Source of the DNA: Nitrososphaerales archaeon
Lineage (GTDB): Archaea > Thermoproteota > Nitrososphaeria > Nitrososphaerales > Gagatemarchaeaceae
DNA: 64,000 bases
Reading direction: 5' to 3'
NCBI GenBank assembly: GCA_030039795.1
Contig: JASHUU010000088.1
Location: 44,684-108,683, forward strand
In this document: piece after piece, positions 1 to 64,000 of the stretch
Position numbering within the stretch: the stretch's first letter is position 1
Layout: each line of letters opens with the position of its first letter
Position numbers and translations under genes: made by a program
Notes under the pieces: model-generated
The model's input: the letters and a program-made list of their open reading frames with translations, nothing else
Told to the model about the DNA's origin: nothing
Databases searched by the model: none

Positions 1-109
1 TCAGCTCCCATCCCTTGACGCCCGGGTTGCGCCCTCTCTGGAGGACCAGGACCTGGAAGGCCTTCCTGACCTTCCGCTCGAGGAGCGCCTTGTCAGCGGG
101 CTCCGTCAT
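1..109 (-). CDS. Partial small protein (N-terminus only), third gene of the SMC-like operon
   Basis: Start ATG at 109-107 overlaps the TGA of the upstream gene (ATGA). Reads MTEPADKALLERKVRKAFQVLVLQRGRNPGVKGWEL and runs off the window. Confidence 0.55.
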   Translation of the reverse strand, partial: MTEPADKALLERKVRKAFQVLVLQRGRNPGVKGWEL

Positions 110-831
110 TCCGCATCGCCCAGTGATATCGCGACCGACTTCGGAGGCGCCTTTGCCTTTTCGCCCAGGGCCTTGAGCCAGATCTTCCCTGTGAGCGGCT
201 CCGTCCTCAAGGTCGCTCTGCCCTCACTCGTGAGGAACGCCATGAGGTACGACCTCCTCACCCTTCCCTCGTAGCTGTCCGACGCGATGAAGTCCATGTA
301 GTCGATCCACTCGCCGCCCGACTTCGACGTCAGCTCGTCCATCAAGGCGGTCAACGTGGTCTCGAACTGCTGCTCGGTGAACGCGCCCATGCTGACGAGC
401 TCGGCGTAGTCTACCACTCCTGGCGCGGCGCCGTGCTTCCCGAACTGGTCCTTGAACCGCTCAGACATCGGGGAGAGGTCGCGCCAGTAGACGAACGCCT
501 TCTCGAGGCCCTTCGGCGATATCTGGTCGACCTGGGCCACCGGGTGCCAGCTCTTGATGAACGCCTCGGAAAGCGACTCCTTCGCAAGGAGCTTGACCTT
601 GAGCTGTATCAGGAGCGGGTCGATGTAGAGTGAGGACGCCCTGTGCTTGAGCCACTCGTCCTGAAGCTTCACTATCTGGGCAAGCTCTAGCATGGCTTCT
701 GAGTCGATGAGCAGCTCGTCGAGGAACTTCCAGTCGGGCAGCCGCTCCTGCAGGAGCCTGATCTTCTCCCTGATGTCCACGTCGAAGGGGTTCGCGCTGC
801 TCGACTCGACCGAGCGGCACAGCTCGATCAC
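106..831 (-). CDS. Kleisin/ScpA-like partner of the SMC-like protein (putative)
   Basis: The genuine part of the 406-aa ORF is its C-terminal ~240 aa (..NPFDVDIREKIRLLQERLPDWKFLDELLIDSEAMLELAQIVKLQDEWLKHRASSLYIDPLLIQLKVKLL..), resembling ScpA/kleisin N-terminal helices. GTG start chosen. Lies immediately downstream of the SMC gene. Confidence 0.55.
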   Translation of the reverse strand: MIELCRSVESSSANPFDVDIREKIRLLQERLPDWKFLDELLIDSEAMLELAQIVKLQDEWLKHRASSLYIDPLLIQLKVKLLAKESLSEAFIKSWHPVAQVDQISPKGLEKAFVYWRDLSPMSERFKDQFGKHGAAPGVVDYAELVSMGAFTEQQFETTLTALMDELTSKSGGEWIDYMDFIASDSYEGRVRRSYLMAFLTSEGRATLRTEPLTGKIWLKALGEKAKAPPKSVAISLGDAE

Positions 832-866
832 TCGCAGGACGTCCTCAAGCTTCTTCTGCTCCAGCG

Positions 867-2900
867 CTACTTCAGCTCCTTGACCTCTGACGACCCGTGG
901 ACGGCTTGGACGGTTATGACGTGCGCGCTCCGGTCGAACACCGTCAGGATGGAGGGCGTGATCACGAGGTACTGCGAGGCCTCCTGCTGCCTCATCTGGC
1001 CAAGTATCATCTTGAACATCGCTTCGCGGTTCCTCGGGTCCATGTGTATGTCGAACTCGTCCATCGCCCTGATGGGCGAGACTATCCTGGCCTGGAGCGA
1101 GAGTATGAAGGCCATCAGCGCCACCGAGCGCTCCCCGCCGCTCTGGGTGAAGGGGTCGAGGGTCGTCGGCGCGCCGCCCCGGAAGCCGACGAAGAGGTCG
1201 ATGCCTGCGCTCTCTACGTCCGCGCCCTCGTCGAACTTCACGAACCCGCTGGCGTCGGCCGCCCCCAGGACAGCCCTGTATGGCTGGTCTATCGACTCGA
1301 CGAGGTCCTCCATTGCATTCCTCCACACCCCCTTCCTGCCGCCGAGCTCTGCGAGCATGGCCTTCTTGTTCTCCTGCAGCTGGGAGAGCCTCACCTTGAG
1401 CTCCTCGATGTTCCCCGAGTAGTCGTTGTAGATCTTCTCCGCGTCGTCCGGGACGTCCTGCATCTTCTGTATGTGAGCAGAGACCAGTTTCAGCTCCTCG
1501 GAGACCTCGTAGGGCTGCCGCAGGGTCTCCATCCTGGCGCCCGCCTTCTCGAGTTCTGGCCCCATCTTCTCCAACTCGGCCCGGTATTCCCTCGCGCTCC
1601 TCTCTAGGTCGTGGAGGTCTGACTCTGTCAGCTTTGCCCTGTACGACAGCACCTCTGACTTCACCCTGAGCGAGACGTGGCTCTCCATGGTGCGCGTCAC
1701 GAGCTCGTCTGTCCTGCCAATCTCTTGCTGCAGAGAAGAGACCTCCCTTTCGAGGTCGGGCTTCCGCCTCTGCGCGTCGTCCTCAGCCGAGGAGCTCTTC
1801 CCCTTCATGTAGTCGACCACTTCCTTGAGCCTCTTCGCAGACTTTGCGCTCTCCCCCGAAGCCGCTTCGACCGCGCCTGACAGCCCGTCGAGGTCATCCT
1901 TCATGCCCCTGTAGACTGCCCTCGCGGACTCGTCCTTCGCCCTCTCCGCCTCGGCCCTGATCAGGGCCCCGTAGAGCTTCCTCAGCTCGACCTGCTTGTC
2001 GAGCAGCGTCTTGTGGGTCTGCTCTGCGTCCGCGGCGGCCTCGGCCTGCTGAGACTTCAGGTCCTCCAGGGTCCTCGCCTTCGATTTGATCTTCTCTTCG
2101 GCCGACTCGAGGGACTTCCTGAGCTTGGCCTCGTTGCTCCACAGGAGTTCCTTGGCGAGCAGGTCCCTGTGCTCCACCAAGCGCCTCTTCTCCTGGTACC
2201 GGTCGTAGACCTGCTTCCAGTATTCCAGCGCCTGGTTGGCGTTGTCTATCAGCTGGAGCAGCGAGCTCTCCTCGCCGACTAGACCGTTGAGCTCCTGCTC
2301 GGCCTGGAGTATCCTCTGCCTGTACTCGGAGAACCCCACGGCCTCCTCGACCAGCCTAAGGCGCTCCTGGGGCGTGACCGCGCCGAGCTCCTCGATCATC
2401 CCCTGGTGCATGATGATGAGGAGGTTGTCCGGGTTTATGCCGAACTCACGGAGCAGCCTGACGACCTCGCTCTTGTCTATCTCCCTGTAGTCTGCCTCGA
2501 ACCAGTAGGACCCGTCGCTCCTCAGGTACCTGCTTAGCATGAAAGTGTCTGACTTCGAGTACGGGATGGGGCGCCTGCCGCCCTTCGAGGAGTTGTCGAA
2601 GACGAGCGAGACCCTGGCGATGTCCTTCCCTCGCCTGATGAGGTCGGAGAGCTTGCGCGAGCGCTCCGTGTACGCCTGGCCGAAGGCCACAGAGATGGCG
2701 AGCAGGACGGAGGACTTCCCTGCGCCGTTGGGCCCTATGATGAGGTTCAGGCCCCCGCGGAGGGGTATGCGGGCGTACTCGTAGCTCATGAAGTTCTCCA
2801 GGATTATCTCCTTGACTGTCGTGAGATGTGCGGGTCTCTCTTTCGAGAGCTCTTCGACGCGCTTCGACAAGATCCTCGGCCGAAGGCCCGTGGGGCGCAT
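867..2900 (-). CDS. Short SMC-like ATPase (SMC5/6-related motifs)
   Basis: Walker A GPNGAGKSS, ABC signature QSGGERSVALMAFILSLQ, Walker B region RAMDEFDIHMDPRNRE, coiled coil between; 677 aa. Confidence 0.85.
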   Translation of the reverse strand: MRPTGLRPRILSKRVEELSKERPAHLTTVKEIILENFMSYEYARIPLRGGLNLIIGPNGAGKSSVLLAISVAFGQAYTERSRKLSDLIRRGKDIARVSLVFDNSSKGGRRPIPYSKSDTFMLSRYLRSDGSYWFEADYREIDKSEVVRLLREFGINPDNLLIIMHQGMIEELGAVTPQERLRLVEEAVGFSEYRQRILQAEQELNGLVGEESSLLQLIDNANQALEYWKQVYDRYQEKRRLVEHRDLLAKELLWSNEAKLRKSLESAEEKIKSKARTLEDLKSQQAEAAADAEQTHKTLLDKQVELRKLYGALIRAEAERAKDESARAVYRGMKDDLDGLSGAVEAASGESAKSAKRLKEVVDYMKGKSSSAEDDAQRRKPDLEREVSSLQQEIGRTDELVTRTMESHVSLRVKSEVLSYRAKLTESDLHDLERSAREYRAELEKMGPELEKAGARMETLRQPYEVSEELKLVSAHIQKMQDVPDDAEKIYNDYSGNIEELKVRLSQLQENKKAMLAELGGRKGVWRNAMEDLVESIDQPYRAVLGAADASGFVKFDEGADVESAGIDLFVGFRGGAPTTLDPFTQSGGERSVALMAFILSLQARIVSPIRAMDEFDIHMDPRNREAMFKMILGQMRQQEASQYLVITPSILTVFDRSAHVITVQAVHGSSEVKELK

Positions 2901-2993
2901 TTAGACGTTGCGCGGCTTTCGGGCCTCTCGCCCTTTCACTTTCACGCTTCTCCCCCCGACGCCTTAAATCGCCGGGAGAGACCTTGGCCGTCG

Positions 2994-5837
2994 TTGACTG
3001 CAGGCGGCTCGTTTTCAGCTCTCGCTCCAGCCGTAAGGGCGATACTGGACGAGACAGGCTTCACCGAGCCGACGCCCCCGCAGGCCAGAGCTTGGCCCCT
3101 TGTCTCCCGAGGAGAGAACGTCCTAGTGGTGGCTCCCACAGGGTCGGGAAAGACGGAGGCCGCGCTCCTCCCTCTGCTGAGCAGGCTGGTGACCGAGGGG
3201 CACGGGGAGGGGATCTCCCTGCTCTACATCACCCCGATGAGGGCGCTGAACAGGGACATGCTGAAGCGGCTTCAGACGTGGTGCGGGCGGCTAGGCCTCT
3301 CCGTAGACATCAGGCACGGCGACACGCCGCAGAGCCAGAGGGCGCGGCAGTCGGCGCATCCTCCGGACGTCATGGTGACGACCCCGGAGACCCTGCAGGC
3401 CATCCTGCCAGGGAGGAGGATGAGGGAGAACCTGTCGCACCTGAAGGCGGTGGTGGTGGACGAACTGCACAACCTCGTGGAGAGCAAGAGGGGCGTCCAG
3501 CTCTGCGTCGGTCTAAACAGGCTCAGAAAGGTCACCCCCGACTTCCAGCTTGTGGCTCTGTCCGCCACGGTGGGGACGCCTGAGGTGGCTGCGAGGTTCA
3601 TCTTCGGCGAGAGGAAGAACGCCATAGTGAAGGTCGAGGTGCCCAAGGAGTTCGCCTATGCGATCGAATATCCTGTTCCCGACCCCTCGAGCAGGTCGGC
3701 GGCGCGAGAGACGTACTCGGCGCCCGACCTCGCCGCGAGGCTGGCGAGGATCAACGACCTCATCGAGGCCCACCGGTCGACCCTGATCTTCGTGAACAGC
3801 AGGACGGTCGCCGAGATGCTGGGGGAGAAGATGGCGAGGCTCAGGAAGGACGTCGGCGTGCACCACGGCTCCCTCCCAAGGGAGGAGAGGGAGCGGGTCG
3901 AGCAGGCGTTCAAGGAAGGCCAGCTCAGGGCCCTGGTCTGCACGAGCACCCTCGAGCTCGGCATCGACATCGGCTCGGTCGACTTGGTGGTCCAGTACAT
4001 GTCTCCGAGGCAGGTGACGGGGCTCGTCCAGCGCGTGGGCAGGAGCGGCCATGGCATTGGGAGGGTCTCGAACGGGGTCCTCCTGACGGTCTCGGGCGAC
4101 GACGCGCTCGAGTCGTGCGCCAGCGTGGCCTGCGCGTCCAAGGGCATGATAGAGCCGACAAGGCCGTACTCCAACTCGCTGGACGTGCTCGCGCATCAGG
4201 TCGCGGGTTACGTGATGGACTTCGAGACCATGCGCGCGGACGACATCCTGAAGGAGGTGCGGGCCGCGGCCCCGTTCCGAGACCTCCCTGAGGAGAGCTT
4301 CCTCAAGACGGTGGCGTACCTCTCCGAGCTGAGGAAGGTCAGGCTCGACCAGGGGACAGTGTACAGGACGAGGCTGACGAGGGACTATTACTACGAGAAC
4401 CTCTCGATGATACCTGACGAGACGAGGTACCTCGTGGTCGACGCGTCCACGAACCAGACGGTGGGGATACTCGGAGAGGAGTTCGTCCTCCTCCGCGCCA
4501 AGGCGGGGGTCCACTTCATCTGCAAGGGCAAGATCTGGCAGATAGAGCAGATAGCCCAAGACAGGAAGATCTACGTCACCCCCGTCGAAGACCCGCTCGC
4601 GGCGCTCCCAGGGTGGGACGGAGAGATGCTCCCAGTGCCGTTCGGGCTGGCGACCGAGACAGGCCGCCTCAGAAGGGCGATCTCGGAGGCCATAGACAAG
4701 GGCGAGGACTCGGTAGAGGCGGTGATGCAGACCATGAGGGGGGACGGAGCCTCGCGGGCGCTCATGGTGGACGAGATAGCGGAGCACAAGAAGATGGGGG
4801 CGGCGGTCCCCTCGGACAGGCTCGTCCTCTTCGAGGGCTTCGGGAAGTACCTGATAGTCCACTTGTGCTTCGGCGAGTCTGTGAACAGGACGTTCGCATA
4901 CGTCTTCGAAGAGGTGCTCTCGCGCAGGGGGCTGGTGAGGGTCTGGTGGCTCGACGGATACAGGCTTCTCATCGAGCTGACGACGGACACGGAGGAGCTG
5001 GACCTCAAAGCGATAGCGAAGGAGCTGACAAGGCTGAGCCCAGAGGAGCTAGAAAGGACATACGCGGTCGCGGCCCAGCGAAACTTCCCGTTCCCGGCCA
5101 GGGTCAAGTACGTGGCGGAGAGGTTCGGTGCCCTGAAGAGGGGGAAGCTCATCGCACACCCCAACCTCTGCTCGCTCCCGACGCGGTTCGAGAAGACCCC
5201 GATCTTCGACGAGGCGCTCCAGGAGACAGGGAGAGACCTCATAGACATGGAGACGAGCAAGCAGATACTGGTCGCGGTGTCCAAGGGAGACATCGCCGTC
5301 GAGACATACCTGGCCGCCGAGAAGCCGACGCCCATCGCCTACGGCCTGCTGTACAGATACCTTGAGGTCCCTGAGGCCGTCGCTCCTGACTCTCTGGGGA
5401 AGTCGTCCTACCAGCGGATGAAGGCCAGCATATTCGGGACGGATGTGAGCCTTCTCTGCGTGAAGTGCGGCAGGGACCAAGGCGTCACCACCGTGGGCGA
5501 GCTGCAGGAGGAGCCCAAGTGTGAGAGATGCGGCTCCGGGCTGCTCGCGCCGTGCTACTGGGGGAGCGACAAGCTCGCAGACCTGCTGGCTAAGAGGGAC
5601 GCGAAGGCCGCCCTGGACGAGGAAGAGCGGGGCGAGCTGTCCAAGGCGAGGAGGTCGGCCGACCTCGTCCTCTCATACGGGAAGAAGGCAGTGGTGGCGC
5701 TGAGCGTCTATGGGATAGGGCCGCAGACGGCCTCGAGGATACTCGCAGAGATGCACGACGACGAGGAGACGTTCTACAGGGACCTCCTCGAAGCGAAGAT
5801 CAGGTTTGTGACGACGAGGCAGTTCTGGGGTAATTGA
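2994..5837 (+). CDS. lhr: Lhr-type superfamily 2 ATP-dependent helicase
   Basis: APTGSGKTEAALLPLL, VVDELHNL, LSATVG, LGIDIGSVDLVVQY, QRVGRSGH motifs; C-terminal CxxC pairs. In-frame TTG at 2994 is a better start than 2826. Confidence 0.9.
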   Translation: MTAGGSFSALAPAVRAILDETGFTEPTPPQARAWPLVSRGENVLVVAPTGSGKTEAALLPLLSRLVTEGHGEGISLLYITPMRALNRDMLKRLQTWCGRLGLSVDIRHGDTPQSQRARQSAHPPDVMVTTPETLQAILPGRRMRENLSHLKAVVVDELHNLVESKRGVQLCVGLNRLRKVTPDFQLVALSATVGTPEVAARFIFGERKNAIVKVEVPKEFAYAIEYPVPDPSSRSAARETYSAPDLAARLARINDLIEAHRSTLIFVNSRTVAEMLGEKMARLRKDVGVHHGSLPREERERVEQAFKEGQLRALVCTSTLELGIDIGSVDLVVQYMSPRQVTGLVQRVGRSGHGIGRVSNGVLLTVSGDDALESCASVACASKGMIEPTRPYSNSLDVLAHQVAGYVMDFETMRADDILKEVRAAAPFRDLPEESFLKTVAYLSELRKVRLDQGTVYRTRLTRDYYYENLSMIPDETRYLVVDASTNQTVGILGEEFVLLRAKAGVHFICKGKIWQIEQIAQDRKIYVTPVEDPLAALPGWDGEMLPVPFGLATETGRLRRAISEAIDKGEDSVEAVMQTMRGDGASRALMVDEIAEHKKMGAAVPSDRLVLFEGFGKYLIVHLCFGESVNRTFAYVFEEVLSRRGLVRVWWLDGYRLLIELTTDTEELDLKAIAKELTRLSPEELERTYAVAAQRNFPFPARVKYVAERFGALKRGKLIAHPNLCSLPTRFEKTPIFDEALQETGRDLIDMETSKQILVAVSKGDIAVETYLAAEKPTPIAYGLLYRYLEVPEAVAPDSLGKSSYQRMKASIFGTDVSLLCVKCGRDQGVTTVGELQEEPKCERCGSGLLAPCYWGSDKLADLLAKRDAKAALDEEERGELSKARRSADLVLSYGKKAVVALSVYGIGPQTASRILAEMHDDEETFYRDLLEAKIRFVTTRQFWGN

Positions 5838-5868
5838 TTCATAAACTGGGCCCGTGGGGGAGCCTCCG

Positions 5869-6552
5869 TTGGTTCTAGCCGGGAAGGTGTTCCTGGTGAG
5901 GGAGAGCTACGACATGGACACCCTCGCCGAGAAGCTGAAGTCCTTCCGCCTTGAGACGGACACCAGCGTGGAGGAGCAGGAGTTCAAGCTCGTCACCGAA
6001 GTGACCGACCTTTCGGCGGGCAAGTCCGCCCTGGAGGGGACGTTCTCCTTCGATGCCGTCTTCGTGGTGAGGCACAGGGGGAAGGCCATGCCCGTGCCGA
6101 GGACGTACGAGGCTCCGTTCTCCTTCAACGTCTACAAGGACAGGCTCTTCCTGACGGTCTACGACAAGAAGACCCGGGCGAACAGCGCCGCGAACGAGAT
6201 GAGCAAGGCGGTCTTCATGAGCCTCGGTCAGGTGGTCGAGGCGAGGATCGAGCCTGAGACGCTGAGGAGGTTCCACGAGGCTAACTTCCAGGACACGAAG
6301 GTGGTCTTCTATTCGGACGTCGACCTGCCGAACATCAGCAAGCTGTCGCTCTACGGGGAGGAACTGGGCAATACGGGCCTCTACGCGGACTACCTCACTC
6401 ACGGGAAGCTGTGGTACATCGTGTTCACGAGCAAGCCCTACGGGTACGTCGTGGGCCTCACGAGGAACTGCATAGTGACGGCGTTCAGCAAGATGGAGCT
6501 TCCGGAGTTCAAGACGTTCGTCAGCAGCCAGGTCTTCCCGCTCGTCGCGTAG
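5869..6552 (+). CDS. Conserved hypothetical protein (~227 aa)
   Basis: Long ORF with coding-like composition between lhr and a phosphoesterase; no family recognised. Confidence 0.6.
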   Translation: MVLAGKVFLVRESYDMDTLAEKLKSFRLETDTSVEEQEFKLVTEVTDLSAGKSALEGTFSFDAVFVVRHRGKAMPVPRTYEAPFSFNVYKDRLFLTVYDKKTRANSAANEMSKAVFMSLGQVVEARIEPETLRRFHEANFQDTKVVFYSDVDLPNISKLSLYGEELGNTGLYADYLTHGKLWYIVFTSKPYGYVVGLTRNCIVTAFSKMELPEFKTFVSSQVFPLVA

Positions 6553-6612
6553 CCTGGCCCGTCCGTCCACCCGCGAAGACAATAAGACTGCCCCGCCGGC
6601 TGATCTGTCTGG

Positions 6613-7371
6613 ATGCTCAGGATAGTCCCGGGGGAGGCTGCGCTCGTCCACAGCGACGGCGGGACCTCGACCCTGCTAATCTCGGACCTCCACCTCGGGC
6701 TGGAGAAGGAGATGGCGAAGAAGGGGTTCCGGCTGCCCCCCTACTCGGTGAAGATGGTCGGTCGCGTGAGAGACCTAGGGGAGAGATACGGTACCACGAG
6801 GATTGTGATCCTGGGGGACGTCAAGCATGCCGTGGGCAAGGTCGAAGACATAGAGTGGGGGGTCGTGCCGTGGTTCTTCGACACCATGCTCGACCTCTTC
6901 GAGTCGGTCGAGGTCGTTCCCGGCAATCACGACGGCAACATCAAGAGCGTGCTCCCGCCCCGCGTCGCGCTCCGCGGACCCGAAGGCGGCGTGATTGGCA
7001 CAGGGCGCTCGAGGGTCGGGGTCGCGCACGGGCACGCGTGGCCCTCTGAAGAGGCGATAAGGACAAGGAACCTGGTCATAGGCCACTCTCACTTCACGTA
7101 CGAGATGAAAGACCCGCTTGGGGCGAGGACACGGGAGTCGGTCTGGGTCAGCACCACTTACGATGTGGCCCAGCTTCTGGAAGGGGCGGGATGGGCTTCG
7201 AAGGCGGCGGGCAAGGGGCGTCTGACCGTCATGCCTCCGTTCAATAGGATGGTCGGGGGCCAGCCCATCAACAGGGGCAAAGCCTTCGAGTTCGGGCCCG
7301 TCCTGTCCTCGAGGTCGGTGAGCCTGGAGGGGGCGGACATCTTCCTGACGGATGGGACCAGGGTGACCTAG
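6613..7371 (+). CDS. Metallophosphoesterase (archaeal ICC/SbcD-related type)
   Basis: SDLHLG, GDVKH, GNHDG and GHSH-type motifs; next to lhr. Confidence 0.85.
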   Translation: MLRIVPGEAALVHSDGGTSTLLISDLHLGLEKEMAKKGFRLPPYSVKMVGRVRDLGERYGTTRIVILGDVKHAVGKVEDIEWGVVPWFFDTMLDLFESVEVVPGNHDGNIKSVLPPRVALRGPEGGVIGTGRSRVGVAHGHAWPSEEAIRTRNLVIGHSHFTYEMKDPLGARTRESVWVSTTYDVAQLLEGAGWASKAAGKGRLTVMPPFNRMVGGQPINRGKAFEFGPVLSSRSVSLEGADIFLTDGTRVT

Positions 7372-7730
7372 GAGATCGCGGAGCCGCCGTCTATGGCGTT
7401 CCTTATCATCTTCTCAAGAGAAGCCTCGGGCACGGCCCCTATGGTGGCCTCGAGGGGCTGGCCGTTCTTGAAGAGCATGAAGGTCGGTATCGAGAAGACC
7501 TGGTAGCGCGAGGATATGTTGATCTCCTCGTCCACGTTCACCTTGCCGAATACGACTCTGTCGGAGTACTTCGAGGCCAGCCTCTCCACGACGGGTTCCA
7601 TGGCAACGCACGGACCGCACCACGTGGCCCAAAAGTCCACAAGCATCAGCTTCGCGCCAGAGCCGACTCTGTCGAAGTTCTCCTCGGTCAGCTTTACTAT
7701 GGTCTGTTGATGACCAGCTTCCACACTCAT
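7368..7730 (-). CDS. trxA: Thioredoxin
   Basis: MSVEAGHQQTIVKLTEENFD..DFWATWCGPCVAMEP..SIPTFMLFKNGQ; WCGPC active site. ATG at 7730. Confidence 0.95.
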   Translation of the reverse strand: MSVEAGHQQTIVKLTEENFDRVGSGAKLMLVDFWATWCGPCVAMEPVVERLASKYSDRVVFGKVNVDEEINISSRYQVFSIPTFMLFKNGQPLEATIGAVPEASLEKMIRNAIDGGSAIS

Positions 7731-7799
7731 ATCAGTGAATCGTGGTTGCGACGACCTTGATACGTATTTAAGAATAAAACCTGACTCGCGACTTTTCGT

Positions 7800-8360
7800 T
7801 TGAGTTACGAGGTGGTCGAGTCGATCGCGCGGACGTTGAGCCGGGAAGCCCCCAGAGGCGGCCCCCGCGGGGCTGCCGTCTCCGTGATCCTGTCGGGAAG
7901 GAGCGCACCGGAGATACTGTTCATCAGAAGAGCGGAGCGCTCGAACGATCCTTGGTCGGGTCAGATTGCTTTCCCGGGCGGCAGGGCCCAACCTAGGGAC
8001 GGTGACCCGAGGACCACGGCCTGCAGGGAGACCTCTGAAGAGGTGGGGATCGACCTCGACGCGGTTGCAGAGTTTCTTGGTTACGCCGGGCCCGTCACGA
8101 CGCACACGGGCGCCATCGACGTGGTCCCATGCGCCTTCCTGCTCCGCGCGAGGGGCCGAGTCGTCCTGAACGACGAGGTCGCCTCGTACAGGTGGGCGAG
8201 GGTGAGAGACATCCTCTCCAAGGACGCGAAGACGATCCACCGGCTGGAGACGCCGGGAGGCAGCGTCGAGATGCCGGCGATACGGGTCGCCGACTACGTC
8301 ATCTGGGGCCTGACCTACAGGATTCTTGTCGCGCTCTTAGGACTTCCGGAGCCCGTCTAG
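7800..8360 (+). CDS. NUDIX hydrolase (CoA pyrophosphatase-like)
   Basis: Nudix box GGRAQPRDGDPRTTACRETSEEVGID; TTG start. Confidence 0.85.
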   Translation: MSYEVVESIARTLSREAPRGGPRGAAVSVILSGRSAPEILFIRRAERSNDPWSGQIAFPGGRAQPRDGDPRTTACRETSEEVGIDLDAVAEFLGYAGPVTTHTGAIDVVPCAFLLRARGRVVLNDEVASYRWARVRDILSKDAKTIHRLETPGGSVEMPAIRVADYVIWGLTYRILVALLGLPEPV

Positions 8361-8860
8361 GAGGAGTCCTTGCTTCTTTCGGATCGCTCCATTTCTGCTC
8401 TCTGCCTGCCCACCTCACCGATTTCGAATGGGAACACGATCCACTCTGACACAGTCTCCAGGAAGTAGTCCGGTTCCGTCTTGCTCCACGGTTTCTTGAA
8501 GAGCGTCGCAGTGCCCAAGGCGGCGGGCTTCTGTCCCTCCAGGTGGCTCCTGACGAAGGCCATCGTGTCCCCTTGGTCCACGAGGTCGTCGACCAGAAGG
8601 ATGCGCCTGTCGCGCACGCCCTCGGTGAGGGTGGAAACAATTCTCGGCTGGGTCCGCTTCCCGATGTCGTTGTAGGACTTCACGTTGATGAAATCGACCT
8701 TCAGGTCGAGGTGGTCGGCCACTACCATGGACACGGGTATCCCTCCCCTCGCGATGCCCACCACGAGGTCGAACCTCTTCCCGGAAGCGCTCACCTTCTC
8801 CGCCAGCCCCTCGGTCAGGTTCCCGTACTCGGACCAAGTGATGTACCTGAAGTTCGGCAC
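8357..8860 (-). CDS. Phosphoribosyltransferase family protein
   Basis: RILLVDDLVDQGDT PRPP-binding motif; VVGIARGGIPVS. Confidence 0.85.
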   Translation of the reverse strand: MPNFRYITWSEYGNLTEGLAEKVSASGKRFDLVVGIARGGIPVSMVVADHLDLKVDFINVKSYNDIGKRTQPRIVSTLTEGVRDRRILLVDDLVDQGDTMAFVRSHLEGQKPAALGTATLFKKPWSKTEPDYFLETVSEWIVFPFEIGEVGRQRAEMERSERSKDSS

Positions 8861-8965
8861 GAAGTCGTCCTTCGCGGGGCTTCTTAGTTAACTCTTCAAG
8901 AGTTCCGTCGCCTCGCGCCTGCAAAAACGGGGGAGACCAGGCGGCGCGTTGCCGCTTGGCCTATT

Positions 8966-9994
8966 CTATGGACCGTTGCTGACCCATGTTGAACTGAAGG
9001 AGTTCCCTGCGTAGTTGAGGGCGGATGGTTCGGCCTTCACGTAGAACGACTCGTGGTAGGCCGGAGCGTACGGGAAGTTGTAGTCCACCATGACGAGCCA
9101 GAAGACGTGGGAGCCGAAGCTCGATATGGATCCTGTGACGTGGTTGATTGTCGCATAGGCGTTCGTGAAGGTTAGGGTGTTCACATCTGTGAGCGCGAGG
9201 AACCCGTCGTAGTAGGCGCTCTCCTGAATCCACTCGGCTGAGTTCAGCAGGGCTCCTGGGACGAAGGTGACGGGACTCGTGTAGCTCTGGCGGTTTGAGT
9301 TGTTGGTTATCGTGGTGGTGCAGTAGGCTCCCGCGACCCCGCTCTGTGAACCTGCTGTGCAGGTTACTGAGGCTGTGATCGAGTCGCCTGGGTTGACGGT
9401 TATCGGGACTGACTCCGAGGGCGAGGGGTAGAACTCGTACCACGCGTAGTAGGCTGTCTGGCCGTAGAAGCAGTCCGAGCTCGTGCCTGTCTGCTCAACC
9501 GTGGAGTCAACGAGTCCGTCTATTCCTACCCAGACGGAGCTGTCGTACCACGTGTTGTCCGAGTCGGTGCAGTTTGTGTTCCTGTTGTAGGGCTCGTTGA
9601 CGCCTGTCATTGTTGGGACGTTCCATGTCCCAGTCACATACGTCACTGCTCCAGCCGTTGGAGCCGGAGGACTGGACGTGAACGCGTTGGCGCAGGCTGT
9701 TGTCGTCTCGTCACACACCCCGTAGCCTCCCCAGTTGTATGAGAAGAGGCACTGGCTGTCTGGTTCGGGGCAAGATACCGCCGAGTCTGACGACGCCGAC
9801 GACGTTCCACCTGGCTGTGTGGCCGGAGTCATCGGGTGCGTCAGGTGAGTCGGGGTCGGCGCTGCAAGGGCGCTCGACGGAGCGGTCGAGCTGATGGGCG
9901 TATTCGAATGTGCTGACGCTAGTAGGAGAAGGGCAGCAGCGAGTAAGGTTACTGATACGATACTCTTACTTTTCGTGCCGCCCTCAAAGGCCAT
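8966..9994 (-). CDS. Secreted glutamic peptidase, family G1 (eqolisin-like)
   Basis: N-terminal hydrophobic signal and Ser/Thr/Pro-rich pro-region, then WVGIDG..VEQTGT..YGQTAYYAWYEFYP..ITVNPGDSI..SAEWIQES..LTFTNAYA, matching the eqolisin Q/E catalytic motif layout. Confidence 0.8.
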   Translation of the reverse strand: MAFEGGTKSKSIVSVTLLAAALLLLASAHSNTPISSTAPSSALAAPTPTHLTHPMTPATQPGGTSSASSDSAVSCPEPDSQCLFSYNWGGYGVCDETTTACANAFTSSPPAPTAGAVTYVTGTWNVPTMTGVNEPYNRNTNCTDSDNTWYDSSVWVGIDGLVDSTVEQTGTSSDCFYGQTAYYAWYEFYPSPSESVPITVNPGDSITASVTCTAGSQSGVAGAYCTTTITNNSNRQSYTSPVTFVPGALLNSAEWIQESAYYDGFLALTDVNTLTFTNAYATINHVTGSISSFGSHVFWLVMVDYNFPYAPAYHESFYVKAEPSALNYAGNSFSSTWVSNGP

Positions 9995-10057
9995 TTCGTT
10001 ATAAAAGCGTTAGTTGGAGTTCTAGCACAATCACTCTGCTACGACCGGTTTTCAAAG

Positions 10058-10165
10058 TGGGCCGGGGCGGATTCGAACCGCCGACTTTGGCTCGCAGTCG
10101 CGATTCGCCGTGTAAGGGCATGACGGGATTTTCCTGACGTCCTAACCGAGCTAGACGACCGGCCC
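10058..10165 (-). tRNA. tRNA-Val(UAC) with two non-canonical introns (16 and 17 nt)
   Basis: Mature fold GGGCCGG TC GTCT-AGCTCGGTTA-GGAC G TCGCC-CTTACAC-GGCGA AAGTC GGCGG-TTCGAAT-CCGCC CCGGCCC A (75 nt). The gene is 108 nt; removing AGGAAAATCCCGTCAT and ATCGCGACTGCGAGCCA restores all stems exactly (75+33=108). Confidence 0.85.
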
Positions 10166-10263
10166 GTTTCTGGCTCGCCTCCCGGACTGCTAATAAGGGT
10201 TGGAAGGAGAGCCGATGGGAGTTTGGCGAGTCGGGCTAACTTCTGTCGGGAAGGGCGCGCGTC

Positions 10264-11532
10264 CTGACCAAGATAATCGGCGTCAGGGCGAGGCAGATCC
10301 TGGATTCGCGTGGGAATCCCACGGTCGAGACCGAGGTCCGGACGCCGTCGGCCGCAGGAAGGGCGAGCGTTCCCTCCGGCGCCTCCAAGGGGAAGATGGA
10401 GGCCCTCGAACTCAGAGACGGAGACTCCGGCAGCTTCCACGGGAAGGGAGTGTCGAAGGCGGTGTCGAACGTCAACAAGGTCATAGGGCCGAAGGTCAAG
10501 GGACACGACGCCGCCGGCCAGCGCGAGATAGACGAGCTCATGATAGAGCTAGACGGGACGCCGAACAAGGAGAGGCTCGGCGCGAACGCCATACTGTCGG
10601 TCTCGATGGCCTGCGCGAGGGCGGCGGCAAACGAGCGCCGTGCGTCGCTCTTCAGGCAGCTCAGGGCGTCGAAGGCCTACACCCTTCCCGTGCCGATGAT
10701 GAACGTCATCAACGGAGGCGAGCACGCGGGAAACGAGCTGGCCATCCAGGAGTTCCTGATAGAGCCGGTGGGCGCGGACTCGTGCGCCGACGCCGTGAGG
10801 ATGGGGGCTGAGGTCTACCAGTCGCTGAAGAGCGTTCTTACCTCGAGGTACGGGAGGGGAGCCATCAACGTCGGAGATGAGGGCGGCTTCGCGCCCCCTC
10901 TGAGGAAGACGGCGGCCGCGCTGGACGCGATAAGAGACGCGGTGAAAGGCTCGGGATACTCCGAGGGCGACGTCAGGATGGGCATCGATGCTGCGTCGTC
11001 GACCTTCTTCGGCAAGGACCGCAAGTACCACATCGACGGAGTGGCGATGGGGGAGGCGGAGCTGGGTGACTACTACGCCTCGCTCCGCGACGAATATGAC
11101 CTTCTGACCTTGGAGGACCCCTTCGAGGAGGACTCCTTCGGGCCCTTCACGTCGATTACAAGGAGGCTCGGAAGGAATACGGTCATAATCGGCGACGACA
11201 TCTACGTCACCAACGCGTCAAGAATCAAGCAAGGCGTCGAGGAGAAGGCAGGCAACGCTGTCCTGATCAAACTCAACCAGATAGGAACTGTGAGCGAGAC
11301 CGTGGATGCCATGGGCCTTGGCTTCAAGGCAGGATGGACAGTCGTGGTGTCGCACCGTTCGGGAGAGACCGAGGACCCGTTCATCGCCCACCTAGCGACC
11401 GCCTTCGGCGCCCCTTTCATCAAGACCGGCGCACCGGCCCGAGGGGAGAGGGTGGCGAAGTACAACGAGCTGATCAGAATCCAGGAGAGCCTAGGGTCAG
11501 GCGCCAGGTTCGCGGGGAGAAGGTTCGCATGA
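10264..11532 (+). CDS. eno: Enolase
   Basis: (L)TKIIGVRARQILDSRGNPTVETEV..PSGASKG..VPMMNVINGGEHAGN..LTLEDPFEED..LIKLNQIGT..VVSHRSGETED. Conserved N-terminus begins at CTG 10264; no ATG/GTG/TTG between the upstream TAA and that point. Confidence 0.95.
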   Translation: MTKIIGVRARQILDSRGNPTVETEVRTPSAAGRASVPSGASKGKMEALELRDGDSGSFHGKGVSKAVSNVNKVIGPKVKGHDAAGQREIDELMIELDGTPNKERLGANAILSVSMACARAAANERRASLFRQLRASKAYTLPVPMMNVINGGEHAGNELAIQEFLIEPVGADSCADAVRMGAEVYQSLKSVLTSRYGRGAINVGDEGGFAPPLRKTAAALDAIRDAVKGSGYSEGDVRMGIDAASSTFFGKDRKYHIDGVAMGEAELGDYYASLRDEYDLLTLEDPFEEDSFGPFTSITRRLGRNTVIIGDDIYVTNASRIKQGVEEKAGNAVLIKLNQIGTVSETVDAMGLGFKAGWTVVVSHRSGETEDPFIAHLATAFGAPFIKTGAPARGERVAKYNELIRIQESLGSGARFAGRRFA

Positions 11533-11539
11533 GCAAGAG

Positions 11540-11689
11540 CGCAGGGGGTGGGACTCCCGGGCGGCGCGCCCTAGTAGTCGGCCGCCATTCGAACCCACGA
11601 GTCCCTTTCGAGACACAGGCTTAGCAAGCTTGCGCCCTGCAGGCTGCGCCTTACCAGGCTTCCCGTCTAGGACTCTAGGCTACCCCTGC
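11540..11689 (-). tRNA. tRNA-Ser(GCU) with three introns (16, 14 and 34 nt)
   Basis: Mature: GCAGGGG TA GCC-AAGCCTGGTAA-GGC G CAGGC-TTGCTAA-GCCTG T GTCTC-GAAA-GGGAC TC GTGGG-TTCGAAT-CCCAC CCCCTGC G (86 nt). The gene is 150 nt; inserts in the D-loop, 5' anticodon stem and T-loop total 64 nt (86+64=150). Confidence 0.85.
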
Positions 11690-11726
11690 GCGAGTTCTGA
11701 CCTCCTTCACGGCGGATAAAAACGTG

Positions 11727-12052
11727 AATGGCGGCGGCTCCTCCGGCACTCACCACCACTCCCCGCCCCCATTTCACCGGATGGGGAATCCCCCACGTAG
11801 GCGAGGCAGCGTGGTCACGTCGCCTTAGGGCTGCTCCCTCCCGGATCTCGCCCGATTCGGCAATCAAGAGTCAGTGCCTCTCCTTCGAGAGGGCTGCCCT
11901 TCATGACCGCCCACCCCGGCGTGAGTTCTTCTCCCCCGCCCGATGCGGGTCGCGAGGAAGATGGCTTTACCCGAAGGTTGCTGGCCGCTGCTTGAAGCCG
12001 GTTTCAGCAATGGGAGACGGCTGTCCTCCCAACCCTCCCCGCCGCCAGCCTA
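11727..12052 (-). ncRNA. Signal recognition particle 7S RNA
   Basis: Non-coding ~325-nt region with GAAACCGGC motif, S-domain helix-8 motif GATCCGGGAGGGAGCAGCCCTAAGG, and complementary termini GGCGGCGG/CCGCCGCC; T-run (TTTTTATCC) just downstream. Confidence 0.8.
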
Positions 12053-12065
12053 CAGAGGAAGCCCC

Positions 12066-12995
12066 TCATTGATTAACATGCTGTTCGAGCAGCGCCTTCA
12101 TCCTGCAGACGCCGCATGGGCCGCCGGAGGAGGGCTTCCCGCACCTCGGGCATGGCACGGACCGTTTGCCCGAGGAGCCGGAGTACCTTGAGATCACGTC
12201 CAGCGCTGAACCCAGCATGACGTTCTTCATTCCCGGATGGGCGGCCTCCATCTGGTTGAGGTAGTCGCGGACCTCGCTCCGAAGCCCCTCGTGCATGTAA
12301 GGGCAGCTGACGCTCTGGAAGGCCATGCCCGAGCGATATGCAAAGAGGGCGACTTCTTCCTCGTAGACCTCCATGAATGGCTTCACTCTTCTCAGGGGAA
12401 AGCTGTCGTCGCTGTAGGCGGGGTCGAGCCACGCCAGCCTTGCGACGTCGCCGTGCATCAGGTTCATCAGGAACGTCTGGACGAAGTCGTCCAGGTTGTG
12501 CGCCGTGGCGACCACGGAGGCGTTCGTCCGCGCGGCGGCCTCGTCGATTGCTCTGCGCCTGAAGACCCCGCAGAAGCTGCAGGAGGAGACGTCGCGCTCG
12601 CCCTCCTTCCAATCCAGAGCCTCGTCGAGGGAGAACCCGAAGAGCTCCCTGTAGGAGACCACGATGTGAGGCACGCCGAGCTGGGCGGCCAAGTCTCGCG
12701 CGTGCGCCAGGGCCTCGTCCCTGTAACCCGCGACGCCCTCGTCTACGGAGATCGCACTCACCTCGTAGCCTCCGGGGGCGGAGAGGTCGTGGAGGACCTT
12801 GAGAAGGGAAAGACTGTCCTTCCCCCCGGATACCGCCACGGCGACGCTCTCCCCTCTCTCGATCATCCTGTACTTCGAGACGGTCCTCCTAGCCTTCGCG
12901 ACTATCGAGTCTCTGAAGCAAGGCTCGCAGAGGGTCTCGCCCGAGTATCGCCGGGTGTAGAACGGTCTGCCGCCGCACTTGGAACACGAAGTCAT
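12066..12995 (-). CDS. tRNA 2-thiouridine synthetase family (TtuA/Ncs6/TtcA-like)
   Basis: MTSCSKCGGRPFYTRRYSGETLCEPCF; PP-loop SGGKDSLSLL; TAHNLDDFVQT; C-terminal Zn fingers CPRCGKPSSGGPCGVC. Confidence 0.88.
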   Translation of the reverse strand: MTSCSKCGGRPFYTRRYSGETLCEPCFRDSIVAKARRTVSKYRMIERGESVAVAVSGGKDSLSLLKVLHDLSAPGGYEVSAISVDEGVAGYRDEALAHARDLAAQLGVPHIVVSYRELFGFSLDEALDWKEGERDVSSCSFCGVFRRRAIDEAAARTNASVVATAHNLDDFVQTFLMNLMHGDVARLAWLDPAYSDDSFPLRRVKPFMEVYEEEVALFAYRSGMAFQSVSCPYMHEGLRSEVRDYLNQMEAAHPGMKNVMLGSALDVISRYSGSSGKRSVPCPRCGKPSSGGPCGVCRMKALLEQHVNQ

Positions 12996-13070
12996 GGGGA
13001 GAGGTCCTGCGCGGCCCGGCCCGTATTTAGCGTGAACTCTTAAAGGGCCGGCGGGGTCGAAAGCTCCGAT

Positions 13071-14318
13071 TTGACCGAGGAGGAGTTCAACAGGTTCGAG
13101 TTCCATTTCGGCGTGATACTCTTCCGCACCAAGAGGTTCCAGGCGATCATGGACCGTCTCGGCAAGAGCCGCATATCGAAGCCCGCGGGGTGGGCGCTTC
13201 TGTACCTCATGCCGGTCGCCGCAGCCATAGGCGCGTACATCTTCCTCACCGAGGCCGCCGTCCTGCTTTCTCCACGCGGCGCCGAGGTGGTGAGCTACAT
13301 CCACACGATCAGCCCACTCGCGAACATCGGGCTCCCCGGGATCAACCCTTACCTCCCCATAGTCGACGGCTGGGCAGCCCTGGTCGTGGCCATGATAGTG
13401 CACGAGGGCGCGCACGGGATCGTGGCGCGGAGCCTCGGCCTGCCTGTGAAGTCCTCGGGACTGCTCTTCTTCCTCGTCGTGCCCATAGGAGCGTTCGTCG
13501 ACGTGGACGAGGATGCCATGAGGGGGGCCCGGAGCTCGTATGCAGGGAGAGTGCTCGGCGCGGGCGCGGGAATCAACCTCGTGGTCGCCATAGTCTGCCT
13601 CCTGGCGCTGGCCGCCACCGTGGGGGCGTTCACACCGGCGGCCTCGGGGGCCGGAATCATCGGCGTTGCGCAGGGGTCGCCCGCCTACAACGCGGGCCTG
13701 AGACCGGGTGATATTGTCACGTCGGTGGACGGGCGGAACGTCACCGACCTCGACTCGGTCCTCGGCCCCAACACCACCCTGAAGGCTGGCGAGTCGATCA
13801 ACATGACAGTCTTCGAGAGCGGCAGGCTGGTCGATGTAAACGGAGTGAAGCTCGCGTGCTGCGACGTCATAGAGAACACACAGACCGGCCAGAACGTCTC
13901 GTATCCCTACATCGGAGTCGAGCAGATTACCGGGGCATCCCTCACGGCGACCGCCTCGGCCTACGCCGCGCCCCTCAGCAACATCTACCTTTACTTCTGC
14001 GTGCCGACGCTCCCCGCCTGCCAGACCAGGGTCCCGTACTCCAGCGACCTCGCGCCTTTCTACAAGTCCTCGCTGGGCGTCGCGGCCGTTCCTCTGGCGA
14101 ACTTCCTGTACTGGCTGTTCTTCCTGAACTTCAATCTCGCCATATTCAACGCGCTGCCGATCTACCCCCTAGACGGTGGGCAGGCGTTCCTGGTCGGTCT
14201 GAAGGGGCTCGGGAGGGGCAGGCTGACGGACAGGACGGCGCTGACCATAACGGGCTTGGTGACGGTGGTCGTGCTGGGGCTGGTGCTCGGAATCGTTATC
14301 GGCCCGTACCTGGTGTAG
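13071..14318 (+). CDS. Site-2 protease family (M50) membrane metalloprotease with PDZ domain
   Basis: MIVHEGAHGIVARS (HExxH), NALPIYPLDGGQAF, PDZ-like GVAQGSPAYNAGLRPGDIVTSVDG, multiple TM segments. Confidence 0.9.
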   Translation: MTEEEFNRFEFHFGVILFRTKRFQAIMDRLGKSRISKPAGWALLYLMPVAAAIGAYIFLTEAAVLLSPRGAEVVSYIHTISPLANIGLPGINPYLPIVDGWAALVVAMIVHEGAHGIVARSLGLPVKSSGLLFFLVVPIGAFVDVDEDAMRGARSSYAGRVLGAGAGINLVVAIVCLLALAATVGAFTPAASGAGIIGVAQGSPAYNAGLRPGDIVTSVDGRNVTDLDSVLGPNTTLKAGESINMTVFESGRLVDVNGVKLACCDVIENTQTGQNVSYPYIGVEQITGASLTATASAYAAPLSNIYLYFCVPTLPACQTRVPYSSDLAPFYKSSLGVAAVPLANFLYWLFFLNFNLAIFNALPIYPLDGGQAFLVGLKGLGRGRLTDRTALTITGLVTVVVLGLVLGIVIGPYLV

Positions 14319-14459
14319 GCTGGCTATACTGGGCGCCGTTCACAAGTCGTGACTGTCCAGGCTCTCGACTCGTTCCTACCCGCGCAGCCTAGTACTCTGA
14401 AACGGAGCCGGACCGCAAGGCGATAGCGCGTTAAATATCAGGAGCCGGTTTCAGGCGAG

Positions 14460-14726
14460 ATGTCGGCAGTGCAGCCGCCTCCTGGCTTGACGAGCACAGT
14501 CCAAGGGCTTGCGCAGCAGTTCACGGCCATAATGTCGGTCATCCTGTCGACGCTGGACGGGACGGTCATCGAAGTCGCGAGACTGGCGTACGTCTCAGTC
14601 CTCTTGGTCGGCCTGCTCCTCTACTACACGCATACTGAAAGGAGGCTCGGCAAGGACCTCATCAAGGGAGGGATAGTGCTCGCCATACTCGCGGAGTTCG
14701 TCTTCCCTGCCTTGCTCAAGCTCTGA
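14460..14726 (+). CDS. Small membrane protein
   Basis: 88 aa with two hydrophobic segments; upstream AT-rich element gcgttaaatatc. Confidence 0.5.
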   Translation: MSAVQPPPGLTSTVQGLAQQFTAIMSVILSTLDGTVIEVARLAYVSVLLVGLLLYYTHTERRLGKDLIKGGIVLAILAEFVFPALLKL

Positions 14727-15771
14727 CGGCGAACCTGAGGAGGGCGACCACTCCGCCGAAAGAGGATACCTGCTTCCCGAACTCCATGGACGAGTCGGCG
14801 AGGTACACCCTGCCTCTCTTCTCCTCGACTCCGTTGAGGACTCCCACGAGGTCTTCCTCGTCCACCCCCGAGGAGAAGATGTCGTCCGACACTGCGCAGG
14901 ACTCGACGGCCCCTAGACCGGTCGCCTCTCTGACCCTGGGGAGGGTGTAGGCCACCTTGGAGTCGCCCGAGGAGATGCGCCTTATCGCCTCTTCTACCAG
15001 GAGCTGGGTCTCCACGACGAGAGAGTCTCTCGCCAGCTCCTGGAAGGACTGGCTCTTGGGGATCGCTCGGACCCCGTCAGCCCCCGTGCCGTCGGGCCCT
15101 TCGATGGTCCGGACCCGGACCCGGGCCGCTCGCTCCCTTATCCTGTTGGCCACCAAGTTCTTGAAGTTCCCTGGCCCTGAGACGACCACCTCGTCCCCCT
15201 CTCTGGCAACCTGTGCCACGACTCCCGCCACCTTGGAGAGATAGGGCTGCTCGCTCTGCTCCTCCGACATCTTCCCCCCGAGGCCGGACTCGACGCTCGT
15301 CACGACGGTCAGATGGGAGCCCGCCACGGTCCCGACCCCCGCTTCGCGCCTGTCTACTGCCACTATGACGTACCTGGTCGACGCCCCCCGCGGGTCTCTG
15401 AGAAGGGCCGTGTCGAGAGGGCTCCACCGCTTCTTGTTGACGGTCACCTGGTGCCCAGGGGAGAGGGTCAGCGCGTGCGAGCCCGACTTGGTCACGCTTT
15501 CGTCGCTGGCCTCCAGTATCGTCCCCCGCACCCTCACCCTTTCGATGCTGCTGTCAAGGTGTATCTCTTCGACAGATAGAGCGATGGTCACACGCACCCT
15601 CTCCCCTTTGTCGGGGCGCGAGTACTCGTCCTCCCTTTTGACGACCCTTGAGCTCCTCGTCACAATGACGTCACCCCTCGAGACGAGCCTCCTCAGCGTC
15701 CAGAGGTCTTCGGCCGACTCGAGCGTCAGCGAGCACTGGCCGTGTTTCTGGTCCAGGTGGTCTACGATCAA
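14716..15771 (-). CDS. pelA: mRNA surveillance protein Pelota
   Basis: Pelota/Dom34 N-domain (GDVIVTRSSRVVKREDEY.., IHLDSSIERVRVRGTI) and release-factor-like domains (VVSGPGNFKN). Confidence 0.92.
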   Translation of the reverse strand: MIVDHLDQKHGQCSLTLESAEDLWTLRRLVSRGDVIVTRSSRVVKREDEYSRPDKGERVRVTIALSVEEIHLDSSIERVRVRGTILEASDESVTKSGSHALTLSPGHQVTVNKKRWSPLDTALLRDPRGASTRYVIVAVDRREAGVGTVAGSHLTVVTSVESGLGGKMSEEQSEQPYLSKVAGVVAQVAREGDEVVVSGPGNFKNLVANRIRERAARVRVRTIEGPDGTGADGVRAIPKSQSFQELARDSLVVETQLLVEEAIRRISSGDSKVAYTLPRVREATGLGAVESCAVSDDIFSSGVDEEDLVGVLNGVEEKRGRVYLADSSMEFGKQVSSFGGVVALLRFAVRA

Positions 15772-15858
15772 GCTAGTCCTTCACCAGACGGCATCAGCCT
15801 AGGCTGTCCGACCAATTAGATGCTATTTAGTTCAGTGAGACGGAATTCCAAGATGCCT

Positions 15859-15875
15859 CGTGGTGGTCCACCACG
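15859..15875. repeat. Perfect 8+1+8 palindrome CGTGGTGG-T-CCACCACG
   Basis: Read directly; lies in the pelA/dnaG intergenic gap. Confidence 0.7.
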
Positions 15876-15884
15876 CGGGCCCGG

Positions 15885-17054
15885 TCACTCCAGTCCGAGG
15901 TCCCTGAATGTCCCTATCCGCATCTCGTCGGGAATCTCGTTCAGCTCTCCCGTCCGGTGACCTATGACTCCCTTTATCCCTACCTTGGCGGCGGTCTGCA
16001 CAAGGCGCTGCGTGACTATCCCGTCGAATATCAGGAACTGCGCGCCGCCTGCTCCTTCCATCTTCTGCACAAGCTCACTTATCGGGAAGCGCCCGATCTC
16101 CTGGAGGCCTTGGTCTAGGAGCACGGCCTCGAGCGTGCCGTTGAGGTTGGGATAGAGCTCCTTCGTCTTGGCCACCACAGGCTCGTCTGCCTCCTCCTGC
16201 GCTCTGGCGGGGGGGCGCTCTCCGTTGCGCTCCCTGCGCGCCTGGGAGGGCATCTCGCTCCTCTCTGGCCTCAGCATGTTGATCACGTCTATGGGCGTGA
16301 GGTCCTCGACCTCCTTCCCTGCTGGCGCGCGGTACACCTTCTCGACCCTGACCACCTGCGCGAGCTCCTTCTCGATCAGGTCGCCGCCTCTGTCTCCGTC
16401 CAGCACCGCTACCAGCCTCTTCTTCTTGCCAAGCTCGATTATCGAGTCGGGGACGCTGGTGCCTTCCAAGGCCACCACGTTCTCGATGCCGGCTCTGAGG
16501 AACAGGACGACGTCAGCCCGTCCCTCCACCAGATACACTAGCTCCGACGAGTAGACTCCGGGTCCCGCGGGCAGGTTCTCCAGACCATAGTTGATGACCC
16601 TCGCCCTCTTGGTAGACTCAGTGACGTCCTTGACGAAGTTCTCACCCTCGCTGGAGGTCTTGGAGCTCCACTCCCTGACTATCACCTTGGCCCTGTCGAC
16701 GATCTGCTTCCTCTTGACCGCCCTGACGTCCTCTATCTCTCCCACCATGAACCGTGCGCTGCATGGTCCGACCTTGTCGACGCTTTCCACGGCGGCAGCG
16801 ATCAGCGCGGCCGTCCCCACGTCAGTCGACATCGGGATGATTACCTCGCCCTTGGTCCTGTCGTTCTTGGACTCTAGGTTGATCTCTATGCGCCCGACCT
16901 TCCAGCTCTTCTGAAGCTCGTTGAGATTCATCTCAGGGCCGAAGAGGCCTTCGGTCTGGCCGAAGATCGCCCCGATGACGTCGGCTCGTTCGACGACCCC
17001 GTCTACTTCAAATCTCAGTTTGACTAGATACTTGACTATACCTGAATCTGGCAA
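15885..17054 (-). CDS. dnaG: Archaeal DnaG-like primase
   Basis: Toprim EGRADVVLFLRAGIENVVALEGTSVP..VAVLDGDRGGDLIEKEL; archaeal DnaG N-terminus (GIVKYLVKLRFEVDGVVERADVIGAIFGQTEGL). Confidence 0.95.
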   Translation of the reverse strand: MPDSGIVKYLVKLRFEVDGVVERADVIGAIFGQTEGLFGPEMNLNELQKSWKVGRIEINLESKNDRTKGEVIIPMSTDVGTAALIAAAVESVDKVGPCSARFMVGEIEDVRAVKRKQIVDRAKVIVREWSSKTSSEGENFVKDVTESTKRARVINYGLENLPAGPGVYSSELVYLVEGRADVVLFLRAGIENVVALEGTSVPDSIIELGKKKRLVAVLDGDRGGDLIEKELAQVVRVEKVYRAPAGKEVEDLTPIDVINMLRPERSEMPSQARRERNGERPPARAQEEADEPVVAKTKELYPNLNGTLEAVLLDQGLQEIGRFPISELVQKMEGAGGAQFLIFDGIVTQRLVQTAAKVGIKGVIGHRTGELNEIPDEMRIGTFRDLGLE

Positions 17055-17202
17055 TTCCTCTCACTTTTCTCACTTCGCTCAACTCGTGCCTAACGGACTA
17101 AGCGTTATTCAATTATCGCAGGAAATGGAGGGAATATAAACTTCTTGGTCAGGCCTTGTAACGTCAATCGGTTCGCCTCCCGGCTTGTTGCCCTTTTCGG
17201 AG

Positions 17203-17532
17203 TCACAGGTTGAAGTCCTTCCCGAGAGGCTCTCTGCGCCGCCGCCTGAAGTGGTGCAGCATGGCGAGTGAGAGCAGAAGGATGACACCGTAGGAGAAAC
17301 CAGCCGAGCTCAAGAGCTGGCCGCGCCATGTGGCATAAGACAAGCCTACGGCAGACCCTATCAAGACGATCGTGAAGAAGTAGAAGAGCAGGCTCTCGCT
17401 GATCCATAGGCCGCCCTCCGTCCCCTTCGCCTGCGCTTCAGGGCCTGCCGTCGCAGTGCCGCGCCGACCGGAGTTCTGCCCGCCCTGACGAGGCACGACG
17501 GAGCTCGCTCGGAGTCTTAGGTGGCAAGTCAA
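17203..17532 (-). CDS. Small membrane protein (tentative)
   Basis: C-terminal half has two hydrophobic helices; start uncertain. Confidence 0.3.
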   Translation of the reverse strand: MTCHLRLRASSVVPRQGGQNSGRRGTATAGPEAQAKGTEGGLWISESLLFYFFTIVLIGSAVGLSYATWRGQLLSSAGFSYGVILLLSLAMLHHFRRRRREPLGKDFNL

Positions 17533-17924
17533 CTCTCGCGCCTACCGAACCTGGACAGGTTCTCGATGTGCAGGAAGACGCCGTGGGAGGCCGCTTTGAG
17601 CCTTCGGCGCTCGCTCAGCGAGGCCTGGATGCCCTCGTGCCTGATCCGCCTGACGAACCTGGCCGCGAGCACGGCACCCTCCCTGTCCAAGTCTGTGAGT
17701 ATCACGACTCCCTTCGCACGCCCTACGACAGCTCTCATGCTCCTTCCGAGCTCCGACACGGTCACGAGCTCCCCTTCGTATCCGAGCGCCCTCAGCGCCC
17801 TCTCGTCCCTGGGCCCCTCGACGAGCACGGACCACCCCTCGTCGGACAGGTTGGAGAGGTCGCGGACGAAGCCGTCAACGAACTCTCCCATTGCCTGGTA
17901 CGCCTTCTTCTGCTTGTCGATCAT
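17529..17924 (-). CDS. Small stand-alone Toprim-domain protein
   Basis: VLVEGPRDERALRALGYEGELVTVSEL..GVVILTDLDREGAVLAARF; ATG at 17924. Confidence 0.8.
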   Translation of the reverse strand: MIDKQKKAYQAMGEFVDGFVRDLSNLSDEGWSVLVEGPRDERALRALGYEGELVTVSELGRSMRAVVGRAKGVVILTDLDREGAVLAARFVRRIRHEGIQASLSERRRLKAASHGVFLHIENLSRFGRRES

Positions 17925-18142
17925 CCTGGCCGCCCCTAGGAGTGTGTTGCCCGCCTCTGACGAGCCCGGATCATGTCCCGGCGTTGAGCAGGGAGCATCA
18001 CCGTGCCTCTTTGACGGGCAAACGGCCCCCGTCTGTCGCGCGCTTGGGTAAACCATCTGCTCATCAAAGCGCTTCCGCCTTCGCAGGTGGCCGTTTTGCG
18101 CGCATTGGAACGAAGGCCGTCTGCCTGTCAGGACCCTCCGGC

Positions 18143-19777
18143 CTATTTTAGCAGTTCGCGCAGTGCCGTCAGGTCTATCTCGAAACCTGAGACTGGGACT
18201 TTCAGGCCGAAGGCGTGGACAGACTCTGGGGTCAGCTCGCCCACGTGGCCAAGCGCCCTCGCACCGGCCCAAGCCGACGCGCACCTGCCTGGCGCGAAGG
18301 CCCAGAGTTCCGACGCCTTAGCTGAGACTTCGACGCCCGTCAGCGTCCGGCATGCCGCTTCGAGGTACATCTTGGCTTCTGAGAACGACGACTGCGAGTG
18401 GGCCACGAGACAGCCGAGGTGCCACCTTTCCGAGACGTCGTCCCCCTCCCTCAGGTACACCCTGCCCACTTCGAAGACTCGCTGCGGGTACTCGGACTTC
18501 ACGTTGCCTGACAGCGCTGCCATCAGGGGAGGGAGAAGCGAGTCCCTGAGCAGGGAGTGCTCAGAGCTGCGGGGCTCGTGGACAGAGATTCTTGCGGAGG
18601 AGGACCTCCCGAAGTTCCCGTAGAGCATCGCGTGGTCGACAAGCTCGAAGGTCATCAGCTCGGTCATCCCCGAGTCCGCCATGACAGTGGCCGCGGAGTC
18701 CAGGAAATCCTCGAACGCGTTGAAGGAGCCGGGCTGCCTGCTGGGAGGATACGCGGAGCCGATCCTGTCGAACCCGTAGCCGAGGGCGACCTCCTCTGCG
18801 ACGTCGACAGGGTGCATCAGGTCGACTCTATACCTCGGCCCCAGCGCGCTGTTCCCCCTGACGCCCATCCTGCTCCGGCCGAGGGCCTGGACCACCTGCT
18901 TCCGGCTGAGGTCAAGCCCGAGAGTGGACCGGATGAGCGCGAGGTCGAGGCGGAGGGCCCGAGGCTCGAGGTCAGGAGTCGTCCTGACGCTCTTTCCTGA
19001 CGATATCGAGACGCTCTGTATCATTCCTCCGGCCTCGGCCAGCGTCGTCGCCAGGACCGCAAGGACGTCGTCGCCCTGTTTCTTTCCGGTGCCCGTGACG
19101 TCGATGAGGACGTTCTTCGTGTTCTGGGTCACCTTGGTGGCGTTGCCGTTTATGACCGGCGGGAACGAGAGGACGGTGCCCTCCGAGTCGGTGATGACGG
19201 GGAAGGGACCTTCGCGGGGAAGCGTCCCCCCGTACAGTCTCCCTTCTGGGAGCCGGTCGAGGGCCTCTTCGATAGTCAGCTCGGTGGTTCCTTCCAACGG
19301 GACGAACTTGAACGAAGAGTCGACCGCCCTGTAGGCGAGCGGGGGCTTCGTCGCGCCCAGGTCGTGCAGCCCTATTGCCACGGCCCTCCTCTTTCTGCCG
19401 AGGCCGTTGTGCAGGTCCTCCTGGAGCGAGATGATCTGGCGGATGTCCTCTTGGTCCAGGTCGAGGCCTGTGACGACGGCGCATGCTATGTGCGGCCTGA
19501 TGTCGGCGAGCCGCCTGTCGACCGATACCGCCATCCCCGAGTCGGAGATTCTGTATCTGGGCAGCCCTACCTCCTTCCCGAGGAGGCCCCGCATCGCCCT
19601 GGCAATCCCGAAGTCAGTGCCGAAGTCAGGCCTGTTGGGGCTGTACTCCACCCTGACCGAGTCTCGCTCGACTCCCTCGATGTCGAGCCCCACGAAAGGG
19701 AGCCTTTCTAGAATCTCTTCTCTCTTCGCCCCGACCATCTTGGCGAAGCGGTCGAGTTCTATCTTAACGACCGGCAA
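18143..19777 (-). CDS. pheT: Phenylalanyl-tRNA synthetase beta subunit
   Basis: Archaeal PheT (MPVVKIELDRFAKMVGAK..EYSPNRPDFGTDFGIARAMRG..; overlaps pheS). Confidence 0.95.
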   Translation of the reverse strand: MPVVKIELDRFAKMVGAKREEILERLPFVGLDIEGVERDSVRVEYSPNRPDFGTDFGIARAMRGLLGKEVGLPRYRISDSGMAVSVDRRLADIRPHIACAVVTGLDLDQEDIRQIISLQEDLHNGLGRKRRAVAIGLHDLGATKPPLAYRAVDSSFKFVPLEGTTELTIEEALDRLPEGRLYGGTLPREGPFPVITDSEGTVLSFPPVINGNATKVTQNTKNVLIDVTGTGKKQGDDVLAVLATTLAEAGGMIQSVSISSGKSVRTTPDLEPRALRLDLALIRSTLGLDLSRKQVVQALGRSRMGVRGNSALGPRYRVDLMHPVDVAEEVALGYGFDRIGSAYPPSRQPGSFNAFEDFLDSAATVMADSGMTELMTFELVDHAMLYGNFGRSSSARISVHEPRSSEHSLLRDSLLPPLMAALSGNVKSEYPQRVFEVGRVYLREGDDVSERWHLGCLVAHSQSSFSEAKMYLEAACRTLTGVEVSAKASELWAFAPGRCASAWAGARALGHVGELTPESVHAFGLKVPVSGFEIDLTALRELLK

Positions 19778-21242
19778 GCTCCACCCTGTTTCTCAGCCAG
19801 GAGAGGTCGCTCCCGTAGAGCTCCCTCATGTCCTCTAGCCCGAACCTCATGAGCATCAGCCTCTCGATGCCCGGCCCCCAAGCCAGGACCGGCACCTTAA
19901 CCCCGAGGGGCAACGTGACCTCCGGCCTGAAGATGCCCGACCCTCCGAGCTCGATCCATGCCTTGACGACGTCAGAGTACCCTACGACCTCCAGTGAAGG
20001 CTCGGTGTATGGGAAGAACGTCGGCCAGAGCTTGACGTCCTTCATCCCGAGCTTCATGTAGAACTCCTTCAGGAACCCCATCAGGTGCCGGAGGTTCAGG
20101 CCCTCGCCGACCATTATGCCGTCCATCTGGTGGAACTCTGCAAGGTGCTTGTAATCCAAGTTTTCATTCCTGTAAACCTTGGACACGGCGAAGACGCGGG
20201 TCTCTCGCTCCTTCGACTCCGAGAGGGCCCTGACGGTCAGGACGGTGTTGTGGGTCCTCAGGACGAGGCGCCGGGCCTCCTCCACGCGCCAGCTGTACCC
20301 CCACCCAGTGCTCCCTGTCCTCCACCCGTCCTCGTGGGCCGAGGCGACGTTGGCTACGACGCTCCTGCGGACGAGCTTTCTGTCGGACATCCCCTCGATA
20401 TAGAACGTGTCTTGCATCTCTCTCCCGGGGTGGTCCTGAGGGATGAACAGCGCGTCGAAGTTCCAGAAGGCCGGGTGGATGCTGTCGCCGGTCAGCTCGG
20501 TGAACCCCATGGAGACGTAGGTCTCCTTCACTTCTCGGATGAAGTCGCGGACGGGATGCCTCCTGCCAGGGAAGAAGGTCGCAGACTTGGCTTCGACGTC
20601 GATTGGTCTGAGGCCCTTCTCCCGCCAGGCGCCGGAGGACAGCGCCTCTGACGTGAGCCGGTCAGAGAGCTCGGCGCTGACGGTCGACGAGACCGCGGCG
20701 TTCCCCGCGGGGGTCATCGACACCGACGTCTCCTTGGTCTCTATGCGCCTCAGGAGGCCCCTCTTCAGGAGGTCTGCGACGACCTCTTTTCGCCCCGGCC
20801 CGTCCTCTCCTCTTCCGGTCCTGGAGACAGAGGCGATTATCTCTTCGAGCGCCTTGGGCCCGTCGGAACCCGTGCCTTTCACCGCGGATCTGTCAGAGCC
20901 CCCGACTACGACCCAGCCTGAGGCTCTTGCCCGCCCGAAGGCGGCAGAGAACTCTTCGGGAGACGCGAACTGGCCTCTTAGCCACTCCACGGTCGGAGGC
21001 TCTCTGGCCGCCGCCAACATCTTCATGAGTGCGAGCTCAGGAGGCGTCCGTGCCACCTCGAGCCTGACCACGGAGGTCTCCTCTATGTCGACCATCCCCT
21101 TCGTGGAAAGCCATTGAAGGGCGCGCCTGGCCTGGTCTTCCTTCAAGCCGGACCGGGTAACGAGAGCCGCGAACGGGAGAGTCCCTTCCTTGGAGAGGGC
21201 GGAGAGGACTCGCCTTTCGAGCGGGTGCAGCGAGCTTGACAC
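19764..21242 (-). CDS. pheS: Phenylalanyl-tRNA synthetase alpha subunit
   Basis: HPVRDFIREVKETYVSMGFTE..DHPGREMQDTFY..FHQMDGIMVGEGLNLRHLMGFLKEFY.. Confidence 0.95.
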   Translation of the reverse strand: MSSSLHPLERRVLSALSKEGTLPFAALVTRSGLKEDQARRALQWLSTKGMVDIEETSVVRLEVARTPPELALMKMLAAAREPPTVEWLRGQFASPEEFSAAFGRARASGWVVVGGSDRSAVKGTGSDGPKALEEIIASVSRTGRGEDGPGRKEVVADLLKRGLLRRIETKETSVSMTPAGNAAVSSTVSAELSDRLTSEALSSGAWREKGLRPIDVEAKSATFFPGRRHPVRDFIREVKETYVSMGFTELTGDSIHPAFWNFDALFIPQDHPGREMQDTFYIEGMSDRKLVRRSVVANVASAHEDGWRTGSTGWGYSWRVEEARRLVLRTHNTVLTVRALSESKERETRVFAVSKVYRNENLDYKHLAEFHQMDGIMVGEGLNLRHLMGFLKEFYMKLGMKDVKLWPTFFPYTEPSLEVVGYSDVVKAWIELGGSGIFRPEVTLPLGVKVPVLAWGPGIERLMLMRFGLEDMRELYGSDLSWLRNRVELAGR

Positions 21243-21245
21243 GCC

Positions 21246-22379
21246 CTACTCCCTCCCCTTCGAGAGCAGGTAGTCTCTGCTCCGGCGGAGCAGATCCTTC
21301 GCTTCGTCCATCATCGAGTCTCTCTTCCTGCGGTGCTCATCCAAGAACTTCCTCGCCAGTCCCGCCGCTTCGCGCTTGCAGTCGCCGCACAGGCGGGTCC
21401 CCTGCGTGCACTCGTCGTACACCGTCTGCACGTGGGCCTCGTCTGACGCGAAGTGGAAACGGTACAGGTCGTAGACCGGGCAAATGTCCGCCCTTCCTCC
21501 CAGCCTGCGCTGTTCCTCTACGGTGTCCCTCCCTCCCGTGAAGGAGTTCAGGATCCTCCTTGAGGCCTCTATCGAAGAGTCGTCAAGGGTGAAGCCCGAC
21601 TCGGGCGTCCTCTTTGACATCTTGCTGCCTCCGTTGAGGGCGAGCTCCAGCCTGTGGTAGATGGCCGAAGGCGGGACGAAGCTGAATTCGGACCCGTACT
21701 TGGCCGCCAGGTCTCTGGCGAGCCTGACGTGGGGGTCCTGGTCGGCGCCGACGGGGACCAGGACGGGTTTGGGCCCGCCGAGGTCGGGCAACTGGGGCAT
21801 CAGTATGTCTCCCGCCTGCACGAGCGCCGAGAGGTAGAGCCCTATCTGCCGTTCGCCGTAGATGGCCCTGAGCATGTTGTTCGTGACGCCCCGTGAGAAT
21901 ATGGTGGAGAGCCTCATGACCCTCATCTCCTCGCTCTGCTTGTACGCGATGGTCCTTTCGGCGTCGAGGCCCAGGGCGAGCATGTCCGCCACGTTCCTGA
22001 TGGCGGTCTTGGCGGTCTCCTTGAAGGAAAGACCGTTGTCCGTATAGGCTTCGACGTCAGCTATCGAGTAAAACACCGTCGCTTTCTTCGAGAGCGACTG
22101 GAAGTACACCATGTCGTCCGCGGTCATCTTGTTCCCCAAGTGGAAGGCGAGGTCGGGCTTGATTCCGCTCATCACGGCGAAGGGCTTGTTGTGGTCCACG
22201 GCATCGAGGATGCGGACGAGGTCTCTCTGCCCGAAGTCGATGCCACGGCTCAGGTGGGCGCTAGGGCGCTTGAAGCGCGGAATGAGTGGAGCGACGGGCT
22301 CTATGCCGAACTCTTCCTGGAGCCTGGCGTAGTCTTTGACCGCGCTTTGGCCCCAGGGGTCAAGCCTGTCTTTCTCCAC
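21246..22379 (-). CDS. trpS: Tryptophanyl-tRNA synthetase
   Basis: SGIKPDLAFHLGNKMTADDMVYFQ..; KMSKRTPESGFTLDD (KMSKS-like). Confidence 0.93.
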   Translation of the reverse strand: MEKDRLDPWGQSAVKDYARLQEEFGIEPVAPLIPRFKRPSAHLSRGIDFGQRDLVRILDAVDHNKPFAVMSGIKPDLAFHLGNKMTADDMVYFQSLSKKATVFYSIADVEAYTDNGLSFKETAKTAIRNVADMLALGLDAERTIAYKQSEEMRVMRLSTIFSRGVTNNMLRAIYGERQIGLYLSALVQAGDILMPQLPDLGGPKPVLVPVGADQDPHVRLARDLAAKYGSEFSFVPPSAIYHRLELALNGGSKMSKRTPESGFTLDDSSIEASRRILNSFTGGRDTVEEQRRLGGRADICPVYDLYRFHFASDEAHVQTVYDECTQGTRLCGDCKREAAGLARKFLDEHRRKRDSMMDEAKDLLRRSRDYLLSKGRE

Positions 22380-22451
22380 AATGCCCCTGCCTTCCCAGCT
22401 TTGTGATATTATCCCTTTGGATTGGGGCGAGCGGAGAGCCGTCTTCAGCCG

Positions 22452-22916
22452 CTACTTCAGGACATTCCCTTGCTCGTCTATCTCCCCTCGCCTTATCCTG
22501 GTCGAGGAGATGGGCTTCGAGTCCTCGGCCAGCACCTTGTCCACGACGACGACCTCGAGAGGAGGGTAGCCCTTCTCTGCCCTCAGCGCGTTCGCGATGG
22601 AGACCTTTGCCGCGGTCTCTGCGGTGACGACGATCCCCTCCACGTCAGGCGAAGCTATCCCCGGACCGAAGTTGTCCTCGAGCTTCGACAGGAGGTAGTT
22701 CCTCCCTGGGAAGTTGGACCTGATGAAGTCCTCGAGGCCGGCCACGCGTTCGGCGTAACTCTGGTCAGGCTTCTTCCCTTCCCGAGAGGCGAACCCGTCC
22801 GACGTGACCCCTATCACAACCAAGTCCCCCACCTCGAAGCTCTTCGAAAGAAGCGCGGCGTGGCCGCGGTGCAGGTGGTCGAACGTCCCGCCGGTCGCGA
22901 CGGTCTTGAACCTCAT
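22452..22916 (-). CDS. coaD: Phosphopantetheine adenylyltransferase
   Basis: VATGGTFDHLHRGHAALLSKSFEVGDLVVIGVTSD..ISSTRIRRGEIDEQG. Confidence 0.93.
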   Translation of the reverse strand: MRFKTVATGGTFDHLHRGHAALLSKSFEVGDLVVIGVTSDGFASREGKKPDQSYAERVAGLEDFIRSNFPGRNYLLSKLEDNFGPGIASPDVEGIVVTAETAAKVSIANALRAEKGYPPLEVVVVDKVLAEDSKPISSTRIRRGEIDEQGNVLK

Positions 22917-23000
22917 CTGGCCTGAAAACCCCCTCTCAATTGAAATACCAGTCGCTTTGCGGTTGCCCGCACCACCGGATATAGGATTTTGTGAGACAAG

Positions 23001-23894
23001 ATGACACCGATTCCAGAGCAGTACAGGCGTTCAGGCAGGATAACCAAGGAGGTCAGAGCCGTCGTGAAGTCGAAGCTGAGGCCTGGCATGGCCTATCTCG
23101 AGGCCGTCGACCTGGTGGAGAGAGAGATCAAGGCCCGAGGAGGTGCGCTCGCGTTCCCCGTAGGCATAGGCGTCGACCAGGTGAGCGCGCACTACTCGCC
23201 TCAGGAGGGCGACTCGTCGTCCTTCCGCGAGACGGACATGATCAAGGTCGACTTCGGGACGCACATCGACGGCTACCTCACGGATACGTCGGTGAGCGTG
23301 ACGTTCAATCCCGACTACGAGCTCCTTCTGGAGGCAGCCCAGAGGTCGCTGGAGGCGGCGATCGCAGTGGCGAGGAGAGAGGCGAGGGCAGGAGAAATCG
23401 GCAGGGAGGTCAGGAAGGAAGCGACGAGGCTCGGCTTCAAGACCATAGAGAACCTCACGGGGCACACCGTCGAGCGGTACATCGTGCATGCCGGAAAGAG
23501 CATCCCGAACCTGTACATGCCCGGGACGCAGTCTTTGAAGAACGGAGACGTCTTCGCTATCGAGCCCTTCCTGACCTTCGGGTCCGCGGCAGGATACGTG
23601 GTCGACGCGCCGAGTCAGACTATCTTCTCCATCGTCGCCAGAAAGAAGACGGGGACCCCCGAGCTTGACAGGTTCGCCGAACGCGTCTGGGACGAGAGGA
23701 AGACCCTGCCCTTCACGCCGCGCTGGTACTCGCAGGAGTTTGGCAGGGAGAACGTGGGGCGCACCGTCCAGAAGCTGGTGTCGAAGAAGATCCTCAGGGC
23801 CTACCCCACCCTGGTGGAGGCCTCGGGGAGCCCGGTCGCCCAGTTCGAGCACACGATGGCGCTAGGCGACGAAGGCCTCGTCGTCCTAACCTGA
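23001..23894 (+). CDS. map: Methionine aminopeptidase (type II)
   Basis: HYSPQEGDSSSFRETDMIKVDFGTHIDGYLTDTSVSVTF..NLTGHTVERYIVHAGKSIPN..FAIEPFLTFGSA. Confidence 0.93.
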   Translation: MTPIPEQYRRSGRITKEVRAVVKSKLRPGMAYLEAVDLVEREIKARGGALAFPVGIGVDQVSAHYSPQEGDSSSFRETDMIKVDFGTHIDGYLTDTSVSVTFNPDYELLLEAAQRSLEAAIAVARREARAGEIGREVRKEATRLGFKTIENLTGHTVERYIVHAGKSIPNLYMPGTQSLKNGDVFAIEPFLTFGSAAGYVVDAPSQTIFSIVARKKTGTPELDRFAERVWDERKTLPFTPRWYSQEFGRENVGRTVQKLVSKKILRAYPTLVEASGSPVAQFEHTMALGDEGLVVLT

Positions 23895-24089
23895 AGGCTT
23901 CGTGCTCTCGGCGTAGATCAGCGCGACCTTGGTCGCGTTGGAGCATTTCGTGCACTTCGCGCCCTCCTTCGTGACGTAGTCGCCTACGACGAAAGGACGC
24001 TTGCTCTTCTGTCCGCAGACCGGACACTCTTCTATGCTGTAAACCAGCAGTTTGGACTTCTTGTCGTTTGCCGGAACAGGGCTCATCAT
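23886..24089 (-). CDS. Small zinc-ribbon protein
   Basis: 67 aa with CPVCGQ and CTKCSN. Confidence 0.7.
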   Translation of the reverse strand: MMSPVPANDKKSKLLVYSIEECPVCGQKSKRPFVVGDYVTKEGAKCTKCSNATKVALIYAESTKPSG

Positions 24090-25225
24090 TGTGCTACGCC
24101 CAACGTGTTTCCGATGCCTGCCACTATGACCTCGTCGCCCTCCTTCGTCTTCTCCTCGATTATCCGGTTGACGATCTGAGCGACCTTGTCCGAAGCCTCC
24201 GCTATCTCCTTCCTCATGACCGTGATCGCCTCCACGAGGCTCTGCTTGACCAAGATGGCATAGAGAGGGACCTTATGGTTCGTGGCGACCTCTTCAATCT
24301 GGAACTTCTCGATTCCTAGGCCCCCTATCGCGGCGCCCACGCCCTCCGCGATTTCGCCCGTCTTCTCGCCCTCGAGCTTGAGCGCGGCGTCAATCATCAC
24401 TATCGCGGTCGGCTTCGCCCCCATCTCCTCCACCACCTTCCTGATCGCTACGCCAGGCTGGCCGACGTACGCCATCGGCCCGTCTGCCTTCACGACGTAT
24501 AGCTTCCTCCCCTTGTACTCCGTCATGGCGAGCACCGTGTCCTTCGCGATGACCCGCTTGTCCTTGCCCGCCATGTATCTCGAGACTATCACAGGTCCGA
24601 TGCCGTCCCCTACCGGCTGGCCGAGCTTGAAGGAGTCAACTGCGTTGAGCAGGGCGTCGGCCTCCTGGATTATCATCGGCATGAGCATCTGGAGCTGGAT
24701 GAGGGTGAAGTACGAGTTGGTCTTCTTCCCCAAGAGGTAGAAGTGTCTGACAATCTTGTGTATCTGGTTCAGGGCTGTCGCGACCTCGAGAAGGTTCTCC
24801 GATATCGAGACCGTCACCTGGTTGCTCTGGCCCAGGAGCGCTCCCACTTCGGTCCTGACCCTGTCGTTGTTCGTGTTCACTATGTGGTCCAGCTTGCCGA
24901 CTATTCCCGCCGGGTCCATGTCTACCGGCATGATCGTCACGTAGTCCAAGAACTGGTCCACCCTCTGGGCGGGGTCGTTGGGCGCCTTCCCGACGTTGAC
25001 CAGGTAGTCGATGGCCTCCTTCCTCGCCTTGTCCTTCATGACCTTCAGCCTGTTCAGCCCGCTTCCTATCTCCCTCAGGGCGTTGTACGTCTGCAGTCGC
25101 GTGCCGTAGAAGAAGAATACGAAGAACGACGCGACCCACATTATCGTGAGGAGGTCGTTGTAGTTTATGCTGCTGAGTATCGAGGAGGTTGTCTGCAACG
25201 CGATTCCTGAGAGCGACGGTAACAT
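24086..25225 (-). CDS. DUF1512 family membrane-associated archaeal protein
   Basis: N-terminal TM then long conserved domain (FYGTRLQTYNALREIGSGLNRL..MPMIIQEADALLNAVDSFKLGQPVGDGIGP..); ATGA overlap with the zinc-ribbon gene. Confidence 0.75.
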   Translation of the reverse strand: MLPSLSGIALQTTSSILSSINYNDLLTIMWVASFFVFFFYGTRLQTYNALREIGSGLNRLKVMKDKARKEAIDYLVNVGKAPNDPAQRVDQFLDYVTIMPVDMDPAGIVGKLDHIVNTNNDRVRTEVGALLGQSNQVTVSISENLLEVATALNQIHKIVRHFYLLGKKTNSYFTLIQLQMLMPMIIQEADALLNAVDSFKLGQPVGDGIGPVIVSRYMAGKDKRVIAKDTVLAMTEYKGRKLYVVKADGPMAYVGQPGVAIRKVVEEMGAKPTAIVMIDAALKLEGEKTGEIAEGVGAAIGGLGIEKFQIEEVATNHKVPLYAILVKQSLVEAITVMRKEIAEASDKVAQIVNRIIEEKTKEGDEVIVAGIGNTLGVAQ

Positions 25226-25510
25226 GAGACGCATTTTTTGCTGCCTGCGGCTCGGACTTAAATGTTCTGCATGACGAGTCGCAGAATCGCCGCTCTTTTT
25301 GTCTGAAATGGGCGCCGGCATCAGGACTTCACGAGGGCTCTCGCACCTCACTAACACCCTGACGACGCGCGGTTTGACTTCTGGGGTCGGAACGAGTCCA
25401 GGTCGGACCCGCGCGCTATGGCCGGCTGGGCTCTACGTCCCAGGCTCGGTAAATTAACGTTCCTGTGCCCGCCGAGCGTTTTTTTACGCCCTGTGAGAGT
25501 CGTACGGGGC

Positions 25511-25786
25511 ATGCAGAGGAAGCTGCTGGACATACTGGCATGTCCGATCGACAAGCACTACCCGTTGGAACTGCTCGAGTTCAGTCTGAGGGAAGACGTG
25601 ATCGTGGACGGGGTACTCCTGTGCTCGGAGTGCGGAAGATACTACCCAATTACGGACGAGATACCGTGCATGCTTCCTGACAACCTGCGGAACAAGAAGG
25701 AGGACCTTGAGTTCCTCCAGAAGTGGAAGGAGAAGCTTCCCGAGAAGGTCGTGCAGAACGGGAAGCCGTGGAACCTCTCGGGCTGA
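25511..25786 (+). CDS. Trm112-like protein
   Basis: MQRKLLDILACPIDKHYPLELLEF..GVLLCSECGRYYPITDEIPCMLPDNLR. Confidence 0.85.
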   Translation: MQRKLLDILACPIDKHYPLELLEFSLREDVIVDGVLLCSECGRYYPITDEIPCMLPDNLRNKKEDLEFLQKWKEKLPEKVVQNGKPWNLSG

Positions 25787-25922
25787 GGCCGTCAACACTC
25801 TTAAGCCCTGTTCCTGCCGCAGCCTATTGGGAGGGAGCGAGTCTCGGTTCCACCAGGTCTCCGCGCAGACGCGTCATGGCAGGTTCGACAGTGTGACCGA
25901 GGAGGAAGTCCTCCCTGAGAGT

Positions 25923-26059
25923 GGGGGCGTAGCCCAGCCAGGCAAGGCGACAGGCTCCAGTGGTCAAGCCTAGATGGTTTGATGACACGGCAGCGTGGAT
26001 GATTAGGCATTGGAGCTGCAGAAACCTGTATACCGTCGGTTCGAATCCGACCGCCCCCA
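25923..26059 (+). tRNA. tRNA-Trp(CCA) with one ~63-nt intron at the canonical 37/38 position
   Basis: GGGGGCG TA GCCCAGCCAGGCAAGGC G ACAGG-CTCCAG[63-nt intron 25961-26023]A-CCTGT ATACC GTCGG-TTCGAAT-CCGAC CGCCCCC A; junction helix GGCTCCA/TGGAGC. Confidence 0.88.
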
Positions 26060-26087
26060 TCCCATTCAGTCCAGCCCCGGCTTCCCG

Positions 26088-27302
26088 CTAGTCGAAGTGC
26101 GGCACGCCGTACACGCCGTCATAGCCAGGGTCGAACCTCACCCTGTCCTTCCTGCACGCGAGTATGGCCTCGACCACCGGCTTCCTGGCTACCATGGAGA
26201 GCTCTTCCTGGGTGGCGTCGAGCAGGACCGCGAGCTCCGACCCGAACGTTCTGATGAGCCTGTCCTGCTCGTCGATTATCGACTTCACGTAGAGTCTGTT
26301 GACACCTGTGGCGAAGGATATCACTTCGTACAGAGGGAGGAGGTGCCTCGTCGGTATCGCCCCATTTGGGACGAACCCGTCGGGCCTGTCGGCCAGCTCT
26401 TCGACCCTCTGAAGGACTCCGATAGTCAGCTTCCTGCCGCACTTCGGGCACCTGTTATCGAGGCTGAGGGCCTCCTTGGGGGCCAAACGGACGCCGCACT
26501 TTTTGTGGCCGGTGAAGTGATACTTCCCGTATGATGGGTCCACTTCGATCATGAACCTGAACTTGGTCGTGTCCCTGAGCCTCACGGCGTCGAAGACGTC
26601 CCTGTAGCTGAGCCTGTCCAGTTCGAAGACGTTCGCCTCCCTTCCTAGCCTCCAAGGGTTCGGCGAGTGAGAGTCGGAGTTCGACATCAGGGCGACCCTG
26701 TCGAGCGAAGACAGGCGCCAGTTCATCGGCGCGTCGCTGCTCAGCCCCGTCTCGACCGCGAATATCTTCCCCGACTGGTCCTTGTAGCACTCCTCCAAGG
26801 AGTCGAAGCCCGACCTGCTCCCGAAGACGGAGAACCACGGGGTCCACGCGTGCGCGGGGATTACCACGACCGAAGCGGACACCCCCGTCAGGACTTCCAC
26901 CAGTTCGGCGGAGTCGACGCCCGTGAGCACCGGCCGGCCGTCAGACGCGAGCCTGCCGTACCTGGACAGCTTATCGTTGAGCTGCGCCACGACCTCCATC
27001 GAGTCGGAGTACACCAAGTGGTGCACCTTCCTCGTCTTTCCTTCCTGCTCGTAGACCGTGCTGACCTCCCCTGACAGCATCCAGTTCGTCCCCGCGTAGG
27101 TGAACAGCCCTTCACCCTCCGCAGGCTCGAGCTTGGCCTTCAGCTCCTTGAACCACCTTGGGTGGGTGAAGTCGCCGGTCCCGAGCAGGTTCAGCCCCTT
27201 CGCCTTCGCTCCAGCAGCGATGTGCTCGAGGTCCATGTCCTTACTCGTAGCCATAGCGTGCTTGGAGTGCAGCTGGAGGTCGGCTACCACGTGCAAGGCC
27301 AT
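26088..27302 (-). CDS. Endonuclease Q (PHP-domain DNA repair endonuclease)
   Basis: VADLQLHSKHAMATSKDMDLEHIAAGAKAKGLNLLGTGDFTHP..VIPAHAWTPWFSVFGSRSGFDSLEEC..VALMSNSDSHSP; CPKCG zinc finger. Confidence 0.85.
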   Translation of the reverse strand: MALHVVADLQLHSKHAMATSKDMDLEHIAAGAKAKGLNLLGTGDFTHPRWFKELKAKLEPAEGEGLFTYAGTNWMLSGEVSTVYEQEGKTRKVHHLVYSDSMEVVAQLNDKLSRYGRLASDGRPVLTGVDSAELVEVLTGVSASVVVIPAHAWTPWFSVFGSRSGFDSLEECYKDQSGKIFAVETGLSSDAPMNWRLSSLDRVALMSNSDSHSPNPWRLGREANVFELDRLSYRDVFDAVRLRDTTKFRFMIEVDPSYGKYHFTGHKKCGVRLAPKEALSLDNRCPKCGRKLTIGVLQRVEELADRPDGFVPNGAIPTRHLLPLYEVISFATGVNRLYVKSIIDEQDRLIRTFGSELAVLLDATQEELSMVARKPVVEAILACRKDRVRFDPGYDGVYGVPHFD

Positions 27303-27457
27303 GGAGCGGAAGGCGACCGCTAGTTAACCTGAAGGCGCGGCAGGTGCGAGATTTTGACGAATGCGGCGTGCGAATGGCGATGCTGACGGTCCCGGCGCCG
27401 CAATCATGGAGAATATGTCGATAGGTTTAAACGCATTTTATCTTTTGGAGCCCAGTC

Positions 27458-27769
27458 GTGTCAGAGGAAGGAAGGGTGATGAAGATGATGGAAGCGGTCA
27501 AGGACCCCGTCAGACTGCGAATCCTCTTCCTGCTCATAAAGAGGGGCCGGACGAACGTCGGGGACATAGCGAAGGAGTTCGAGATAACCAGGCCTGCGAT
27601 CTCGCACCACCTGAAAGTGCTGAAGGAGGCCGGCGTAGTCAGCAGCGTGAAGAGGGGTCAGGAGGTGTACTACTGGCCCAACGCTCATGTGGTGGCGCAG
27701 GCGCTCAGGGACCTAGCCGACAGAATCGAACGAAACTGGACTCCCGGACACAAGAGCTCGGCCACTTAG
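27458..27769 (+). CDS. ArsR-family transcriptional regulator
   Basis: VKDPVRLRILFLLIKRGRTNVGDIAKEFEITRPAISHHLKVLKEAGVVSSVKRGQEVYYW. Confidence 0.88.
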   Translation: MSEEGRVMKMMEAVKDPVRLRILFLLIKRGRTNVGDIAKEFEITRPAISHHLKVLKEAGVVSSVKRGQEVYYWPNAHVVAQALRDLADRIERNWTPGHKSSAT

Positions 27770-27805
27770 GTAAATATATTAACACCTGTTTACACACTTA
27801 CGCAA

Positions 27806-29299
27806 ATGCAGCAGGCGGGCGGGTCGTCCAAAGGCGCAGGGTCGAGCAACCAGACTCGGGCCCTTCTATCGATGACCGGCGTCGCCCTCCTCATCAACTA
27901 CGTCGAGACCATGATAATCCCGGGCGTGCCTACGATTCAGAAGGACTTCGCCACCTCCCTCAGCTTGGTGTCTTGGATCACCGCGGCGTTCCTCATAGTC
28001 GGAAGCGCGGTCTCGCCGCTGTTCGGCAAGCTCGGAGACAGTTACGGCAAGAAGAAGATGTTCCTGGTGGCGCTGACGTTCTATACGATCGGCGTGGGCC
28101 TTGCAGGCCTGTCGCCTTCAATCTACTTCCTCATCGCTGCCAGGGCGATTCAGGGGATCGGGTTCGCCATAGTCCCGCTGGCTCTCGCCATAATCGCCGA
28201 GACCTTCCCCAAGGAGCGCATAGCGACGGCCCAGGGCATAGTCAGCGCCACATTTGGGATCGGAGCCGCCGCGGGCCTCGTCATAGGCTCATACATCGTC
28301 CAGTACGTGAGCTGGCAGTGGGCGTTCCACTCGGCATTCATCCTGAGCGTGGTCCTGTTCGTCGTGGTGGCGAAGGGCTTGCCGAGCGGGACTCCCGGGA
28401 CCGGGCGGAAGGTGGACTACTCGACGATAGTGATGCTGATGTCGGGTATCTCGCTCTTCCTCCTTTACCTGACCGAGGCCCCCTACGTCGGCTGGCTCTC
28501 GGCCTACAACCTCGCGTCGCTGGTCGCGGGAGTCGGGCTGACGGTGGGGTTCTTCATCGTGGAGAGCAGGAGAGAAAATCCCCTCATCCGCCTCGACCTG
28601 CTCAAAATCAGGAACGTCTTGGTGGCCAATTGCGTCGGTCTCGTCTCCGGAGTCGCGATGTTCATGCTGTTCTACGCTCTGGTCTACTATCTGGAGGACC
28701 CGAACGTGCTCAGCCTGGGCCTGGGGCTTGACACCATCGCGGCAGGACTCACAGTCGCGCCGGCGACGCTTGGGATGCTGGCGGCAGGGCCCGGCTTCGG
28801 AAGGACGGTCATCCGGTTCGGCCCCAAGCCTGCCGTCATCGCCGGCTCGAGCTTCGCAATCCTGGGGATGCTGCTCTATCTAATCAACAGAGCGACTCGG
28901 CTCGACGTTGCGATAGAGAGCGTCGTGGTGCTGGTCGGGGTCGTAGGGATGATAATACCAATCGTGAACATGATCAGCATCTCGATACCCGACGACTCCG
29001 TAGCCACCGGGCTAGGGCTGAACACGATGCTGAGAAACATAGGCGGGGCCGTGGGCGCGGTGATCGGGACGACCATAATGAGCACCTACACTACGGCGTT
29101 GACGGTCGCGCCAGGAGTCACGGTGGCGTTTCCCGACCCTACTGCCTTCAACTACATCTTCTACCTTGGCATCGGATTCCTCTTGTTCGCCATCGCCGTG
29201 TCGCTGGCGGCGAAGAACTACACCTTCAGGGCCCGGTCAGCGCCTAGAGACGAACCGACTGCCCTCGGCGCTGAACCGCCAGAGAAGCCGGCTGCCTGA
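27806..29299 (+). CDS. MFS transporter (DHA2-type multidrug efflux)
   Basis: GKLGDSYGKKKMFL motif, ~14 TM segments; downstream of ArsR gene. Confidence 0.9.
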   Translation: MQQAGGSSKGAGSSNQTRALLSMTGVALLINYVETMIIPGVPTIQKDFATSLSLVSWITAAFLIVGSAVSPLFGKLGDSYGKKKMFLVALTFYTIGVGLAGLSPSIYFLIAARAIQGIGFAIVPLALAIIAETFPKERIATAQGIVSATFGIGAAAGLVIGSYIVQYVSWQWAFHSAFILSVVLFVVVAKGLPSGTPGTGRKVDYSTIVMLMSGISLFLLYLTEAPYVGWLSAYNLASLVAGVGLTVGFFIVESRRENPLIRLDLLKIRNVLVANCVGLVSGVAMFMLFYALVYYLEDPNVLSLGLGLDTIAAGLTVAPATLGMLAAGPGFGRTVIRFGPKPAVIAGSSFAILGMLLYLINRATRLDVAIESVVVLVGVVGMIIPIVNMISISIPDDSVATGLGLNTMLRNIGGAVGAVIGTTIMSTYTTALTVAPGVTVAFPDPTAFNYIFYLGIGFLLFAIAVSLAAKNYTFRARSAPRDEPTALGAEPPEKPAA

Positions 29300-29902
29300 A
29301 GCCACGCCGACCCGCCTGCTCGCGACCCAGGAGACCTCGGAAGTCCGCTCAGAGTTGCAGATGTACAGGCCTCTGTCGCGCGTAAGGTCGGTCCCGTTTT
29401 GCTCTCCCATGATTCCCAGGGCCTGGGTCAGCCTGCCCGGCCCGCTGGTCAGCTTGAAGACGTCGGTCACGCCCCGCCGTGCCGCCATGCGTTCCATGCC
29501 AGCGACTGGCTCTAGGGCCCTGATCAGGACGGCCCCCGGTCTTCCGGTACGCTCGGTCGTGGCGTTGAGACACCAGTTCCTCCCATAGACGAAGTAGACA
29601 TACGCGAAGCCGCCGCGGCCGAACATGATGGAGTTCCTGCGTGTCACTCCTCTGAAAGCGTGGCTCGCGGGGTCGTCGCTTCCCCTGTAGGCTTCGGTCT
29701 CGACGATGCGCCCGGCGATGGTGGCTCCGTCGATGTTCCGGACAAGGACCTTGCCTAACAGGTCCTTCGCCACGTCGAGCGTCCGTCTCTCGTAGAACGA
29801 CCGCCGCAGAGGCACCGGGTGGACGACGCTTCTCAACCTCGCGCGTCGAGGGCTATGCTCCGCAGTTAAGGAGCCTCCGCGTAGACCCGTGCAGCCGCGC
29901 AA
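29237..29902 (-). CDS. 3-methyladenine DNA glycosylase (MPG/AAG family)
   Basis: LAKDLLGKVLVRNIDGATIAGRIVETEAYRGSDDPASHAFRGVTRRNSIMFGRGGFAYVYFVYGRNWCLN; N-terminal start uncertain. Confidence 0.9.
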   Translation of the reverse strand: MRGCTGLRGGSLTAEHSPRRARLRSVVHPVPLRRSFYERRTLDVAKDLLGKVLVRNIDGATIAGRIVETEAYRGSDDPASHAFRGVTRRNSIMFGRGGFAYVYFVYGRNWCLNATTERTGRPGAVLIRALEPVAGMERMAARRGVTDVFKLTSGPGRLTQALGIMGEQNGTDLTRDRGLYICNSERTSEVSWVASRRVGVASGSRLLWRFSAEGSRFVSRR

Positions 29903-29937
29903 CGGATAACTAATCCGCGCCTCGCGCGCCGAACATT

Positions 29938-30052
29938 GGGGTCGTCGGCTAGACTGCGCGCCATCAGCTCAGTGAGGCGCGATAGGGCAAGTCTGGTCTA
30001 GGCTTTCAGCCTTGGGCGCTGAAGATCCCCGGTTCAAATCCGGGCGACCCCA
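29938..30052 (+). tRNA. tRNA-Pro(UGG) with a ~39-nt intron in the D-loop
   Basis: GGGGTCG TC GGCTAG[intron 29953-29991]TCTGGTCTAGGCT T TCAGC-CTTGGGC-GCTGA AGATC CCCGG-TTCAAAT-CCGGG CGACCCC A. D-stem has two G-U pairs; other stems perfect. Confidence 0.78.
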
Positions 30053-30137
30053 CTCTTTACGCTCTCTCCCGTGGCTTCTCCCGTTCCTGAGCCTGTTCCC
30101 TTCTGACTCCCTTTGCCCACACTCACTCGCATGTTCG

Positions 30138-30839
30138 TCAAGAAGCCACAGCGCTCTGTTCAGGTTTCTGCAGCGAGTTAAGGTGCCGCATGACGTAGGT
30201 AGATACTATTCCCATCCAAGCTATGACCGAACCAATGAGCAACCGCTCGAACAAGCCGCCATAGTCGCTTTTGAAGTGAGGGAAGAATGTCAGAACACCT
30301 AGGTAAAACACCATGGACGAAACCGCGAGCACTGCGAAAACCAGTGCGACCCTCCTTAGACCCGCCAAAGCCTTCACTCTGCGTAGCTTCAGCGATATCG
30401 ATAGTTCGCCCAGTGGTGTCACAACGAATATGATGAGCCCGATGACTGTGTGAATCCCAAGGGTACGCCCCGTTGCTGGGAGTCCAGCCAGTAATAGAGC
30501 GGCCACGCCCCATGTCGCGATGGCGTACAGTCCAGACTTGTAAGTCCGCCAGCTCTCTCCAAGCATCGTAAGAATCTGGACGAAGGCATACGCGAACAGA
30601 AGAGTGAGCACTCCACGATTTAGGAAGTTGACGGTCATGACATAGCCGTAGGGCCCAACTGCTAGCAGACTTTCTGCTTGCGATATCGGGCTGTAGTGTG
30701 GTGGAAGAGACTGTGCGATGGCATCGAGTACTATGTAGAGGATGATCAGAGCGTCAACGACTACGAACTCTTGACGAACTGTTGGACGCTTTGACTGACG
30801 CATGATGGCCAAGAAATCGCGTTGGCCGGTTTTTGGCAA
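30138..30839 (-). CDS. DUF998-like membrane protein
   Basis: ~6 TM segments; LPPHYSPISQAESLLAVGPYGYVM, HTVIGLIIFVVTPLGELSISLKLRR. Confidence 0.65.
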   Translation of the reverse strand: MPKTGQRDFLAIMRQSKRPTVRQEFVVVDALIILYIVLDAIAQSLPPHYSPISQAESLLAVGPYGYVMTVNFLNRGVLTLLFAYAFVQILTMLGESWRTYKSGLYAIATWGVAALLLAGLPATGRTLGIHTVIGLIIFVVTPLGELSISLKLRRVKALAGLRRVALVFAVLAVSSMVFYLGVLTFFPHFKSDYGGLFERLLIGSVIAWMGIVSTYVMRHLNSLQKPEQSAVAS

Positions 30840-30959
30840 ACGCGTTAAAAACCTAGTGAGAGAGAGCTCCTCTCTGCGCGCCAGGAGTGGTCCGGAGCCT
30901 GACGATGTAGCACTCCAAGCATCCTAGGCAGGCCGCTCGGCGAGACGCGCAAAGGGTTT

Positions 30960-32915
30960 ATGACTGCAAAGAGATGCGAATCTAGCAGTAGATTGTCTAC
31001 AGGTGAAGAGCGACGCCTTGCCGCGATCATGTTTACCGACATAGTGGGATACACTGCCATCTCGCAGGCGAGCGAACCTGCGGCCATGGCAATCTTGAAC
31101 GAGCACAGAGAGCTGCTCAGACCATCCTTTCTGCGCTACGGCGGGCGGGAGGTGAAGACCATGGGCGACGCGTTGCTCGTCGAGTTCCCGAGCTCGCTCG
31201 AGGCCGTCCGGTGCGCCCTAGAGATTCAGAGCAGACTGGCCGAAAGGAATTCCAGGCAGGAGTCCAAGCTGATGGTGCGGATAGGGATACACGTCGGCGA
31301 GGTCATCCATGCCGGAGACGACGTCTTCGGAGACGCGGTGAACATAGCCGCCCGAATCGAGCCGCTCGCGCAGCCGGGCGGAATCTGCGTAAGCCGGCAG
31401 GTATTCGACTTCGTCCAGAACAAGGTGGAGGCGAGGCTGGAGAAGGTCGGTCCCGTGGAGCTGAAGAACGTGAAGCTTCCTATCGAGATATACAAGGTCC
31501 TCCCTCTCAGCGCGGCGGTGGCAGAGACGTCGACCGCAGGCGCGAGGAGGAGGGTTGCCGTTCTCCCGTTCGAGAACTTCAGCCCGGAGGCAGGAGACGA
31601 ATACTTTGCGGACGGCCTCACGGAAGAGATGATAGGGACGCTCTCGAAAATCAGGGAGCTGAGCGTCATTTCCAGGACCTCGGTGATGCAGTACAAGCGC
31701 AAGCCGAAGCCCATCTCAGAAATCGGCCGAGAGCTCAACGCGGGGACCATCCTAGAGGGCAGCGTCAGGAAGGCGGGGAACAGGGCGCGCGTGAGCATAC
31801 AGATGATAGACGCCACAGAAGACAAACACGTGTGGGCGGAGAACTACGACAGGGATCTTCAGGACATATTCTCCGTCCAGAGCGACATCGCGGGGAGGGT
31901 GGCTCAGGAGCTGAAGGTCAAGCTCCTCGACGCTGAGAAGGAGGTCATCGAAGAGCCGCCCACAAAGAGCCCGGAAGCCAACCTCCTCTTCCTGAGAGGA
32001 ATCTACGAAGTGGACAAAGGGTCCCCCCTAGACATAATGAAGGCCAACGAATACTTCGAGCTCGCCGTCGCAAAGGACCCTCAGTTCGCCCTCGCATACG
32101 CGCTCCTAGCCTCGAACTACGTCGCAGTCGCCGGGGAGAACCTACCAGGGAGCGAGGCGTTCCCCAAGGCGAAGGAGAACCTCGAGAAGGCGCTCGCGTT
32201 GGACCCGCGGCTCGCCCGGGCGCACTGCGCAAAAGGATGGTTGGCGTTCCAGTACGACTGGGACTGGGAGGAGGCCGAGAAGAGCCTCAAGCAGGCCATA
32301 GCCTTGGCCCCTAGCCTTGCGGTTGCCCACCACTTTTGTGGCAGGACGCTCGCCTCGCTGGGAAGGTTCGAAGAAGCGCTATCCGAGATGGGAAGGGCCT
32401 ACGAGCTCGACCCTGCGTCGCCCTGGGTGATGGACCACTTCGCCACGGTGTACTACATGGCCGAGATGTTCAGAGACGCTAGGAGGATGTTCAACAAGGT
32501 CTTGGAGATCAACCCCATCTTCGTCAAGGCGCACATGGGTCTGGCCATGGTCGACGTCGCGGAGGGCAAGAAGGAGGACGCCACGCGGAGGGCAGACGCG
32601 GCGGTAGCCGTAGACGGCGAGGCCTACTTCCAGGCGAACAGGGCGATAGTTCACGCCTCGACGGGCTCGAGGGCGACGGCAGAGGCTATACTCGAGAGGA
32701 TCCTGTCAGGCGAGTACGAAGGATACTCTGCGCCGCAGCTCACCGGGGCGATATACTACTGCCTGGGCGACAAGGACAAGGGATTCGAGTGGATGAAGAG
32801 GGCACTGGAGGCCCGAGACCCCGGCATCCCCTGGTTCAACAAGTGGCCCATCCTCAGCGTCCAGAGGCAGGACCCGAGGTTCGTCCAGATGCTCCACGAC
32901 CTGCGACTCCCTTAG
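30960..32915 (+). CDS. Class III adenylate/guanylate cyclase-domain protein fused to TolB/FlgO-like and TPR domains
   Basis: RRLAAIMFTDIVGYTAIS..MGDALLVEFPSS..RIGIHVGEVIHAGDDVFGDAVNIAARIEPLA; then VAVLPFENFSPEAGDEYFADGLTEEMIGTLSKI; then TPR-like repeats. Confidence 0.88.
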   Translation: MTAKRCESSSRLSTGEERRLAAIMFTDIVGYTAISQASEPAAMAILNEHRELLRPSFLRYGGREVKTMGDALLVEFPSSLEAVRCALEIQSRLAERNSRQESKLMVRIGIHVGEVIHAGDDVFGDAVNIAARIEPLAQPGGICVSRQVFDFVQNKVEARLEKVGPVELKNVKLPIEIYKVLPLSAAVAETSTAGARRRVAVLPFENFSPEAGDEYFADGLTEEMIGTLSKIRELSVISRTSVMQYKRKPKPISEIGRELNAGTILEGSVRKAGNRARVSIQMIDATEDKHVWAENYDRDLQDIFSVQSDIAGRVAQELKVKLLDAEKEVIEEPPTKSPEANLLFLRGIYEVDKGSPLDIMKANEYFELAVAKDPQFALAYALLASNYVAVAGENLPGSEAFPKAKENLEKALALDPRLARAHCAKGWLAFQYDWDWEEAEKSLKQAIALAPSLAVAHHFCGRTLASLGRFEEALSEMGRAYELDPASPWVMDHFATVYYMAEMFRDARRMFNKVLEINPIFVKAHMGLAMVDVAEGKKEDATRRADAAVAVDGEAYFQANRAIVHASTGSRATAEAILERILSGEYEGYSAPQLTGAIYYCLGDKDKGFEWMKRALEARDPGIPWFNKWPILSVQRQDPRFVQMLHDLRLP

Positions 32916-32940
32916 CCGACCCCGACCGCTACGACAGGCG

Positions 32941-35529
32941 TCACTGCGACTGGACTGGGACAGGCTCTTCAGTCTCGGGCCGCACCCTGCCGGGCCACCA
33001 GTTGTACTTCTGCGCTATTGCCATGAGGGAGGTCACGAGGAAGAGGATCACAACGCCGACATCGACCATCACCGCCGCGGCGACGCTGATCCCTATCTCC
33101 TGAAGCAGCGGGATGCCGCTGATTGTCAGCGAGGCGAAGACGCTCGAGAGTATCAGCCCGAGGCCAAAGAGCGTCACCCATGTCTTGTCCATCGCGGCCC
33201 TTATCGCTTCGTGGTCGGACAGGCCGTTGGCCGCCTCCTCCCTTATCCTGGTGACCAGGAAGATGTCGTAGTCTATCCCCACGCCCAGCATCGTGACGAT
33301 GACGAAAAGCGGTGCCAGGTCAACGATAGGTGTCTTGAGCAGGTAGTAGAAGGTCGCGCAGAGCAGGGCGAGGGCGAACGAGACGCTGCATAGGATTGTG
33401 AGTATCAGGCGCACAGGAGTGAAGAGGGAGCGCAGCTGCGCGAAGAGGATGAAGAACACTCCGAGGGAGAGTACGACGAGGACGAGAGGGAGGACGCCGC
33501 TTATCAGGCTCACGGTGTCTATGGTCGACTGGGTCGAACCGCCGAAGTAGATCGTGGTCCCCGCCGGGAGAGCCGTGGCTCCTACCGCGGCCTCGATCTT
33601 CTTCAGGTCACCCACGGCCGCCGAGCTCTGCGCCGCCTCGGACAGACCGGCCGTGACCAGCACGGTCCGGTTGTTCGTACCTATCTGTGAGAGGATGCCC
33701 TCCAGGTACTGGGACCTGACAGGAGAGGTCAGCTCCTGCAGGCCGGTGTAGTTGAATGGAACCCCGTAAGGGCTCGTCGGACTGACGACCTCCTCTACGC
33801 CAGGGGACCTCGAGACAGTCTCCGACATCGAAGCGATGAAGTTGAGCTCGGTCTGGTTGAACTGGTCCTGGCCGTAGACCACGGGCTCCGGGAACGTGAC
33901 GACCATGAACGTAGGAGAGACGGCCAGCCCTCCGATGTTGTCCTGGATCGCAGTCAGGCCTTGGTTGCTCGGGAAGTTTGGCAGCAGCCTCAGGACGTCG
34001 AACCCGCTGGGCGTCTCGTAGGTCACATAGAACGACCCCGCGGCCAGGAGCGCTACCACAGCCGCGACGGCCACCTTGTGCCTGATCGTCGCTTCTGTGA
34101 CCCTGTCCAAGCGTCCGGGGGACCTTTTGCTCTGATGCGTCCTAGAACCCGATGGCCAGAAGAGCCGGTCCCCCAGGGCTAGCTCAAGCGACGGGAGAAG
34201 CGTAAGCGACGCGACGAGAAGTATGCTCACACCAATCGCTATCGCGGCGCCGACTGCGCCGAAGAACGGCACCTTGGTGACGGCCAGCACGATGTAGGCC
34301 ACTATCACCGTCAGTCCTGCCGTTAGGATTGCCTGGCCTGCCCACCTCACCGACACGGACACGCTCTCCTGCACCGGCTTACCCCCCGACCTCTCCTCCC
34401 TGGTCCTCCTGAGCTGGAGGACCGAATAGTCTACGGACAGCCCGAGCACGGTGAGGATCATCAGGAACGGGACAGCGAAGTTGATCTGACTGTGGAAGAC
34501 GAGCACGGTAAGGCCGTAGACTGAACCCAGGGAGATTCCGATCGCGAAGCCTCCTATCAGCAAGGGGACGATGGCAGCAACCGGTGAGAGGAACAGGAGC
34601 CCGGCGACGAGGAGAGAGAGCCCCAGCCCTGGTACTATGCTCTCGCCGAGAGCGGGCTGGGCGGCATCCTCGAAGTCCAGGGCTATGACCGAGCCTCCGG
34701 TGACGTAGACCTTGCCCATTCCCGCTAGGCCGGAGCTGAGGACGTCCGACCTTGCCTGCTCGATCACGCTGTTCGCCGGGGAGGACGAGAAGCCCAGCTC
34801 GAAGAGCATGGTGCCGTTGTCCGGGCTTACGAAGTCCCTTGTGATCGAGCTCGAGAGGGCAAAGGGGTAGTCGGGGAATGGTTCGGTCGTGAGGACGTTG
34901 GTTATCCCAGCGCTGACCTGTCCCGGAGTGCTCGTCGCGCTCAGCCCTGAGAGGAGGTCGTACAACGAAGACGAGTTGACTGTGAACAGAGGGGAGGAGG
35001 CGAAGAGGCCGGCGGCTGCCAGAGCGACTTGGTCCGCCGCGGCATCCCATGCCTTCTGACCGGTCGAGTTGGCCTGCTCCAGCGTCTGCGCGACTTGGGC
35101 CACGAACGCGGGGACGGTGGAGCCGAGGAGGTCCTCTTCCTCGGTGTAGACGCTCGTCACTCCTGTGAAGCCGGCGAGCGAGTCGGCGCTCAATGTCCGA
35201 TTAAGAGCCAAGAGAGCAGACCTGACTTCGCCGGAGTAGACGTTCTGACTCTGGAACACCACGATAATCGGGCTGCTGGTGGTGTTCATCGAAGGGAACT
35301 GCGCGTCGAGGATCGCCTGGGCCCTCTCAGACTCCGAGTTCTGCACGCTGAGCGCGTTCGAGTTCGCGACGTTGAAGGACACTGAGGAGAAGAAGCCTAG
35401 GACAAGAGGGACAGACAACACCAGCGCTATGAGCCACAGGGCTATGATGGTCCTGTGCCGCCTTCTGATGAGCGCGTTGAGCCTGTCGAAGAGCGGGACG
35501 CCCGACCGTCTCGATTCCTGCCGAGTCAA
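32941..35529 (-). CDS. MMPL/RND-family membrane transporter
   Basis: 862 aa with two TM bundles; GLSVDYSVLQLRRTREER and GVGIDYDIFLVTRIREE motifs. Confidence 0.88.
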   Translation of the reverse strand: MTRQESRRSGVPLFDRLNALIRRRHRTIIALWLIALVLSVPLVLGFFSSVSFNVANSNALSVQNSESERAQAILDAQFPSMNTTSSPIIVVFQSQNVYSGEVRSALLALNRTLSADSLAGFTGVTSVYTEEEDLLGSTVPAFVAQVAQTLEQANSTGQKAWDAAADQVALAAAGLFASSPLFTVNSSSLYDLLSGLSATSTPGQVSAGITNVLTTEPFPDYPFALSSSITRDFVSPDNGTMLFELGFSSSPANSVIEQARSDVLSSGLAGMGKVYVTGGSVIALDFEDAAQPALGESIVPGLGLSLLVAGLLFLSPVAAIVPLLIGGFAIGISLGSVYGLTVLVFHSQINFAVPFLMILTVLGLSVDYSVLQLRRTREERSGGKPVQESVSVSVRWAGQAILTAGLTVIVAYIVLAVTKVPFFGAVGAAIAIGVSILLVASLTLLPSLELALGDRLFWPSGSRTHQSKRSPGRLDRVTEATIRHKVAVAAVVALLAAGSFYVTYETPSGFDVLRLLPNFPSNQGLTAIQDNIGGLAVSPTFMVVTFPEPVVYGQDQFNQTELNFIASMSETVSRSPGVEEVVSPTSPYGVPFNYTGLQELTSPVRSQYLEGILSQIGTNNRTVLVTAGLSEAAQSSAAVGDLKKIEAAVGATALPAGTTIYFGGSTQSTIDTVSLISGVLPLVLVVLSLGVFFILFAQLRSLFTPVRLILTILCSVSFALALLCATFYYLLKTPIVDLAPLFVIVTMLGVGIDYDIFLVTRIREEAANGLSDHEAIRAAMDKTWVTLFGLGLILSSVFASLTISGIPLLQEIGISVAAAVMVDVGVVILFLVTSLMAIAQKYNWWPGRVRPETEEPVPVQSQ

Positions 35530-35598
35530 GATGGCTGGGTCACGAGGTGGCCCTGGCCGTCGGGCTTGTAAATTCCCCGGTCGCGGCAGGCAGCGGGG

Positions 35599-36351
35599 TC
35601 ATGGGTCGCGCCAGTGGCTCTTCTTCACCGCCAAGACGAAGAGGACGAAGCAGACTGCGACGAGCACGACCCAGTCGACCGCGAGGTTGAGCTGGGAGAG
35701 CTGCAGGTGGCCTATGGCGTTCTGGGCGATCTCGGCGGCGTACGTCGCAGGCGAGAAGTACGCCAGGAACCTGATCGCATCGGGGATGTAGGTGATGGGA
35801 TAATAAATCGGGGCTATGGTGGCGAGCATTATCGTGAGGATGCTCACGAACGCGCGATTCTGCTGGATGTCGGTGCTGAAGGTCGAGAGCATGAAACCGA
35901 GCGCGACCGAGAACGCGAACATCAGCGCGAACACGCAGAGGACGGTGAGGGCCCCGAGCGGGGTCGCGTGTATGAAGATGAAGGAGAGGACGGTCAGGAC
36001 CGCCAAGGCAGGGAGGGCGTTGGTGAGGGCCGCCACGCCCATGCCCAGGGTGTAGGCGAACGCGCTGGTCGGGGAGCTCACCAGCATGTCTTGGAGCTTG
36101 AAGTCGTTCTTCATGTGGGAGAGGTCTATCTGAAGGTTGACCCCTCCCGAAATCATGCTCGTTATCAGGGCCCCCTCTATCGAGACGCTCAACAGGTACC
36201 CGTGGCTGACCAGCAGTATCAGGACGAGGACTGAAAACGGGGCGAGGACGTTGCTCACCAGGGTTATCGGGTAGTTCCGCATCTGGTACACGGCGTCGAT
36301 TAGTACCGAGGCGTAGACCTGGCTCAGCCTATTGCTCTTCATGGATGACAC
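35599..36351 (-). CDS. ABC-2 type transporter permease
   Basis: Six TM segments, downstream of an ABC ATPase with overlapping reading frame. Confidence 0.85.
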   Translation of the reverse strand: MSSMKSNRLSQVYASVLIDAVYQMRNYPITLVSNVLAPFSVLVLILLVSHGYLLSVSIEGALITSMISGGVNLQIDLSHMKNDFKLQDMLVSSPTSAFAYTLGMGVAALTNALPALAVLTVLSFIFIHATPLGALTVLCVFALMFAFSVALGFMLSTFSTDIQQNRAFVSILTIMLATIAPIYYPITYIPDAIRFLAYFSPATYAAEIAQNAIGHLQLSQLNLAVDWVVLVAVCFVLFVLAVKKSHWRDP

Positions 36352-37279
36352 TCCCGTTCTCGGGTCCGCGCCTCGTATCCTCCTCTATGGGCTTCCGGAC
36401 AAGATAGTAGAATATGTCCTCAAGGGAGATGGGGTATATCGAGAAGCGCTTCTTTTCCCTGACCAGCTGCTCGGTCAGCCTGTCCGCTTCTTCCTCCGTG
36501 GTGAATATCTGGGTCGAGCCGTCGGCGCTCCTGACGACCTCGCCGACCTTGGTCTCGAACGGGGACGCCCCGTGCATGATCCGTATGCTCACCTGGTACT
36601 TGACCACCGATCTGAGCTGGTCCAGCGTCCCCAAGGAGAGAAGTCTCCCGTTCTCAAGGATGCCTATCTTGTCGGCGAGCCTCTCAGCCTCTTCAAGATA
36701 GTGGGTGGTCAGGAAGATGAAGTGGGTCTTCTTGAGCTCGTTCAGCGTCTTCCAGAGGTCGGCGCGGATCAGCGGGTCCAGGCCCGTTGTGGGCTCATCC
36801 ACGAACAGTATCCTCGCCTCAGTGGCCAGGATCGTCGACATCAGGACCCTCCTCTTCACCCCCCCTGAGAGGCGCCTGTTCACCACGTTCTCATACTGCC
36901 CGAGCCCGAGCTTCGCCAGCGCGTCGCTGACCTTCGAGGCCGCTTCCCGCCTCCCGAAGCCCCTGTACAGGAGGTAGGAATAGATCGTCTGTCTGGGGGT
37001 GAGCCAGGGAACGAGCCTGGCCTCCTGGGGCATGACGGCTATCTGCTCCCTTATCCTCTTGGCGTCCCTCAGGACGTCCATCCCGTTGATGCTCGCCTCT
37101 CCTGAGGTAGGCGCGAGCTCCGTGGCCAGTATCCTGATCAGTGTCGTCTTCCCTGCGCCGTTTCTGCCCAGCAGGGCGAAGGTCCCGTTCGTCTCGACTG
37201 ACAGGGTGACGTCGGCGAGCGCCGGAGGCTCGTTGCCGTACCGCTTGGTCAGGTTCCTGCACTCGATCGTGTTTGCCAT
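36329..37279 (-). CDS. ABC transporter ATP-binding protein
   Basis: GRNGAGKTTLIRIL, RRLSGGVKRRVLMS, ILFVDEPTTGLDP; ATG at 37279. Confidence 0.92.
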   Translation of the reverse strand: MANTIECRNLTKRYGNEPPALADVTLSVETNGTFALLGRNGAGKTTLIRILATELAPTSGEASINGMDVLRDAKRIREQIAVMPQEARLVPWLTPRQTIYSYLLYRGFGRREAASKVSDALAKLGLGQYENVVNRRLSGGVKRRVLMSTILATEARILFVDEPTTGLDPLIRADLWKTLNELKKTHFIFLTTHYLEEAERLADKIGILENGRLLSLGTLDQLRSVVKYQVSIRIMHGASPFETKVGEVVRSADGSTQIFTTEEEADRLTEQLVREKKRFSIYPISLEDIFYYLVRKPIEEDTRRGPENGSVIHEEQ

Positions 37280-37361
37280 TCGCAGCCTGGCGCCCCTCGG
37301 ACTCCTCTTTACGAATATTGGAACCGAGGGTGGACGCGACCGCGGCTGCCTCCCGCCGGTT

Positions 37362-37901
37362 TCAGTATGGCGACGAAGGCGCCTTCTCGCCCTTTCCCCT
37401 CGCTTCTGGCGCCTTGAGATTCCATCCGAGAGCCTTTCCGACCTCCTCTTCGGTCCTGGTCTTGACGAGCCGGACGGGCTCGTCACGCGTCCAGAGCCCC
37501 CTGGAGTTGATGATCAGCCCCCTGTCTCTCGCCTTTATCGTCATCCCTATGGTATGGCCCTTCGGCCCGGTCGCCCACATCAGCGTCACGCCCCACGAGT
37601 CCCTGTTCAGGCACAGGAAGAGGTTCACCTGCATCCCGCGGTACCTGAAGTTCGAGATGGTCTCGCCGAATGAGATGACCTCGCCGCCCATGCCCTCCAC
37701 CCTCGCGGCGACCTTGTCCTTCCACAGCCCGAAGCTGCTGCCGCGGGGGATGACGGCGATGTCGATGTCGTGCACGATGGGTTCCCTCCTCCGTATGCTG
37801 CCGGCGATAAGGCTCTTGGCGTAGAGGTCCTTCGTCAGTTTGAGGAAGTCCTTGGCCACGGACTCCGCCGACTCCAGGGTGAGGTCTCTCTTGAATGACA
37901 A
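37362..37901 (-). CDS. Minimal DNA polymerase family X-like nucleotidyltransferase
   Basis: AGSIRRREPIVHDIDIAVIP and YRGMQVNLFLCLNRDSWGVTLMWATGPKGHTIGMTIKARDRGLIINSRGLW align with the Pol beta palm (GSFRRG..GDID; VDIRLIP..GVLYFTGS..NEYTI); 179 aa. Confidence 0.8.
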   Translation of the reverse strand: MSFKRDLTLESAESVAKDFLKLTKDLYAKSLIAGSIRRREPIVHDIDIAVIPRGSSFGLWKDKVAARVEGMGGEVISFGETISNFRYRGMQVNLFLCLNRDSWGVTLMWATGPKGHTIGMTIKARDRGLIINSRGLWTRDEPVRLVKTRTEEEVGKALGWNLKAPEARGKGEKAPSSPY

Positions 37902-37911
37902 GCGCGGACGC

Positions 37912-38745
37912 CTAGCTGAACTGCGAGAAGAGGCATTCCTCGGGAGTCTTGTCGTGCCTCACCCTGAGGATGAACGGGGCTCTGAGCTTCCTGTCCCGGG
38001 TCAACTCCTGGAACCTCACTTCCACTACAGAGCCCTTCTTCACTTGCCTGGGGTCAACGCCTTCGACCGTGGAGCCTACGTTGCCGATGCCCACTTCCCG
38101 GCCGTCGTCGTCGCACACTGCGACCGACCATGACCTCGGGACGCCCGTCCTCTTCATCTCCGCGGTCTCCACTATCGCGGTCACGAAGCAGTCTATCGTG
38201 TCGAACCTCTTCAGCTTGAGCCAAGAGCTTGCTTGCCCGTAGCTGGAGGCGGGGTTCTTCACCACTATGCCCTCCCTCCCTTCGTTGACCATCTTGTCCC
38301 TGAAGGCGGTGATGCCTTCCGTCGTCCTAGCCGTCGTGAACGGGACCTCAAGCTCCGTCCCCTCGAGTATCTCTCTGAGTATCTTCTTACGCTCGGCAAG
38401 AGGCTTCGCCCTTACGTCCCTGTCGTCAACCTGGAGGACGTCGAACAGGAACATCCCCTTCGACTCGCGTGCGACGTACTCTCCGTCGAGTATCATGCGG
38501 TGGGGCGCATGGAGGAACTCGGTGATGCGGGAGAAGACCTGCGGGGTCGACCTGGGGGTGTAGACCCCGCCGTGCTTGCTGGAGAGGACCAGCTTCTCTC
38601 CGCTCTTGAAGAGGAACACGCGTATGCCGTCGTACTTGGCCTCGCAGATGGCGGGGAGGGGGTTCTTCGCCACCCAGTCCCCCAGGTCCCTCTTGACCGC
38701 CTTGGCGTAGTTCTCCGCTACGTAGTTCGGGAGCTCGTCGCTCAT
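37912..38745 (-). CDS. Minimal ATP-dependent DNA ligase (LigD/LigC-like)
   Basis: EAKYDGIRV (motif I), DGEYV (III), FLFDVLQ (IIIa), EGIVVKNP (IV), WLKLKRF (V) plus OB domain; 277 aa. Confidence 0.9.
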   Translation of the reverse strand: MSDELPNYVAENYAKAVKRDLGDWVAKNPLPAICEAKYDGIRVFLFKSGEKLVLSSKHGGVYTPRSTPQVFSRITEFLHAPHRMILDGEYVARESKGMFLFDVLQVDDRDVRAKPLAERKKILREILEGTELEVPFTTARTTEGITAFRDKMVNEGREGIVVKNPASSYGQASSWLKLKRFDTIDCFVTAIVETAEMKRTGVPRSWSVAVCDDDGREVGIGNVGSTVEGVDPRQVKKGSVVEVRFQELTRDRKLRAPFILRVRHDKTPEECLFSQFS

Positions 38746-38747
38746 CT

Positions 38748-39605
38748 CTACTTCGAGAGGACTACCTTGGCCTTCTTCCGTGCGACGGGGACGGCCGGAA
38801 GCCTCTGCGAGCCCTTCTCCTCGACCAGGGCCCAGGCGTCGTCCAGCTTCAGGATGCCCTCGCTCAGGCCCATGAGCAGCCAGAGCCGCCCATCCTTCCT
38901 CTCGTACGGGTAGATGACGCTGGTGTAGAAGTTGTACCCGCGCCCCCATGAGAAGAACGCGACCAAGGCCATGTCCTTTTCGATGAGGTATCTCGCGAGC
39001 TGCGTGACCCTGGACGCGGTCTCCCCCACCTTCTTGTCGGTGTCGGGCGCCAGCTGGTAGACCTCCTTGAACTTGTATTCCGAGACGCGGTCGAGCGGGA
39101 CGAATCCGTCCTTCTCCACCTCCACCTTGGTCGTCCTTTCGAAGGGCTCGACCTCCTCGCCTTCCTGCTTGTCCATCGTCTGGCTGAGCGGCACTTCAAT
39201 CCATTTGCCGGTGAACTCCAGCTCGTACTTCAGAAAGTATCTCTTCTCGTTCCTGACGGTGATAGGGAAGTCGCCCTTGTACCTGACGAACTTTCTCGCC
39301 TCCTCGGGCGAGACCTCCTGGAGGTCGAGCCGCTCCCCGCCTGGGCCTTCCTTGTAGCGGAAGATTCTCGGGACCTCCCTGCTGACGACCTCCTTTCCCG
39401 TCTTCTTGTCTAACTTGATGACCTTCACCGGCTGGAGGTCGCCGTGAGCCTTGGCCGCCCGAAGGTGGTACTCGACCGCCCCGAGGCCGAGCGTTGGGAT
39501 GTCCAGGCTGAGCACCCCCCTCCATGAGGCCCTGCTGGCGGCTGCGCTCTCCGCCTGCTTCTCGACCTCCGTGAAGATGTCTTTCTTTGGCAACCCTGAC
39601 CTCAA
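38748..39605 (-). CDS. Ku-like DNA end-binding protein
   Basis: RASWRGVLSLDIPTLGLGAVEY (cf. bacterial Ku RAIWxGxISFGLVxVPVxLY) and DGFVPLDRVSEYKFKEVYQLAPDTDKKVGETASRVTQLARYLIEKDMALVAFFSWG (Ku core); 2 bp upstream of ligase; TTG start. Confidence 0.72.
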   Translation of the reverse strand: MRSGLPKKDIFTEVEKQAESAAASRASWRGVLSLDIPTLGLGAVEYHLRAAKAHGDLQPVKVIKLDKKTGKEVVSREVPRIFRYKEGPGGERLDLQEVSPEEARKFVRYKGDFPITVRNEKRYFLKYELEFTGKWIEVPLSQTMDKQEGEEVEPFERTTKVEVEKDGFVPLDRVSEYKFKEVYQLAPDTDKKVGETASRVTQLARYLIEKDMALVAFFSWGRGYNFYTSVIYPYERKDGRLWLLMGLSEGILKLDDAWALVEEKGSQRLPAVPVARKKAKVVLSK

Positions 39606-39621
39606 GCGCGCTTTAGGATAT

Positions 39622-40449
39622 TTAATGTTGCCAAGCTGCCGCAGGCAAAGCCTTCTTCCTGCCCCGACCGTCTTCGCGGTCCTCGAGCGTCCCGAGGTAG
39701 ATCATGGTGTCATAGTGCAGTCGGAATCTCTGGCGTGCTCGCCCACGTGCGGCCCTGCGCGCTTCGTCCTCGAGTGTCGCCCACCGCGGAGTGCCGCGGC
39801 GCGGCATATACGACGCGGACGCGAGCCTGCCGAGCAGCCCAGTGAGGCTCAGGACCTGCACGTTTGGGACTACGAACTTCGCCGGTGCGCCTCGCCCGAA
39901 GAACTCCGACATGCTCGTCTCGTCGAGGTCAGGCACCCGCCTGCTCTCGACCGAGTACGTCTTGACCAGCCGAGAGTAGAGGCGCCCGGCGCCGCCGGTC
40001 TCCTTCCTCAGGTTGTAGACCACGCAGACGCGCTTCGGCTCGCGGAGAACCCTCGCGAACTCCGACCTAGCCCTGCGAAGGTCGAACCAGTGCAGCGCTT
40101 GGCCGACGACCACTAGGTCTGCGCTCTCGGAAGGGAGGCCCGTCGCTTCGGCCCTGCCGTCTACGCTCACGAACCCGGCGAACCGGCGCGCCAGCCGACT
40201 CGTGGCAAAGCCGCGCATCTCGGGGTTTGGCTCCACGCAGAGCACCTTGTTCCCATTCAGGAGGAACAGCTCTGACAGTATCCCTGTGCCCGATCCGACG
40301 TCGGCTATGGTCCAGGTCTTGTCCAGCCCGATCTGCTCCTTCAGCGTGGTCACGACCGAGCGCGGGTAGCCCGGCCGATACTTCGAATAGTCGGCGGCCT
40401 TTCCGGAGAACCTTCGAGAGTAGTCGGCCGTCGACTCGGTCGCCCGCAC
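39622..40449 (-). CDS. Class I SAM-dependent methyltransferase
   Basis: TIADVGSGTGILSELFLLNGNKVLCVEPN..SADLVVVGQALHWFDLRRARSEFARVLRE; GTG start chosen. Confidence 0.85.
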   Translation of the reverse strand: MRATESTADYSRRFSGKAADYSKYRPGYPRSVVTTLKEQIGLDKTWTIADVGSGTGILSELFLLNGNKVLCVEPNPEMRGFATSRLARRFAGFVSVDGRAEATGLPSESADLVVVGQALHWFDLRRARSEFARVLREPKRVCVVYNLRKETGGAGRLYSRLVKTYSVESRRVPDLDETSMSEFFGRGAPAKFVVPNVQVLSLTGLLGRLASASYMPRRGTPRWATLEDEARRAARGRARQRFRLHYDTMIYLGTLEDREDGRGRKKALPAAAWQH

Positions 40450-40556
40450 AAGAGGCGCCCCGACCGCTCTCCTATTAGTCCGCCGGCCAGGCGCATTTGT
40501 TTTGACCACTTGTCGCCATAGCTTGATATACAAACGGCGGCGACGCCCCGCTCGCG

Positions 40557-42644
40557 TTGCAGGCGGCTCCCCGCAGGGTAAAGACAATTTACAGCGTCAT
40601 CGCCTCGCCCCAGAGGCTCGAAATCCTCAGGATCCTGAACATCAAGGGCCCGCTGACCTACAGCGCGCTGAAGACGCTGGCGGGCTTCAAGTCGAAGAAG
40701 GAGTCGGGGAAGTTCGCCTACCACCTGAGAAAGCTCGTCAAGCAGCTCCTGATCCAGCTCAACAGGCAGGAACGCAAGTACACAGTGACCAACCTCGGCA
40801 GGCTCGTGCTCAACCTGACCCGCCAGATCGAGGAGCAGTCACTCGTGGAGAGCGGGAAGCTGTACGTGAGGACATCCCACCAGACGCTGGAGGAGTTCAA
40901 CGCGAACAAGATCCTCCAGTCTCTCGTGAAGGAGGCCGGCATGCCCGTCGAGCTGGCCCAGAAGATCACAAGCGAGACCGAGTCCAGGCTCTACAAGTTC
41001 CAGACCCAGTACCTCACCGCGCCGCTCATCCGCGAAATCGTGAACGCGCTCCTAGTGGAGCACAGCATGGAGGAGTACAGGCACAAGCTGACCAGGCTAG
41101 GGATGCCCATCTACGACGTGACCCAGCTGCTGGGCAGGGCGGGAGACGACGGCGGGAACGTGGAGTCACTGGTGCACCAGACAGGCAAGCAGGTCTTCTC
41201 GGAGTATCTCCTCCTTGAGCAGCTGCCGAGGGACGTGGCAGACGCGCACCTTTCAGGCGACATGCACATCACAAACGCAGGGTCATGGGGGCTGACGCCC
41301 GACACGGTGTTCGTGGACCTGATCTCGGTCAGAAGCGCGGGCCTCAATCCCAGGGGAAGGATCCCCAACTGCCCCATGATACCCAGTCCCGAGAACGCCG
41401 AGAGGGCGCTCAACATAGTCCTGAACATGTCTTCGATGCTGGCGAGGGAAGCTTCAGACGAGATCACCTTCAGCAACTTCCTGCAGTACCTCGCGCCGTT
41501 CTGCAGGTCCAAGGGCAAGAGAGAGCTGGAGGCGCTGCTGCTGCGGTTCCTGGAGGACCTCAGCTCGCCAGTCTCAGGGGCGCAGAGCCCGGCGATAAGC
41601 CTGGAGCTGAACCCCTTCAAGCACGACGACGCCGGGCGAGAGGTGCTCGACAGGACGCTGGACGCCACGCTGGGCGCGTACAGGACATTCGTCGCAGAGA
41701 CGCCGAGGCCCGACGTCAGGCTCCTGCTGGCCAAGCCGAACAGGGTCGACGACACCAAGACGCTCAAGGACGCGGCCTCGATAATATTCAACGGCGGACG
41801 GATGGCGTTCTTCTCATCGGACCAGAGGAGGAGCTTCCTAGGCCTGAACGCCAACGTCCTCTCCGAAGGGTCGCAGGCGGACAACATCAGCGTGCTTCAC
41901 GGCCTGAGCCTCGACCTTCCGAGGCTGGCGTACGACTCGAACCAGGACGAGACGTACTTCAGGGCGAAGCTGGCGCTCCTCATCGGCGTGGCCTCTGACG
42001 CCCTGTCCACGAGGAGGAGGCTCATCGAGAGGACGCTGAAGCGGGGCCTGCTCCCGTCCCTGGCGGCCGGGTCCGACTCCGTCACGTCGGACAACATGCC
42101 ACTGATAATGAACATGGTAGGCATCGAAGAGACGCTGGCGAGCCTCATCAGGGACCCTACGACGGGGTCGCGCTTCGAGCTCGCCGACAAGATCGTGGGC
42201 ACTGCCACGCAGGTGGCAGAGGAGAAGTCGACGAAGATAGACAGGCTGGGGATGGCGATGCTCGACCTCGACGGCGCGGGGAGGCTGGCGGCCCTGGACG
42301 CAGAGAAGTACGGGAAGGCCAACCTTCAGCCCATGGGGAAGGGCGGATACACGCAGGCGCCGAGGCTGGTCCTCGCCGACCTAGAGAACAAGGAGAAGAT
42401 GGACTACGTCGCGAAGCTCTCCGGAGGACTCCATGGGGGCCTCTCAGTCACGCTGGACGGGTCGTCCGAGGAGGTGCGCGGCGTGTACAACGTGATACTG
42501 AACGCGACGCCGAAGCTTCCGTACTTCAAAGTCGACAGGACGGTCTCGTTCTGCAGGAACTGCGGCGCCAAGCTGGTGCGCAACACGGCCAGGTGCAGCC
42601 GGTGCAAGTCCGTGGCCATGTCGCAGTATTCCACCGCGTCGTGA
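40557..42644 (+). CDS. Winged-helix + ATP-cone + NrdD-like domain + zinc-ribbon fusion (candidate RNR regulator)
   Basis: N-terminal ArsR-like HTH (ASPQRLEILRILNIKGPLTYSALKTLAGF), ATP-cone-like segment (VRTSHQTLEEFNANKILQSLVKEAGMPVELAQKITSETESRLYKF), NrdD-like body, CRNCGAKLVRNTARCSRC tail; no glycyl-radical RVxGY motif seen. Confidence 0.75.
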   Translation: MQAAPRRVKTIYSVIASPQRLEILRILNIKGPLTYSALKTLAGFKSKKESGKFAYHLRKLVKQLLIQLNRQERKYTVTNLGRLVLNLTRQIEEQSLVESGKLYVRTSHQTLEEFNANKILQSLVKEAGMPVELAQKITSETESRLYKFQTQYLTAPLIREIVNALLVEHSMEEYRHKLTRLGMPIYDVTQLLGRAGDDGGNVESLVHQTGKQVFSEYLLLEQLPRDVADAHLSGDMHITNAGSWGLTPDTVFVDLISVRSAGLNPRGRIPNCPMIPSPENAERALNIVLNMSSMLAREASDEITFSNFLQYLAPFCRSKGKRELEALLLRFLEDLSSPVSGAQSPAISLELNPFKHDDAGREVLDRTLDATLGAYRTFVAETPRPDVRLLLAKPNRVDDTKTLKDAASIIFNGGRMAFFSSDQRRSFLGLNANVLSEGSQADNISVLHGLSLDLPRLAYDSNQDETYFRAKLALLIGVASDALSTRRRLIERTLKRGLLPSLAAGSDSVTSDNMPLIMNMVGIEETLASLIRDPTTGSRFELADKIVGTATQVAEEKSTKIDRLGMAMLDLDGAGRLAALDAEKYGKANLQPMGKGGYTQAPRLVLADLENKEKMDYVAKLSGGLHGGLSVTLDGSSEEVRGVYNVILNATPKLPYFKVDRTVSFCRNCGAKLVRNTARCSRCKSVAMSQYSTAS

Positions 42645-42794
42645 CCGCAGGCACAAGCGCGCCGTGTCAAAAGGAATGGACTCGTGTGCACTTCATGTGG
42701 AGCGGCCAATCACTTTCGCTCCTGCGTCATTGTCAATCTCGGTCATCCCAAGGGCAACATATATCACCGGGAGCATGGGGTAAGGGCCAACGTT

Positions 42795-45107
42795 ATGACG
42801 TCGATAGTTGAAGAACCACGCGACTCTCCGGATGTCGGAAAGTCGAAGTCTGAAGTAAGGATTCCCGAAGAGACGCTCGCGGCGTTCGGAGGAGATGAAC
42901 TGCGCGCGAGGGTCTTCTACGAAAAGTACGCCTTGAGAGACTCGCACGGGCAGCAGGTCGAGAAGACCCCGGACGGCATGTGGCGCAGGGTGGCGAAGGA
43001 GCTAGCCTCGGTCGAGCTGGACGACGAGAGAAGGCGGGAGTGGACGTCAAGGTTCTACTGGCTCCTGGAGGACTACCGGTTCGTCCCAGGAGGCAGGATA
43101 CTGTTCGGTGCAGGCCAGCCAAGGAAGTCTACGCTGCTAAACTGCTACTTCTTCCGGATCCGTGGAGACTCGATCGAAGAGATATTCGACTGGTGCAAGG
43201 AGGCGGCCAGGACATATAGCTTCGGAGGCGGCGTGGGGACAGACATCTCGGTCCTGAGGCCGAAGGGCGCGCCGGTGAACAACGCGGCGATCTACAGCTC
43301 CGGCTCCGTGTCCTTCATGGAGCTCCTTTCGACCACCACGGGGACGATAGGCCAGGCGGGGAGGAGAGGGGCGCTGATGATCACCATCAGGGTGGACCAT
43401 CCCGACGTCATGGACTTCATCGGTGTGAAGAAGGACCTCAGGAGGGTCAACTATGCCAACATCTCGGTGAAAATTACAGACGAGTTCATGAAGGCCGTAG
43501 AGAGGGACGAGGACTTCCTCCTGCACTTCAAGAACGAGAAGGTGGAGATGGAGCGGACAGTCAGGGCCACGGACGTCTGGAAGTCGCTGGTGAGGGGCGC
43601 GTGGCAGTCGGCCGAGCCTGGTGTCCTCTTCTGGGACACGATCAAGAGAGAGTCGACGACAGAGTACAACGGCATGGAGGTGCAAGGAGTGAACCCATGT
43701 TCAGAACAGACTCTAGAGTCATACGGCTGCTGCTGTCTGGGCTCGGTCAACCTCAGCGCCTTCGTGAGAGAGCCATTCACTGAAAGGGCGAGCATCGACT
43801 GGGACTCCCTCACCCGCGCGGCTCAGTACGGGGTGAGGTTCCTGGACAACGTGCTGGACTACAACGCGGAAAGACATCCGCTCCCGCAGCAGAAGGTGGC
43901 GTCCCTGCACAGCAGGAGGATCGGCGTCGGGATAACGGGCCTCGGGGACATGCTCATCAAGCTGGGCCTGAAGTACGACGACGACTCGACGATCGAGTTC
44001 GTGGACCACCTCTTCGAGAGGATAAAGAACGTCATCTACGACTACTCGTCGGACCTGGGCAAGGAGAAGGGGAGCTTCCCCGCCTTCGACGCCGAGAAGC
44101 ACCTGGCGCAGCCCTTCATCTCCAGGCTGGACGAGAAGGTCAAGGAGAAGATAAGGTCGCAGGGCATACGGAACGCCGCGGTGACGACCATCCCGCCCGT
44201 CGGGTCCGGGTCGATCCTCGCAGGGACCAGCAGCGGCGTAGAGCCGGTCTTCGCGCTCTTCTACACCAGGAGGAGCAAGTCGCTGAGCGAGGGCGAGTTC
44301 AAGGTCTTCCACCCGCTGGTCAAGGAGTACATGGCGGCCACCGGGGCCAAGAGCGAGGGGAAGCTGCCCAACTACTTCGTCACGTCGCACCAGATCAGGC
44401 CCGAGATGAGGGTCAGGATGCAGGCGACCATCCAGAAGCACATCGACACTGCGATATCCAGCACAGTCAACCTCCCCCAGGAGATCACCACGGAGGAGGT
44501 GGAGAGGATCTACATGCTCGCCTGGAAGTTGGGGTGCAAGGGCATCACCGTCTACAGGGAAGGGAGCAGGGAAGGCATCCTGGAGACGGAGAAGGTGACG
44601 AAGAAGGCCGAGGCCCCCGCGCCCAAGGCGCAGTTCGAGAGGCCCAGGATGATGGATGGGAAGACGCTGAAGCTGAGGCTCCCCCAGGGAGGCATCTACC
44701 TGACCGCGAACCTGGTCAACGGGGACGTCAAGGAGGTCTTCGTCACGCTGGGCAAGTCGGGAGGGGACGAGAAGGCCGACGCGGAGGCCCTCGGGAGGCT
44801 GGTAAGCCTCTATCTCCAGCACGGAGGAGACGTAAAGAGCGTCATCTCCACGCTGAAGGGGATCAAGGGCAAGTACGTCTCGTGGGACGAGGGCATACAG
44901 CTGCTCTCGATACCTGACGCGGTGGCCAAGGCGCTCGAACTCCTGACCGCGAACCACGTGGTCAAGGAGGCGGGGCTGCCTGCGGAGGCGTCGTCGCCCG
45001 GCCGGGAGGCGAAGGGCGGGACGTGCCCCGACTGCCGCGAGAACAGCCTAATCTTCGAGAACGGCTGCTACAGATGCGGCAACTGCGGCTACTCAAAGTG
45101 CGAGTAG
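42795..45107 (+). CDS. nrdJ: Class II (adenosylcobalamin-dependent) ribonucleotide reductase
   Basis: STLLNCYFF, SYGCCCLGSVNLSAFV, TTIPPVGSGSILAGTSSGVEPVFAL; TSCPD-like C-terminus and CPDCRENSLIFENGCYRCGNCGYSKCE zinc ribbon. Confidence 0.92.
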   Translation: MTSIVEEPRDSPDVGKSKSEVRIPEETLAAFGGDELRARVFYEKYALRDSHGQQVEKTPDGMWRRVAKELASVELDDERRREWTSRFYWLLEDYRFVPGGRILFGAGQPRKSTLLNCYFFRIRGDSIEEIFDWCKEAARTYSFGGGVGTDISVLRPKGAPVNNAAIYSSGSVSFMELLSTTTGTIGQAGRRGALMITIRVDHPDVMDFIGVKKDLRRVNYANISVKITDEFMKAVERDEDFLLHFKNEKVEMERTVRATDVWKSLVRGAWQSAEPGVLFWDTIKRESTTEYNGMEVQGVNPCSEQTLESYGCCCLGSVNLSAFVREPFTERASIDWDSLTRAAQYGVRFLDNVLDYNAERHPLPQQKVASLHSRRIGVGITGLGDMLIKLGLKYDDDSTIEFVDHLFERIKNVIYDYSSDLGKEKGSFPAFDAEKHLAQPFISRLDEKVKEKIRSQGIRNAAVTTIPPVGSGSILAGTSSGVEPVFALFYTRRSKSLSEGEFKVFHPLVKEYMAATGAKSEGKLPNYFVTSHQIRPEMRVRMQATIQKHIDTAISSTVNLPQEITTEEVERIYMLAWKLGCKGITVYREGSREGILETEKVTKKAEAPAPKAQFERPRMMDGKTLKLRLPQGGIYLTANLVNGDVKEVFVTLGKSGGDEKADAEALGRLVSLYLQHGGDVKSVISTLKGIKGKYVSWDEGIQLLSIPDAVAKALELLTANHVVKEAGLPAEASSPGREAKGGTCPDCRENSLIFENGCYRCGNCGYSKCE

Positions 45108-45128
45108 GCCGCCGGGGCTGAAGGCTGC

Positions 45129-45356
45129 TTGGACAAGGGGACCAGGGCGCTGCTGACCGTGGTGGTGGTGACCGCCCTGGTCATCACCCCCCTCGTGCTC
45201 GGCGGCGTCTACCTAGGCGAGTATGTGGCCGGGCAGACGGGGGTGACCGGAGGCGTCCTGCCGATAGCGTTCTCCACGATAGGGTTCGTGGCCGGGATGG
45301 CGATAATCTTCAGGGTGATACGGATGGTGGTCGCCAGGACCGCTCGGACGCCCTAG
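45129..45356 (+). CDS. Small two-TM membrane protein
   Basis: 75 aa with two hydrophobic helices; start 22 nt after nrdJ stop. Confidence 0.55.
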   Translation: MDKGTRALLTVVVVTALVITPLVLGGVYLGEYVAGQTGVTGGVLPIAFSTIGFVAGMAIIFRVIRMVVARTARTP

Positions 45357-45487
45357 CCGACCTTCTTCAGCGCGGCGGCCTTGGCCTTCTCCACCTTGGA
45401 CTTCAAGGCCGCTACCGCCTGCTCGTGGGCGGCCTTCACCTTCTCGGCGGCGTCGTCGAAAGGCTCGGCGGCCAGGTCTTCACTCAT
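45353..45487 (-). CDS. 44-aa Lys/Ala-rich helical protein at the end of the ATPase operon
   Basis: Reads MSEDLAAEPFDDAAEKVKAAHEQAVAALKSKVEKAKAAALKKVG*; ATGA overlap with the stop of subunit D. Confidence 0.6.
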   Translation of the reverse strand: MSEDLAAEPFDDAAEKVKAAHEQAVAALKSKVEKAKAAALKKVG

Positions 45488-46125
45488 TGCGCGGCCTTCC
45501 TCTCCAGGACCTTCTTAACGTGCTTTAGCCTCGTGAACTCCTCCCTCTCCCTCTCCTCAAGCGTCGCCTGGATGTACCGGATGGAGCCCTGGTACCTCGG
45601 GATTATCATGTACTCTAGCGCGTTGAGGAGGCGCTGGGTCCTCTCCAGCTCCTTCGCCAGCCTGAAGATCGCGTTCTCGAACTCCGCCGCCTTGAATATC
45701 GACGGGAGGACCTTCCTCATCTGCCTGGACGCGCGGTCCACGGCCACGCTTGTGTCTGCGAACCCGTAGGTCATCCCCGCCTCCTTCTCCGAGAGCTTTA
45801 TCGAAGGTATGTCGACGTCCACCACCCGTCTCACGCTCACGTCGGCCTCGATCATGGGCGGCGTGTTGGCTGCTATGCCCTCCAGCCGGAGCGGGCCGAG
45901 CTTGAGGTACGCGTCGTACAGCGCGAGATAGGCGTCGGACAGGGGCTGGGATATCTCGTCTCTGGCGGCCGTGGCCTGGGTTATCATCTCGTCGAGGCGC
46001 TTCAGCAGGACGTCCCGCTTGTCGTCCAGGACCTTCTTGACCCTGGTGGCAGTCTGGAGCCTCCTCCGCGTGCCTATGAGCTCTATCTTTGTCGGGAGGA
46101 CGTTTCCGCCTGACGCTACGGACAA
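45484..46125 (-). CDS. atpD: V/A-type ATP synthase subunit D
   Basis: NVLPTKIELIGTRRRLQTATRVKKVLDDKRDVLLKRL. Confidence 0.93.
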   Translation of the reverse strand: MSVASGGNVLPTKIELIGTRRRLQTATRVKKVLDDKRDVLLKRLDEMITQATAARDEISQPLSDAYLALYDAYLKLGPLRLEGIAANTPPMIEADVSVRRVVDVDIPSIKLSEKEAGMTYGFADTSVAVDRASRQMRKVLPSIFKAAEFENAIFRLAKELERTQRLLNALEYMIIPRYQGSIRYIQATLEEREREEFTRLKHVKKVLERKAAQ

Positions 46126-46128
46126 GGC

Positions 46129-47535
46129 CTAGCTCGCCGTCTTGACGTAGTTCTGCTTGATGAACTCTTCCTTGATGTTGGTCAGCTCGCCCTCCGGGAG
46201 GATGGAGAGGACTTCCCAAGCTATGCGGTGCGTGTCGTCGAAGGTGCGGTTCTCCTCGTACCCTTGGTTCAGGAACTTCTGCTCGAACGCGTCGCCGAAC
46301 TGGAGGTACTTCAGGTCAGAGCCGGTGAGCCCGGACTTGCCGACGATCTCCGCCAGCGCGCGCAGCTCGATCGAGCGGGCGTAGGCGTTGTAGAGCTGGT
46401 TGCCCACCTGGTGGTGGTCGGGCCGGGCCTTACCCTGCTTGATGACGTACCCCAAGGCCGGGCCCATGAGCCTGCTGAGGCTGGAGAGGACGTACACCGA
46501 CGGGTAGATGCCCTTCCTGAAGAGCTCCCTGCCGAGGAAGATCTGGCCCTCGGTGATGTAGCCCGTCAGGTCGGGGATGGGGTGCGTGACGTCGTCGCTG
46601 GGCATCGATAGTATGGGCATCTGAGTGATGCTCCCCTTCTTCCCCTTGATCCTCCCCGCCCTCTCGTAGTTGGTGGCCAAGTCCGTGTAGAGGTAGCCGG
46701 GGAACCCCTTCCTCCCGGGCACCTCCTCTCTGGCCGCCGAGATCTCTCTCAGCGCCTCCGCGTAGTTCGTGATGTCAGTGATGATGACCAGGACGTGCAT
46801 GTCCAGCTCGAAGGCCAGGTACTCCGCGGCGGTGAGGGCGACGCGCGGCGTGATTATCCTCTCGATGGCAGGGTCGTCTGCGAGGTTCAGGTAGAGGATG
46901 CTCCTCCTTATCGCTCCAGACTCCGCCAGCGTCCGCTGGAAGAATGTCGCTTCTCCGTGGGACACGCCCACGGCCGCGAAGACCACCGCGAACTCCTCTC
47001 CTTCGCCGACCACGGTCGCCTGCCTCGCGATCTGCGCGGCCAGCATGTTGTGGGGCATCCCGGCTCCGGAGAAGATGGGGAGCTTCTGGCCCCTGACGAG
47101 CGTGAGCATGCCGTCGATGACTGAGACGCCGGTCTGGATCAGGTCCGTCGGGTACTCCCTCCTCTCAGGGTTGATCGGCGACCCGTTGACGTCGAGGAAC
47201 TTCTTGGCGACCGGCTCCGGCAGACCGTCCATCGGGCGCCCGAGGCCGTCGAAGACCCTCCCCAGCAGCTGGTCGGAGACTGGAAGCTCCATCGTGCGGC
47301 CCAGGAACCTGGCCCTCGTCCCGCTCACGGACAGCCCCGAGGTGCCCTCGAAGACCTGGACCACGGCCTTGCCGAAGCCCGTCTCCAGCACCCTGGCTAG
47401 CCTGCGGCTTCCCGAGCCGTCCTCTATCTCCACGAGCTCGTCGAAGGCGGCCTTGTCTACGCCGTCCACCACGAGGAGCGGCCCCCTGATCTCCGCGACC
47501 TTGCTGTACTCCAGGCCAGGCGAGGACTTGCTCAT
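46129..47535 (-). CDS. atpB: V/A-type ATP synthase subunit B
   Basis: [52 protein letters not shown]. Confidence 0.96.
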
Positions 47536-49319
47536 GCGGCCTTGGCCTCCGGCGCGGCGGAGATGGAAGCGAACTCGTCCGACATCTGCTTGACGAGGCC
47601 GTCGAGCTTGTCCAGCTCCTCGTTCTTGATCGCGAACTTCGACCTGAGCATCGGCGCGACCACCTGCATCCCCCTGATCTTGGACAGGGGCGTGCCGTTC
47701 CTCAGGGACTTCAGGGCCTCCTGGTGGAACTGGACGAACATCTTCATCATCTTGAACTGCTTCTGCGGGCTGCAGTACGCGTCCGTGTCGTCGTAGGCGT
47801 TCTGCTGGAGGAAGCCTATCTGGATCATCCTCGCGACGTCGAGTATCAGCTTCTCCTCGTCAGGGAGCGCCTCTGGCCCGAGCAGCCTGACAATCTCCTT
47901 CAGCGCGTCCTCCCTCTGGAGGATTCCGTACGCCTCGGCCCTTAGCGAGGCCCACTCGCTGTCGACCCTCTCCTTCCACCACTTGCCGACCGACTCGACG
48001 TATCCCGAGTAGGAGCTCATCCAGTTGATGGACGGGTAGTGCCTGGAGTACGCCAGCCTGGCGTCCAGCGACCAGAACGTCCTGACGAACCTAATCGTCT
48101 GCGACGTGACAGGCTCCGTGAAGTCCCCGCCCGCCGGAGACACCGCGCCGATCAGCGTGATGGAGCCCGTCCGCACCGGGCTGCCGAGGATGTCTGCCCT
48201 GCCCGCCCTTTCGTAGAACTCGGCCAGCCTCGAGGCAAGATACGACGGATAGCCTTCCTCAGCGGGCATCTCTTCGAGCCTGCCGCTTATCTCTCTGAGC
48301 GCCTCGGCCCACCTGCTGGTGGAGTCGGCTACCAGGACCGTGTCGTAGCCCATGTCCCTGTAGTACTCCGCCATCGTGACTCCAGTGTAGATGCTCGCCT
48401 CCCTCGCCGCGACCGGCATGTTGCTGACGTTGGCGATCAGGATCGTCCTCTCCATGAGCGGCCTCCCGCTCTGGGGGTCGATCAGCTCCGGGAACTCGAC
48501 GAGGACCTCGGTCATCTCGTTGCCGCGCTCCCCGCATCCGATGTGGAAGACGACCTTCGCGTCGGCCCACTTCGCCACCGAGTGCAAGGTGACCGTCTTT
48601 CCTGTCCCGAACGCACCGGGAATGGCTCCAGTTCCGCCCTTGGCCATGGGGAAGAACGAGTCCAGCACCCTCTGCCCCGTCATCAGCGGTATCTCGGGGT
48701 CGAGCCTCTCGCGTATCGGCCTGGGGGTGCGGACCGGCCACTTGTGGTGAAGCATCAGGTCGTACTTCTTGCCGGCCTTGTCCTCGGCGACCACCACGGT
48801 CTCGCTGATCTTGTACTTGCCCGCCCCGACTACGTCCTTCACCTTGATCTTGGGGACGGTCGGAGGCACGAGGATCCTATGCTCGATCAGGGGCGTCTCC
48901 TGCACGGTCCCGATGACGCTCCCTCCCTCGAGGTCGTCGCCCTTCTTGACCGTCGGCACGAAGTCCCACGCGCGGTCGAAGGGGATCGAGTCGGCGGTTG
49001 CCCCCCTGGTGATGAACGCGCCGGCCTTCTTCGCTATGACGTCGAGGGGCCTCTGCAGGCCGTCGTAGATCGTGCCTATCATCCCTGGTCCGAGCGTCGT
49101 GGAGAGCGGCTGCCCCGTGCCCACGACCGGCTCGCCTGGGCGGAGGCCGCTGGTCGACTCGTAGACCTGGACGAAGGCTATGTCCCCGGTGAGCTTGATG
49201 ACCTCGCCGACGAGCTTCTCCTCCCCGACCTGGGTCACCTCGTACATCTTTGCAGAAGCCATGCCAGAGGCCTTGACGGCGGGGCCGGAAATCCACTCTA
49301 TCTTGCCCTTGGCTGGCAA
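47532..49319 (-). CDS. atpA: V/A-type ATP synthase subunit A (catalytic)
   Basis: [46 protein letters not shown]. Confidence 0.97.
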
Positions 49320-49404
49320 AATCAGAACCTGACGGACCCGCGAGATTGCCGGATTTATAACGTTTAGAGGCGTCGGGCGGGTTCTGTCATTGAGACGCCT
49401 TGCC

Positions 49405-50004
49405 CTACGCGCTCGTCAGCAGGGCCGCGACCTCCTTCCTGAGGACGGGCCGCATCCTCTCGAGCCTCGCTTCGAAGGTGTTGTCGAACCTCACCGAGCC
49501 GTCGTGGCTCGTGAGCACGACCCCGCCGATGGTGTCGATCGCCTCGGGCTCGACCGTAAGGCTGCTGGCCTTCGAGTCCCCGAGCCTCCTGAGCGCGGAC
49601 GAGACGGCCCTCTTGTCCTTCTCTGCGCACTGGATCCTCGCCCTTGGGCCTATGACGTCCAGTCCCTCCTGGACGAGGCGCGTCAGGGCCTGCTCGTGGG
49701 CTTCTCCCGAAGCGTGCGAGGTCTGCCTTTCCGCCGCCTCGAAGACCTCGGTGACGGCCTTCTCCAGCGACCGCAGCTGCGCGTTCCGCACTTCCAGCTC
49801 AGCCGCGCCGATGGTCTGCCTCCTGATCGACTCCGCCTGCTTGACGCTCATCTCTAGCGTCTTCGAGACTGCTTCGGCCGCCTCCTTCCTGGCAGCTTCG
49901 AGTTTTGCGACTGCCTGGGACCTCGCGTCCTCCAGGTCGGCGAGCGCTTCGTTCTCGAACTCTGACGCGACCTTCTCGAGCGTGTCTTCCGCTGCCCTGT
50001 TCAT
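49405..50004 (-). CDS. atpE: V/A-type ATP synthase subunit E
   Basis: Helical N-terminus and [37 protein letters not shown]. Confidence 0.88.
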
Positions 50005-50008
50005 CTTC

Positions 50009-50305
50009 TCAGACCCCTAGGATGCTCCTGAGCATCGCCCTGTACTCGACCTTCTCCTTCTTGCTCCCTGGCCCCGGGACCTCGTAGATCAGAGGTATCG
50101 GCTTCGCGGCCTTCATGGCGGTCAGGTCGTCCCTTATCGGCTTCGCCACCTCGTCGCTCACCATTATCAGTCCGACGAGAGGGTCCTTCGAAAGAGCCTC
50201 GATCCTCTTCAGCGCTTCGGAGGGCTGGGCGACGTACTCCCCGCTGACCCCGGCCAGGACGAACCCGGTCACGAACGCCTTGCCGCCTACGGCCACGACC
50301 TTCAA
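50009..50305 (-). CDS. atpF: V/A-type ATP synthase subunit F
   Basis: MKVVAVGGKAFVTGFVLAGVSGEYVAQPSEALKRIEALSKDPLVGLIMVSDEVAKPIR. Confidence 0.88.
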   Translation of the reverse strand: MKVVAVGGKAFVTGFVLAGVSGEYVAQPSEALKRIEALSKDPLVGLIMVSDEVAKPIRDDLTAMKAAKPIPLIYEVPGPGSKKEKVEYRAMLRSILGV

Positions 50306-50631
50306 CTCCGCTCTCCCAGCAGCCTCGCCACGACGAGTTCGACCGCCTTCCCCTTGCGCTTGGATATCGAGGCCTCGAACTCCCTGAGCGACTCGTCACC
50401 CTTCTGCTCTATCGATATGGCCTCCACTTCGACTTCGCTCCTGGCCTTTGCAATCCTCTCCGACACGACCTGCTGCGCCTTCGACATCGCTGCCGACTTC
50501 GCCTTCTCGGCCCAGTCGTCGGCGTCCTTGAGAAGCTTCTTCTTGGCCTCCGAGGCCTCGTTCTTCGCGACGTCCAAGGCCGCCTCGAACTCCACCAAGG
50601 ACTTCACGACGTCTTCGATGACGGAACTCAT
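50302..50631 (-). CDS. V/A-type ATP synthase subunit H/G-like
   Basis: Coiled-coil protein heading the cluster; ATG overlap with subunit F. Confidence 0.75.
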   Translation of the reverse strand: MSSVIEDVVKSLVEFEAALDVAKNEASEAKKKLLKDADDWAEKAKSAAMSKAQQVVSERIAKARSEVEVEAISIEQKGDESLREFEASISKRKGKAVELVVARLLGERS

Positions 50632-51114
50632 ACCCAGCCTCGCTTTGGCCGCGGCGATTTTGTATAATTAAGTGTTCACGTAACTATTGGCTTGTAACAT
50701 AAGTCGGTCATTTCTGTTCTACGGCACAAGAGAGTGGAATTGCCGCACCCGGCCCGTCTGAGTGGCGCCCGAGTGACGAGTCACGTAACGGAGGATGAGT
50801 ATGAAGCTTCAGATATTACCATTGAGAGCAGAAGTGGTAGGATGCCGAGGCTGAAAAGTTGAATCCGCTTTGGAGTTGACCTGCGCATCCTTCGACGCGA
50901 CTAGAGTAGTCTCTGGATTTAATGCCAAGCGACAGGGGCGTAAGAGAGTGACAAGAATGTAAGTGTCCTGTCGAACAACTCCGTCCTTTCGCGTGACCCA
51001 TGCTCTGGAAGCGTTCTTTCCCTGTTTCCACCGTAGACTCCACGGGAAAGAAAGGAGGGTCGACAAGGTCGACGAGCTGCGGTCAGACACCCTTCATATC
51101 AGAAGTAGGCAGCC

Positions 51115-51654
51115 CTATGGATAGACCAGGTTACTGTATGCGCCGGAATAGTAGGAGTCGCCGATAGTGACTAGAGGATAGGGTCCGCACACTGACGGAA
51201 AGCTTTGCTGATATGTGCCCAGTGTCGCGGTTATTGATGCGTTGACAAGGTATACGGCTACGATCGAATGAGGACCTGAGACCGCTACGTACGTTGGAAA
51301 GGCCGTGAGGCCTGCCTCGGCAGAGGTCACTTCAGTGGAGTTGCCAGCGGAGTCTCCCACCCTATACCAGTATTGTATTGGCTTGAAATATGTGGAACTT
51401 TCAAGGAATACTTCAGAGGAGTTTTCAATGTTGGTGTAGTTAATCGTTATGAATCCGCTCGAACCCGGTCTCAATACATACTGCAAGCCATTACTTAGAT
51501 AGAAGTCGTCCGCCTTGATGTTCGCCGTTCCAAACAGAGCGCCGCAAGAGGCTCCCGTCGAGCCGCCTAGGGTACTGACGCTCACAATCACTGCCGCGAC
51601 TATGAGGGCGGAGACTCCCCCAAGGGCGTATGATTGCCCGAAGTTCAATCTCAC
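51115..51654 (-). CDS. Exported or membrane-anchored protein of unknown function
   Basis: N-terminal single TM/signal (ALGGVSALIVAAVIVSVSTLG) then Ser/Thr/Tyr-rich extracellular-type domain. Confidence 0.55.
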   Translation of the reverse strand: MRLNFGQSYALGGVSALIVAAVIVSVSTLGGSTGASCGALFGTANIKADDFYLSNGLQYVLRPGSSGFITINYTNIENSSEVFLESSTYFKPIQYWYRVGDSAGNSTEVTSAEAGLTAFPTYVAVSGPHSIVAVYLVNASITATLGTYQQSFPSVCGPYPLVTIGDSYYSGAYSNLVYP

Positions 51655-51855
51655 GAATCTTAAGCTAATACTGCTGTACTTATTTCTAGTTCTTAGTCAT
51701 ACTCAGCGCACCCGTCGTTTCCACGTACGCCATGACTCGTACGAGAAGATGAAGGCTGCACAGAGCGTATTGGAGTTCGAAATGTGCGCCATGGCGCGAT
51801 AGGTCTCTCGTCCAAGGCCGCCAGAGTCGCTCGACCAGACAGCGATGCACCCGCC

Positions 51856-52188
51856 TCACGACGTGAGCTTCAATATGGCCCTCGCCACTTCCCCGTCCGA
51901 CTGCTCCAAGGCGGCGAGCGCCCTCTCCTTGGACGCCCCTGTCTGCTGCTGGACGAGCAGGACGTCTTCGTCCTTGAACTTCTTTTTCTCCACCTGGACC
52001 TCTTCCACCTCGCCGGCCACCTGGAAGATCCTGTTGCCCTGGGCGTTGACCTCCGAGACCGAGGCGTTGGTGATGTGCATCTCCTTGTCTGCCGTCTTGA
52101 TGACTACCTCCTGGACGTCAGGTATCTCCTTCATGTCTATACCCATGCGCTCCATCATCCTTCTCGTGTTCCTGTTGTCCATCTTCAA
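51856..52188 (-). CDS. nac: Nascent polypeptide-associated complex protein (NAC + UBA)
   Basis: RRMMERMGIDMKEIPDVQEVVIKTADKEMHITNASVSEVNAQGNRIFQVAG..; UBA tail ERALAALEQSDGEVARAILKLT. Confidence 0.93.
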   Translation of the reverse strand: MKMDNRNTRRMMERMGIDMKEIPDVQEVVIKTADKEMHITNASVSEVNAQGNRIFQVAGEVEEVQVEKKKFKDEDVLLVQQQTGASKERALAALEQSDGEVARAILKLTS

Positions 52189-52616
52189 CTCTTCAGACCT
52201 GCTCTGACCTTGACCGCCACCCCAGACTTAAACAGTCGCATGTGCCTCCCGTTCATCACAGCCGTCCCGACCCCGAGCACCTTCCCCTTTCCGTCGACGA
52301 CCGCGACCTCGCTCCTGGGATAGATCTCCCTGCCCGCGGCAGTCACGAACTTGCAGAACACCGACTTCCCTCCTCTGACGAACTCGGCCGCTTCGTCCGC
52401 GACCTCTACGCAGCTCTCCTTGAAGCGCGGGCTCTTTGAGAGGAGCGAGGCGCCATAGAGGGACAGCGCCAGCGCCCCGTTGGGCTTGACCGTGGCGAAC
52501 AGCTCGCCCGAGTGGAACACGAGCTTCAAGCGGCCCGACCTGCGGGAGTGGACGAAGCGGTACCCCTTCTTGGGTAGCGCCCCGCTGACTCCGCGGCCGT
52601 AGAGGTAGTCCACCAT
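52185..52616 (-). CDS. PUA-domain protein
   Basis: VFCKFVTAAGREIYPRSEVAVVDGKGKVLGVGTAVMNGRHMRLFKSGVAVKVRAG; ATG at 52616; overlaps nac. Confidence 0.82.
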   Translation of the reverse strand: MVDYLYGRGVSGALPKKGYRFVHSRRSGRLKLVFHSGELFATVKPNGALALSLYGASLLSKSPRFKESCVEVADEAAEFVRGGKSVFCKFVTAAGREIYPRSEVAVVDGKGKVLGVGTAVMNGRHMRLFKSGVAVKVRAGLKS

Positions 52617-52730
52617 GACCGACAGGGTGCGCGTCTCGTCAGGGGAGGGCAAGAGGCGCGGGGGACCGCGTGCGCGATAAAAGGCGATAAGACTCCCGCT
52701 TAAATAGAGAACATCCGCCCGCTGGTCCCT

Positions 52731-53237
52731 ATGCTGCCGCAGATCGCAGTCGAGATCTTCGCCTTCGGCCACATCCTGTCTGCTATGGCCTGGCTGGGGG
52801 GCGGGATCCTCACGATGTTCATACTCGGGCCCAACGTGAGAAAGCTCTCGCCTAACGCCGCGCTTGAGTTCAATTCCAAGGTGGTCCCCAAGGTGGCTCG
52901 CTTCATCGGCGGCGCCATAGGCGCGACCTTCATCTTCGGGCTTCTGCTGCTATACTCCCTCTACAGCGGCGACTTCTCGGCGCTCTCGGGCACATCCACC
53001 GGGATGTACATCGAGGCGGGGGTCGTGTGCGGGCTGCTGGCTGCGGTGGTCGGCGGAGCCATGACGTTCCCTGCGTTCGCGAAGATCGCTCGTCTCTCCG
53101 GAGAGGCGCTGGAGAAGGCGCAGCCGCCTTCCCCCGACATGGCGAAGTACGCGGGCAGGGCCAGAATCGGCGCGCTGGTGGGCACAATCCTCCTCCTCGC
53201 CGCCCTTGCGATGATGGTAGCGGCCGGCTTCGGCTAG
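52731..53237 (+). CDS. Conserved four-TM membrane protein
   Basis: Hydrophobic segments; FGHILSAMAWLGGGILTMFILGP. Confidence 0.65.
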   Translation: MLPQIAVEIFAFGHILSAMAWLGGGILTMFILGPNVRKLSPNAALEFNSKVVPKVARFIGGAIGATFIFGLLLLYSLYSGDFSALSGTSTGMYIEAGVVCGLLAAVVGGAMTFPAFAKIARLSGEALEKAQPPSPDMAKYAGRARIGALVGTILLLAALAMMVAAGFG

Positions 53238-53296
53238 GCTGACAAAGGCATCGTTCATCTATGCGGGCCGCGGGGTCGCGGCTGGTCCAGCTTTCC

Positions 53297-53824
53297 ATGA
53301 ACAGGAGCATCCGCGTCCTCAGGGTCGGGCAGAGGTACGTCCGGGACGAGAGGACCCTGACCCACCTGTGCCTGGTCTCCAGGGCGATGGGGGCCGAGTC
53401 AATCTTCATCGAGGACGCCGAGAAGGACGTCACCGGGACCCTGGACGAGGTGAACAGGAACTGGGGCGGGGACTTCAGGGCCGTGCTCGGCACTCCGTGG
53501 AGGCAGGTGTTGAAGGAGGCCAAGAAGGAGGGCAGGAGCGTCGTCCACCTGACCATGTACGGCATCCCTCTCCAGGAGAAGGTGCCCGAGCTCAGGGAGC
53601 TCGAAAAGCTCCTCATAGTCGTAGGCGGCCCGAAGGTCCCGGGCCAGGTCTACCACGAGGCGGACTACAACGTCTCCGTCACGTCTCAGCCCCACTCGGA
53701 GATAGCTGCCCTGGCGGTCGCGCTTCATGAAATCCAGGGCGGGGAAGAGCTTAAGAGGACGTTCGCAAAAAGTAAGCTTAGGATCTTGCCTTCCGCCAGG
53801 GGCAAGAGAGTCGTCCAAAATTGA
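53297..53824 (+). CDS. tRNA (cytidine-56-2'-O)-methyltransferase Trm56
   Basis: IRVLRVGQRYVRDERTLTHLCLVSRAMGAESIFIE..HLTMYGIPLQEKVPELR..LLIVVGGPKVPGQVYHEADYNVSVTSQPHSEIAALAV. Confidence 0.9.
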   Translation: MNRSIRVLRVGQRYVRDERTLTHLCLVSRAMGAESIFIEDAEKDVTGTLDEVNRNWGGDFRAVLGTPWRQVLKEAKKEGRSVVHLTMYGIPLQEKVPELRELEKLLIVVGGPKVPGQVYHEADYNVSVTSQPHSEIAALAVALHEIQGGEELKRTFAKSKLRILPSARGKRVVQN

Positions 53825-54330
53825 AGATTGAATATGAAGACACGTTTGTGAAGGTCGCCGGCCTCATAGGCGGGCCCGACTACGTGAGGGTAGCCAGGGC
53901 GCTCCTGAACAACGAGAACGCGACCGACGAAGAGATCGCCTCGGCGACGGGGCTCAAGATCAAGACCGTCAGGAAGGCCCTGTACGACCTCTTCGGCAGG
54001 AGCCTCATCACGGGAGTCCGGGTCAGGGACCCTAAGAGGGGCTGGTTCGTCTACAGGTGGAAGGCGCAGAGGGACCAGACCGACGGTTTCATCCAGACCC
54101 AGCGGAGGAAGATACTCAACAGGCTCAAGCAGAGGCTGGAGTACGAGGAGTCTCACGAGTTCTACTCGTGCGGGACGGCCACCTGCGTCACAAGGACGTT
54201 CGAGGATGCCATGGAGAACTTCTTCAGGTGCCCTACCTGCGGGAACCCCCTGAACCGGCAGGACAACGCCGAGCTCAAGGCGGCCCTGCAATGGAAGATA
54301 AAGCAGCTCGAAGAGGAAATCGCCAAGTGA
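53821..54330 (+). CDS. tfe: Transcription factor E alpha subunit
   Basis: Winged helix (NENATDEEIASATGLKIKTVRKALYDLFGRSLI) plus zinc ribbon (CGTATC..FFRCPTCGNPL). Confidence 0.93.
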   Translation: MKIEYEDTFVKVAGLIGGPDYVRVARALLNNENATDEEIASATGLKIKTVRKALYDLFGRSLITGVRVRDPKRGWFVYRWKAQRDQTDGFIQTQRRKILNRLKQRLEYEESHEFYSCGTATCVTRTFEDAMENFFRCPTCGNPLNRQDNAELKAALQWKIKQLEEEIAK

Positions 54331-54878
54331 TCCCCTCCGAGGAGGAGGCGGTCGAGCTCCACAGGAGGCACGGCTCCAGCCAGGTCATAGTCGGGCACTG
54401 CAAGACCGTGACGAAGGCGGCCAGGGTCCTGGCCGACGAGTTCGAGGCCCGCGGAACGAGGCTAGACTCGAAGGCCGTCGTCGCGGGCGCCATGCTGCAC
54501 GACATCGGAAGGTCGAAGGTCCAGACCGCCAGGCACGGGCTGGAGGGCGCCGAGCTCCTCCTGAAGGACGGCGTCGACAGGAAGGTCGTCGAGATAGTCC
54601 GCAGGCACGTCGGCGCAGGGATATCTCCTGCGGAGGCAGAGAGGCTCGGGTTCCCTCCCCTGGACTACATCCCCAGGACGCTGGAAGAAAGGATAGTCTG
54701 CTTCGCCGACAAGATGGTCGACTCCGACAGGGTCAGGCCCTTCGCGAAGGAGGTGGAGAGGTTCACCGCGAAGTCGCACGACGTGGGCAGGCTCCTGGAC
54801 CTGAAGAAGAGGCTGGAGGAGGAGCTCGGCGAGGACCCGGAGGAGCTCGTCCTCAAGAAGGTTAAAGAATCTCAGTAG
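54327..54878 (+). CDS. HD-domain phosphohydrolase
   Basis: GHCKTV..AGAMLHDIGRSKVQ..RHVGAGISPAEAERLG..; GTG start overlaps tfe stop. Confidence 0.85.
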   Translation: MIPSEEEAVELHRRHGSSQVIVGHCKTVTKAARVLADEFEARGTRLDSKAVVAGAMLHDIGRSKVQTARHGLEGAELLLKDGVDRKVVEIVRRHVGAGISPAEAERLGFPPLDYIPRTLEERIVCFADKMVDSDRVRPFAKEVERFTAKSHDVGRLLDLKKRLEEELGEDPEELVLKKVKESQ

Positions 54879-54890
54879 AGGCGCGGCTTC

Positions 54891-55001
54891 GTGGCTTCGT
54901 GCATCTGCAAGGTCTGCAGGCATAAGGACTATGAGAGCTGCACGAAGTGCACGTGCTGCAAGTACCAGCGGGCCGCCTGCATGCAGATCCAGGCGCCCTA
55001 G
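54891..55001 (+). CDS. 36-aa cysteine-rich microprotein (putative metal binding)
   Basis: Reads (GTG)MASCICKVCRHKDYESCTKCTCCKYQRAACMQIQAP*; 8 Cys in 36 aa; 12 nt after the HD gene stop. Confidence 0.5.
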   Translation: MASCICKVCRHKDYESCTKCTCCKYQRAACMQIQAP

Positions 55002-55092
55002 TGGCGACCTTCGGCTGAGTTCTCCGTCGCCTCCACCGACGAGACGGAGAGGGCCCGAAGTGTATAAGAGCCCGCCTCAAGCCACCCATCCT

Positions 55093-55243
55093 AGCGAGGT
55101 GGGGAAGCCAGTCCCTTCGGGGGCAAGGATCATCCCGGCGGGCTCATAAGCGAAAAGCCGAGAGACCCGCAGAGCGGAGATTGGGTCATTCCCAACCGTG
55201 CGTTCAAACGGGGAGAAATCCCCTGAAAGTCCTCCCCTCGCTA
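55093..55243 (+). tRNA. Initiator tRNA-Met(CAU) with four introns (16, 16, 22 and 21 nt)
   Basis: Mature: AGCGAGG TG GGGA-AGCCAGGATCA-TCCC G GCGGG-CTCATAA-CCCGC AGAGC GGAGG-TTCAAAC-CCTCC CCTCGCT A (76 nt); 151 nt in the genome. Removing D-loop, 37/38, T-stem and T-loop inserts (75 nt) restores every stem. Confidence 0.83.
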
Positions 55244-55355
55244 CTAGTTCGACCTGCCTCCGCTGATGCTGAATCCTGTTCGACCATGAAGACGGCAGTC
55301 GTCGGCTCGACATATTCAAAACAGATAGAAGCCACGACCGCCGCGGCTGACATAG

Positions 55356-56522
55356 TTGGCAGGCGACTCTACAAGGTCGGTACACGAAGCCGAGCCCTTC
55401 GACGAGGAGACGGGGTCGGTCACGGCTCCGATATTCGAGACCGCGACGTTCGGCTTTACGAAGGCGGAGGACGTCCCGAAGGCGGTCTCCGGCGAGAAAG
55501 GGTACACGTATTCCAGGTGGGACAACCCCACAGTGGTCAGGCTCGAGAAGAAGCTCGCCGCGTTCGAGAGGGGCGGGGGCGCGGCTGCGTTCTCGTCTGG
55601 GATGGCCGCCATCTCGACGTCGGTCCTTTCGTTCGTGAAGAAGGGGGGCCATGTGCTCGCGATCCGGGACCTATACGGGGGGACCTACTCGCTCATGCAC
55701 GAGCTGCTGCCCGGCATGGGCATCGGGACGGACCTCGCGGACACCGAGGACTTCGGAGCGCTCGAGAGGGGAGTCAGAGAGAACACCAAGATAGTCTACG
55801 TCGAGTCGCCGACGAACCCGACCCTCAAACTCGTGGACCTGGCGAAGGCAGCAAAGCTCGCCCACAGGAGCGGGGCCCTCCTCTTCGTCGACAACACCTT
55901 CGCTTCGCCCATCAATCAGAACCCTCTTGAGACCGGCGCGGACGTCGTCCTGCACAGCGCCACGAAGTACCTCAACGGCCACGCCGACGTCATCGCAGGC
56001 GGGGCGGTGGCCAGCTCAGACAGGGCGCACAGAGTCAGGATGACGCGGAGAGAGCTGGGCGGGACCCTCGACCCGCTGCCGGCATGGCTCGTCCTGAGAG
56101 GGATGAAGACGATGGCCCTGAGGGTCAGGCAGCAGAACGAGAACGCGATGGTCCTGGCCGAGTTCCTCGCCAGGAGCGGGAAGGTGGCCAGGGTGCACTA
56201 CCCTGGCCTGAAGGACCACCCGCAGCACGCGCTGGCCAGGAAGCAGATGAGAGGCTTCGGGGGCATGCTCAGCTTCGAGGTCAAGGGCACGATGCGCGAC
56301 GCGATGAGGTTCACGGAGTCGCTCAAGGTCGCCGCCCTGGCCGCGAGCCTGGGCGGGGTCGAGACGCTCGTCTCCCAGCCGGCGAACATGACCCACACCC
56401 AGATGTCGGCGAAGGAGAGGGCGAAGACCGGGATACCCGACACGCTTGTCAGGGTCTCTGTGGGGATCGAGGACGCGGACGACCTGGTCAGCGACTTTGG
56501 GCGCGCACTTGCTGCTGTCTAG
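55356..56522 (+). CDS. Cystathionine gamma-synthase/lyase family PLP enzyme
   Basis: YTYSRWDNPTVVRLEKKLAAFERGGGAAAFSSGMAAIS..VESPTNPTLKLVDL..VDNTFASP..HSATKYLNGHADVIAGG; TTG start. Confidence 0.93.
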   Translation: MAGDSTRSVHEAEPFDEETGSVTAPIFETATFGFTKAEDVPKAVSGEKGYTYSRWDNPTVVRLEKKLAAFERGGGAAAFSSGMAAISTSVLSFVKKGGHVLAIRDLYGGTYSLMHELLPGMGIGTDLADTEDFGALERGVRENTKIVYVESPTNPTLKLVDLAKAAKLAHRSGALLFVDNTFASPINQNPLETGADVVLHSATKYLNGHADVIAGGAVASSDRAHRVRMTRRELGGTLDPLPAWLVLRGMKTMALRVRQQNENAMVLAEFLARSGKVARVHYPGLKDHPQHALARKQMRGFGGMLSFEVKGTMRDAMRFTESLKVAALAASLGGVETLVSQPANMTHTQMSAKERAKTGIPDTLVRVSVGIEDADDLVSDFGRALAAV

Positions 56523-57699
56523 GCGCGGCCGAGAGCCATCCGTCTGCGACGGGCTGTGACGCGGACGCCCGGCGCCCGTATCTGATGAGCGGCTTGGTGA
56601 GATGCCTGTTCGCCCTCGGGGAGGAGATGTAGGTCCCCTTCGCCAGCACCCTCCCCGCGGGTACCTCGACGTGCATGACGTCCACGCGCTCGAGGTTGAG
56701 GATCTTCCCGTGGCGCGGCGTAGGCCTCCTGACCCCGCCGTAGACCCTGACCCCGTCCCCCTTCCTCAGCATGGCGACCGCCCTTCGGAGGTCTCCCGTG
56801 GGCTCGTACGCGGCGGCCGCGCGAGTCCAGCCTTCCCCCTGCACAGCGAGGTACGCGTGCCCGCCGGGCCCCACTTCCACCTTCTCCACGGTGCCGTCCA
56901 GCCAGCCCGAGGAGTACGCCTTCCACTCCAGCTCGCGCCCGAGGTGCGCGTCCGTGTGCTGGTTCGACACGAAGACCATGTGCCCGTCGAGCGGCTCGTC
57001 GTGCAGGACGAGCCCGAAGGCGGCGATGACCGACTCGGGGGAGTCGCCCCTCACCCCTGCGAAGACCGGGTCCGGCCCGTGGGGGCAGATGAGGACCTTC
57101 CTCTTCTGGTGGTCGTAGCTGTTGAACGTGTGGGGGAAGGTCCTCCGCTCCATGTCCTTCACAGAGGAGGAGTCGACCAGGCGCCTGGTCCCCCAGTTCC
57201 CCTTCTTCCTGTAGCTGATCAGCTCGTAGGTGTGGTCGAAGCGCTCGTCGAAGGCGAGGGCGCTGGCCGCGCCGACCACTCCCATGCCGTTCCCGGCCTC
57301 GTACACCCTCGCGCCCGCCCTGGCCAGCGCCGCCCTAGCCCTGTGGGGGCTGACCACGCCCGAGAGCGCGTCGAGGTAGAGCGGCTCGAATGTCCCTGCC
57401 ATAGACGGGTCGTCGAGGAGGACCATGGCAGGGTTGGCCCCGCCTCCGGTGTCGGACAGCTCCGCGACCTTGGACGAGATGAGCTCGAAGGCGGCGTCCG
57501 CGTCGCGCGCCTCGACCTTCAGGCAGACTGCCGCGTTGCCCCTCGTCTTGAACGGGATGTTGGGGTTCAGCCTCACGAGCCTCGGGTAGGCGAGGACCTC
57601 GACCTCGGGCATGAGGTCGACCGCTATCCTGTACGCCAGGTAGGTCGTGCAATACCCTTTGGAGGAGTCCGTGTCGTCGACCCCGACGAGGCAGCGCAT
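56488..57699 (-). CDS. tiaS: tRNA(Ile2) 2-agmatinylcytidine synthetase TiaS
   Basis: MRCLVGVDDTDSSKGYCTTYLAYRI..RLVRLNPNIPFKTRGNAAV..GVVGAASAL. Confidence 0.92.
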   Translation of the reverse strand: MRCLVGVDDTDSSKGYCTTYLAYRIAVDLMPEVEVLAYPRLVRLNPNIPFKTRGNAAVCLKVEARDADAAFELISSKVAELSDTGGGANPAMVLLDDPSMAGTFEPLYLDALSGVVSPHRARAALARAGARVYEAGNGMGVVGAASALAFDERFDHTYELISYRKKGNWGTRRLVDSSSVKDMERRTFPHTFNSYDHQKRKVLICPHGPDPVFAGVRGDSPESVIAAFGLVLHDEPLDGHMVFVSNQHTDAHLGRELEWKAYSSGWLDGTVEKVEVGPGGHAYLAVQGEGWTRAAAAYEPTGDLRRAVAMLRKGDGVRVYGGVRRPTPRHGKILNLERVDVMHVEVPAGRVLAKGTYISSPRANRHLTKPLIRYGRRASASQPVADGWLSAAPRQQQVRAQSR

Positions 57700-57745
57700 G
57701 GCCCGGTCTTGGCCGCTGAGTTATTTTAACGTCCGAGAGACCGCG

Positions 57746-57979
57746 CTAGGCCTCTACAACTATCATGGTGAGGGTGCTCCTCACCTTGTCGAGGCGGCGG
57801 ATGTGCCACGTGATGGTCTCCTTTACCTTCTCCATCGTGTCGGCCTCCACGCGAGCCACGATGTCATAGACGCCGTAGACCACGTAGACTTCCTTCACGT
57901 TGGGTATGTCCTTCAGCTTCTTGAGGAGGTCCTCCTCAGCGCCAAGGTCAGCGTTGACTAATACAAAGGCTTGGGGGAT
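57746..57979 (-). CDS. Stand-alone Lrp/AsnC ligand-binding (RAM) domain protein; no canonical start codon
   Basis: IPQAFVLVNADLGAEEDLLKKLKDIPNVKEVYVVYGVYDIVARVEADTMEKVKETITWHIRRLDKVRSTLTMIVVEA*; an in-frame TGA lies just upstream and no ATG/GTG/TTG occurs before the conserved N-terminus. Confidence 0.7.
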   Translation of the reverse strand: MPQAFVLVNADLGAEEDLLKKLKDIPNVKEVYVVYGVYDIVARVEADTMEKVKETITWHIRRLDKVRSTLTMIVVEA

Positions 57980-58063
57980 CCTCGGTCACTTCCTGACCTA
58001 TTCGGTCATTGCAGTCTGGTAATAACCGTTGCTCCTTTTTGTGATGTGCACGCATTGACTGGC

Positions 58064-58792
58064 ATGCCCGAGTACGACTCCTGGCGCCAAGTCGCCGGCT
58101 ACTTCGATGGGGACGGGACAGTCTACTTCTCCGACACCTCAAACCGGCCCTACAAGCTGAGCATCTCCTTGGTCTTCGTCGATCAGTCATCCTACCAGAT
58201 TGGAGGGGTGAAGAAGTTCCTTAACGCCCATGGTGTACCAACCAGTAACATTCTCAAGAGGTCGGACGGGGAAGCTCACGAACTCGCGGTAAGCCAGTTC
58301 AAGGCCGTGAAGAAAGCGCTGAGGAGGATGTTACCCTACCTGTGCAAGAAAGAAATCGAGGTTAGGGCAGCGCTCGACTACTATGAGGGAAGAGTCACCG
58401 GGAACCAGCTCGTCGAAGTGTTCACGGCCGAGGTCGAGGCCGGGAGGAGGGAGAGAAAGACGCGGACGGTACGACTCGACGTGCCCTACACGCGACCCGA
58501 CGGCGACAGGCTGATGAAATCGCTGAGAAGGGACAGACTCAGAGACACCTTCGGGAGGTACAGGGCGAGGCTCTCGCCGCGGGACTTCAAAGCGATTAGG
58601 ACTGGGTACTTTGACCAAGGCAAACGAATCTGCGACCTGACCAGGGAGTACCCCCGATACGCGCGAGAGACCATCAGGCGAGTCCTGGGAAGGGGCAGGG
58701 GCTACGTGGGCGTGAAAGGGATCGGCCGCGTCGACACCACCGACATCACCATAAGGGACCCCGGCGCGGCCCGGACCGAGACCGGTTGCTAG
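58064..58792 (+). mobile_element. Free-standing LAGLIDADG homing endonuclease gene
   Basis: WRQVAGYFDGDGTVYFSDTSNRPYKLSISLVFVDQSSYQIGGVKKFLNAHGV..; single LAGLIDADG-type motif and a basic C-terminal half. ATG at 58064. Confidence 0.8.
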
Positions 58793-59298
58793 GAGTCTTC
58801 GCGCTGGAGATGGGGCAGGACGACCCCACGAAGTGCACGGCGCGCAAGATGATCAACATGGACCTGGCCAGGGGGGTGGGCAGGAAGTTCCACGCGTCCG
58901 ACACGGTGATAGTCCTCAACCCGTACGCGCACAGGGTCCTGGCGCCGCCGGACAGGGGGGCCAAGGCCGTGCTGGTCGTCGACTGCTCCTGGAACCAGGC
59001 GCAGGAGGTCTTCTTTCGCAAGGTGGGAGGGAAACACAGGCGCCTCCCGGTCCTCCTCGCGGCGAACCCCACGAACTATTCGAGAGCAGGGATGCTGAGC
59101 TCGCTCGAGGCGGTGGCCTCCACGATGTACGTCCTGGACGAGACGGAGGAGGCGGCTGAGTATCTGAACATCTACAAGTGGGGGCCGAACTTCCTCACGC
59201 TCAACCAAGAGCCGCTGGACGCATACAGGAAGTCCAGGACGGAGGGCGGGGTCCTCCAGGCGGAGAGGGAGTACTTCCCGCACCTGTTCGAACAGTGA
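58786..59298 (+). CDS. tsr3: rRNA aminocarboxypropyltransferase Tsr3
   Basis: LEMGQDDPTKCTARKMINMDLARGV..VLNPYAHRVLAPPDR..VVDCSWNQAQEVFF..RRLPVLLAANPTNYSRAGMLSSLEA. Confidence 0.9.
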   Translation: MLGVFALEMGQDDPTKCTARKMINMDLARGVGRKFHASDTVIVLNPYAHRVLAPPDRGAKAVLVVDCSWNQAQEVFFRKVGGKHRRLPVLLAANPTNYSRAGMLSSLEAVASTMYVLDETEEAAEYLNIYKWGPNFLTLNQEPLDAYRKSRTEGGVLQAEREYFPHLFEQ

Positions 59299-59303
59299 GG
59301 CGT

Positions 59304-59759
59304 TCACGCCTTTGGAGAGACGTGTCTCTTGAGCCGGTCCAGGAAGTGCTCCCAGCCGCTCTCCCCGTCGTGCCTGAACCTCTCGTCGAAACCCTTCTGG
59401 ACCAGGGTGACACGGGTCCTCCCTCCGGGGAGCTCCTCGAGCGTCCATGACACCGTGGCGGCGGGCGCGTCCTCCATCCTCGCGGGGTCCCTGTCGCTCC
59501 TCATGGCCGCGACCCACGTGTAGGCCAGCTTCCTCCCGGGCACGATCTCCGTGACCCTCCCGGTCACTTCGGTGTCCACCTTCCTCGCCTCCCAGTGGAA
59601 CTTGAAGCGGAGCTGCCCTCCTACGCGCGGCTCGATCTTCGCCTCCGTGGGCATCCACTGGACCAGCTCCTTCTCGTCGGTCAGGGCCCTGAACACGACG
59701 TCGGGGGGCGCGTCCACCTCGACTGACTTCCTGATCTCGGCGGCGCTCGACCAGCTCAA
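59304..59759 (-). CDS. SRPBCC/AHSA1-domain protein
   Basis: IRKSVEVDAPPDVVFRALTDEKELVQWMPTEAKIEPRVGGQLRFKF..; overlaps the ArsR gene stop. Confidence 0.88.
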   Translation of the reverse strand: MSWSSAAEIRKSVEVDAPPDVVFRALTDEKELVQWMPTEAKIEPRVGGQLRFKFHWEARKVDTEVTGRVTEIVPGRKLAYTWVAAMRSDRDPARMEDAPAATVSWTLEELPGGRTRVTLVQKGFDERFRHDGESGWEHFLDRLKRHVSPKA

Positions 59760-60055
59760 CGCCCCGACTCCACGTGGCGCTTCAGCCTGCCTAGCCGGTC
59801 GTCCCAGAAGGCGTCGAAGAAGCTGAGCATCTCGGACATCTTCTCGGTCCTGACCGAGTACAGCCTGTTCTGGCCGACCCTCCGCTCGGAGACGAGGTCG
59901 GCCTCCCTCAGCACCTTGAGGTGCGTGGAGAGCGCGGGGAGCGTGAAGTCGAAGTTCCCCGCGATCTCGCTCGGCGTCTTCTCCCCGTCCTTGAGGAGGA
60001 GGAGGAGGATCTGCCTCCTGCTCCCGTCCGCGACGGCCTTCCACAGGTCGCCCAT
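59756..60055 (-). CDS. ArsR/SdpR-type transcriptional regulator
   Basis: MGDLWKAVADGSRRQILLLLLKDGEKTPSEIAGNFDFTLPALSTHLKVLREADLVSERRVGQNRLY. Confidence 0.9.
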   Translation of the reverse strand: MGDLWKAVADGSRRQILLLLLKDGEKTPSEIAGNFDFTLPALSTHLKVLREADLVSERRVGQNRLYSVRTEKMSEMLSFFDAFWDDRLGRLKRHVESGR

Positions 60056-60154
60056 GAGACTACAGGATTTAATTATCTATTTAATCATTTATCTACGCGG
60101 CACGTCTCTCGCACGTCGCCCCCCGAGGAGGCGGAAACGGTTATCTGGCCGGAG

Positions 60155-60500
60155 AGGCCGGACGCGCCTGACGCGAGCCGGCGGGCGGGCCACGGGGATC
60201 TCCTGGGGAAGTTCCTCCCTCGCAGCAGGCCGCGCGGCGTTGAGAGACGCAGCCGGTGACGGCTGGCTCCAGAACAGAAACGAGACCCGGCCCACCGCAT
60301 GCGGTGATGGGGCGACCTTGAGGTCGGTGGGACGCGGGATGAAACGGCTGACCCGCGCGGAGCAAGGCCAAACGTGGTCGATGAAAGGCCTGCGAGAGAC
60401 CAAGGTAGGCCGCTGAGCTGAATCTCGCCTAGAACAGAAGGAGGACTACGGCCGGGACGCGTCGAAAGCGGCGGAGGGTGAGGGAAACCCTCCCTCCGCT
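60155..60500 (+). ncRNA. rnpB: RNase P RNA (boundaries approximate)
   Basis: Conserved blocks ACAGAAACGAGACC, GGAGCAAGGCCAAAC, GCTGAGCTGAATC..ACAGAAGGAGGACTAC; termini GACGCG / CGCGTC complementary; no plausible protein. Confidence 0.8.
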
Positions 60501-60588
60501 ACCATGCTCTTTTGCGGGACGCTCGGAGGTGTGAGTGAACCAGGGCGACCAGCATGAGTTATATAGTCATTGAGTCACTTGGTAACTT

Positions 60589-60819
60589 ATGGCCACTGTA
60601 AAGGTGGACGAGAGAACATATGCCGAACTGAACCGAATCGCCGGCGACCTGAGAGCATCGAGAGGCAGGCCCGTACCCATAGACGAAGTCATCAGGGAGC
60701 TTCTCGGCAGAAGGAAACCGTCTGGGTACATAGGGTCTTGGAGGATGAGCGACGAGGAGACGGAGAGGATCTTCGGAGACCTGCAGGAGGCTTGGAAGAC
60801 CTGGAAGCGAATGGCGTAA
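60589..60819 (+). CDS. VapB-type antitoxin
   Basis: MATVKVDERTYAELNRIAGDLRASRGRPVPIDEVIRELLGRRK; upstream of a PIN toxin. Confidence 0.8.
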   Translation: MATVKVDERTYAELNRIAGDLRASRGRPVPIDEVIRELLGRRKPSGYIGSWRMSDEETERIFGDLQEAWKTWKRMA

Positions 60820-61211
60820 TCCTCGACACCGACGTGCTCGTCTCCGACCTCCGCGGCAAAACTTCGATTCTTAGTGACCTAGAAGGCAAAGGTCCCGCCA
60901 CCACGGTGGTCAATGCGTTTGAGTTGTTCCATGGTGCGTACAAGTCGAAGGAGGCGTCAGCTAATCTCTCCGCTGCGAGAGGCCTTCTTTCGAGCCTCAG
61001 GGTCGTCGGTCTCAGCCTGAAGGCGGCAGAGAGGGCAGGAGAAATCCTGGCCCACTCCCAAAGGTCTGGCGACGCGCTCGAGGTGCGCGACCTCTTGATC
61101 GGTTGCATCGCCAGGGAAGAGGGGCTGTCGCTCGTCACGTACAACGCCAAGCACTTCAGAAGAATACCAGGACTCGGAGTCGTCGACGCGGGCCAGATCG
61201 CCGACAGATAG
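60792..61211 (+). CDS. VapC-type PIN-domain toxin
   Basis: VILDTDVLVSDLRGK..VVNAFELFHGAY..GDALEVRDLLIGCIAREEGLSLVTYNAKHFRRIPGL; TTG start overlaps vapB. Confidence 0.82.
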   Translation: MEDLEANGVILDTDVLVSDLRGKTSILSDLEGKGPATTVVNAFELFHGAYKSKEASANLSAARGLLSSLRVVGLSLKAAERAGEILAHSQRSGDALEVRDLLIGCIAREEGLSLVTYNAKHFRRIPGLGVVDAGQIADR

Positions 61212-61499
61212 CCGGCCCCTGCAAGGAGGAAAGCCTGACCGCAAGGAAGACTGTCGTCGAGGAGCCCCATAGCTCGCCCCCGATTGACGCTTCTTTGGCC
61301 AAGAGTGAGAGGATGGGAAAGAATGCCAGAAGGACGGCGAACGAGATTGTCATCTTCCGGATGGTATTCAGTTTGTGGCCAATCGACTCTCCGTGCTATA
61401 CCGGTTTTGCGGGCCGGCAGTCGCTGTCGGAAAACGAGTGTTGTCGAGCCGCCCTGCCCTCGTCCGCTGAGTACCTCGGCGAGGTCTGAGCTGCGTTCG

Positions 61500-61928
61500 T
61501 CATGCAACCCGCGGGTTGAACCTTCGGGGGTCTAGACGCCTGATTCCAGGGATTCGCTCATACACGTCGTCCGTGGACAGGATTGTGTGGTCCTGGTCCT
61601 GGTTCAGAGCCGCCGCGGCGTAGATCGCGTCGAACAGGCCCGTCACATTGAAGGACTTCATGATAGACTGGGCGGCCAGCAGGACATCTGCGGTCAGTGG
61701 GAGGATTGAGAGGCCGCTGATTCCCGCTATCTCAGCCTGCTTGCCCAAGATCATGGTCTTGTCGTAGCCGAAGTCCTCGAGAACGTAGTACAGCTCGATC
61801 AAGATCGCCGCCGAAGCATTCAGCTTCAGCTTCCTCTCCTTCAGAGAGCTGAAGATAGGATCTGCGTATCGCTTCAGCCGGTCGCTCTTCTTCGAATACG
61901 CTACGAACAGGTCGGACTCGATGATTAC
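61500..61928 (-). CDS. PIN-domain protein; start codon unclear
   Basis: VIIESDLFVAYSKKSDRLKRYADPIFSSLKERKLKLNASAAILIELYYVLEDFG..GLFDAIYAAAALNQDQDHTILSTDDVYERIPGI; first in-frame ATG/GTG/TTG (61802) would delete the first PIN acidic residue. Confidence 0.65.
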   Translation of the reverse strand, partial: VIIESDLFVAYSKKSDRLKRYADPIFSSLKERKLKLNASAAILIELYYVLEDFGYDKTMILGKQAEIAGISGLSILPLTADVLLAAQSIMKSFNVTGLFDAIYAAAALNQDQDHTILSTDDVYERIPGIRRLDPRRFNPRVA

Positions 61929-62158
61929 TTCTCCCGCCTCCTCCTTGTCCGGAGTCCGACTTCCTCGGCGAGCTTCTTCTCCGCCCTCTCTTTGGCGCTC
62001 TCTCCGGTGTCGGACATGTCAAACTCAATCGGCGCCCGGGGCATCGGGATGACCATGTACGAGTCGCCCATCGGGATGACCAGCGCCTTGTCGGCCTCTA
62101 TCCTGATTTCCTTCGGTATGGTGACCCTGCCTCGGTCGTCGATCTCGACGATGGACAT
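61925..62158 (-). CDS. AbrB/SpoVT-type antitoxin-like protein
   Basis: MSIVEIDDRGRVTIPKEIRIEADKALVIPMGDSYMVIPM; overlaps the PIN gene. Confidence 0.82.
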   Translation of the reverse strand: MSIVEIDDRGRVTIPKEIRIEADKALVIPMGDSYMVIPMPRAPIEFDMSDTGESAKERAEKKLAEEVGLRTRRRREK

Positions 62159-62334
62159 GCTACCGAATGCAGCCAATTCCCATATTTACGAACTGTGGGC
62201 AGAGGACAGTCTTCACCCACAACTGCGACGGCTGGCTTCCGGGCAGCCAACCTCGAGAGGGTGTTCGCGCCCTCTGGCGGGCTGGAACTACGAAGAGGCT
62301 GTCAACCTGAACCTGGGCCCAAGACGACGAAGTC

Positions 62335-62742
62335 CTATCGGGGCGCCCGAATTTGATTGGCTCTGCCCGGTTTCCGCGCGGCGTCAGCCGACGGGGATCC
62401 TGGGGAGCACCTCTCTGCTTCCAGCGTCCCGGAGCAGCAGTCCATCCACAGGCTCAACTGTCTGATCCCGTCAATGCCGACGAGTATCTCCGACGCTCCT
62501 TCGCTCGTCTCCACCAGGCCGTCCGTGGTGACCGCGAGTTCGGGATACTCCACCGCGCCGTACGCGCCCCTCATCTCGATCCTGCTCCCGTCCGCCAGCA
62601 CCGCGGCGCTCTTCCTGGGCCTTAGCTCGCCGAGTCCCAGCCCGTCGAACAGCCGGCGCGGTACGAAGAGGAAGCCGGAGAATCCGGTGTCGACCACCGC
62701 CACGACGCTTCCCCGCTCAGGATACTCCCTCCCCATCAGCAC
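62335..62742 (-). CDS. Clan AA aspartic protease-like protein (DTGF-type)
   Basis: VVAVVDTGFSGFLFVPRRLFDGLGLGELRPRKSAAVLADGSRIEMRGAYGAVEYPE; true start may be up to ~20 codons upstream. Confidence 0.75.
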   Translation of the reverse strand: MLMGREYPERGSVVAVVDTGFSGFLFVPRRLFDGLGLGELRPRKSAAVLADGSRIEMRGAYGAVEYPELAVTTDGLVETSEGASEILVGIDGIRQLSLWMDCCSGTLEAERCSPGSPSADAARKPGRANQIRAPR

Positions 62743-62797
62743 GTTCCTTATCCTGAGCTCCAGGGCAGGCGCGCCGTCGACGAACTTAGGCGTACGC

Positions 62798-63127
62798 TCA
62801 TCGCCTTGTCCTGAGGCCCATCCTCCTCGTAGCCGGGACGCCCGGCAGCGACTCTATCACGACGTCCCGCGGGTCGGTGCCTGCCAGTCTGAGCTGGCTG
62901 GCGAGCTCCTGCAGCGACGGAGCTTCCGCGACTCTCCTCTCGCCGAGCGTGGCCACGTAGAGCCTCGCCTCTCCGTGGTCTTCCATCGTGCCTTCGCGCA
63001 GCCAGACCCTTATCGCGTCCTCGACGCTCGCGGAGATCGAGCCCTTCTTGACCCCGTGGACCTGGCCTGCCCTGGCCCTCAGCGATTTCTCCAGCTCGTC
63101 GTCTATCTTCAGCGTAATCACGCCCAT
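62798..63127 (-). CDS. Ribbon-helix-helix antitoxin-like protein
   Basis: MGVITLKIDDELEKSLRARAGQVHGVKKGSISASVEDAIRVWL. Confidence 0.7.
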   Translation of the reverse strand: MGVITLKIDDELEKSLRARAGQVHGVKKGSISASVEDAIRVWLREGTMEDHGEARLYVATLGERRVAEAPSLQELASQLRLAGTDPRDVVIESLPGVPATRRMGLRTRR

Positions 63128-63276
63128 GAGGAAGCAGAATACTTTACATATTTATATATTTACACGTCGGTGGCGTTCGTTATAGCCACAGCCGCTCACC
63201 CTGAGAGCCCTCGTCCGTTGTGGGGGCCTGCCGACCGGTCGAGGGGTAGTCGCGAGGATGACTCCGTCGACCAGCC

Positions 63277-63314
63277 ACGTCATGGCGACAGACCTACGTC
63301 ATGGCGACAGACCT
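63277..63314. repeat. Perfect tandem duplication of 19 bp (ACGTCATGGCGACAGACCT x2)
   Basis: Read directly; begins ~75 bp upstream of the cas6 start. Confidence 0.9.
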
Positions 63315-63351
63315 TGGTCATTGTGTGAGATGGGTGTTATAAGCCGCTTCA

Positions 63352-64000
63352 ATGATTCAGCTTTGCTCCAAGTTGAGGCTGCTGCTCAAGCTGGTGCCCA
63401 AGGAATCGCATCCCTACGTGAACGACTATCACTATCACCTACAAGCGGCAATCTACTCCCTGATCCGCGAGGGCGGCCTTCCTAGAGTGCACGAGAAGAA
63501 GGGCTACAAGTTCTTCTGTTTCTCGAACATATTTCCGTTTGGGGATTTCAAACAGGGAAACGAAAGAAATCTGCTTTTATCGTCCCCCGACCTTACAATT
63601 GTGGAGTCAATCGAGCGCTCAGCGTCATCGAAGATAAGATCTGGACGCCCACTCGCCGTTGGCGAACTCCAATTCACGATTACCAGTGTTTCCAGGCCTT
63701 TTCGGACCAATCTTGAGGGACCTGAGACAACTGTTCGCTCCGCAACTCCAATCGTGATGAGGATTCCTAGAGTCAGGTACGAGCAATATGGTATGAGACC
63801 ACAACCCTACTATGACTACGTCTTCTGGCGGGAGACGATCCCTCTAGACGCGTTCGTTAAACAGCTCAGGGATGGAATGGTAAAGAAGTGGAAGGAGTAC
63901 TTCGTCAATAGCGTCAGCGATGAGAGAAGATATTTGGATGAAGAGTTACTGCCAGAGATAACCTATTACAAACTCATCAAGACTCTGGCAAAGCCGTTAG
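63352..64000 (+). CDS. cas6: CRISPR-associated endoribonuclease Cas6 (3' end beyond window)
   Basis: Not in the supplied ORF track because it is open at the edge. Reads MIQLCSKLRLLLKLVPKESHPYVNDYHYHLQAAIYSLIREGGLPRVHEKKGYKFFCFSNIFPFGDFKQGNERNLLLSSPDLTIVESI...; TATA-like ttataag ~20 nt upstream of ATG. Confidence 0.85.
   Translation, partial: MIQLCSKLRLLLKLVPKESHPYVNDYHYHLQAAIYSLIREGGLPRVHEKKGYKFFCFSNIFPFGDFKQGNERNLLLSSPDLTIVESIERSASSKIRSGRPLAVGELQFTITSVSRPFRTNLEGPETTVRSATPIVMRIPRVRYEQYGMRPQPYYDYVFWRETIPLDAFVKQLRDGMVKKWKEYFVNSVSDERRYLDEELLPEITYYKLIKTLAKPL

Follow-up and report, generated by a model that had tools for sequence, protein, structure and literature searches.

The question raised by this locus is whether end joining has been put together in a soil or groundwater archaeon from a set of parts other than the known one. 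Few archaea have NHEJ, and the kind known among them uses a bacterial-type primase-polymerase. Within the 64,000-nucleotide stretch of DNA that was analysed (the window), three adjacent genes had been predicted to form an NHEJ operon encoding a Ku-like protein, a minimal ATP-dependent ligase and a mini family-X polymerase (mini-PolX). We consider it highly probable that these three genes, here called the triad, form a compact NHEJ module, in which Ku and a dedicated ligase are joined by a PolX protein in the place of the LigD polymerase domain (PolDom).

Layout and conservation of the locus

The three genes are co-directional and all lie on the minus strand, with the spacing given in the original prediction. 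The Ku-like ORF (38748-39605, 285 amino acids from a TTG at 39605) is followed after 2 nucleotides (38746-38747) by the ligase ORF (37912-38745, ATG start, 277 amino acids), which is followed after 10 nucleotides (37902-37911) by the PolX-like ORF (37362-37901, TTG start, 179 amino acids). The Ku N-terminus in relatives reads [M/L]PKKDIF..., and because alignment with these relatives points to it, a second TTG at 39593 is more likely to be the Ku start, giving a protein of 281 amino acids (38748-39593). The TATA-like element noted before the Ku gene was confirmed. It reads TTAAATATCC (39616-39625, minus strand) and lies approximately 27 nucleotides upstream of the preferred start, a spacing that fits a leaderless archaeal transcript; most related loci have a TTAAWTAT-like element at this position.

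Upstream of Ku, the minus-strand gene at 39622-40587 encodes a SAM methyltransferase with a weak PADLOC match to mads_2; it is probably a generic methyltransferase, and was not found as a conserved neighbour of the triad in related loci. On the plus strand, 40557-42644 encodes an anaerobic ribonucleotide reductase-like protein (NRDD) with an N-terminal winged-helix-like domain, the fused HTH being unusual, and a second ribonucleotide reductase-like ORF (42684-45107) follows directly after it.

Conserved clustering in relatives had been proposed as a check on the prediction, and Ku, ligase and PolX proved to be contiguous in 16 genomes (the window genome G000, and G003, G005, G007, G010, G023, G031, G037, G038, G040, G042, G076, G091, G097, L021 and L022), the Ku reading frame being broken in G040. 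Partial or interrupted triads occur in further genomes. Within a single archaeal order, two or more families have the triad, and mini-PolX occurs in a third as well; public records label the relatives Nitrososphaerales or Thaumarchaeota. A profile of the window-type Ku, run over 400 genomes of the phylum, gave only two matches, both in the same genus, and none outside the order. Values of pN/pS were 0.11-0.49 in all three genes, indicating purifying selection. Together with the domain scores and the gene order kept in most related loci, this selection confirms that the three-gene locus is real and not a product of chance.

Several relatives carry variants of the locus. In one, a 190-amino-acid ORF of unrecognised type (L015:7726-8298) is inserted between ligase and PolX. 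In G025 (L121 and L122), Ku appears to be interrupted near its 3' end, with the last residues, the ligase and PolX on another contig, owing to either an insertion or an assembly break. A divergent version (L130, L131 and L048 in G084; L133 in G041) has a Ku 52-57% and a ligase 46% identical to those of the window; its PolX lies elsewhere or was not seen, and the Ku frame is broken in L130. A decayed ligase–PolX remnant with frame breaks (L134 in G053) suggests that the triad was lost there recently.

The Ku-like protein and the ligase

The initial Ku call was made at the level of motifs, and was upheld by profile and structural comparisons. The window protein matched Pfam Ku (PF02735) at E = 1.3e-7, its 32.1 bits lying above the cut-off of 25. 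Every one of the 14 sequences in the Ku-like family alignment matched as well (E <= 0.1), some of them below that cut-off. From 15 canonical archaeal Ku loci, 1075 ORFs were searched with an HMM of the window-type Ku, and the eight top-ranking proteins were canonical Ku; in the reverse search, with a canonical-Ku HMM against 2062 ORFs, window-type Ku filled the top 15 places. Single E-values in these reciprocal searches were weak, and it is the ranking that counts. Alignment of the two profiles with hhalign gave E = 1.5e-4; with the ligase and with PolX as controls, the values were 0.28 and 0.52. The AlphaFold model, made from nine close homologues, was poor (pLDDT 40, pTM 0.38, TM about 0.25), so that its geometry was left aside and only the identity of its Foldseek matches was used; among 350,542 PDB chains, the top 50 matches were all Ku70/80 complexes or bacterial Ku. 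The structural check suggested originally thus spoke for Ku through what was matched, while the model itself fell short. A sequence-only PDB search with the window Ku returned no Ku, only chance Nudix matches.

These comparisons identify the first protein as a real but very divergent Ku, with predicted binding to DNA ends. Window-type Ku scored about 20-32 bits against Pfam Ku, compared with 131-165 bits for the canonical Ku of the phylum, and domain scans found no vWA domain in the window protein. Its score of 14.8 bits against the bacterial NHEJ Ku equivalog TIGR02772 is below the curated cut-off of 150, from which we judge that it is not a bacterial-type equivalog.

The second gene, as predicted, encodes by homology a minimal ATP-dependent DNA ligase, and its catalytic motifs are intact. 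Pfam DNA_ligase_A_M (PF01068) matched at E = 2e-25, well above the cut-off, while OB models scored below theirs; the architecture is that of a nucleotidyltransferase domain plus an OB domain, without an N-terminal DNA-binding domain. The motifs K37xDG (motif I), REGIVVK, SWLKLKR and RVRHDK are present, and K37, D39, G40 and the C-terminal RHDK are invariant across the family alignment. Domain scans revealed neither BRCT nor LigIV-type features. The best NCBIfam model was NHEJ_ligase_lig (TIGR02779; 102.2 bits, below the cut-off of 227.75). With the family ligase profile (A3), canonical archaeal NHEJ ligases scored 63-96 bits and a replicative-type ligase 56 bits; identity of the operon ligase to the canonical archaeal NHEJ ligases was 23-30%. 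Since another contig of the window genome encodes a separate ligase in a 664-amino-acid frame, the one in the operon is a dedicated enzyme.

Mini-PolX, the polymerase slot and linked genes

Both sequence and model identify the third gene product as a family-X protein. The PolX thumb model of Pfam matched the 179-amino-acid window protein at E = 6.3e-9, a PDB search gave Thermus thermophilus PolX and ASFV Pol X as the nearest solved relatives, and the AF2 model, which was usable (pLDDT 72), had Foldseek matches to family-X polymerases exclusively. The protein consists of palm and thumb only; domain scans detected no 8-kDa, BRCT or PHP domain. Among mini-PolX proteins, GSxRR, D45/D47 (HDxD) and TGPKGHT vary little or not at all. 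The third catalytic Asp, however, is replaced by Asn93 in all 21 aligned mini-PolX homologues, whereas eight full-length PolX proteins of the same class in the alignment keep it (QVDLR or DADLL). In addition, mini-PolX has WA in place of the YF pair that contacts the nucleotide sugar. From the alignment, we take these positions to correspond to D256, Y271 and F272 of Pol beta.

The predicted polymerase therefore has the palm/thumb fold of family X but, in place of three carboxylates, a uniform D-D-N site, and because the third catalytic Asp is always Asn, ordinary gap-filling by mini-PolX is doubtful. PolX proteins with altered catalytic triads that have been tested were inactive as polymerases, and in these non-canonical prokaryotic enzymes the triad drifts while the PHP nuclease is kept (PMC9226535). 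Given that the mini-PolX site is uniform and PHP is absent, we read D-D-N as a selected, altered active site and not as decay.

The polymerase complement differs between genomes with the two kinds of Ku. An AEP-type LigD polymerase lies beside Ku in five of five canonical-Ku genomes tested (G083, G090, G712, G626 and G644), while LigD PolDom was absent from the window genome and from 11 relatives bearing the triad or window-type Ku. Since PolDom is absent here and present in canonical-Ku genomes, mini-PolX appears to replace it, occupying the polymerase slot. Triad genomes also encode a canonical full-length PolX. A stand-alone LigD_N phosphoesterase is encoded in the window genome (contig C13, E = 5.4e-35), unlinked to the triad; within the same family, 14 of 17 genomes with the triad and 7 of 16 without it carry this gene (p = 0.03). 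The phosphoesterase was considered as a strict fourth partner and rejected, the association being weak and the gene occurring in Ku-less genomes as well.

A gene of the DUF72 family (PF01904) is the sole conserved neighbour of the triad. It adjoins the triad in eight genomes (G003, G010, G023, G027, G035, G097, L021 and L022), where its side and orientation vary, and also adjoins 8 of 15 canonical archaeal Ku–ligase loci. DUF72 genes near Ku loci include L117:11271-11984, L119:8503-9213, L116:7474-8184 and L105:5651-6388, the gene order in L105 being PolDom-Ku-Lig/PE-DUF72. In the window genome, DUF72 is unlinked to the triad (C74:14879-15580). Orthologues, defined by at least 62% identity, are present in 15 of 17 triad genomes, whereas 1 of 16 triad-less genomes has one, interrupted by a stop (p = 2e-6, without correction for phylogeny). 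DUF72 is also present in G043-G045, in which a Pfam search, less sensitive than the family profile, gave no Ku match; counting these three as triad-negative changes the latter figure to 4 of 19 (p = 7e-5). For one DUF72 protein, Tm1631, earlier modelling pointed to a DNA-binding enzyme resembling endonuclease IV (PMC3828134). We regard DUF72 as a candidate new component of NHEJ, and the link provides a testable role in break repair for a widespread family of unknown function.

Proposed mechanism and comparison with known systems

In the proposed module, the divergent Ku, presumably as a homodimer, would bind double-strand ends and recruit the dedicated minimal ligase, which would seal them. 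Standing in for the AEP-type PolDom, mini-PolX would bind aligned or gapped ends together with a nucleotide. The constant Asn in place of the third metal-binding Asp leads us to expect weak or specialised nucleotidyl transfer and a main role in aligning ends. If gaps had to be filled in bulk, the canonical full-length PolX could do so, and the unlinked DUF72 and stand-alone LigD-type phosphoesterase would probably process ends. We propose tentatively, as something slightly short of an even call, that the D-D-N mini-PolX is an end-alignment or nucleotide-sensing factor and that DUF72 is a shared, unrecognised end-processing enzyme of archaeal NHEJ.

It is also possible, though we think it rather doubtful, that mini-PolX is a normal gap-filling polymerase resembling Pol mu/lambda, in which Asn93 coordinates the metal, perhaps Mn2+. 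The invariance of GSxRR, HDxD and TGPKGHT speaks against a decayed site, and the architecture is like that of the 174-amino-acid ASFV Pol X, a working enzyme. Against this stand the constancy of Asn in 21 homologues, the Asp kept by full-length PolX of the same order, the change of the sugar pair, and the inactivity of those altered-triad enzymes that were assayed.

The nature of the locus as a repair operon may likewise be questioned. The triad is patchy in distribution, being missing from many genomes of the same genus, some of them nearly complete (the window genome itself is 79% complete), and its flanking genes vary, as might be expected of a mobile, defence or viral cassette. We consider this reading very unlikely, since PADLOC gave no match for the three triad proteins, viral contigs scanned for the triad Ku and PolX held no relatives, PHROGs returned a generic ligase only, and the three proteins have correlated distance matrices (r 0.50-0.73). 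Slightly less probable still is that the first protein is an unrelated, beta-rich non-Ku protein, leaving ligase and PolX as a unit of single-strand-break or base-excision repair. This would account for the fruitless direct comparison with PDB Ku, the sub-threshold family members and the poor AF2 model; however, four independent comparisons (family Pfam, reciprocal HMM, hhalign and Foldseek) recover Ku alone, and the DUF72 neighbour is common to triad and canonical NHEJ loci.

Acquisition of NHEJ from bacteria by Nitrososphaerales (PMC7554672), archaeo-prokaryotic NHEJ with archaeal Ku and AEP-type polymerases (PMC11936186, PMC4797286), co-occurrence of PolX with NHEJ in bacteria, and association of PolX and ligase genes in Methanomicrobia (PMC9226535) have all been reported. 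In the open-access journal literature that was searched, we found neither a Ku–ligase–mini-PolX operon described, nor the D-D-N change, nor any link between DUF72 and NHEJ. New here are the use of mini-PolX for PolDom, the invariant D-D-N site and the DUF72 association.

Among family-X proteins, mini-PolX shares its fold and its palm-plus-thumb architecture with ASFV Pol X, but differs from this enzyme and from full-length bacterial and archaeal PolX in the Asp-to-Asn and YF-to-WA changes and in lacking PHP and 8-kDa domains. Non-canonical prokaryotic PolX proteins also have altered catalytic triads, but these drift and are accompanied by PHP (PMC9226535), whereas the D-D-N site is uniform and belongs to a protein without PHP whose gene is a set part of one operon with those of Ku and ligase. 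The invariant Asp-to-Asn change offers a clean test of what role a family-X protein has at breaks besides polymerising.

Among end-joining systems, the triad resembles archaeo-prokaryotic NHEJ (separate Ku, Pol, Lig and PE in Methanocella paludicola; LigD in bacteria) in that Ku and a dedicated ATP-dependent ligase share an operon, most triad genomes have a stand-alone phosphoesterase, and DUF72 is a neighbour as in the canonical loci of the phylum. It differs in having mini-PolX instead of an AEP/PolDom, and in its far-diverged Ku and ligase. With eukaryotic c-NHEJ (Ku70/80, LigIV and Pol mu/lambda) it shares a parts list of Ku, ATP-dependent ligase and family-X protein, but not the vWA, BRCT and 8-kDa domains or a LigIV-type ligase. 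Common descent of a eukaryote-like arrangement was considered, and domain scans gave it no support from homology. Of the original description as distinct and eukaryote-like, the first part holds, the triad being a conserved NHEJ-type operon distinct from the LigD type, and the second holds as analogy only: the triad would represent a different assembly of end joining in soil and groundwater archaea, converging on the eukaryotic parts list.
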